The translations under genes and the position numbers were made by a program. Below, in pieces: positions 1-42,881 of a stretch of DNA of 42,881 bases (position 1 is its first letter; each line of letters starts with the position of its first letter). Source of the stretch: an uncultured Gammaproteobacteria bacterium (lineage in GTDB: Bacteria > Pseudomonadota > Gammaproteobacteria > Arenicellales > JAANXG01). Where the stretch lies: NCBI GenBank assembly GCA_945787105.1, contig CALZGZ010000100.1:1-42881 (forward strand). The letters are read 5' to 3'. The notes beneath the pieces were generated by a model. That model saw nothing but the letters and a program-made list of their open reading frames with translations. It was not told the DNA's origin and searched no databases.

Positions 1-63
1 GATAATCCCAGCCCCAATCCGGCCACTTGTCTACAGGCAAAGACTTGGGTGGCAAGAATATGA
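1..63 (+). CDS. 3' end of an upstream minor pilin gene (PilV-like by position), partial
   Basis: Frame 1 reads DNPSPNPATCLQAKTWVARI-stop (tga 61-63); the stop overlaps the ATG at 60 of the PilW ORF (ATGA coupling). Identity rests on operon position. Confidence 0.6.
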   Translation, partial: DNPSPNPATCLQAKTWVARI

Positions 64-1100
64 GCCGCTATGCGCAAAGCCACCGGCAGATGGGATTTAG
101 CATGGTCGAGCTACTCGTCGGCCTTACCATTTCGATGTTCCTGCTCGGTGGTGTGATATTTACGATGGTAAGCGGCTCGCAGAATTATTCGGTTTTGAAC
201 GACATGTCACGGTTGCAGGAAAACGGCAGAATAGCAATGGAGTTTCTGGTCCGCGAATTGCGTATGGCGGGGTACTTCGGTTGCTACGAAGGAAAGGCCG
301 CCAGTCGACTGAATGTCGCTAGCGGCGATCTATACGATCCTAGCGCGGACGTCGAAGGATTCGATAGCACTGGCAGCGCATGGCAGCCCTCCGGTAACAC
401 CGCTATCGTGAGTGACATCGCTAATGGCACCGACGCGATCACCGTGCGCTATGCGAACCCTTCACAGGTGGCTGCAGTGGAGGCGGCGATGGGCACACCA
501 AACGATAGCTTGAACGCTACTCAATCCGCGAATGACTATCTATTCCAACAGGGCAACATCGTGGTCGCAGCCAGCTGCGACTCGGTCGATGTGTTTCGGG
601 TCACCGCCGACCCCACTACCGGCAACGTGCTGCAACACAGCGATGCGTCGCAAGGTTCGGGACCAGCGAACGTGTCCGCCGCCCTGAATGGTGTATACGA
701 ACCCGGGGCCGAGATTCGTGGATATCGCGGTGTGCGCTACTTCATCAAGACGGGCGGGAATAACGTCCGTGCGTTGTTCCGCCGTACCGTTGACGTCAAC
801 GGAATTATCGATGAAGAAGAGTTGGTCGAAGGCGTGGAGAACATGCAGCTTCTGTATGGCGAAGACGACGATGGCGATAACGATGCCGATAGCTACAAGA
901 GTGCAGCAACGGTTGGCAATTGGGATCGCGTGGTCAGCGTGCGTGTGGCGTTGCTGCTGCGCACCGTGGATGAATACGGCACCAATAGCGATGCCGACAG
1001 CAAAACCTATCAGTTGCTGGACGTGACCGTGGATCCTGACGACCTGCGCGTACGTCGCCAGGTTTACACCGCCACCATCATGGTGAGGAACCGGGTATGA
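60..1100 (+). CDS. pilW: Type IV pilus minor pilin PilW-like
   Basis: Prepilin N-terminus GFSMVELLVGLTISMFLLGGVIF; position before pilX/pilY1. ATG at 60 preferred over TTG at 27 because of the ATGA overlap. Confidence 0.88.
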   Translation: MSRYAQSHRQMGFSMVELLVGLTISMFLLGGVIFTMVSGSQNYSVLNDMSRLQENGRIAMEFLVRELRMAGYFGCYEGKAASRLNVASGDLYDPSADVEGFDSTGSAWQPSGNTAIVSDIANGTDAITVRYANPSQVAAVEAAMGTPNDSLNATQSANDYLFQQGNIVVAASCDSVDVFRVTADPTTGNVLQHSDASQGSGPANVSAALNGVYEPGAEIRGYRGVRYFIKTGGNNVRALFRRTVDVNGIIDEEELVEGVENMQLLYGEDDDGDNDADSYKSAATVGNWDRVVSVRVALLLRTVDEYGTNSDADSKTYQLLDVTVDPDDLRVRRQVYTATIMVRNRV

Positions 1101-1639
1101 GTAGTAAGAAAACACCCAATCCCGTGTCGCCTCCAAGCCGTCAGCACGGTGCAGCATTAGCGGTAACCATGGTGATGCTCGTCATGCTGGTGATGCTGGG
1201 TATCTCGGCGATACGCACCTCGTCGCTGCAGGAACGCATGGCGGGTGGCAGTGAACGGTTGGCGACCACCTTTCAGGGCGCGGAGACCGGTATCACCGTG
1301 GTGCTCGAGGACGTCGCCGGCAACAACGGCCTGCTGACCGTGGAGAGCACGAAGAGCAGTCCGGTGACACTCGACTACAAGATCATCGACGGCAAGGTGT
1401 GTGAAGTAACCGACTCCGCCTGCCTATCCGGCCTGACCGAGACCCCCGCCAATAAAACAACGCTGGACATCGCTGTGTGGTATGTGACCCGCAGTGAAAC
1501 TCCCCCTGCGGGCTACAGCCTGGATAACAATTCGCAATTGACGAATTACAACTTTTTGGCGCGTAGCATCGGCCGGCACGGGTCTTCGCGCGCCGAACAT
1601 TATCAAGGTATTGCCAAATTGGGGCCCAAGGGGTCGTAG
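1097..1639 (+). CDS. pilX: Type IV pilus assembly protein PilX-like
   Basis: HGAALAVTMVMLVMLVMLGISAIRTSSLQERMAGG, typical PilX N-terminus; ATGA overlap with pilW. Confidence 0.87.
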   Translation: MSSKKTPNPVSPPSRQHGAALAVTMVMLVMLVMLGISAIRTSSLQERMAGGSERLATTFQGAETGITVVLEDVAGNNGLLTVESTKSSPVTLDYKIIDGKVCEVTDSACLSGLTETPANKTTLDIAVWYVTRSETPPAGYSLDNNSQLTNYNFLARSIGRHGSSRAEHYQGIAKLGPKGS

Positions 1640-1668
1640 GGCAATTCAATCTGAGGACACGCAACACG

Positions 1669-2016
1669 ATGACGACAAAACACTCAAAATACTTGATCAC
1701 CGGCCTCGCCATGTCCCTGCTGCTAAGCCTGAGCATTGCCGGCTACGCAGAACCCGTTGTGGTCCAACATGAGGAAAGCATCGAAGGGGCTAGTGTGCGG
1801 CTATACGTCAGCAACCGAGGCGTGGGTTCCGCGATCGTTTACCCGTGTGAACAATGTCCCTCGCTGCATTTGAAAGTTACCCCAAAAAGCCGGGCGTTTG
1901 TAAACAACGAGCCGGTTGCCATTTCGTCTTTGGGCAGCCTACACGACAAGTTTGTGATGGTTTTCTATCAAAAGAAAAGTTCGGTACTCAACCGAATTGC
2001 GGTGATCGAGGACTGA
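1669..2016 (+). CDS. Small secreted/periplasmic protein of unknown function in the pil cluster
   Basis: 115 aa, signal-peptide-like N-terminus (LITGLAMSLLLSLSIAGYAEP), CEQC motif; lies between pilX and pilY1 on the same strand. Confidence 0.75.
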   Translation: MTTKHSKYLITGLAMSLLLSLSIAGYAEPVVVQHEESIEGASVRLYVSNRGVGSAIVYPCEQCPSLHLKVTPKSRAFVNNEPVAISSLGSLHDKFVMVFYQKKSSVLNRIAVIED

Positions 2017-2094
2017 TATGTTTTGTGAAAGGCCGTGTGGACTCCATCGGAATTATTTACGGGCGCGGCACCGGCAGAGAGATTGGGAGTTACC

Positions 2095-5000
2095 ATGAAC
2101 CAAGTAGACAGTCGAACACTTTTTAAGGTGAAACAAATCACGTTGGGGATCGTCCTGGGTGCTGTCGCAGCGGCACCGATCCTGGCGGATGACACCGAAA
2201 TATTCGTCGGCTTGGCTGGCAACCAGACGTCCGCCAAGCCGAATGTGCTGTTCATCCTCGATACCTCGGGCAGCATGAGCACGCAAGTCACCCTGACCGA
2301 GTCCTATGACCCGAACGTGACCTATGCCGGCTCGTGTGACGCATCCCGCATCTACTGGGACGACGAGGGCGACACGCCGGAATGCGATGACGATGAGTGG
2401 TTCTATACCAGCCAATCGCGTTGTGCGGCGGCGGTCTCAGCGCTGAATGCCACACCCGGCTATTACACCGACCGCGTCGCACTTTGGGACGAAGATGAGT
2501 GGGATGAACTCGACGACGATGAGCATAACCCGACGCATGTGGAATGCAAGGCCGACCAGGGAGTGCATGGGCAAACCGCGGCCAGCGGCGCGACGTATAT
2601 CGGCGAAGACAACGACGGGCCCTGGACCAGCAACGTGGGCGACGCGGAAAGCTGGAATGACATAGGCGACGTGTATACCTTGTACAGTGCAAATTACCTC
2701 AACTGGTATCACAACCATCAAGTGACCCAGTTGGGGACGCGCATGGACATCGTGAAAAACGTCACCAAGGACCTGATCGATTCGGTGAGCGGCATCAACC
2801 TGGCGCTGATGCGATTTGATACCAATGGCACGCTGCCGGGTGGTGGCAGCGGCACCCCGGGCGGTGCGGTGGTGTATCCGATGACCGATATCGACGCGAC
2901 CGGCACGCGCACCGCCGCCAAGGCGGTGGTCGACACGTTTACCGCTACGAGCTGGACCCCGCTGGCGCAGACCTATTACGAATCCCTGCTCTACTGGCGC
3001 GGTCAAGCCGCCCTCCACGGCGTGGATTCCTACAACACTATCCAAAGCCATGCGGATACGTTGACCACAAATGGCCAGGACTATGTCAGTCCCATTGAGT
3101 TGTCCTGCGTCAAGAACTACACGGTGTTGTTGACCGACGGTTTGCCTACCCATGATCGCGATGACGACACCGCAATCAACTCGTTACTGGCGACCTCTTC
3201 GGTGATGACCGACAAAACCTGCGGTCACGGCAACAATACGAACCCGGTCGACAGCTGCTTGGATGAGCTCGCCGAATTCATGTACACCACCGACAACGCG
3301 ACCGCGTCGCTGGGCAACGATATCCAGGGCGAGCAGAAGGTCACCACCCATACCATCGGCTTCGCCGTCGACGACACGCTGCTGGATGCGGCCGCCGCGA
3401 AGGGCGGTGGCAACTCTTACTTCGTCACCGACACGACCGAACTGTCCGCGGTGTTGACCGAGATTATTACCGAAATTCTGGCGGTCAACAGCACGTTTAC
3501 CTCGGCCGCGGTGTCGGTCAATGCGTTCAACCGATTGACCCACAACAACGAACTGTATTTTACCGTGTTCAAGCCGGGCGCTCGTGCGCACTGGGACGGA
3601 AACGTCAAACGTTTTGCTCTCGGCTTAAAGACCGACGCCAATGGCAACCCCATCGATGCGGACGGTAACGGTGAGCCCGATCTCGACATTGTGGACGCCA
3701 ATGGTAATTCGGCCGTGGATGACAGTACCGGCTTGTTCAAAGACACGTCTGAAAGCGTGTATACGCCTGCGTTCGATGCGCCCGACGGCCAGGAGGTAGA
3801 GCTTGGCGGCATAGCCAGCCGTCTGTATGACCTTGTCCTCGGGCAGCACGTGGCCAACACCCGTAACGTCTATACCTACACGGGGACGGTGGCCGACTTG
3901 TCCAACGCGGTCAATCAAATGCATGAGGACAACGCAAATACCACCGCCAATCCGACCGGTGCATTGACCAAGACGATGTTCAATGCCGCTGCTATGAGCG
4001 ACGCGGACTTCCAGGATCTGATCCGCTGGAGCCGCGGCGTCGATCTCAAGGACGCAGATGAGGATGCGGATGTCACGGACGGTCGTCCGCGCATGGGCGG
4101 TATCCTGCACTCGAAACCGGTTATCGTGACCTACGGTGCCAATCCCAGCACCGGCGTTCAGGACAATACGCTGTTCGTGGTGACGAACGACGGCTACCTG
4201 CATGCGGTAACGACCAACGACCCAACCGGTAATGCCGATGCGCTGGAGTCGTTCGCATATGTGCCGGCAAACCATTTGAATGATTTGCGGACGATCTTTG
4301 ACAATAGTTCGTCACCCACACTCCACTACAATATCGATGGTGCGCTGGAAACTTGGATCAACGACGCCAATGGTGATGACAATATTGTCAACACCGATGG
4401 CAGTATCGACACTGGAGACCATGTGTACATCTATTTCTCGGAACGCCGCGGCGGCCGTGCTGTGCACGCGGTGGATGTGACCGACCGCGCCCATCCCGAG
4501 TTCTTGTGGCTGATCGACGGTGACGACGCGACTGGCACCGACCCATTTACCCGTCTTGGTCAATCTTGGTCCAAGCCGAAGCATCGCAAGATGCTGGTCG
4601 GTACCCAAATCAAAGACGTGGTGATCTTCGCCGGGGGTTACGACACCGGTCACGACTCAGCGGACACGTCGCGCTCCAACTCGATAACGCTGGGAAATGC
4701 GGTGTACATCGTCGATGCCGAAAACGGCAACCTGCTGTGGTGGGCGGGCCGACAGGAGACCGGTGGACCGGTGCCCAATCTGGATCTCAGTGATATGTAT
4801 CACAGCATCGCGGCGGACGTCACCGCTATCGACCACAACGGCGATACCCTGATCGATATGCTGTTCGTGGCCGATCTTGGCGGGCAAATCTGGCGTTTCG
4901 ACATCGATAATTCAACCACCGGGACGCTGGCCGACCGCGTGACAGGCGGCGTCATTGCCGATGTGCAAAAAAGCAACCAAGGCAGCGCCGCGCCGGGGGC

Positions 5001-5706
5001 TGCTGATAATCGCCGCTTCTACGATCCCATCGATGTCTCTGTGGCAGAGCCGGTGGATGATCAACCGTATTTGGCGCTGGCGGTTGGGTCGGGTTTCCGC
5101 GCCCACCCACTCAACACCACGGTCACGGAGCGATACTACTTGATCAAGGATACCAGTGTTGACGGCCCACCCACCGATGCGGATGGCGATATCACATACA
5201 CGAAGTTGTATGAAGACGACCTGTTGGATGTGACCGACGTGGTGACTCAGTCCCACTTCGACGGCTTGTCATCGAACCAGGAAGGCCATCTCGCCAAGGG
5301 TTGGTATGTCACCCTGGAGGGAGACGGCGAGAAAGCAGTGAGCGGCTCACTCACGCTCAATGGTGTGCTCATATTCACCACCTATACACCGGCCGAGGCG
5401 GGCCAGACCACCGAGGGTCAGGTATGTTCCCCGGCGCTCGGCACCGGAAAATTCTACGAGGTCAGGGTGCAGGACGGCCGTCCGGCAATCGACTTGGACG
5501 GTATCGGTGGTTTGAACGCCCTGACCAAGACCGACCGCTCGCGCACCTTGGGTCGGTCGGGGATACCCCCGCAACCGGTGACCGTGTTCCCGGATCTCAC
5601 CGGCGTGACAACCGGCACCATTGTAATCGGTAACGAATTCGTACCTCCGGACGTGAAAAATCCGTTTGTCCGTACCTTCTGGTATCAGCACAACGCGGTG
5701 GAATAG
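2095..5706 (+). CDS. pilY1: PilY1-like type IV pilus tip/assembly protein with VWA domain and C-terminal beta-propeller
   Basis: VWA MIDAS DTSGSMS; C-terminal DHNGDTLIDMLFVADLGGQIWRFDI Ca-binding/propeller motif; ATG at 2095 preceded by GGGAG. The upstream extension to 2035 lacks support. Confidence 0.92.
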   Translation: MNQVDSRTLFKVKQITLGIVLGAVAAAPILADDTEIFVGLAGNQTSAKPNVLFILDTSGSMSTQVTLTESYDPNVTYAGSCDASRIYWDDEGDTPECDDDEWFYTSQSRCAAAVSALNATPGYYTDRVALWDEDEWDELDDDEHNPTHVECKADQGVHGQTAASGATYIGEDNDGPWTSNVGDAESWNDIGDVYTLYSANYLNWYHNHQVTQLGTRMDIVKNVTKDLIDSVSGINLALMRFDTNGTLPGGGSGTPGGAVVYPMTDIDATGTRTAAKAVVDTFTATSWTPLAQTYYESLLYWRGQAALHGVDSYNTIQSHADTLTTNGQDYVSPIELSCVKNYTVLLTDGLPTHDRDDDTAINSLLATSSVMTDKTCGHGNNTNPVDSCLDELAEFMYTTDNATASLGNDIQGEQKVTTHTIGFAVDDTLLDAAAAKGGGNSYFVTDTTELSAVLTEIITEILAVNSTFTSAAVSVNAFNRLTHNNELYFTVFKPGARAHWDGNVKRFALGLKTDANGNPIDADGNGEPDLDIVDANGNSAVDDSTGLFKDTSESVYTPAFDAPDGQEVELGGIASRLYDLVLGQHVANTRNVYTYTGTVADLSNAVNQMHEDNANTTANPTGALTKTMFNAAAMSDADFQDLIRWSRGVDLKDADEDADVTDGRPRMGGILHSKPVIVTYGANPSTGVQDNTLFVVTNDGYLHAVTTNDPTGNADALESFAYVPANHLNDLRTIFDNSSSPTLHYNIDGALETWINDANGDDNIVNTDGSIDTGDHVYIYFSERRGGRAVHAVDVTDRAHPEFLWLIDGDDATGTDPFTRLGQSWSKPKHRKMLVGTQIKDVVIFAGGYDTGHDSADTSRSNSITLGNAVYIVDAENGNLLWWAGRQETGGPVPNLDLSDMYHSIAADVTAIDHNGDTLIDMLFVADLGGQIWRFDIDNSTTGTLADRVTGGVIADVQKSNQGSAAPGAADNRRFYDPIDVSVAEPVDDQPYLALAVGSGFRAHPLNTTVTERYYLIKDTSVDGPPTDADGDITYTKLYEDDLLDVTDVVTQSHFDGLSSNQEGHLAKGWYVTLEGDGEKAVSGSLTLNGVLIFTTYTPAEAGQTTEGQVCSPALGTGKFYEVRVQDGRPAIDLDGIGGLNALTKTDRSRTLGRSGIPPQPVTVFPDLTGVTTGTIVIGNEFVPPDVKNPFVRTFWYQHNAVE

Positions 5707-6183
5707 GTGACAGCATACGGCATGATTAGGTTGCAACCGCAAACGGCGAATGTGCCGCGTCACGCGTCAGGTGTGACGTTGATTGAGATGATGATCGTGG
5801 TGGTCATATTGTCAATCTTCGCGGTGTTCGCGATCCCGGAATACAGCAAGTTTACCCAACGTGCGCGCCGGTCGGACGCCATGGAGGCATTGTTGAATTT
5901 GAGCGGCAAGCAGGAACAGTTTTATTCAGCTTCGCTTTCGTATACGACCGACTTTGGAGACCTCGGCTGGAATAGTGGCGTTGCGGAAAGCCCTGAAGGT
6001 TATTACACGCTAACCATACCCACCGGCAATAACACGAACTTTGTCGTTAGTGCCACACCGAAGGCCGGTGCGGCGCAGCGGAAAGACGCTGATTGCTGGA
6101 CCTTCACCCTTGATGCGTCCGGCGAAAAGGGAGCAAAAAATAAACAAGGCACGGATAATGCGAATTGTTGGAAAAACCGCTAG
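5707..6183 (+). CDS. pilE: Type IV pilin PilE-like
   Basis: Prepilin cleavage motif SGVTLIEMMIVVVILSIFAVFAIPEY; starts immediately after the pilY1 stop (GTG 5707, alternative ATG 5722); C-terminal Cys pair. Confidence 0.88.
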   Translation: MTAYGMIRLQPQTANVPRHASGVTLIEMMIVVVILSIFAVFAIPEYSKFTQRARRSDAMEALLNLSGKQEQFYSASLSYTTDFGDLGWNSGVAESPEGYYTLTIPTGNNTNFVVSATPKAGAAQRKDADCWTFTLDASGEKGAKNKQGTDNANCWKNR

Positions 6184-6261
6184 CGCGCAAAGAACATCAA
6201 GGAACCATCGTTGCCGTGTTCCTGCTTGAGAAAAGTAACGTAGCGTTGAACTCGCCGGCGC

Positions 6262-6505
6262 AATCCACCACGGTGAGATTCTTCGCTACGCTTGTATGAT
6301 GCTGGGCGCCTGAAATCTCTGAACCACCAACACAGTGAGATTCCTCACTGCGTTCGGAATGACAAAGTAATGTGGTCATCCCGAGGCACTGTTCTTGTTT
6401 GTCATCCCGAGGCGCTGTTCTTGTTTGTCATCCCGAGGCGCGTAGCGCAGAGGGATCTTACCGTGTCTAAACACAGCTACCGACATCCAACACGGTGAGA
6501 ACTCC
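6262..6505. repeat. Cluster of ERSEE-type intergenic repeat fragments, including a 26-bp tandem repeat
   Basis: gtcatcccgaggc[a/g]ctgttcttgttt at 6375-6400 and 6401-6426, third partial copy from 6427 (gtcatcccgaggcgcgtagcgcagagggatctt); related gtgagattc(c/t)tc...gaatgaca segments at ~6265 and ~6330. Reverse translation contains CHSERSEESHC. Confidence 0.85.
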
Positions 6506-6619
6506 CATTACGTTACCAAACTGCGGTTTCCCCACCAGCGCCACGTCCAGGCGCGCGATCCCTGTGCCGTTATCGGAGATCCTTATTGCGATATACCGGT
6601 CATCCCGGCATTCGGCTCG

Positions 6620-7957
6620 TCAGTCGCGGTCGAACTCCAATCGTTTGCCGCGCAAGGCATGCAATAATACTCCATCGCGATAAACCATTTCGCCGTTGAC
6701 GAAAGTTGCCCATACCTTGGCATGAAAGGTGTGTCCGTTGAACGGAGACCAACCGCATTTATAAAGAATGTTCTCCTCGTTTACGGTGTAGCCGCCATTT
6801 AAATCAATGAGAACCAGATCCGCCCAATACCCTTCGCGAATGTATCCCCGCTCCTTGACGCCGAACACCTGCGCGGGAGCATGACATGCTTTTTGCACGA
6901 TGGTTTCCAGGCTGAGACGGTTCCAGTGATACAGCTCCAAAAGTATTAACAGGGCATGTTGTACCAGGGGTAGGCCGGATGGGGCTTTGAAATAGGTGCG
7001 GTTTTTTTCGTCCCAGGTGTGTGGCGCATGGTCGGTGGCGATGACGTCGATGCGACCTTCGTTTACCGCAGCGACAAGGGCATCGCGGTCCCGCGACGTT
7101 TTGATTGCCGGGTTACACTTTATCAGTGTGCCCTTGTCGCGATAGTCGTTTTGATCATAAAACAGATAATGCACACATACCTCCGCGGTAATGCGTTTAT
7201 CAGTCGTCGCAGCCGGACTAAACAGCTTCATTTCCTGTGCGGTGGATAGGTGCAAGATATGGAGCCGGGTTTGGTGTTGCTGGGCAAGCTCGACCGCTAG
7301 CGATGATGATTTGAAGCATGCTTGCTCGGAACGAATGTGTGGATGAAATGCAATCGGTACATTCGCACCATATTTGGCGCGAAACGTTTTCTCATTGGCA
7401 AGGATGGTCGGTGTATCTTCACAATGGGTGACCACCGGCACCGGGGAGTCGGCAAAGATTTTTTCCAAAGTATCGGGATTGTTAACCAGCAAGTTGCCGG
7501 TTGATGAGCCCATGAACACCTTGACACCACAGGCCTCATGGACGTTCAGAGCGCGTATCTGATCAATATTGTCATTGCTGGCGCCCAAATAAAAAGAATA
7601 ATTGGCCCGGGAGGTTCGCGCCGCCAGCGCATATTTATCGGCGAGTAAAGTGCGGGTCGTAGTGGGTGGCATTACGTTGGGCATGTCCATATAACTGGTG
7701 ACGCCGCCGGCTATAGCAGCGGCGGACTCACTGGCGATATCTGCCTTATGGGTCAGGCCGGGCTCGCGAAAATGTACCTGGTCGTCAATCATGCCGGGGA
7801 TCAAATACAATCCAGTGGCATCGAGGATTTCAGTGCTGCCGTCGGGCACGACTTCACTATCCACGCGCGTGATGCGGCCATCTTCGATCAGCACATCAGC
7901 ATCAAAGATGCGACCTTCATTGACGGCTCGGACATTTGTAATCAATTTTTTCGACAT
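6620..7957 (-). CDS. pyrC: Dihydroorotase
   Basis: DDQVHFREPGLTHKADIASESAAAIAGGVTSYMDMPNV, VIATDHAPH and cyclic amidohydrolase organisation. Confidence 0.9.
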   Translation of the reverse strand: MSKKLITNVRAVNEGRIFDADVLIEDGRITRVDSEVVPDGSTEILDATGLYLIPGMIDDQVHFREPGLTHKADIASESAAAIAGGVTSYMDMPNVMPPTTTRTLLADKYALAARTSRANYSFYLGASNDNIDQIRALNVHEACGVKVFMGSSTGNLLVNNPDTLEKIFADSPVPVVTHCEDTPTILANEKTFRAKYGANVPIAFHPHIRSEQACFKSSSLAVELAQQHQTRLHILHLSTAQEMKLFSPAATTDKRITAEVCVHYLFYDQNDYRDKGTLIKCNPAIKTSRDRDALVAAVNEGRIDVIATDHAPHTWDEKNRTYFKAPSGLPLVQHALLILLELYHWNRLSLETIVQKACHAPAQVFGVKERGYIREGYWADLVLIDLNGGYTVNEENILYKCGWSPFNGHTFHAKVWATFVNGEMVYRDGVLLHALRGKRLEFDRD

Positions 7958-8121
7958 GTTGGCGCTTTCGAATACAATTAACCGTAAATATTAAGTCTTT
8001 GACTCAGCAATTATTATGATGCATAAATCCCTTATAACATAAGTTGTTCAATTGAGATGAGCCCCCTTGGCTATGCTAATTCCGGGGGCGCCGTCTCGTG
8101 TAGCGATTCAGGAAGATATCC

Positions 8122-10083
8122 ATGTCGGTAGAAATCACGTTTCCCGATGGCTCGCAGCGAGTTTTCGATCATCCGCCCACCGGAATGCAGATCGCGGATC
8201 AAGTCAGCAAGACGTTGTCCCGCAATGCCGTGGCGGTGCGGGTGAACGGTCAATTATGGGACCTCACCCGCCCCATCGAAGCCCACGCGTCGGTGGAAAT
8301 CATCTCCCGCGACTCGCCCGAGGCCCTCGAGTTGCTCCGCCATGATGCCGCTCACGTTATGGCTGAAGCGGTCAAAGAGCTGTATCCGGACACCCAGGTC
8401 ACCATCGGACCTGCTATAGAGAACGGTTTTTACTACGATTTTTCCCGCGACGCGCCGTTTACGCCGGAAGATCTCAAGGATATCGAGCAGCGCATGGGGG
8501 AGATTGTCGACCGCGATGAGGCCATCACCCGCGAGGTGTGGGATCGCGACCATGCGATAGACTATTTCCGTGATCAAGGTGAGGAATACAAAGCGCAGAT
8601 CATCGCCGACATTGACCCTGAACAAGAGATTACGGTTTATCGGCAAGGCAAGTTTCTCGACTTGTGCCGGGGTCCGCATCTGCCGTCTACCGGCCGCTTG
8701 GGTAAGGCATTCCGGCTCACCAAGGTCGCCGGCGCCTATTGGCGAGGCGATTCCCGTAATCCGATGCTGCAGCGTATCTACGGCACCTGCTGGGCCAGTG
8801 ATAAACAACTCAAGGATTACTTGTTACGCTTGGACGAAGCGGAGCGCCGTGATCATCGCAAGTTGGGTAAGCAAATGGATCTGTTTCATTTTCAGGAAGA
8901 GGCCCCCGGCGCGGTGTTTTGGCACCCAAAGGGTTGGACTTTGTTTCAGACCCTCACGGACTATATGCGGGCCAGGCAACAACGAGCGGGTTACGTGGAA
9001 GTCAACACGCCGGATCTCATGCATCGCAGTTTATGGGAGGCATCCGGTCATTGGGAGACTTTCGGGGAAAACATGTTCACCACCGACACCGATGTTGACC
9101 GTACGCTGGCGATCAAACCGATGAACTGTCCCGGTTGTGTGCAGATATTCAACAATAGTCTGCGCAGCTATCGTGAATTACCATTGCGTATGGCCGAGTT
9201 CGGCAAAGTGCACCGTTTCGAACCGTCGGGTGCATTGCACGGTTTAATGAGAGTTCGTTCGTTCACTCAGGACGATGCGCACATATTTTGCGCCACAGAA
9301 CAGATCACTGAAGAGAGTAAGCGGGTCTGCGAATTGGTACTCGACATCTACCGTGATTTTGGTTTTGACAATATCCACATAAAGTATGCTGACCGGCCGG
9401 ATGCACGTGTGGGTTCGGATAACATATGGGACGCCGCGGAAGACGCACTGCTGACGGCGGCGGAGGCGACCGGATTGGATTACACGCTTAACCCTGGAGA
9501 AGGCGCGTTTTACGGACCTAAACTGGAGTTTGTCCTGCGTGATGCTATTGGTCGTGACTGGCAGTGTGGAACGTTACAAGTAGATCTCAATCTACCCGCA
9601 CGTTTAGGGGCCAAGTATGTGGGCGAAGATGGACAAAAACACACGCCGGTGATGTTACATCGCGCGCTGTTTGGATCGCTGGAGCGGTTCATCGGTATCT
9701 TGTTAGAACACTATGCAGGGGCGCTTCCATTCTGGCTGACACCGCTGCAGGTGGTAGTGGCGACAGTGGTTTCAGATGCGGATGATTATGCGGTGGAGTT
9801 CGTTCAGGCATTGCGGGAAGCACGGATTCGCACCGAGGTCGACCTGCGTAATGAGAAGATATCCTACAAAGTACGCGAGCACAGCGTACAAAAGATTCCG
9901 ATAATAGCCGTAGTCGGTCGGCGCGAGGCCGAGCAACGCACCGTGGCGGTGCGGCAATTTGGTGTCAAGCAGCAGGATATTGTTGGTTGGGACGAAGCCA
10001 TCGAGCGTTTCGTTGCGATGAATCGTCCCCCCAGCCAGGCCCGCGGGGTCAATGCAGGTGGGGTGGTCGCGCAAAGTGCTTGA
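8122..10083 (+). CDS. thrS: Threonine--tRNA ligase
   Basis: N-terminal TGS domain, HDAAHVMAEAVKELYP, PMNCPGCVQIF, RMAEFGKVHRFEPSGALHGLMRVRSFTQDDAHIFC, class II catalytic motifs. Confidence 0.98.
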   Translation: MSVEITFPDGSQRVFDHPPTGMQIADQVSKTLSRNAVAVRVNGQLWDLTRPIEAHASVEIISRDSPEALELLRHDAAHVMAEAVKELYPDTQVTIGPAIENGFYYDFSRDAPFTPEDLKDIEQRMGEIVDRDEAITREVWDRDHAIDYFRDQGEEYKAQIIADIDPEQEITVYRQGKFLDLCRGPHLPSTGRLGKAFRLTKVAGAYWRGDSRNPMLQRIYGTCWASDKQLKDYLLRLDEAERRDHRKLGKQMDLFHFQEEAPGAVFWHPKGWTLFQTLTDYMRARQQRAGYVEVNTPDLMHRSLWEASGHWETFGENMFTTDTDVDRTLAIKPMNCPGCVQIFNNSLRSYRELPLRMAEFGKVHRFEPSGALHGLMRVRSFTQDDAHIFCATEQITEESKRVCELVLDIYRDFGFDNIHIKYADRPDARVGSDNIWDAAEDALLTAAEATGLDYTLNPGEGAFYGPKLEFVLRDAIGRDWQCGTLQVDLNLPARLGAKYVGEDGQKHTPVMLHRALFGSLERFIGILLEHYAGALPFWLTPLQVVVATVVSDADDYAVEFVQALREARIRTEVDLRNEKISYKVREHSVQKIPIIAVVGRREAEQRTVAVRQFGVKQQDIVGWDEAIERFVAMNRPPSQARGVNAGGVVAQSA

Positions 10084-10096
10084 ACACGATTTTCGA

Positions 10097-10936
10097 ATGT
10101 GTGCCCGCCTGGCGGTTGTGGTGCTCGGCCTGTGGGCGTTGGTGGGAGACGCCGTAGGCGGGGAGTTGATCATCAGCGGCGAAGCCACGCAGGGAGGATT
10201 GGTGCATGGCCGCATTTCCCCAGGTGCGCAAGTCTGGTATGAGGGTAGACAACTCAGAGTTTCCCAACGCGGAGAGTTTGTGATTGGATTCGGTCGTAAT
10301 GAATCACCCCTCACCAAGTTGGACATTCGCTATCCGGGCGGGGCGCGCGAACAGCGACAATTGAACGTGGCACAACGCGAATACGACATGCAACGCATCG
10401 ATGGACTGCCCCCGCGCAAGGTGGAACCTACCGCCAAGGACCTCGTGCGTATTCGGCAGGAAGCAGTGCTCATTAAGACAGCCCGGCGCCGGGATAGCGC
10501 GCATACGGATTTTCTGCTTGGTTTTACGTGGCCGGTAGTAGGGCAGATTTCCGGCGTCTACGGAAGTCAGAGAGTGTTGAACGGTAAGCCCAAACGCCCC
10601 CACTATGGGGTCGACGTGGCGGCACGCGCGGGGACCCCGGTGGCGGCGCCCGCATCCGGCGTTGTCAGCCTGGTTCATCGTGACATGCACTTTACGGGAG
10701 GTACGATCATCATAGATCATGGACACGGTCTGTCCTCGGTGTTTAGTCATCTGAGCGAGGTCCACGTTCAGGAACGCCAACGGGTTGTGCGCGGAGAAAT
10801 CATTGCCAAAGTCGGTGCTACCGGACGGGCTACCGGGCCACATTTACACTGGGGAATGAACTGGTTTGAACGCCGTTTGGACCCACAACTCTTGGCCGGA
10901 CCCATGCCGATGGCCGCAAAACAGAATAATCGTTGA
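10097..10936 (+). CDS. M23-family peptidoglycan DD-metallopeptidase
   Basis: Signal-like N-terminus; GVYGSQRVLNGKPKRPHYGVDVAARAGTPVAAPASGVV...IIDHGHGLSSVFSHLS...GATGRATGPHLHWGM (HxG...HxH). Confidence 0.93.
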   Translation: MCARLAVVVLGLWALVGDAVGGELIISGEATQGGLVHGRISPGAQVWYEGRQLRVSQRGEFVIGFGRNESPLTKLDIRYPGGAREQRQLNVAQREYDMQRIDGLPPRKVEPTAKDLVRIRQEAVLIKTARRRDSAHTDFLLGFTWPVVGQISGVYGSQRVLNGKPKRPHYGVDVAARAGTPVAAPASGVVSLVHRDMHFTGGTIIIDHGHGLSSVFSHLSEVHVQERQRVVRGEIIAKVGATGRATGPHLHWGMNWFERRLDPQLLAGPMPMAAKQNNR

Positions 10937-10952
10937 TATACGGGAGCTTGAT

Positions 10953-11159
10953 ATGAACATTTCGGAGGGAATGATGGAACCACCAGAAATCGTGGAAATA
11001 GACCCGAGCGTCGACACGGTTGCCTGCGATGGCGGCGATGGAGCCATGGGCCATCCAGTCATTTACCTGAACTTTGACGACAAGGATTACGTCGACTGCT
11101 ACTATTGTGGGCGACGGTTTGTCCGGATCTCACCTGTCAAAAAGTCAGCGCACGACTAA
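10953..11159 (+). CDS. Zinc-finger CHCC domain protein
   Basis: VACDGGDGAMGHPVIYLNFDDKDYVDCYYCGRRFVR matches the zf-CHCC pattern; start may instead be 10971/10974, preceded by ggaggg. Confidence 0.85.
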   Translation: MNISEGMMEPPEIVEIDPSVDTVACDGGDGAMGHPVIYLNFDDKDYVDCYYCGRRFVRISPVKKSAHD

Positions 11160-11341
11160 GTGGGTATGATCTGCTCACGGCAAAGATCCGCATCAGCTTG
11201 CGGCTGGAAGCGGCAGCCTAACTATGCGATATCGTCGTTGGTGTTCAAAATCGCGTTGTCGCAGTGAGACTCAACCAGCGAGCCGGAGTGAGGATGTTTG
11301 TGGAGGCACGTCGCCATCTATTGTTACACATAGGAGACAAC

Positions 11342-12025
11342 ATGAAATTTATGGTGTTGATGATTGGCAGTGTGCTATCACTGCAAGCCGCGTGGGGTGC
11401 AGAACCCGCATATACGACCGACGCGGAAAAACTTGGTTATGCTATAGGTTATCAGGTTGGAACAAATCTGATACACAACCTAAAAAGCGATGATATGGAC
11501 ATCGATGTGAAGGCGCTGACACAGGCGATTGAAGATGTCCTGACGCACAGTGAACCGAAGTTGCCAGCGGCGGACCGCCAGCAGGCGGTGCAGAATTACC
11601 GCGCAGCCATCAACAAAAAACGCACCGAACTGGCTGATAAGAATATCCAGGCAGGAAGTAAATTTCTGGCTGACAACAAAACCAAGGAAGGGGTTAAGCA
11701 GACTGCGAGTGGTCTCCAGTATCGCATCATCACTGCCGGAGACGGCAAGCAACCGCAGAGCACGGATACCGTCGTCGTTCATTACCGCGGCGCATTGCTT
11801 GACGGCAATGAGTTCGATAGCTCGTACAAGCGAAACAAACCCGCTACCCTGCCTCTCAGCGGGGTGATCAAGGGATGGCAAGAGGCACTCCCGTTGATGA
11901 AAGAAGGCGCCAAGTGGGAACTCTACATTCCACCCGAGCTGGCATACGGCGCCCGCGGATCCGGTAGCCGCATTGGACCCAATCAGACCCTGGTATTCGA
12001 AGTAGAATTGTTGGAGATCAGATGA
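11342..12025 (+). CDS. FKBP-type peptidyl-prolyl cis-trans isomerase
   Basis: N-terminal FkpA-like region plus FKBP core (VVVHYRGALLDGNEFDSSYKR...VIKGWQEALPLMKEGAKWELYIPPELAYGARG); ATG 11342 preceded by AGGAGA. Confidence 0.95.
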   Translation: MKFMVLMIGSVLSLQAAWGAEPAYTTDAEKLGYAIGYQVGTNLIHNLKSDDMDIDVKALTQAIEDVLTHSEPKLPAADRQQAVQNYRAAINKKRTELADKNIQAGSKFLADNKTKEGVKQTASGLQYRIITAGDGKQPQSTDTVVVHYRGALLDGNEFDSSYKRNKPATLPLSGVIKGWQEALPLMKEGAKWELYIPPELAYGARGSGSRIGPNQTLVFEVELLEIR

Positions 12026-12133
12026 ATAGGTAACGGTTTCAATTTGTTAACAACATGACTTCGTGTAAGTTCATCGGTATGTCAGATCAGTGGTCAGACG
12101 AACTTACCGAAACTCCAGATGAATAGAGTAACG
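12019..12133. repeat. Direct repeat pair flanking an inverted repeat at the FKBP 3' end
   Basis: cagatgaatag(a)gtaacg at 12019-12035 and 12116-12133; inverted gtaagttc (12065-12072) / gaacttac (12100-12107) between them. Confidence 0.7.
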
Positions 12134-12189
12134 TTGGCTGAGATCTTGTACTAAACCTTAAACTTGGGTCACCTTATAAAGGGCCAGCG

Positions 12190-12858
12190 ATGTTATCAAT
12201 TGGAGCGACAATGCTGGCCACGGCTGGCGTAGCCGGTGCTGCGTCATTGTGGTTGGTACAGCGTAATCATAACGCCAAGAAACGCATACCGCATTTCCGG
12301 GGGACGAAGTCTTTACTGGGTCCCCAGAAGCGGGCCTTTTACGCCGCGCTCATCCGTGCCGTGGGTCCACAGCCGTTGGTGTTTGCCCGTGTCAATCTCG
12401 CGTATCTCGTGCAACATCCCGGCGACGATCCTAACTATCAAGAGCACTGGCGTCGCGTTTGTCGTCGATGGTTAGATTTTGTGATATGCAGTCCGTCCTC
12501 AGTAAGTCCTATCTTGGCGATCAAACTGGAAACGCGTTTCGAGAGAAAGCGTCGGATGTTGGGCGGTATCGACGTGCTGGACGACACTCTAAGTAGTGCC
12601 CGCATCCCTCTTCTCAGAGTATCGTTGGCGGATCAGTATGAACCCACGGAATTAATGGAAAAGATAAAATGGGTGTTGATTGGCGAAAAACAGAAGTCGG
12701 ATAGCGAGCTTTTCGAGACCAAAGAGATCGCAGACGAAAGACCAGATTTGCCCTTTATCGTTGAATTTGCTCGCAAGCGGTTGCCAACTTTGAGTCGTTG
12801 GACCTCCGAGTTAAGAACCGTTACCACCGTTTTTGCCCGCTCAGTCACGCGCCATTAA
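12190..12858 (+). CDS. Membrane-anchored DUF2726-like protein, paralog 1
   Basis: N-terminal hydrophobic segment; core LLGPQKRAFYAALIRAV...RVNLAYLV...WLDFVICSPSSVSPILAIKLETR...LDDTLSSARIPLLRV resembles DUF2726. Confidence 0.75.
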   Translation: MLSIGATMLATAGVAGAASLWLVQRNHNAKKRIPHFRGTKSLLGPQKRAFYAALIRAVGPQPLVFARVNLAYLVQHPGDDPNYQEHWRRVCRRWLDFVICSPSSVSPILAIKLETRFERKRRMLGGIDVLDDTLSSARIPLLRVSLADQYEPTELMEKIKWVLIGEKQKSDSELFETKEIADERPDLPFIVEFARKRLPTLSRWTSELRTVTTVFARSVTRH

Positions 12859-13169
12859 GTCTTGCGTAGCATTGGGACCGTGGGATGTCTAGATTCACGG
12901 ATGGCTCGCGTGATGGTGCAATATACGGTTTAGGGGGAATGCAGAAGTAAATATCTGTTAAACAAAATATACTCGGCATAATGAACCATGCCGGTGCCGG
13001 CGCTCGCGTCGGTGTAAACAAATCAACAAGGTAAGAGAAATATGTAAAGTAAATTCCTAAAAATGAGGCTAGCTTTCTCGGCGCAACCCGTTAATCGTAC
13101 CGGCTGGTCGTGTAGCTTTTAACCAGTTTCTGGTTTACAACAAAAGAATAGCTAAACGAAAACGTCCCG

Positions 13170-13817
13170 ATGTCCTTTCCTGAGTTGATATTTTATGTAG
13201 TAATCGCCGCAGCGATAGGCACGTTGTTGTTGCTGTTCTGGCGTCATTACCGGCAGCAGAGGGGGTTCCTCGAATTTGAACGGCAACGCTCGCTGCTAAG
13301 CCCGCAGCAACGCGCCCTGTACCAGGAACTGATTAAGCTAGTGGGGGCAAATTCGGTGGTCTTGCCGAGAGTCAACTTGTCTGCACTGGTAAAGCCCCCC
13401 GGAGATCATCCCAGTTATGAAAACCACTGGAAACGTGTGCTACGCGAATGGGTGGATTTTGTCGTCTGTAGTCCTTCGAGTATCAGTCCGGTACTCGCGA
13501 TTAAGTTAGAGACGCGGGTGGAGAGAAAGCGACGCAAGTTGGGTGGCCTCGATGTCTTGGAAGATACGTTGACAAGTGCAAGGATACCTTTGTTGCGGAT
13601 TAAAAGTGCCGACAGTTATGATGCTAACGAGATCATGTCGAGCATAAGGTTTAGTCTGGTAAATCAAAAACGCAAAAAAGATGACGAGCTGTTTGTTACA
13701 GAGGAATTCTCGAACTTGTCTGCCGGTGAGCATTTGCAGCCAGATTCGATGTCCACGTTGAAGCGACGAACGTTAGGTTTTGTGTCCAACCTCAAGGGAT
13801 TTGGACGCGCCACCTGA
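13170..13817 (+). CDS. Membrane-anchored DUF2726-like protein, paralog 2
   Basis: N-terminal TM (IFYVVIAAAIGTLLLLFW); core highly similar to the 12190..12858 product (VDFVVCSPSSISPVLAIKLETRVERKRRKLGGLDVLEDTLTSARIPLLRI). Confidence 0.78.
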   Translation: MSFPELIFYVVIAAAIGTLLLLFWRHYRQQRGFLEFERQRSLLSPQQRALYQELIKLVGANSVVLPRVNLSALVKPPGDHPSYENHWKRVLREWVDFVVCSPSSISPVLAIKLETRVERKRRKLGGLDVLEDTLTSARIPLLRIKSADSYDANEIMSSIRFSLVNQKRKKDDELFVTEEFSNLSAGEHLQPDSMSTLKRRTLGFVSNLKGFGRAT

Positions 13818-13832
13818 CCGGATTTTGTACCA

Positions 13833-14207
13833 TTACGCCGGCTGATCGGATTTCTTTTTCTCGATCTCCGCCCGCACCTGATCCATATCCAGTTCCCTGG
13901 CTTTGCTGATCAATTCATCTAATGCGGAGGCGGGTATGGCGCCTGGCTGTGAAAAGATTACGATTTGTTGTTTGAAGATCATTAGCGTGGGTATGGAGCG
14001 TATCTGAAATCCCTGCGCCAAGGATTGTTCCGATTCAGTATCGATCTTGCCAAATACGATGTCGGAGTGTTTTTCTGACGCTTGTTCATAGACTGGAGCG
14101 AAGGACTGACAAGGTCCACACCAGGAGGCCCAGAAGTCCAAAAGTACCAAGTCGTTGTCTTCGATTACTTTATTAAAGTTTATTTCAGTTAGCGCTTGGG
14201 TGCTCAT
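13833..14207 (-). CDS. Thioredoxin-family protein
   Basis: LLDFWASWCGPCQSFAPVYEQ...FQIRSIPTLMIFK; WCGPC active site and cis-Pro. Confidence 0.95.
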   Translation of the reverse strand: MSTQALTEINFNKVIEDNDLVLLDFWASWCGPCQSFAPVYEQASEKHSDIVFGKIDTESEQSLAQGFQIRSIPTLMIFKQQIVIFSQPGAIPASALDELISKARELDMDQVRAEIEKKKSDQPA

Positions 14208-14218
14208 AGGACTTTGCC

Positions 14219-14992
<774 letters not shown>

Positions 14993-15056
14993 TTAAAGTG
15001 AATGTGTTCAACTTGATACGCCTACATGACTTGCGCACACAGTGGCAGTCATCAAC

Positions 15057-15602
15057 ATGACATCCGAACCCGGTGATACGCGCCGGCTTGGACGGCTCAT
15101 GGTGATTGCCGCATGGGTATTGCTGGCGGGACTGCTGACGATGGTATTTTCAAAGGTGCTCGAGCGTCAGCACAATCCCAACCAGCAAGTTCAGATCAAT
15201 CCTGGCAACAACGGTTTCAGGGAAATCGTGCTGCAAAGAAACCGTCTTGGTCATTATGTTGCTACGGGAAAGATCAACGGAACCGAAGTGGAGTTCTTGT
15301 TGGATACCGGTGCGACCAACGTCGCGATTCCACAGCAGGTGGCTACCAACCTCGGACTCAAGCGTGGTGTGCCGTTGGCGACCTACACGGCCAATGGAAT
15401 CGTGCAAACATACGCCACGACGTTAGATTATGTAACGTTGGGCAGTATTTCTGCGACTGGAGTTTCCGCCAATATCAACCCCCATATGACTGGGAATCAG
15501 ATCTTGCTTGGCATGAGTTTTCTAAAACAATTCGAACTGCTGCAGCGGGGCGATCAGCTTACCATTCGATCAGGCAAAATGAGCCACACAGGTCCTCCCT
15601 AG
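15057..15602 (+). CDS. Retropepsin-like (clan AA) aspartic protease with N-terminal TM
   Basis: TM AAWVLLAGLLTMVFS; VEFLLDTGATNVAIPQQVA catalytic motif; GMSFLKQFELLQRGDQLTI. GTG 15042 is an alternative start. Confidence 0.87.
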   Translation: MTSEPGDTRRLGRLMVIAAWVLLAGLLTMVFSKVLERQHNPNQQVQINPGNNGFREIVLQRNRLGHYVATGKINGTEVEFLLDTGATNVAIPQQVATNLGLKRGVPLATYTANGIVQTYATTLDYVTLGSISATGVSANINPHMTGNQILLGMSFLKQFELLQRGDQLTIRSGKMSHTGPP

Positions 15603-15639
15603 ACCGCATAGCGCACCAAGGTGTCCTGCCTCTATTGGT

Positions 15640-15925
15640 GCCAAGCAAACTGGAGAATTGAACGTTACCATTTCATGGAAGAGAAGCTGCGGGTCTCCCC
15701 GGTGTATAGCCGAGCATAGGGACGGGGCTACCCCGGCGCTGGCTTGGCCGCGAGCGCCGGGACTGGCGTTTCCCGCTACCCATAGCCCGCTATGGGTTTT
15801 GCTCCAGCGCAAAGCCCAGCCGCCTGATCCTGCGCTCGTCCCCGTCTTGTCCCCGCACAGCAGGGGAAACAGCAGGGGGCCCAGCTTGCGCGAGTCCTGC
15901 GCCAGCATCCGGGATCTTGGTGAGA
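15640..15925. repeat. Dispersed non-coding repeat, copy A
   Basis: Shares blocks with 33455-33725: gccaagca..ctggagaat.gaa...ccatttcatggaa.aga..ctgcgg.tct; ccggcgctggct.gg.cgcga.cgccggg; cccgc.cagcaggggaa.cagcagggg. Confidence 0.75.
15778..15797. other. Perfect inverted repeat acccatag-cccg-ctatgggt
   Basis: 8-bp arms, 4-nt spacer, followed by ttt; lies inside repeat copy A. Confidence 0.7.
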
Positions 15926-15948
15926 AATACGGGCTAACGCCGGCGTCA

Positions 15949-15986
15949 TTCAGCTTATATTCAGCTTGAATTCAGGCCCGGTTCAG
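15949..15986 (+). promoter_or_regulatory. Four phased TTCAG direct repeats (candidate response-regulator operator)
   Basis: TTCAG at 15949, 15960, 15971 and 15982, each offset by exactly 11 bp; ~84 bp upstream of ATG 16070. Confidence 0.75.
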
Positions 15987-16069
15987 TAGCGCCTACGTAA
16001 GCTATCGCGTACTGGAAAAGATCGACATTCACAGGGTGTGCCGTCAATCTCAATTCGAACGGTCTGAAA

Positions 16070-16606
16070 ATGAAACGTATGGTTTTGTTCGTTGTCTCAG
16101 TGGCGATTACTTTAGTGGCTGCATCACCCGTGCTTGCCGGAAAACGATACGATCCAGCCTTATATGACTACGCAGATGTGATCGAGGTTAAACCCATTAT
16201 CGAACTCGTACGCGTGGATTCCCCCCGTCAAGAGTGTTGGACCGAGACCCATACCCGTTATCGATATAGCGGTGGTCATAATAGCTATACGCCTGAAATC
16301 TTCGGTGCCATTGTCGGGGCGGCTGTTGGCAACCAATTTGGGCGTGGCCGCGGTAGGGAGCTTGCAACCGCTGCTGGCGCGGTGTTGGGCGGTTCGATTG
16401 GCCACGACGTCAAGCGACGCCGTCATCGCTATGCTTATAATGAACCGGTAGAACGTTGTGAGACCCACCATGAATTCCACGAACAAGAGCATGTTGTGGG
16501 TTATAAAGTGAAGTATCGTTATGGTGATAGGATCTATCATTCGCGTACCGGCCATGACCCGGGGCACCGCATTCGTGTGCGCGTTCACGTCGCGCCGGCG
16601 GAGTAA
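16070..16606 (+). CDS. Glycine-zipper 2TM domain surface-antigen-like protein
   Basis: Signal peptide; EIFGAIVGAAVGNQFGRGRGRELATAAGAVLGGSIGHDV glycine zipper. Confidence 0.88.
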   Translation: MKRMVLFVVSVAITLVAASPVLAGKRYDPALYDYADVIEVKPIIELVRVDSPRQECWTETHTRYRYSGGHNSYTPEIFGAIVGAAVGNQFGRGRGRELATAAGAVLGGSIGHDVKRRRHRYAYNEPVERCETHHEFHEQEHVVGYKVKYRYGDRIYHSRTGHDPGHRIRVRVHVAPAE

Positions 16607-16673
16607 GTAGATAGTTGCATCCGGTGTGTATAATGCAGCCAGCGCTGCGCATCCTGTCCCGCGGCTGGCTTTT

Positions 16674-16928
16674 ATGATGCGACTAATCGGATCCATTTTG
16701 TTGCTTGTCACGTTTTGTTTGCCGATTGCGGTATATCCGATATCGCCTGAAAACCAGGAGCCGATCAGCCTCGACCAAGCTGCCTCTATTGCGAAAAGCC
16801 GCACCGGTGGCAGGGTGTTATCGGCCGAAAAACGTGAAGTGGATGGCCGGTTGCTGTATCGAATCAAGATCCTCACTCCGAAAGGGCGGGTTCGGAGCAT
16901 ATACATCGATCCGCAGAAACAGCAGTGA
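16674..16928 (+). CDS. PepSY-domain periplasmic protein
   Basis: Signal peptide; ISLDQAASIAKSRTGGRVLSAEKREVDGRLLYRIKILTPKGRVRSIYIDP. Confidence 0.85.
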   Translation: MMRLIGSILLLVTFCLPIAVYPISPENQEPISLDQAASIAKSRTGGRVLSAEKREVDGRLLYRIKILTPKGRVRSIYIDPQKQQ

Positions 16929-16950
16929 TCATCTCATCAGAGTTAGCTCA

Positions 16951-17631
16951 ATGCGCGTGCTCGTAGTTGAGGATGAGGCCGGAATCCGGGAGCAACTTGC
17001 GGCGCGTCTGCGCGAGGAAGGGTTTGCCGTGGATACGGCGTCCGATGGCGAGGAGGGATTGTACTTCGGGAGGGAATATCCCGTGGATCTCGCCATCGTG
17101 GATATCGGTTTACCAAAACTGAACGGAATACACCTGACCCAACAGTTGCGAGCTGAAGGGCGAAGCTTTCCTATATTGATACTAACTGCTCGGTCGCGTT
17201 GGCAAGAGAAGGTCGACGGGTTGGAAGCCGGTGCTGATGATTACCTTGTGAAGCCATTCCATGTAGAGGAGTTGTTGGCCAGGGTTCGTGCGTTACTGCG
17301 ACGTACCGCGGGATCAGCACAATCCACAATTGAATGTGGACCGGTGACCTTGAATACCTCTACGCAGGAAGTGTCTGTTGATGGCTCACCATTGACTCTA
17401 ACAGCTTATGAATACCGCTTGTTGCAGTACTTGATGTTTAATTCCGGTAAGGTGGTTTCCAAGGCCGAACTAACCGACCACATATACGAAGAGGATAGTG
17501 ACCGCGATAGCAACGTCATCGAAGTTTTTATCGGCCGCCTGCGCAAAAAAATCGACCCGGACAATCTGATCAAGCCCATTGAGACTCTTCGTGGTCGGGG
17601 CTATCGTTTCAAACTCGCGCGCACGTCGTGA
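16951..17631 (+). CDS. OmpR/PhoP-family response regulator
   Basis: MRVLVVEDEAGIREQLAARL, IVDIGLPKLNGI, KPFHVEELLARVRALLRR; C-terminal winged helix NVIEVFIGRLRKKI...RGRGYRF. Confidence 0.96.
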   Translation: MRVLVVEDEAGIREQLAARLREEGFAVDTASDGEEGLYFGREYPVDLAIVDIGLPKLNGIHLTQQLRAEGRSFPILILTARSRWQEKVDGLEAGADDYLVKPFHVEELLARVRALLRRTAGSAQSTIECGPVTLNTSTQEVSVDGSPLTLTAYEYRLLQYLMFNSGKVVSKAELTDHIYEEDSDRDSNVIEVFIGRLRKKIDPDNLIKPIETLRGRGYRFKLARTS

Positions 17632-18983
17632 CACTCTCCCTTAACAGCCGGTTATTGCTGGCTGCCAGTGTGGCATCAGTTGCCTTCCTGGGCGTCACTG
17701 GGTGGGTGCTAGACAAGGCGTTTCAAAATAGCGCTGAGACCGCGGTTCGCAACCATTTGCAAGGTCAACTTTATGGGTTACTTGCCGCGTTCGATATCGA
17801 CGGCAGTGGGCGCCTAATTGTGCCGACGAATCTGCCGGAGGCACGATTCTCGCGCATTAATTCCGGACTATACGCCCGGGTGGTGGACCGAGAGTCGAAC
17901 GTGGTTTGGCGTTCCGACTCTTTATTGGGTAGAACTCTTCCTGTAGGTGGGCGGTTAGCGTCTGGCGACTCATTGTTCGAACAAATCACTACTCGACCCG
18001 GTATCGAGTTGTTTTGGTTGAGATTCGGGGTTGCATGGGAAATTGACGATCCAGTATCGGTTGACTATGAATTTACCGTTGCCGAAGACCTGACAAACTA
18101 TAATGCTCAAGTGGAAAGTTTTCGCCGCAGTCTGTGGATTTGGCTTGGGGGGGCGGTGGTCGTGTTATTGTTGGTGCAGACTGTCGTACTAAGGTGGAGC
18201 CTGACGCCATTACGACACGTAGCGGCGGAAGTGGCGGCGGTAGAACGGGGTGAGTTGTCCCAGTTGGCAGGTGAGTATCCCCGCGAGTTATCCGGCTTGA
18301 CGCGCAATATCAATGCCTTCATCACCAATGAGCGCCGTCAGATAGAACGATACCGCAATACGCTGGGCGATCTCGCCCATAGTCTAAAAACACCGCTGGC
18401 AGTAATCCAGGGTGCGATGGAAGCCAAGCAGCCGGTCAATCCGGCTGAGGTTGCCGCCCAAGTGGACCGGATGTCGGAAATAGTCGATTATCAACTTCGG
18501 CGTGCCGCGGCGGTGGGTAAGCGCACTTTGACGGCGCCGGTATCGGTATCAGCGAGCGTCAAAAAAGTGGTTAACTCGCTACGTAAGGTTTACGCCAATC
18601 GGGATATTCAAGTGAACCAAGACATTCGCCCGGGGTTGAAATTCTACGGCGATCAGGGCGATCTTTTCGAAGTACTAGGGAACCTCATCGATAACGCTTT
18701 CAAATGGAGCCGTGGACAGGTCATTGTTCGCGCCGAGCCGATCATGGAGCAGAAGCACCGCTCCGGCGTGCGATTGTTTATTATCGATGATGGGCCGGGT
18801 ATCGACGAGTCTCTACGCGAGCAAGTATTGAAGCGGGGTGTACGGTCGAACGGCCGAGCCGCGGGACAAGGTCTCGGCTTGGCGTCGGTGCAAGACATTG
18901 TTGAGGCATATGGTGGCATGTTGCGTCTCGCCTCGGACAATGGCCGCGGTACGGAAGCGGTGGTCGAGTTCCCTGCGGGCTAA
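17628..18983 (+). CDS. PhoQ-like sensor histidine kinase
   Basis: Two TMs flanking a sensor region; H-box LGDLAHSLKTPLAVIQGA, N-box GNLIDNAFKWS, G-boxes DDGPGI / GQGLGLASVQDI; GTGA overlap with the RR gene. Confidence 0.95.
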   Translation: MTLSLNSRLLLAASVASVAFLGVTGWVLDKAFQNSAETAVRNHLQGQLYGLLAAFDIDGSGRLIVPTNLPEARFSRINSGLYARVVDRESNVVWRSDSLLGRTLPVGGRLASGDSLFEQITTRPGIELFWLRFGVAWEIDDPVSVDYEFTVAEDLTNYNAQVESFRRSLWIWLGGAVVVLLLVQTVVLRWSLTPLRHVAAEVAAVERGELSQLAGEYPRELSGLTRNINAFITNERRQIERYRNTLGDLAHSLKTPLAVIQGAMEAKQPVNPAEVAAQVDRMSEIVDYQLRRAAAVGKRTLTAPVSVSASVKKVVNSLRKVYANRDIQVNQDIRPGLKFYGDQGDLFEVLGNLIDNAFKWSRGQVIVRAEPIMEQKHRSGVRLFIIDDGPGIDESLREQVLKRGVRSNGRAAGQGLGLASVQDIVEAYGGMLRLASDNGRGTEAVVEFPAG

Positions 18984-19303
18984 TTTAGATATTGAGCCAA
19001 TGCGGTGATAGCGGAAAACAACGGGTTGTTAAGACAAGGGTATTTGATTAATGCGTGGCGTGGCGCCTTGTGCTCGGGGTGGGACCCACACCCGACATCA
19101 CTTGGTGTCGAGCCGCCGCGCTTGTGCTGCGCGCAAACGGCGGGAGGATGGCGTCGGCTTTCTGGCAACAGGAGGTTAACATTCGTCTCGCGAAGGTTTC
19201 CGGCCCTGGGATCCTTGCACTTAAGTGTTGAGCAACCGGCGTCAATCCGCTCGATTGCCACATCGTCGTTCACTGTCCCCGGCGCAACTGGCGGAGTTGT
19301 GAA

Positions 19304-20092
19304 ATGGCTTGGTGGGGAAAATTAGCCGGCGGCACATTTGGCTTCATGTTGGGGGGGCCGCTGGGCGCCGCTTTGGGCGCGGTGTTGGGCCATCAATTCG
19401 ATCGAGGCGTGGCCGACCTCAGTGGTAGGGGCCGAATCCTTAACAGCGAAAGAACACAAACCGTTTTTTTTACCGCTGTTTTTACGATAATGGGATATAT
19501 TGCCAAGGTCGACGGTCGCGTGAGTCCCAGTGAAATCGCGATGGCCGAGCAAGTGATGAGACAGATGCGGCTCAATGCGCAGCAGCGGGACGCCGCGATC
19601 GGATTGTTTCGGCAAGGCAAACGGACGGACTTCCCGGTAGATGACGTGTTGGACCAGTTACGTCACGAGTGTGGGCGGCGTACGACTTTACTACAGATGT
19701 TCTTGGAGATTCAGGTCCAGGCGGCATTTGCCGACGGTGGTCTGGATCACGTGGAGAGGCAAGCACTACTCCATATTGCTGAACAGCTGGGATTCTCCAA
19801 GCGTCGGTTCCAACAGATACTGGGTTTCATTGAAGGTGCATCGGCGTATGAGCGAAGCGCCGCAACTGGGAGACAGCCCTCGTTAGCGGACGCCTATAAA
19901 ACCTTGGGAGTGACATCCGCGACCAGCAGTGCGGAGGTGAAAAAGGCATACCGCAGGTTGATGAATCAACATCATCCCGACAAACTCGTTGCCAAAGGGT
20001 TGCCCGAAGAAATGATCAAGCTGGCTACTGAAAAAACCCAAGAGATTCGAAATGCCTATGAGCAGATCCGCGGGGTCCGGAAAACCCAATGA
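19304..20092 (+). CDS. djlA: Co-chaperone DjlA (N-terminal membrane segment, TerB domain, C-terminal DnaJ domain)
   Basis: MAWWGKLAGGTFGFMLGGPLGAALGAVLGHQFD; TerB-like middle; LADAYKTLGVTSATSSAEVKKAYRRLMNQHHPDKL. Confidence 0.93.
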   Translation: MAWWGKLAGGTFGFMLGGPLGAALGAVLGHQFDRGVADLSGRGRILNSERTQTVFFTAVFTIMGYIAKVDGRVSPSEIAMAEQVMRQMRLNAQQRDAAIGLFRQGKRTDFPVDDVLDQLRHECGRRTTLLQMFLEIQVQAAFADGGLDHVERQALLHIAEQLGFSKRRFQQILGFIEGASAYERSAATGRQPSLADAYKTLGVTSATSSAEVKKAYRRLMNQHHPDKLVAKGLPEEMIKLATEKTQEIRNAYEQIRGVRKTQ

Positions 20093-20121
20093 GTGGCCCC
20101 TGGGGCTACAATAGTGCAGTA

Positions 20122-20137
20122 TTCAGCTTGCCTTCAG
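20122..20137 (+). promoter_or_regulatory. Two phased TTCAG direct repeats (candidate operator)
   Basis: TTCAGCTTGCCTTCAGCT: TTCAG at 20122 and 20133, 11-bp offset, 29 bp before ATG 20166. Confidence 0.6.
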
Positions 20138-20165
20138 CTAATCGATACAAGAGGGGAACGACATC

Positions 20166-21194
20166 ATGAATATGGCGATTCGCGTTCACGAAACCGGTGG
20201 GCCCGGTAAACTGTGCTGGGAAGAAGTTAACATCGCACAACCCGGCGTGGGTGACGCATTGATTCGACACACCGCCATCGGCCTAAACTTCATCGATATT
20301 TATTTTCGGGAGGGCGCGTATCCCCCGCCACACCTCCCTTTTATCCTGGGTATGGAGGCAGCTGGTGTGGTGGAAGCGGTGGGTCGGGGAGTCACCGAAG
20401 TGTCGGTGGGTGACCGGGTTGCTTATGCCGGCGGGCCGATCGGCGCCTATTGCGAACAGCGATTATATCCCGCCGAGCGTCTGGTGAAGCTGCCCGACGC
20501 GATAGATGACGTGACCGCTGCTGCAATGATGTTACAGGGTTTGACTGCCCAGTATTTGTTGCGCCGTACTTACAGCGTAAAACCTGGTGATGTGATCTTG
20601 TTTCATGCTGCGGCGGGGGGTGTTGGGTCGATCGCCTGCCAATGGGCCAAGCACCTCGGTGCAACCGTAATCGGTACGGTGGGCTCCAACGAGAAAGCCG
20701 ATTACGTCGCCGGTTTAGGCTGTGATTATCCGATAATCTATACTCAAGACGATTTTGTGCCGCGCGTTAAAGAAATTACCGCCGGTACCGGGGTACCGGT
20801 CGTGTACGATTCCGTGGGTAAAGATACGTTTATGAAGTCCCTGGATTGTTTGCGTAAATTGGGCCTGATGGTCAGTTTCGGCCAGTCCTCCGGGGCCGTT
20901 GAACCGATCGAGCCATCCATCCTCAGCAAGAAGGGTTCACTGTACCTGACCCGTCCTACATTATTTGATTATATCGACAAGCGTTCGGATTTGGTCGCCT
21001 CCGCGAGCGAACTATTTGATGTGCTGGAGAGTGGCGCCGTGAAGATCGATGTGCGGCAGACCTACGCGTTGCAGGATGTGGCCCGGGCGCATGAGGATTT
21101 GACGGCGCGAAGAACCACCGGCGCGACCGTGTTGATTCCTGGACTAGCACGGCGTGAGGGTGATCTCGTAGCTAGTCACGATCGAGACGCTTAA
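20166..21194 (+). CDS. Quinone oxidoreductase / zinc-independent MDR-family dehydrogenase
   Basis: GLNFIDIYFREGAYPPPHLPFILGMEAAGVVEAVG, HAAAGGVGSIACQWAKHLGATVIGTVGS. Confidence 0.94.
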   Translation: MNMAIRVHETGGPGKLCWEEVNIAQPGVGDALIRHTAIGLNFIDIYFREGAYPPPHLPFILGMEAAGVVEAVGRGVTEVSVGDRVAYAGGPIGAYCEQRLYPAERLVKLPDAIDDVTAAAMMLQGLTAQYLLRRTYSVKPGDVILFHAAAGGVGSIACQWAKHLGATVIGTVGSNEKADYVAGLGCDYPIIYTQDDFVPRVKEITAGTGVPVVYDSVGKDTFMKSLDCLRKLGLMVSFGQSSGAVEPIEPSILSKKGSLYLTRPTLFDYIDKRSDLVASASELFDVLESGAVKIDVRQTYALQDVARAHEDLTARRTTGATVLIPGLARREGDLVASHDRDA

Positions 21195-21864
21195 TCGCAT
21201 CGACGGTGGTGCTGATTTCGACGATCAGCATCAGCACTGCGACGATGATTATCCCCAATCCGGCGACATCGATAAGTGTGACGCCTTGATCAAAACCCAG
21301 CGAGTTTGTCAGCCAGCCTTGATCGCCGGTGGCGTCCGGATACCAGGATAGCGGTTGTCCAAAATCGATGAACGGCTGGGCGACCAATAGGGCGATGGTG
21401 AGTATATGCAACTCAGTAGGTCCAAACGTTGGCAACTCCATGACCCGTGTCAACTCGGCCTTGATCAGTCCATTAATGATCAACAAAAGATACAGGGTAA
21501 TCACCACGAGACCTATGGTGAAATGCGATCCTTTGATCAGGAACATGCCCAAGCCGATGAATACAACGCTCAGCGAATCTCCGAAGTGGTCGAGATAAAA
21601 ACCCAGTTTCGTTGTCTGGCGAGCACGGGCGACGACACCATCCAGGGTATCGGCAAACCAATGTACGAACACCAATACTGCCCCGACGATACACATCCAG
21701 CGCGACCAAGCGGTGAGATACAGGCAGACACAGACGAGCATTGCGGCGAGGATGCCGATTATGGAAATTGCATTGGCGCTAAGCCCGGCGGGAACATAGG
21801 GAAGCAGCTTGGGAAAGAACCACTTCACGAACGGGTCTAACCGGCTGTTTTCTATTTTTTGCAC
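21172..21864 (-). CDS. CDP-alcohol phosphatidyltransferase family protein
   Basis: ADTLDGVVARARQTTKLGFYLDHFGDS signature; multiple TM segments; 3' end overlaps the convergent qor-like gene by 23 bp. Confidence 0.87.
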   Translation of the reverse strand: MQKIENSRLDPFVKWFFPKLLPYVPAGLSANAISIIGILAAMLVCVCLYLTAWSRWMCIVGAVLVFVHWFADTLDGVVARARQTTKLGFYLDHFGDSLSVVFIGLGMFLIKGSHFTIGLVVITLYLLLIINGLIKAELTRVMELPTFGPTELHILTIALLVAQPFIDFGQPLSWYPDATGDQGWLTNSLGFDQGVTLIDVAGLGIIIVAVLMLIVEISTTVDAIKRLDRD

Positions 21865-21963
21865 TGCTCGCGCCGCTGCCGATCATGCATAAAGTTAAGT
21901 AACAACCTAAGGTTTTTCAGGGAAGTATTTGTTTATATGGAAGAATTGAAGTTTCTGCGCCAC

Positions 21964-22353
21964 TTAAGGTAAACGCGCCGTTGCCGGAACGACCCAATCC
22001 GGGGCGCGGTGCTCGGCGACGACAGTGGTGTACAATCCGCCGCGGACATTGAATCTGGCCGTCAGGCGCATGAAACGTGGACCGACGGCCGCGACCAGAT
22101 GGTTGAGAATCTGATTGGTCACCGCCTCGTGGAAGGTGCCTTGGTCGCGATACGACCAGAGATACAATTTGAACGATTTGAGTTCGACACACTTTTCGTC
22201 GGGCACGTATTCGAGGTAGAGGGTCGCAAAATCTGGCTGACCGGTCTTTGGGCACAGACAGGTGAACTCCGGAATTCGAATTCGCACAGTATAATCACGC
22301 CCTGGATTCGGGTTATCGAATGTTTCCAGCGCTTGACTAGTTTGTGTAGGCAT
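21964..22353 (-). CDS. queF: NADPH-dependent 7-cyano-7-deazaguanine reductase QueF (short type)
   Basis: [54 protein letters not shown]. Confidence 0.95.
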
Positions 22354-22490
22354 ATCTGTGATTGTTGTGTTACGTTTATTCGCCAGATTGTAGCGTATTC
22401 CATTTGACTGCTTATAAATCGTTCAGCTTATCCAAAATAGCGCACTTTAAAATGGAATCTATCCTGTTGTCGGTGTTACTGGAATAGTCG

Positions 22491-25400
22491 ATGCGTCTAA
22501 AGCATATCAAACTATCCGGCTTTAAATCCTTCGTTGACCCCACTTCTGTATCGTTTCCCGCTACCCTCGTGGGCGTAGTCGGCCCAAATGGTTGTGGAAA
22601 GTCAAACGTTATTGACGCTGTGCGATGGGTTATGGGCGAGTCGTCTGCGAAAACCTTGCGTGGTGACAGCATGGCCGACGTCATATTCAACGGATCCACA
22701 GCGCGCAAACCAGTGGGTAAGGCGGCCGTGGAGCTGGTATTCGATAACAGCCAGGGTAAAGCGCCGGGCGCCTACGCGGGTTACGGTGAGATCGCGATTC
22801 GCCGTGAATTGTCCCGTGACGGTCAATCCTTGTACTACATAAACAAGACCCGCTGCCGGCGGCGTGACATCACCGATATTTTCCTAGGTACCGGCCTGGG
22901 GCCGCGATCTTACTCGATCATCGAACAAGGTATGGTGAGTCGGATCATCGAAGCAAAACCGGAAGAGCTGCGAGTGCTCGTGGAGGAGGCAGCCGGCATC
23001 TCCAAGTACAAAGAGCGGCGACGCGAGACCGAGACCCGGATTCGCCATACCCAGGAAAATTTGGAAAGAGTTGGAGATATCTGTCGAGAGTTGGAATCTC
23101 AGTTACGGCGTCTCAAGCGGCAATCCAGCGCTGCAGCCCGGTACAAGACCCTCAAGCAGGAAGAGCGGACATTGCGCGTCCAAGTAATGAGCCTCCGCTG
23201 GCGCGGTCTCGATCAGCAGCTCAAGGAACAGGATAGTAATCTGTCGCGGCGACAAACTGAGCTGGAATCTAAAATTGCCGATCAGCGTGGCGCCGAAAAG
23301 GGAATCGAGCAACTGCGGCAAGAATTGGCCGGCGCAAATGAACGCTTGAATCAAACCCAAGGGGAGTTCTATCAGGTTGGTGCGGAAATCGCGAGTAAAG
23401 AACAAAGTATTGAACACTCGCGACAGACCCAGCGGCAACGCGAACAGGAGCTGCAGCGATTGACTGAGGCATATGACGAAGCCCAGGGACACGGGGAGGC
23501 CGACCGCGACCGCCTGGCTGATCTGCAACAGAAGTTGGAAGAGTGCCGCCCACGTTTGGCGCAAGTGAACCAGGAATTCGATCGGGCCATGGATTCGTTG
23601 AAGTCTGCCGAGGACGCATTCCAACATTGGCAAGCCGAATGGGATGAGTTCGGACGCGACGCAGCGCGGCCAGAACATGAGCGCGAAGTCCAACGGGCAC
23701 GTATCGAGGAACATCATCGCCAGATAGAGCATACTGCTGGTCGACAAGCGCGCCTGGCTGAGACCCTGAACGAAATCCAGTTAGCTTTGGAGCGGACCGA
23801 TACACCAGGGTTGCGCGCACAAGTCGGAGAAATGGATCAGCTATATGCGGATCTCGAACAAGGTGTTCATGCACTGGATAGGCGAATCCAGAAACAACGC
23901 GAACTCGTTGATAACGCAGAGGAGGAACTGTATGAGTCACGTCACCGTCATCAGGAAACTGCGGCGCGATTGAACTCCCTTAGAGAAATGCAGGCTTCTG
24001 CGTTAGGCGCACAAGATGAGGATGCGGTTGCATGGTTGCAAAAACAACGTTTGTCCGACGCGCCACGCTTAGCGGGTGAACTTGAGGTGGAACCGGGATG
24101 GGAAACGGCTGTTGATTGTGTGCTGGGTCGACGTTTGGGTGCGCTATGTGTTGAATCCTTAAACCAACTTGCGGCGGTTACGCCTAGCTATCCCGGATCA
24201 GACTTGTGTATGGTCGAGAACAGGGGCGGACAATGTTTCGATACACCGTCGGCTACACCAACATTGTTGACTAAGGTCATTTGTCACCGAGCAGACCTCA
24301 AACACTGGCTTGGTCATGTTTATATCAGCCGAGACATCGAAGCCGCAATCCTACGGCGCGGACAACTTGCAGCGCATGAATCAATTGTCACTCAAGATGG
24401 CGTGTGGATGGGGCAGAACTGGGTGGTCGTGGCCAAGGGTGAGGGCGCCAAAGCCGGTTTACTGGTGAGAGAAAAAGAAATCGAGCATTTATCTCGAGTT
24501 GAACAACAACTCGCTCACGAGATCGAGAGCCTCGACGGCGGTATCGAGGATCACCGGCAGCGCTTGGTGGAGCTAGAAGAAGAACAAGCCGCGCAACGCC
24601 GGACCCTGAGCGATAAAACACGACAACGTACCGAGCTACATAAAAAATTGGGTCATGCCGAGGCGCGCGCTGTTGAGTTATACGCACGCCGGGACCAGAT
24701 CCAGGCAGATTTGAGCGAGTTGGATCAATTCCTTGAGCAAGCGGAGTCTGAGTTGATGAAGGCCCGTTCAAAAATCGATAATGCCCAACGACTGTCGGAA
24801 GACTTTCAAGTCCGTCATGTAAACCTGTCCGCCGAGCGCTCCGAATTGCGCCAGGAACTTGAACAGGCCAACGTAGCGGCAAACTCGGCCCGCGAGGCCA
24901 AGCACCGCGAGCAATTTGAACAAAAACGGCTATTGGCGGCACTGGAAACGTTACAAGAAAGTATTCACCGGATGGATCATCAGCAATCCACCATAACCCA
25001 GCGTCAGCAGGCGCTGCGCGAATTGCTGCATGACGGTGATCCGCCCGAGATTAAACTACAAGAAGAGCTGGATTCATTGCTTGACAAGCGAGTAAAGGCT
25101 GAATCGCGATTGGCGCAAGCGAGGAAAGAAGTGGAACATCTGGATTCTGCAATTCGCGGTAAAGAGCAACATCGCGTCGAGCATGAAAACGTCGCGCAAC
25201 AGCTGCGGGAACAAGTCGAGCAGTTACGGTTGGCGAGACAAGAATTGGTGGTGCGGCGCGATACCGTCGCCGATCAGATCAAAGAAAATGGCCGTCAGCC
25301 GCAAACAGTGCTGCAGGAACTGCCTGAAGACGTACAGGAAGAGACTTGGCAGGAGCAGTTGGATCGCATTGCCGCGCGTATAGAACGTATTGGTCCGGTT

Positions 25401-26003
25401 AATCTGGTGGCGATCGAAGAATACGAGGAACAATCCGAGCGTAAGTCTTACCTCGACAAGCAGCACGAGGATTTATCCGCGGCGCTTGCGATGTTAGAGG
25501 ATGTAATCCACAAGATAGACCGGGAAACGCGGGCGCGATTCAAGGAGACTTTCGAGGCTCTTAACAGTCAGTTCCAGGAATTCTTTCCGCGATTGTTCGG
25601 TGGGGGCAATGCCTACCTTGAACTAACCGGAACCGACTTGCTGGACACCGGCGTGAGTGTGATGGCACGACCACCGGGGAAGCGGAACAGCACCATTCAC
25701 CTGTTATCCGGCGGTGAGAAGGCACTTACTGCGGTCGCATTGTTATTTGGGTTCTTCGATCTCAATCCGGCTCCTTTTTGCATGCTGGACGAGGTCGACG
25801 CGCCTCTGGATGATGCTAATGTCGAGCGCTACTGTAAGATCCTCAAGACCTTGGCGGATAGAACCCAGTTGATTGTGATTACTCATAATAAGATCACCAT
25901 GGAAGGTGCCAACATTTTGATCGGGATAACCATGGCGGAGCCCGGCGTATCGAGGTTAGTTTCCGTGGATGTTGACGCGGCAATGGAAATGGCGGTCCAA
26001 TGA
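22491..26003 (+). CDS. smc: Chromosome segregation protein SMC
   Basis: N-terminal MRLKHIKLSGFKSFVDPT...GVVGPNGCGKSNVIDAVRWVMGE; long coiled coils and hinge; C-terminal LLSGGEKALTAVALLFGFFDLNPAPFCMLDEVDAPLDDANVERY. Confidence 0.98.
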   Translation: MRLKHIKLSGFKSFVDPTSVSFPATLVGVVGPNGCGKSNVIDAVRWVMGESSAKTLRGDSMADVIFNGSTARKPVGKAAVELVFDNSQGKAPGAYAGYGEIAIRRELSRDGQSLYYINKTRCRRRDITDIFLGTGLGPRSYSIIEQGMVSRIIEAKPEELRVLVEEAAGISKYKERRRETETRIRHTQENLERVGDICRELESQLRRLKRQSSAAARYKTLKQEERTLRVQVMSLRWRGLDQQLKEQDSNLSRRQTELESKIADQRGAEKGIEQLRQELAGANERLNQTQGEFYQVGAEIASKEQSIEHSRQTQRQREQELQRLTEAYDEAQGHGEADRDRLADLQQKLEECRPRLAQVNQEFDRAMDSLKSAEDAFQHWQAEWDEFGRDAARPEHEREVQRARIEEHHRQIEHTAGRQARLAETLNEIQLALERTDTPGLRAQVGEMDQLYADLEQGVHALDRRIQKQRELVDNAEEELYESRHRHQETAARLNSLREMQASALGAQDEDAVAWLQKQRLSDAPRLAGELEVEPGWETAVDCVLGRRLGALCVESLNQLAAVTPSYPGSDLCMVENRGGQCFDTPSATPTLLTKVICHRADLKHWLGHVYISRDIEAAILRRGQLAAHESIVTQDGVWMGQNWVVVAKGEGAKAGLLVREKEIEHLSRVEQQLAHEIESLDGGIEDHRQRLVELEEEQAAQRRTLSDKTRQRTELHKKLGHAEARAVELYARRDQIQADLSELDQFLEQAESELMKARSKIDNAQRLSEDFQVRHVNLSAERSELRQELEQANVAANSAREAKHREQFEQKRLLAALETLQESIHRMDHQQSTITQRQQALRELLHDGDPPEIKLQEELDSLLDKRVKAESRLAQARKEVEHLDSAIRGKEQHRVEHENVAQQLREQVEQLRLARQELVVRRDTVADQIKENGRQPQTVLQELPEDVQEETWQEQLDRIAARIERIGPVNLVAIEEYEEQSERKSYLDKQHEDLSAALAMLEDVIHKIDRETRARFKETFEALNSQFQEFFPRLFGGGNAYLELTGTDLLDTGVSVMARPPGKRNSTIHLLSGGEKALTAVALLFGFFDLNPAPFCMLDEVDAPLDDANVERYCKILKTLADRTQLIVITHNKITMEGANILIGITMAEPGVSRLVSVDVDAAMEMAVQ

Positions 26004-27190
26004 TTGAATTACGTACAGCATTGATTATTGCCGGATTGGTTTTGTTCGTTGTCATCGCAATGATTTCCTACGATCGGTATCGCCTCGCGCGCATACGAGA
26101 GCAAGAGGCAAAACTACGTGAACTGGATCCGGATTGGCAGGAACCGACACTGGTGCGCCGGGAAGAAATAGAAATTAATACTGCGTTACCTGCGGAGTCG
26201 GGACATACTATATTGTCTCCCGAAGAAGACTTGGATGAACCCAGCTTACCGTTGGATGTTGACGAATTCGATAATGAGTTACGTGACGCGCAGGAAGTGG
26301 CTCATACCCCAATTCACGGTATCAATATCCGAGCTATTGAAGAATCCAATCTGACTCATGGCGATATTGAAATAGATTTTGTGGCGCGTATCCCCGGAAA
26401 GAATGTCATAAAGCGAGACACAGCATTGGGTCTATACCGACAATATGAATACAAGCTGCAAAAGCGGTGTCGAGTGTTTGGATGCAGTTATCCCTCAAAA
26501 GTGTGGGTCGATTTGGAACATGAATCTAAGGTTGCCCGCTTTACGCACTTTGGTATGACATTACAGCTGGCAGATCGGGATGGTGCAGTCACCGAATCTG
26601 AGCTGAACCAGTTTTCCCAGATGGTGTTAAGATTTGCAGAGGTGTTTGGGCGTCGATTCAGCTTCTCAATGAGCTTTGAAGACGCCCTCGAACGCGGCAA
26701 GACCATTGATGAGCTCTATAAGAAATACGATGCATTGGCGATATTAAATGTCCTGGCACGCCACGGTCGTGGATTTTGCGGCGTGGACATCGATCGGTAT
26801 GCCCGGGAACTGGGGATGGACTTGAACCAGCGTAACTTTTATCAGAAAAGACGAGCTTCAGGTGTGGGGTCTCCGATGCTATTTGGGTTGGCGAATTTGT
26901 TTGGTAACGGCGAGTTCGAACCCGACAATATGGATGAGTTTCGTACCGACGGGCTTACGATGTTCATGAATATCCCGGCGACCTCGAAACCGGCTGACGC
27001 ATTCCATGAGATGGTGGTGAGTGCGAAGGCGTTGTGCGAGCGTTTAGAGGGCAAGTTGGTCGATCAGAATCGCAAGGCGATGACGGACCAGGGGCTGGAA
27101 AAGATTAGTCAGCAGATTCGCAAACTTGAGCTCGAGATGGAGAGCCAGCATATACCGCCGGGTGGGGAACTCGCGATACGCTTGTTTTAA
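26000..27190 (+). CDS. zipA: Cell division protein ZipA
   Basis: N-terminal TM anchor, acidic linker, C-terminal ZipA domain; between smc and ligA; ATGA overlap with smc. Confidence 0.88.
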   Translation: MIELRTALIIAGLVLFVVIAMISYDRYRLARIREQEAKLRELDPDWQEPTLVRREEIEINTALPAESGHTILSPEEDLDEPSLPLDVDEFDNELRDAQEVAHTPIHGINIRAIEESNLTHGDIEIDFVARIPGKNVIKRDTALGLYRQYEYKLQKRCRVFGCSYPSKVWVDLEHESKVARFTHFGMTLQLADRDGAVTESELNQFSQMVLRFAEVFGRRFSFSMSFEDALERGKTIDELYKKYDALAILNVLARHGRGFCGVDIDRYARELGMDLNQRNFYQKRRASGVGSPMLFGLANLFGNGEFEPDNMDEFRTDGLTMFMNIPATSKPADAFHEMVVSAKALCERLEGKLVDQNRKAMTDQGLEKISQQIRKLELEMESQHIPPGGELAIRLF

Positions 27191-29233
<2,043 letters not shown>

Positions 29234-29263
29234 AACACCGCTCGAGATAGAACCGGTGGTTGG

Positions 29264-29582
29264 TTACTTCTTGCTGTTCTTGTGGACGGCCCGGTGCATA
29301 TCAGGTGGTTTACCGGTAATCCATGGTGTGAGATATTTTTTTGATGGCATCTCAATGGGTCAATACTAGTGCGGTCACGTTCCAGCTCTTTATTAGACAG
29401 CACGGCGTGTATATTTTTGTGGCAAGGTCGCGCACAAGCAAGAGTCGTTCATGAACCTCTTTCCGGCTCAAAGTTCCGTTGGTTTTTCGATTCTTATGGC
29501 GCGTACCCGGAACTAGGTGGTGTATCGTGAATTGAGACGCCTGCCGACCACACAATTTACAGCTTGGTAAAGGACTTAGCAT
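29264..29582 (-). pseudogene. HNH-endonuclease-like gene disrupted by two frameshifts
   Basis: Reading across frames: CKLCGRQASQFTIHHLVPGTRHKNRKTNGTLSRKEVHERL / CARPCHKNIHAVLSNKELERDRTSIDPLRCHQK / KYLTPWITGKPPDMHRAVHKNSKK-stop (tta at 29264-29266). Confidence 0.82.
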
Positions 29583-29780
29583 GGCTATGCGCTGCAAACC
29601 GTTGGATTGCTTCACGTCATTGCGAACCCTTAAACAAGAATGTGAAAGGTAACACGATGTGCATGGGTCTACTTTGACCGAATCCGCTTTGGCGACGTCT
29701 TCGCGTCATGGGCCATGGGCGGTATACTCAACTGGCATACACGAGTGGATTTCAATAAACGACAACTAATAGAGGAGACT

Positions 29781-30896
29781 ATGTCGGGACCACAACGAAA
29801 CTCAAACAACGCGCGCGAATCTATAACCAGTTTCGACATCCATTTTACCCGTTATATCGACAACGACGGAAAGGTGGTAGGAGCACTTCCGGACATTGCA
29901 AAAGATCCTGACGCACTGATTCCCTTATATCGCGCCATGGTTTTGAATCGGGCCTTCGACACGAAGGCGATCGCTCTGCAGCGCACCGGAAAACTTGGCA
30001 CCTATGCATCTTCTCTTGGCCAAGAGGCGGTATTTATCGCTGTCGGTGCGGTGATGAAAAAACAAGATGTCCTGGTGCCCTACTACCGTGAGTGTGGTGC
30101 TCAATTTTTACGCGGCGTCACGATGACCGAGTTGTTGTTGTATTGGGCGGGTGACGAACGTGGCATGGACTATGCCGGTCCACGCGAGGATCTGCCGATC
30201 TGTGTGCCGATTGCCAGCCAAATCCCTCAAGCCGCAGGGGTTGCGTTGGCCATGAAATACCGCCGCGAACCCAGAGTAGCGGTAACCATGTTCGGTGATG
30301 GTGCAACCTCGAAAGGCGATTTTTACGAAGCAGCGAATGCAGCGGGCGTTTGGAATTTGCCGTTAGTATTTGTCGTGATCAACAATCAATGGGCGATTTC
30401 GGTACCGCTACGAGAACAAACCCGTTGTGAAACCCTGGCGCAGAAGGCGATTGCCGCCGGTTTCCCGGGAGAGCAGGTCGATGGGAACGATGTCATCGCG
30501 GTCTTCGATCGTTTTTCCGCCGCTATGGAAAAGGCGCGCACCGGGGGCGGTCCGACTTTGATCGAGGCGATTACCTATCGGTTATCCGACCATACAACCG
30601 CGGATGATGCGACTCGTTATCGCAGCGACGAGGAGTTGCGCACCCATTGGGAACGAGAACCCATCAAAAGGCTACGTCAATATCTGATTACCACTGGCTA
30701 CTGGGACCAGCAACGAGACGAGCAATTGCAACAGAAATGTGAGTTGGAGGTAGAACAGGCGACCCAGGCTTATCTCGACACACCACCTCCGGAGCCGGAG
30801 AGCATGTTCGATTATTTATATGCAAATCTGCCGGGCGCCCTGCAACCGCAGCGCGATGACTTGGCAAAGAAGGTGAAACAAGCGTGCCAGAGTTGA
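29781..30896 (+). CDS. pdhA: 2-oxo acid (pyruvate) dehydrogenase E1 component, alpha subunit
   Basis: GDGATSKGDFYEAANAAGVWNLPLVFVVINNQWAISVP TPP motif; ATG 29781 preceded by agaggaga. Confidence 0.93.
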   Translation: MSGPQRNSNNARESITSFDIHFTRYIDNDGKVVGALPDIAKDPDALIPLYRAMVLNRAFDTKAIALQRTGKLGTYASSLGQEAVFIAVGAVMKKQDVLVPYYRECGAQFLRGVTMTELLLYWAGDERGMDYAGPREDLPICVPIASQIPQAAGVALAMKYRREPRVAVTMFGDGATSKGDFYEAANAAGVWNLPLVFVVINNQWAISVPLREQTRCETLAQKAIAAGFPGEQVDGNDVIAVFDRFSAAMEKARTGGGPTLIEAITYRLSDHTTADDATRYRSDEELRTHWEREPIKRLRQYLITTGYWDQQRDEQLQQKCELEVEQATQAYLDTPPPEPESMFDYLYANLPGALQPQRDDLAKKVKQACQS

Positions 30897-31864
30897 ACTT
30901 AATTGAGGCCGTAAACAAGGCGTTGGCGTTTGAGCTAGCCGCAGATGAGAATGTCGTGATTCTAGGTGAGGACGTCGGTGTGAATGGCGGTGTGTTCAGG
31001 GCTACCGTGGGTCTGCAGCAGCGGTTCGGTGAACAGCGTGTGCTGGATACACCGCTGGCTGAGACACTGATCGCTGGAGTCGCGGTGGGTATGGCGTCGC
31101 AGGGCTTACGTCCGGTGGCGGAGATTCAGTTCATGGGGTTCATCTATTCGACCGTGGATCAAATTCTGAACCACGCATCGCGGCTTCGCAATCGAACCCG
31201 GGGCCGGTTGACCTGCCCGATGGTTTTGCGCGCGCCCTATGGCGGCGGTATCCACGCGCCGGAACATCATTCGGAGAGCTACGAGGCGATGTTTGCCCAT
31301 ATCCCTGGTTTGCGTGTCGTCATACCGTCGTCGCCGGCGCGGGCGTATGGGTTGTTACTGGCGTCGATTAGGGACCCGGACCCGGTGATTTTTCTGGAAC
31401 CGAAACGCATCTATCGGTTGATCAAACAGGAGGTGGTCGATAACGGTGACGGCTTACCCCTGGATACCTGCTACACGCTGCGTCAGGGATCTGATGTGAC
31501 ATTGGTGTCGTGGGGGGCGATGCTGCATGAGACCCAGCAAGCCGCCGAGCAATTGGTCAATGACGGTATCAGCGCCGAGGTCATCGATGTCGCGACTTTG
31601 AAGCCGTTAGACATGCAGACCATCTTAGATTCCGTGTCCAAGACCGGCCGCTGCGTCATCGTGCATGAGGCGGCGCGTACCGCAGGTTTCGGCGCCGAGA
31701 TCGCGGCCCAACTATTGGAACATGGGTTGCTCAGTTTGTTAGCACCGGTTAAGCGCGTCACCGGTTACGACACCGTAATGCCGCTGTACCGTCTCGAAGA
31801 ATTCTACCTGCCCGGTGTGGATCAGATCATTACCGCCGTACGAGAAGTGGTAGAGTTCGGCTGA
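30884..31864 (+). CDS. pdhB: 2-oxo acid (pyruvate) dehydrogenase E1 component, beta subunit
   Basis: VVILGEDVGVNGGVFRATVGLQQRFG, APYGGGIHAPEHHSES; GTG start overlapping the pdhA 3' end. Confidence 0.94.
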   Translation: MPELNLIEAVNKALAFELAADENVVILGEDVGVNGGVFRATVGLQQRFGEQRVLDTPLAETLIAGVAVGMASQGLRPVAEIQFMGFIYSTVDQILNHASRLRNRTRGRLTCPMVLRAPYGGGIHAPEHHSESYEAMFAHIPGLRVVIPSSPARAYGLLLASIRDPDPVIFLEPKRIYRLIKQEVVDNGDGLPLDTCYTLRQGSDVTLVSWGAMLHETQQAAEQLVNDGISAEVIDVATLKPLDMQTILDSVSKTGRCVIVHEAARTAGFGAEIAAQLLEHGLLSLLAPVKRVTGYDTVMPLYRLEEFYLPGVDQIITAVREVVEFG

Positions 31865-32988
31865 TGGCCAAGAATGTCTTCAAGTTGCCGGATTTGGGCG
31901 AAGGACTGCCCGATGCGGAGATCGTTAAATGGCATGTCGCGGTGGGTGACGTAGTCAAGAAAGATCAGCCGTTGGTATCGATGGAGACCGCCAAGGCGGT
32001 GGTTGAAATACCTAGCCCCGATAACGGAAAAATTATCATGTTGTATGGCAAGGTGGGTGACATCATCGCCACCGGTAATCCGTTAGTGGAATTTGCAGGT
32101 GATGAGCAGGGCGAAGCAAGCGCGGTGCCGGTGGACAAAGGTACGGTGGTTGGCAAAGTGGCGGTGGGCGAAGAAGTGGTGACAGAGCGCGCGATTCAAG
32201 TCGGTAAGGCAGCGATGGGCATTAGGGCGATGCCAGCGGTTCGCGCCCTTGCCCGTAAATTGAACGTTGATCTATCGTTTGTGACCCCAAGCGGCAAGGA
32301 TGGATCAATTACCGTGGCGGATGTGCAGCGCGTGGCCAAAATCCTACAGGAAGTAGGACCGATGGAACCGTTGCGCGGACCGCGGCGGGCTATGGCCCGT
32401 AATATGTCCATGGCCCACGCCGAGGTGGTGCCGGTGACGGTGTCCGATGATGCGGATATCCATGCTTGGGAGGACGGTGACACGACCATGCGCTTGATTC
32501 AAGCGATGGTCGCTGCGTGTAAAGTAGAACCCGCTTTGAATGCCTGGTATGACAGCCATGCGGTGGGCCGTCGGGTGTTGAAGAAAATAGATTTGGGCAT
32601 CGCAGTAGACACGGAGGAAGGATTATTCGTACCGGTTTTGCACGACGTGGGCAACCGCGATCCCGACGATCTGCGGCGCGGTTTGAACACCATGAAAGAC
32701 GCGCTGCGAAGGCGTGACGTGCCACCTGAGCAATTGCGAGGTAATACCATTACCTTGTCGAATTTCGGCACCTTCGGCGGACGCTATGCTGATCCGATCT
32801 TTATGCCGCCCACGGTGGCCATCCTCGGCGCCGGTCGGGCCCGGGATGCCGTGGTGGCGCTGGACGAAAAGCCGGTCGTGCATAAGATTTTGCCGTTATC
32901 TTTGACGTTCGATCACCGAGCAGTTACCGGCGGCGAAGCGACCCGGTTCTTGATGGCCGTCATCGAGGATTTGGAAAAACCCGCGTAG
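31864..32988 (+). CDS. pdhC: 2-oxo acid dehydrogenase E2 acyltransferase
   Basis: Single lipoyl domain (VSMETAKAVVEIPSP), PSBD (RAMPAVRALARKLNVDLSFV), acyltransferase core ending in LSLTFDHRAVTGGEATRFL; TGATG coupling with pdhB. Confidence 0.93.
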   Translation: MAKNVFKLPDLGEGLPDAEIVKWHVAVGDVVKKDQPLVSMETAKAVVEIPSPDNGKIIMLYGKVGDIIATGNPLVEFAGDEQGEASAVPVDKGTVVGKVAVGEEVVTERAIQVGKAAMGIRAMPAVRALARKLNVDLSFVTPSGKDGSITVADVQRVAKILQEVGPMEPLRGPRRAMARNMSMAHAEVVPVTVSDDADIHAWEDGDTTMRLIQAMVAACKVEPALNAWYDSHAVGRRVLKKIDLGIAVDTEEGLFVPVLHDVGNRDPDDLRRGLNTMKDALRRRDVPPEQLRGNTITLSNFGTFGGRYADPIFMPPTVAILGAGRARDAVVALDEKPVVHKILPLSLTFDHRAVTGGEATRFLMAVIEDLEKPA

Positions 32989-33347
32989 TTCGTTGTTGAT
33001 CCAGACTGGATCTGGCTAACCCGGCTTTGGCTGGGCTCGCGCACCTGCGCTTGGCCTTCGCACCACAGCAATACAGCGGTCGGAGTCGGCAATGACGGTG
33101 ACCGCTATCTGTCATCGCCCAGGCCCTGTGCCAAGCCGCACGCGGCCTGCGTCAGGCTCCGAGATCCTGGTGAGCAATGCGGGCCAGCCCTGGGCACCTT
33201 AGTGCGTTCGGGTCGACCATTCCGAGGCACAGAAATATTGCTCAATATCACTCATATGGGTGAGGAAATTTTCCCGTGACATGAGTAATGTAAATCGCGA
33301 GTGCTTGGAGGCCGGCGGCAGGGATCGCCGCTTTTACCAAGGATGGG

Positions 33348-33384
33348 ACCAGGGTGAACCAAGGAAGGTGAACCCTGGTTTTTT
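33348..33384 (+). terminator. Rho-independent-terminator-like hairpin
   Basis: accagggt (33348-33355) pairs with accctggt (33372-33379), followed by a run of T (33379-33384); 360 bp after the E2 stop, so assignment to that operon is uncertain. Confidence 0.5.
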
Positions 33385-33454
33385 ATACCGAATTGTGATG
33401 AGAGGTTTGCGTAGTAACTCGCAGTTTGCGTCACCGCGCCCCGCTCCTATCCTG

Positions 33455-33725
33455 GCCAAGCACGCTGGAGAATCGAATCGCCATTTCATGGAAAAGACAC
33501 TGCGGATCTGTCCGCTGCCGACCATGAAAAGGGCGGGACTGTGCCGGCGCTGGCTGGGTCGCGAACGCCGGGCCTCGCGCTGCACGCAACGGAAAAAACG
33601 AGGCCGGAGGCACAGACTGTGACCCCCTTTGTTCATCGCTCCAGCGCGGCGCTTGTCCCCGCGCAGCAGGGGAACAGCAGGGGAACTTCGCGCAGGACGA
33701 GTCCCATCGCCATCATCCGCTATCG
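33455..33725. repeat. Dispersed non-coding repeat, copy B
   Basis: Block-wise similarity in the same orientation to 15640-15925 (see copy A). Confidence 0.75.
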
Positions 33726-33820
33726 GCTGGTGCCATATACGGGCTTGATCAAACACAGACGCGTTATCGCCATCATCTCGCAACGCACGGAGGCCACGCG
33801 CCCTGGCGGATGCCGCGGGT

Positions 33821-35719
33821 TTAACCGCTCTTTGGGTAGCCAAGTATTTTCAGCGCCTCGGTGATTTCTTCCAAGATTACCGGATCATCAATGGTGGCAG
33901 GTGCTTTGTATCGCTCGCCATCGGCGATCTTGCGCATAGTGCCGCGCAACACCTTCCCCGAACGTGTCTTCGGTAGCCGTTGCACTACTGTGGCCTGTTT
34001 AAAAGCGGCGACGGGCCCGATCTGATCACGTATCAGGTGCACCAATTCCGGCAGGATATCCTTGTCGTTACGATCGACGCCGGCCTTCAAGACCACCATG
34101 CCGACCGGCAATTGACCTTTCAATGGGTCAGCGGCGCCAATTACGGCACATTCGGCAACGTCTGGATGACTTGCCAAGACCTCCTCCATGGCACCCGTAG
34201 ACAGACGATGTCCGGCGACGTTGATCACATCATCGATGCGGCTCATGATCCACAGGTAGTCATCGTTGTCTTTGTAACCGGCATCGCCAGTCAAGTAGTA
34301 GCCGGGGAAACGGCTGAGGTAAGATTCCTGGTAGCGGGCGTCGTTATTCCAAAGTGTTGGCAAGGTCCCCGGGGGTAAGGGAAGTTTGATGGATATGGCC
34401 CCCATATCATTGGCGGCGACTGGATTGCCTTCTTCATCCAACACCTGAACGTCATAACCGGGAACTGCCCGGGTGGGTGACCCCGGTTTCACCGGTGCAA
34501 AATCGATCCCCATACAGTTAGCGGCGATGGCCCACCCGGTTTCGGTCTGCCACCAATGATCGATAACTGGAACCTTCAGCATGTCCTCGGCCCAATGCAG
34601 GGTGTCGGGGTCGCAACGCTCACCGGCGAGAAACAGAATTCGAAACTTGGATAGATCGTACTTCTTGATGTACTCCCCTGCCGGGTCTTCTTTCTTGATC
34701 GCTCGAAAGGCCGTGGGTGCGGTAAACATAACCTCCACCCCGTGCTCGGCTATCACGCGCCAGAACGCGCCAGGATCAGGTGTGCCCACGGGTTTACCCT
34801 CAAACATTATTGTCGTGCATCCTTGGAGTAGCGGGGCGTACACGATGTACGAATGACCCACTACCCAACCCACGTCGGAGGCCGCCCAGTAGACTTGTCC
34901 GGCGTCGACGTCGTAGATGTTCTTCATCGACCACTTCAACGCGACGGCGTGTCCACCGTGATCGCGAACCACGCCCTTGGGTTCCCCGGTGGTACCGGAG
35001 GTGTATAAAATATACAGCGGATCGGTCGCCTCCACCGGGACGCAGTCCGCGGGCTCAGCGCCGGCCACCGCCTCTGACCAGTCGATGTCGCGTCCATCAA
35101 CCATGGTCGCGGTCGCTTGTGGCCGGGCCAGGACGATGCAGTGCGCCGGTTTGTAGGTCGCCAGCTCGATGGCCTCATCAAGCAGCGGCTTGTACTCCAC
35201 AACGCGGCCGGGCTCGATACCGCAAGAAGCACTGACAATAACCTTGGGTTTGGCATCATCGATGCGTGTTGCCAGTTCGTTGGCGGCGAAGCCACCGAAT
35301 ACCACGGAATGAATCGCGCCAATGCGCGCACATGCCAGCATCGCGATCGCTGCTTCGGGCACCATCGGCATGTAGACAATCACCCGGTCGCCTTTGCCAA
35401 CACCTTGGTTGGCTAACGCGCCGGCAAATTGCGCGACCAGGTCACGCAGTTCTTGGTACGAAATCTTGCGTACGGAATCGGTTACCGGGCTGTCGTAGAT
35501 CAGGGCCAGTCGATCGCCGGCCCCGTTCTCTACATGCACATCTACGGCGTTGTAACAAGTGTTCAAACGACCGCCGGTGAACCACTGGTAGAAGGGCGGA
35601 TTAGAATCATCCAATACCCGGTCCCATCTCTTGTACCAATGGATGTCTTCGGCAGCCTCGGCCCAAAACTCATCGGGGTTTGTGAGAGAACGGTTGTAGA
35701 TCGATTGATAGTCTCCCAT
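33821..35719 (-). CDS. prpE: Propionate--CoA ligase PrpE-like (acetyl-CoA synthetase family)
   Basis: YTSGTTGEPKGVVRDHGGHAVAL, WWQTETGWAIA, RLPKTRSGKVLRGTMRKIA; start set at ATG 35719 with GAGGAGCGAC upstream rather than the ORF start at 35782. Confidence 0.92.
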   Translation of the reverse strand: MGDYQSIYNRSLTNPDEFWAEAAEDIHWYKRWDRVLDDSNPPFYQWFTGGRLNTCYNAVDVHVENGAGDRLALIYDSPVTDSVRKISYQELRDLVAQFAGALANQGVGKGDRVIVYMPMVPEAAIAMLACARIGAIHSVVFGGFAANELATRIDDAKPKVIVSASCGIEPGRVVEYKPLLDEAIELATYKPAHCIVLARPQATATMVDGRDIDWSEAVAGAEPADCVPVEATDPLYILYTSGTTGEPKGVVRDHGGHAVALKWSMKNIYDVDAGQVYWAASDVGWVVGHSYIVYAPLLQGCTTIMFEGKPVGTPDPGAFWRVIAEHGVEVMFTAPTAFRAIKKEDPAGEYIKKYDLSKFRILFLAGERCDPDTLHWAEDMLKVPVIDHWWQTETGWAIAANCMGIDFAPVKPGSPTRAVPGYDVQVLDEEGNPVAANDMGAISIKLPLPPGTLPTLWNNDARYQESYLSRFPGYYLTGDAGYKDNDDYLWIMSRIDDVINVAGHRLSTGAMEEVLASHPDVAECAVIGAADPLKGQLPVGMVVLKAGVDRNDKDILPELVHLIRDQIGPVAAFKQATVVQRLPKTRSGKVLRGTMRKIADGERYKAPATIDDPVILEEITEALKILGYPKSG

Positions 35720-36011
35720 CGTCGCTCCTCGTCTGGGTTGTGTTTGTTGGGTACGACGGTCGTGATCGACCGATTGTGTCACCTAATAAGACGCGATTAT
35801 AAAGGTATAAACAGTTGGCAATAGCAATTATAACGAAATATAATGACTTGAAATATGCGTATAAATTTTAACAATAATAGTAACTCAAAACCCAGTCACT
35901 GAAGACGCCCCGGACTGCGGGAACCAGTCATTCATCTTGTCGGGCAACGGGGTAAAATCCGTACCCACCCCAAAATTGTGTCGCGGTAACCAACTCGGAG
36001 AGCAGACGACC

Positions 36012-38684
36012 ATGACCAACAGCTTCAATGCCCGCACCACCCTGGAGGTTGGCGGTAAGAAGTACGAGATCTACGCCTTGGATGCCTTGGGCTCCCGTCT
36101 CGAGCGTCTGCCTTACTCATTGAAAATTCTGCTAGAGAATCTGCTCCGGTTTGAAGACGGGCGTAATGTCACCCGCGATGACATTGAAGCCCTCGCAAAC
36201 TGGGACCCACAAGCGGAGCCGAGCACGGAGATCGCGTTCACACCAGCGCGGGTGTTGATGCAAGATTTCACCGGTGTGCCGGCGGTGGTGGATCTCGCGA
36301 CGATGCGTGACGCGATGCGAGAACTCGACGGTGACCCGGATAAGATCAATCCATTGTCCCCGGCGGATTTGGTCATCGATCATTCGGTCATGGTGGATCA
36401 CTACGGTACCAAAGATGCCGTCGATCTGAACGCAGCATTGGAGTATCAGCGCAATCAAGAGCGTTATCAGTTTCTCCGCTGGGGCCAGAAGGCGTTCACA
36501 AACTTTCGCGTTGTGCCCCCGGATACCGGGATCGTGCATCAGGTGAATCTGGAGTACCTGGCGCAGGTCGTATTCAGCGCTACCAACGAGGGGGTATTGC
36601 AGGCCTATCCGGATACCCTGGTGGGGACCGATTCCCACACTACTATGATCAATGGCGTCGGTGTATTGGGATGGGGAGTCGGCGGGATCGAAGCGGAAGC
36701 CGCGATGCTGGGACAACCGATCACGATGCTGATACCGCAAGTAGTGGGATTCCGGCTGGACGGTCAGTTAGCGGAGGGTGCGACGGCAACCGATCTAGTG
36801 CTGACCGTGGTGCAGATGCTCCGCGAGAAGGGGGTGGTCGGCAAATTCGTTGAGTTCTTTGGTGATGGTTTGGATGATCTGTCGTTGGCGGATCAAGCCA
36901 CCATTTCCAACATGGCCCCGGAATACGGCGCCACCTGCGGCATGTTTCCGATTGATCTTGACACCTTAGAGTATCTGCGATTGACCGGACGCAGCGAAGA
37001 ACAAATCGCGTTGGTGGAGGCCTACGCACGTAAACAAGGACTGTTTCGTGACACCGGGGCAACCCATGCGAAGTATTCGGATGTATTGGAGCTTGACTTG
37101 GCCGATGTCGAACCAAGCCTGGCCGGACCGAAACGGCCCCAGGACCGGATCTCCTTAATCAATGCCAAGACCGTAATCGCGAAACACATGCACGACATGC
37201 AACCCCAGCTGGCGCCAGTGCAAAGGGTGAACAAAGATGGCCAACAATTCGACCTCAAGGACGGCGACGTGGTGATTGCCGCAATTACCAGTTGCACCAA
37301 TACCTCCAATCCCGACGTTATCATGGGTGCGGCGCTGCTCGCAAAGCACGCGGTGGAGAGGGGTATCGGAGTCAAGCCGTGGGTGAAGACCTCACTGGCT
37401 CCGGGTTCTCAGGTGGTGAGCGCGTATCTCGATGCGTCGGGGCTTATGCAGTATCTCGAAAAATTAGGATTCGATGTGGTCGGTTTTGGCTGCACCACCT
37501 GCATTGGCAACTCCGGCCCGCTACCAGAATCGATCAGCAAGGCCATTCACGACGGCAACCTGGTGGCTTGTTCGGTGCTCTCAGGTAATCGGAATTTCGA
37601 AGGCCGTGTGCATTCTGAGGTGCGGATGAATTTTCTTGCCTCGCCGCCATTGGTGGTTGCTTACGCTATCGCCGGCACCATGAACATCGATGTCTATAAC
37701 GAGCCGATCGCCCAAGACCAAGCCGGCAACGACGTGTACCTGCGTGACATCTGGCCGTCGCAGCAGGAGATCAACGATGCCGTCAGTCAGACGATCACCC
37801 GTGAGATGTTTCAAACCAAGTACGCCGACGTATTAAAGGGCGACAAACGATGGCAGAAGATCCACACACCGGAGTCGAATCTTTACGCCTGGACCTCGGA
37901 CTCCACCTACATCCAAAAGGCGCCTTACTTTGATGGCATGACGCGGCAACCGGCGGGTATTCAGGTTATCAAGGGCGCGCGGGTGCTGGCCAAACTCGGT
38001 GACAGCATCACCACCGATCACATCTCGCCCGCTGGTGCGATCAAAGCGGATTCTCCCGCCGGCAAGTACTTGATCGAACGCGGCGTGAAGCCTGCAGACT
38101 TCAATTCCTATGGCTCGCGGCGCGGCAATCACGAAGTAATGATGCGCGGCACCTTCGCCAACATCCGGTTGCGCAACGAACTGGCGCCGGGCACCGAGGG
38201 CGGTTGGACCCGCTGCCAGCCAGACGGTGATCAGATGACGATCTACGATGCGGCGATGCGATATCTAGCCACCGGCACGCCGCTTATTGTAATTGCCGGC
38301 AAGGAATACGGCACCGGTTCGTCCCGTGACTGGGCCGCTAAGGGTTCCCGCTTATTGGGGGTGAAGGCGGTCATCGTGGAATCCTTCGAGCGCATTCATC
38401 GCTCCAATCTGATCGGCATGGGCGTGTTGCCACTGCAATTCAAAGACGGTGACGACCGCAACGCCCTGGGCCTCACCGGCGAGGAATCCTACGACATTGA
38501 GGGGCTCGAAGTGGGCGCCAAGGAAGTTACCGTGGTTGCCACAGCGAACGACGGCGCCCGCCGCACTTTTGCCGTGTGGGTACGCATCGATACGCCGAAG
38601 GAGTGGGACTACTATGTACACGATGGCATCCTGCACTTCGTACTCCGCCAGTTGGTGTCGAACAGCCAACGGGCAGCGTGACAA
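36012..38684 (+). CDS. acnA: Aconitate hydratase
   Basis: [99 protein letters not shown]. Confidence 0.96.
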
Positions 38685-38977
38685 CGTAAAGAACTGGGAT
38701 TTGCTGCGCTAGCATTGTTTCAGGTGCTGGATTCGATTTGGCGTGGTGCCCGGGAATAGAATTCTGCCGCTCGCGCGTGGCTCCTGGACTTCATCGTGGA
38801 GTCGCTACCTGCCGCGGATCCTGTGGGTGCGTTTATGAGCCAGCGCCGCGTAATCGCTGGAACCGACCGTTGGCGACGCTACTATTCCGACGCTACACTC
38901 ATAAATGGAATACATATCCAACTCGTGTCCCAGCATCGATTATCAATCGGCCGCCTGCTCGCACGCACTGTCCATGA

Positions 38978-41032
38978 ATGAAGTTTAACAAGTACTTTCT
39001 AGTCGTTTTCTTAGTCGGCTTCTGCGGCCTTGGTAGCGAGACGCTTTATTTTAAGATTCTCGACTTCGCGGTGGGGTCCGCACCGCTGGTGGCGTTTACG
39101 GTGGTGGCCGGCTTTATCCTCGGGATGGGTCTGGGCGGTCTGGTCTCCGCTAAAGTAAAAAATCCGTCACGCATCGAAGCGTTCCTGGCGGTCTACCACT
39201 GTGCTTGGGCCCTATACCTACCACAAATCTTAAACCTCAACGCCAAGGTGCTTGCACTGCTCTCCCCGTTTATTGGTATCAATGTCTCTTCATCCCTGAT
39301 TGGTTTCTTGTACATCATCTTGCCGGCCTTTTTGTTGGGGGTGACTTTTCCGATCATCGTGGAACGAACCGGGCGCGCCGGAACGCCCTATCTCACCCAC
39401 GCATTGGGCGCGTTGATCGGAATATTGATGGTTGAATTTTGGTTATACCCCGAGTGGGGAATGCCGACGACTCTATTTGTCCTGGGGGTATTTCATTTAT
39501 TCAATGCCTTTTTGTTGCTAAATGTCTCCAGCGACTTAAAGCCACTGCGCATCGGAAGATTGCATGGTTTTCTGATCGCCGTCGGCGCCGTGACCGGGAG
39601 CGTGCAGGGTATCTGGTTGTGGTTCGCCGAACTGTTATTCAAGCCGTATTTTTTCATTCAGCCCACCGTAGTGGCCTATTTCCTCATGGGCTTGACCGTG
39701 GGCTCGCTGATTTGGGTGAGATGGCCGTTCTCGTTCAGAAGCAATCTCATATTCTGTTATATGGGAGTGCTCATTTCGGCGCTGGTGGGTACCTTCTGGC
39801 TTGCGATGCCGTTCGCGGATTCTCGCCCACGCGTGTTTTTGGAACTCGGGCTCATTCTGTTGCCGACGGCGATTCCAATCGGCGCCCTGTTCCCGGCATT
39901 TATGCAGGGCATCGCGAAAGACCGGGCCCACGCGGGTGCCGTCATTCTTTCCATGAGTATCGGTAATACCGTCGGGCTTTTATTTACCGGCGCGATCCTC
40001 CTGCGGTTGCTGTTACCGACCCAGGCATTGCTGCTCATGGCGGTGGGACTTTTTGTAATTATCCCAGGGAAAAGTAAATGGCAGTACGGGATGCTGGCCC
40101 CGCTTGTGCTTTTGGGAGTTGCCATTATCGTCTTCGGTGAACAGGATTTTTTCCAGCGTATTCATCCCAAACACGACGTCGTGGCGGTACATCAAGTGTT
40201 CCGGGGTCCGGCTGAGATGTCGGCGGTGTACACCTATGCGAAAAGAAAAAGAAAAAATCCGACCTCGCATCGTCGTTTGTACCAAAACGGATATTCGCCC
40301 ATCAACCTCGACCGGAAAATCGAGTCGGTGATTAGCGCCGTCGGCATGTCTTACTGTCACCGCGATGACCGAGCGCTGGTGATCGGCGCCGGATCAGGCC
40401 GTTCCGCCGGCACCGTGGCGCGGGTTTTTAATAAGGTGGATGTCGTCGACATCGGCTCGACGGTGAAGCAACTCATGGAATATTTAGCGGATGGCAATTG
40501 GCAGATCCTGACCCGGAAAGGCGTGCGTTTTTATCGCATGGATGGCATATCCGCGCCCTATGTTTTTGACCAGGGCGCCTATGATCTCATCGTTATGACG
40601 GTCGATCCGGGATATCTGCAAAAGGCCGCAAAGCTCTATTACGCCGAGAACCTCCGCGCCCTCAAGGGGCTGCTCAGGCCAGGCGGCGTTTTGGTTTTCT
40701 GGGCCGACGGCAAGGTGGGCAATATGGGCGCCCAGGCGCTGGTGAACAATGGTACTGCACTGTTCAAGCACCAGAAGCTCTATTCCGTGTTCAGGAAAAA
40801 ACAAAAGCGTACGCCCAGTTACTTCCTGCTCATCCACAGTGATGAACTGCTCACACGAGATTACGACCGCCTCGGGCTTCGAGAAAAACTGACCGGAGAC
40901 AAGACTGTTGCACGTCACTTCGATATTGAGGAATCCGATCGCCTTATCTTCGCGCGTTACCATCCCACCAAGCGTCTCCATTCCCTCTACCGGCCCTCCC
41001 TCAACGTCCTGCTGCGTCGGAACCGGGAGTAA
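38978..41032 (+). CDS. Multi-TM protein with C-terminal divergent spermidine-synthase-like/SAM-binding Rossmann domain
   Basis: N-terminal ~400 aa with many hydrophobic helices (GFCGLGSETLYFKILDFAVGSAPLVAFTVVAGFILGMGLGG); C-terminal ALVIGAGSGRSAGTVARVFNKVDVVDIGSTV...YDLIVMTVDPGYLQKAAKLYYAENLRALKGLLRPGGVLVFWADGK. Confidence 0.78.
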   Translation: MKFNKYFLVVFLVGFCGLGSETLYFKILDFAVGSAPLVAFTVVAGFILGMGLGGLVSAKVKNPSRIEAFLAVYHCAWALYLPQILNLNAKVLALLSPFIGINVSSSLIGFLYIILPAFLLGVTFPIIVERTGRAGTPYLTHALGALIGILMVEFWLYPEWGMPTTLFVLGVFHLFNAFLLLNVSSDLKPLRIGRLHGFLIAVGAVTGSVQGIWLWFAELLFKPYFFIQPTVVAYFLMGLTVGSLIWVRWPFSFRSNLIFCYMGVLISALVGTFWLAMPFADSRPRVFLELGLILLPTAIPIGALFPAFMQGIAKDRAHAGAVILSMSIGNTVGLLFTGAILLRLLLPTQALLLMAVGLFVIIPGKSKWQYGMLAPLVLLGVAIIVFGEQDFFQRIHPKHDVVAVHQVFRGPAEMSAVYTYAKRKRKNPTSHRRLYQNGYSPINLDRKIESVISAVGMSYCHRDDRALVIGAGSGRSAGTVARVFNKVDVVDIGSTVKQLMEYLADGNWQILTRKGVRFYRMDGISAPYVFDQGAYDLIVMTVDPGYLQKAAKLYYAENLRALKGLLRPGGVLVFWADGKVGNMGAQALVNNGTALFKHQKLYSVFRKKQKRTPSYFLLIHSDELLTRDYDRLGLREKLTGDKTVARHFDIEESDRLIFARYHPTKRLHSLYRPSLNVLLRRNRE

Positions 41033-41229
41033 GCGGCCGGTTAGCGATAACAGCTGTACACCCGAAATATCGCCGAGAACACGGGTCGGTGATAGAACGT
41101 GAGCGCTCTCCCGCCGCACCCGACATGGTTACGCCGCAAACAGGATTACGGGCGCTGCACCGTGCCGCGAAAAGTCGCGTCGGATTTGGAGGTCTCCTTC
41201 AGGACAGCGAAACTTGCCTGCGTTATCGA

Positions 41230-41247
41230 CGCCAATTAGGATTGGCG
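41230..41247. other. Perfect inverted repeat cgccaat-tagg-attggcg upstream of the YeeE/YedE gene
   Basis: 7-bp arms, 4-nt spacer. Confidence 0.7.
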
Positions 41248-41321
41248 AAATCGGTGGCGTAGTTTTTTAACGAGGGCATCATGACATCAGTACCGTACAA
41301 ATTGTAGCGCTGTGGGCTTTC

Positions 41322-42428
41322 GTGTTGGCCGTGTTGTTTGGGGCGATTGCCTACAAGGCCAACTTCTGCACTATGGGCGCGGTCAGCGACTGGGTCAATA
41401 TGGGCGATAAGCGGCGTCTGCGGGCGTGGTTGCTGGCCATCGGTGTCGCGATACTCGGTACCCAGGGGCTGGTGGCGTCTGGATTGGTCGACGTGAGCCA
41501 AGCGATTTCGCTGACACCGAATTTTAGCTGGCTGGCGTGTCTGGTGGGTGGCATGCTGTTCGGAATCGGCATGACGCTGGGTTCCGGTTGTGCCCAGCGA
41601 AGCCTGGTCCGCTTGGGCGCCGGTAACCTCAAATCACTGGTTGTCGTCGTGCTCATGGGTGTCACTGTGTTCACCGCGTTCCGCGGTCTATTGGCGTTCG
41701 TGCCCCGCGATATGTTGTGGCCGGCGCAGATCAAACTTGGTGAGAGCGCGATTCAGGATCAGAGTCTGGTGGCGGTAGTAGCCGGGCTGTTTGGCATGGA
41801 CGGCGTGCCCGCATTGCGAATTGCTCTGGCGCTGCTCATCGGATTCGGTCTGGTGTGGTTCACATTGAAAGACACCGGCTTCCGGCGAAGTTTCGACAAC
41901 GTGCTGAGTGGAGTGGCCGTGGGATTGTTCATTGTAGGCGGATGGTATGTGACCGGTGTGGTGGGACAAGACGATTTTGAACCGGTGCCCGTGGAATCCA
42001 TGAGCTTCGTCCTGCCCACCGGGAACACCGTTAATTACATCATGACGTACACCGGCGCGACCATCAATTTTGGTATCGCCGCAGTACTGGGACTCATTGC
42101 CGGATCGTTTGCCTATTCGGTCGCAACGCGCAATTTCCGCATCGAAGGATTTACCTCGTGTGCCGACATGGTACGTCATGTCAGCGGCGGCATACTGATG
42201 GGAATCGGCGGGATCGTAGGGTTCGGTTGCACTATAGGTCAGGGCGTCACCGGGATGTCTACCTTGTCCATGGGCGCACTGATCACCTTGAGTGCGATTA
42301 TCTTCGGCAGCGCCTTGACCATGAAGATTCAGTACTACCAGTTGGATGAAAACAGCTTCTTCAGTGCGTTGCGCATGTCGCTGCGCGATATGCGCTTGCT
42401 GCCGCCCGGCAAGACGTCAACGAGCTGA
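41322..42428 (+). CDS. YeeE/YedE-family (sulfur-compound) transporter
   Basis: KANFCTMGAVSDWVNMGDKRRLRAWLLAIGVAI, GSGCAQRSLVRLGAGN, GFGCTIGQGVTGMSTLS. The reading frame is open upstream to 41271, so the true start is uncertain. Confidence 0.9.
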   Translation: MLAVLFGAIAYKANFCTMGAVSDWVNMGDKRRLRAWLLAIGVAILGTQGLVASGLVDVSQAISLTPNFSWLACLVGGMLFGIGMTLGSGCAQRSLVRLGAGNLKSLVVVVLMGVTVFTAFRGLLAFVPRDMLWPAQIKLGESAIQDQSLVAVVAGLFGMDGVPALRIALALLIGFGLVWFTLKDTGFRRSFDNVLSGVAVGLFIVGGWYVTGVVGQDDFEPVPVESMSFVLPTGNTVNYIMTYTGATINFGIAAVLGLIAGSFAYSVATRNFRIEGFTSCADMVRHVSGGILMGIGGIVGFGCTIGQGVTGMSTLSMGALITLSAIIFGSALTMKIQYYQLDENSFFSALRMSLRDMRLLPPGKTSTS

Positions 42429-42565
42429 ACACTCGTATTCGCTGTCGGGCCAGGCCTGGGCTTGCCCGCCAACGCGGCCATGCTACGGGCCGTTCGGGGT
42501 CGAATCAGGCCTGGGACGCGTTGGGCAAGATACCGGCTTTGTTTGGCATTGGATCACGTCAGCAG

Positions 42566-42881
42566 CTAGCCGCTCTTACCCACAGCGGCGTTGCGGGCGA
42601 GGTGGGCCGCCGCTGCTTGCCGTACACAGTTTCGTCCCGCCGCCTTGGCGCGGTACAGGGCCTGATCCGCGGCCTCAACCAAGGCCTCCATGGAGTCCCC
42701 GTGTTGCGGGAAAGTGGCGACCCCTAAGCTGATGGTGATGGTTATTACGTTCCCCTCCGGCGTGTGCACTTTTTTTGCTGCGGTCATGCTGCGGATGCGC
42801 TCCGCAGTTTCCATCGCCGCATCCCATTTTGTGTCTGGCATGATGACGGCAAATTCCTCGCCGCCGATGCGGGCCACCCGA
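42566..42881 (-). CDS. Diguanylate cyclase GGDEF-domain protein, C-terminal part (truncated by window end)
   Basis: RVARIGGEEFAVIMPDT...ETAERIRSM...ITISLGVATFPQHGDSMEALVEAADQALYRAKAAGRNCV. Confidence 0.93.
   Translation of the reverse strand, partial: RVARIGGEEFAVIMPDTKWDAAMETAERIRSMTAAKKVHTPEGNVITITISLGVATFPQHGDSMEALVEAADQALYRAKAAGRNCVRQAAAAHLARNAAVGKSG

Follow-up and report, generated by a model that had tools for sequence, protein, structure and literature searches.

The window analysed here is the whole 42,881-nucleotide stretch of contig CALZGZ010000100.1 from an uncultured gammaproteobacterium. Within it, an array of short direct repeats precedes four genes of the same strand, in the order glycine-zipper protein, PepSY protein, response regulator and sensor kinase. 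The features are listed below with the evidence for each.

15949..15986, forward strand: predicted operator, four RTTCAG half-sites at an 11-bp phase (sequence, shuffles, conservation upstream of orthologues)
15998..16003, forward strand: predicted -10 box TAAGCT, 11 nt past the last TTCAG (TANNNT at this offset in 32/45 loci)
16070..16606, forward strand: exported protein of 178 aa with a glycine zipper, encoded by the first operon gene (hits above cut-off to Pfam PF05433 and NCBIfam NF008437)
16677..16928, forward strand: small exported PepSY protein of 83 aa, resembling DbfQ in position and domain (Pfam PF03413)
16951..17631, forward strand: PhoP-type response regulator, 226 aa, predicted binder of the operator (domain and family models, reciprocal best hits, tree)
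17628..18983, forward strand: PhoQ-type sensor histidine kinase, 451 aa (family models, full-length PhoQ alignment)

A GC-rich dispersed repeat (15685–15925) lies between an upstream aspartic-protease gene and the operator. Farther upstream, two ORFs of 222 and 215 aa (12190–12858 and 13170–13817) encode proteins that are clearly similar by eye and likely represent a tandem duplication.

The array reads TTCAGCTTATATTCAGCTTGAATTCAGGCCCGGTTCAG. TTCAG starts at positions 15949, 15960, 15971 and 15982, at a spacing of exactly 11 bp, and is preceded by A, A, A and G, respectively, so the half-site can be refined to RTTCAG with a gap of 5 bp. Direct RTTCAG repeats of this period are those of the Pseudomonas-type PhoP box. 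Dinucleotide shuffles of the window gave a mean of 0.07 TTCAG-N6-TTCAG dyads versus 4 found; the four-site array (expectation 0.00) occurred in 0 of 100 shuffles, even when three mismatches were allowed. In the 4.8-Mb genome, 14 dyads were found versus 1 for the reversed control, and the three-site pattern TTCAG-N6-TTCAG-N6-TTCAG occurred 4 times versus 0 for its reverse. The original prediction of four TTCAG sites in exact 11-bp phase is thus borne out by the sequence and by the shuffles, and in the shuffles, the genome scan and the pair count described below the motif is far more frequent than expected at random. The fourth dyad of the window (20122–20137), located before a quinone-oxidoreductase-like gene, was rejected as an additional target; it is not kept in five relatives and is therefore probably due to chance.

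The regulator contains a receiver domain and a Trans_reg_C domain, and many OmpR-family paralogues are encoded in the same genome. It forms a reciprocal best hit with PhoP of P. aeruginosa PA7 (54–55% identity), the next-best matches being 48% within PA7 and 43% within its own genome; together with the tree, this indicates orthology to PhoP. The best NCBIfam model was likewise PhoP (231 bits, cut-off 336), and the kinase scored 197 bits against the PhoQ model (cut-off 497). Since both scores fall below the cut-offs of these equivalog models, which are enteric, the proteins are named PhoP-type and PhoQ-type here and not enteric equivalogs. The kinase can be aligned over its whole length with PA7 PhoQ (32% identity). 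A model of its sensor domain gave weak PAS-like matches in the PDB, PhoQ among them, none below an E value of 0.001.

The glycine-zipper protein is not SlyB by family, and the position of its gene is kept in many orthologues. In enteric bacteria, PhoP has as its conserved core targets phoPQ and slyB, a lipoprotein gene whose action lowers PhoP activity (PMC2650801), and slyB is a direct PhoP target in P. aeruginosa too (PMC7916210). By analogy, the glycine-zipper gene may have a feedback or repair role comparable to that of slyB. At loci L007 and L008, extra ORFs between the PepSY and regulator genes were discarded as likely spurious, the one at L007 looking repeat-derived. At this last locus (genome G004), a repeat similar to that of the window seems to be placed between the PepSY and regulator genes.

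Orthologous regulators were taken from relatives and from named genomes. The four-site array is kept in 6 of 6 congeneric orthologues, counting the window, in one case with one mismatched base in the first site. For an unbiased count, every repeated 5-mer was combined with spacers of 0 to 15 (16,384 combinations) and searched in the upstream regions (at most 1.5 kb) of 50 orthologues that were mutually less than 80% identical. TTCAG-N6-TTCAG was by far the commonest pair (31 of 50 non-redundant loci); the best unrelated pair reached 8 loci, and the mean over all pairs was 0.15. The runners-up, GTTCA and ATTCA with spacer 6, are the same motif in a shifted register, and TTCAG at any other spacer occurred in at most 2 loci. 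Where the exact dyad is missing, most orthologues show a dyad with one mismatch, and a few have none. No exact dyad was found upstream of the non-orthologous regulators (42% identical or less, loci L120 onward). The motif is therefore conserved before orthologous loci across Gammaproteobacteria; the half-sites and the -10 are conserved, and the spacers vary. The box precedes whichever gene comes first, be it the glycine-zipper gene, the PepSY gene alone or oprH, as in P. aeruginosa. In addition, when 274 genomes from the class were searched blindly for four-site arrays, 12 were found, with TANNNT at 10–11 nt in 10 of them. Several of these arrays precede PhoP operons, and the set includes OprH/PhoP and PepSY-containing operons as well as small exported proteins.

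The promoter geometry was analysed in 45 loci with an exact dyad. Of these, 32 have a TANNNT hexamer that starts exactly 11 nt past the last TTCAG and 6 have one at 10 nt; the base preceding the half-site is G in 66 cases, A in 49 and C in 4. In the window the offset is also 11, placing the box one helical turn above the -10, as in architecture I of Salmonella, with which it was compared. No sigma-70 -35/-10 pair was found between 15600 and 17000, and no -35 hexamer was seen there. Class II PhoP promoters of Salmonella have the same distance from box to -10 (PMC3335776); given that TTCAG reaches one base further in the 3′ direction than GTTTA, 11 nt here equal 12 nt there. By eye, the E. coli phoP promoter has the same geometry (GGTTTATTTAATGTTTACCCCCATAACCACATAAT). 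Accordingly placed, the -10 at 15998–16003 is predicted to belong to a putatively PhoP-controlled gene. In Salmonella, a second PhoP box upstream is stimulatory (PMC3335776).

The closest known counterpart is oprH-phoP-phoQ of P. aeruginosa. The published PhoP site of this species, GTTCAGNNNNNRTTCAG, was established by EMSA and by mutagenesis of the retS site (PMC3156716), and the ChIP-seq motif is G/ATTCAG (PMC7916210); binding of PhoP to an RTTCAG box is known only for this orthologue (PMC3156716, PMC7916210). The string TTCAG-N6-TTCAG was not found in the literature searched, where the motif is written GTTCAGNNNNNRTTCAG. In PA7, the oprH-phoP-phoQ locus (L106, as read from its ORFs) has four TTCAG sites at an 11-bp phase and TACTCT 11 nt below them. 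As a positive control, the pattern recovered oprH and a gene read as arnB in this genome, both ChIP-seq targets (PMC7916210). The two loci share the RTTCAG half-sites, the 11-bp phase, the four-site array, the distance of 11 nt to the -10, an orthologous regulator and a full-length PhoQ-like kinase, but the first gene is oprH in P. aeruginosa, whereas the glycine-zipper and PepSY genes occupy this place in the window. The enteric PhoP box of E. coli and Salmonella (PMC3335776) is similar in its direct repeats, phase, -10 distance, class II position and autoregulated phoPQ, and differs in its half-site, (T/G)GTTTA instead of RTTCAG.

The order PepSY–regulator–kinase, with a small exported PepSY protein encoded beside the regulator and kinase, corresponds to the DbfQRS module of V. 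cholerae, whose kinase is annotated as PhoQ (PMC12714742, PMC7768729). The dbfQRS operon is positively autoregulated by phosphorylated DbfR (PMC12714742) and responds to envelope damage (PMC12714742, PMC7768729). For V. cholerae only, it is shown that DbfQ, the PepSY protein, binds to the sensor of the kinase and favours its phosphatase activity (PMC12714742). DbfS, although annotated as PhoQ, was unresponsive to PhoQ ligands (PMC7768729), so Mg2+ should not be assumed as the signal here. The available text of the two papers mentions no glycine-zipper gene and describes no operator. No Vibrio was among the control genomes that matched in the PepSY search.

A further PepSY-associated system is BqsRS of P. 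aeruginosa (PMC4682146; locus L186), in which two PepSY genes lie upstream of a BqsR-like regulator and pentamer pairs with a 6-bp gap form clusters of four in one promoter (PMC4682146). It differs in its pentamer, TTAAG, and in its regulator, which falls outside the TTCAG clade. In PA7, a hybrid site of one TTCAG and one TTAAG (TTCAGCTTCAATTAAG) was noticed 695 nt upstream of the BqsR-like gene, before the two PepSY genes and this regulator. Cross-talk between PhoP and BqsR at the hybrid site is possible.

Based on the array, its spacing to the -10, the reciprocal best hit, the match with the PA7 promoter and the PhoQ alignment, we regard the repeats as the PhoP box array of a phoPQ operon. 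They almost certainly serve as the switch by which a PhoP/PhoQ-type envelope-sensing system activates itself, with a PhoP box of the Pseudomonas form. It is very probable that they represent two tandem RTTCAG boxes and that binding of the PhoP-like regulator to them leads to class II positive autoregulation of the four-gene operon. Points against this view are the scores of both proteins below the enteric cut-offs, the orthologues with inexact dyads or none, and the weakness of the PAS-like matches of the sensor domain. The original prediction regarded the array as the operator of the OmpR/PhoP-family regulator encoded about 1 kb downstream, which is supported by the binding of the orthologous P. 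aeruginosa PhoP to this sequence. The further proposal that it drives the envelope genes and perhaps also the operon of the regulator agrees with the conservation of the box before orthologous operons; most likely, the array acts on the glycine-zipper/PepSY/phoP/phoQ operon by class II positive autoregulation. Beyond these proposals, the present analysis identifies the repeats with a known non-enteric PhoP box and adds the -10 one turn downstream, the PhoQ-like kinase and the boxes before other genes.

Other explanations were weighed against this assignment. The genome is rich in OmpR-family paralogues, and the BqsR site is similar (TTAAG-N6-TTAAG, PMC4682146), so a BqsR- or QseB-like regulator of the same genome could act on the array from outside. 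We consider this very unlikely: the box tracks the phoP orthologue across the clade whichever gene is first, the reciprocal-best-hit orthologue reads exactly RTTCAG, and BqsR falls outside the TTCAG clade in the tree. Slimmer still is the chance that the operator is genuine but mainly represses the operon in a negative autoregulation. P. aeruginosa PhoP does repress retS, from a box downstream of the -10 and ahead of the start codon (PMC3156716), but here, as in most orthologues, the box lies upstream of the -10, in the position of a class II activator, and the interval 15600–17000 contains no -35 hexamer.

The dispersed repeat directly upstream (15685–15925, at least 47 matching places) might suggest that the array is a functionless tandem repeat, arisen by chance or derived from the repeat. 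However, relative G005, which lacks the repeat at the same spot, keeps the array, so the array is not part of the repeat. Moreover, the half-sites, at a fixed phase, and the -10 persist across orthologues with varying spacers, and the shuffles never produced the array. A chance repeat is ruled out by the shuffles and the conservation, and a functionless origin as a whole appears next to impossible.

For the preferred PhoP-dependent activation, we suggest the following mechanism. Two dimers of the phosphorylated PhoP-like regulator would bind in head-to-tail orientation along a single face of the helix. The dimer proximal to the promoter would cover the -35 region, a helical turn above the -10 at 15998, and recruit RNA polymerase in class II fashion; the distal dimer would strengthen the response. 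A single transcript would then encode all four proteins, from the glycine-zipper protein to PhoQ, resulting in positive autoregulation, and the exported proteins would likely feed back on the envelope or the kinase. The analysis itself shows the array and its conservation, the distance to the -10, the orthology and the order of the genes; from the orthologues and the layout of the locus we infer the binding, the activation, the boost by the distal pair, the single four-gene transcript and the feedback by exported proteins.

Boxes with a -10 at 10–11 nt that recur in congeners were also found on contigs C233, C298 and C287. The box on C233 (28682–28714) lies just after a ydbH-like gene and before ynbE-ydbL, as also at locus L160; the latter two genes match the Pfam YnbE-like lipoprotein and DUF1318 families. 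This arrangement suggests PhoP control of the ynbE-ydbL operon for outer-membrane lipid homeostasis. On C298, the box (3474–3517) precedes the gene of a small exported protein rich in Gly, His and Tyr. In several genera (loci L166, L167, L182 and L236), RTTCAG boxes are followed by a family of such proteins, rich in Gly, His, Arg and Tyr, which is likely an uncharacterised PhoP target. The C287 box precedes an efflux membrane-fusion adaptor gene adjoining an RND pump gene, as judged from their sequences. In addition, contig C378 has a three-site box (5316–5342) without a -10 at 10–11 nt, before a 172-aa exported protein; this box recurs in relatives. Exported His/Arg-rich proteins of 153–172 aa, probably helical, are encoded behind multi-site boxes in the genus (L055, L056), and similar ones were recognised by eye in class members that are only distantly related (L232, L237).

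In a tree of 50 regulators, which includes only two enteric sequences, the PhoP proteins of E. coli and Xenorhabdus fall within the TTCAG clade as the sister group of Pseudomonas PhoP (100/98); BqsR and an own-genome paralogue lie outside it. Every one of the 44 TTCAG-clade sequences that cover the recognition helix has N188 and E191 there, and both enteric sequences have H and D instead. The nested position of enteric PhoP and these helix residues suggest that the enteric GTTTA specificity is a derived one. This is a hypothesis only, because the enteric sequences are two, many branches lack resolution and one-mismatch boxes occur in the TTCAG group. Tentatively, and at somewhat less than an even chance, RTTCAG may be the ancestral gammaproteobacterial PhoP site, from which the enteric branch switched to GTTTA via N188→H, V189→T and E191→D (window numbering). 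The same joint reading, held with the same reserve, would have the phasing and the -10 distance kept. If it is true, the ancestral system would drive an envelope regulon comprising the glycine-zipper, PepSY and small His/Arg-rich exported proteins and ynbE-ydbL.

The RTTCAG motif itself is already known; the present analysis adds its breadth, the type of operon and the predicted regulon. A PhoPQ-like system of an organism other than the model pathogens is hereby given a regulator, its promoter geometry and a first regulon prediction, using only sequence, with the published binding data on an orthologue as backing. An operator is predicted for many PepSY–regulator–kinase modules, and the loci provide a comparative set for how enteric PhoP came to GTTTA rather than TTCAG.
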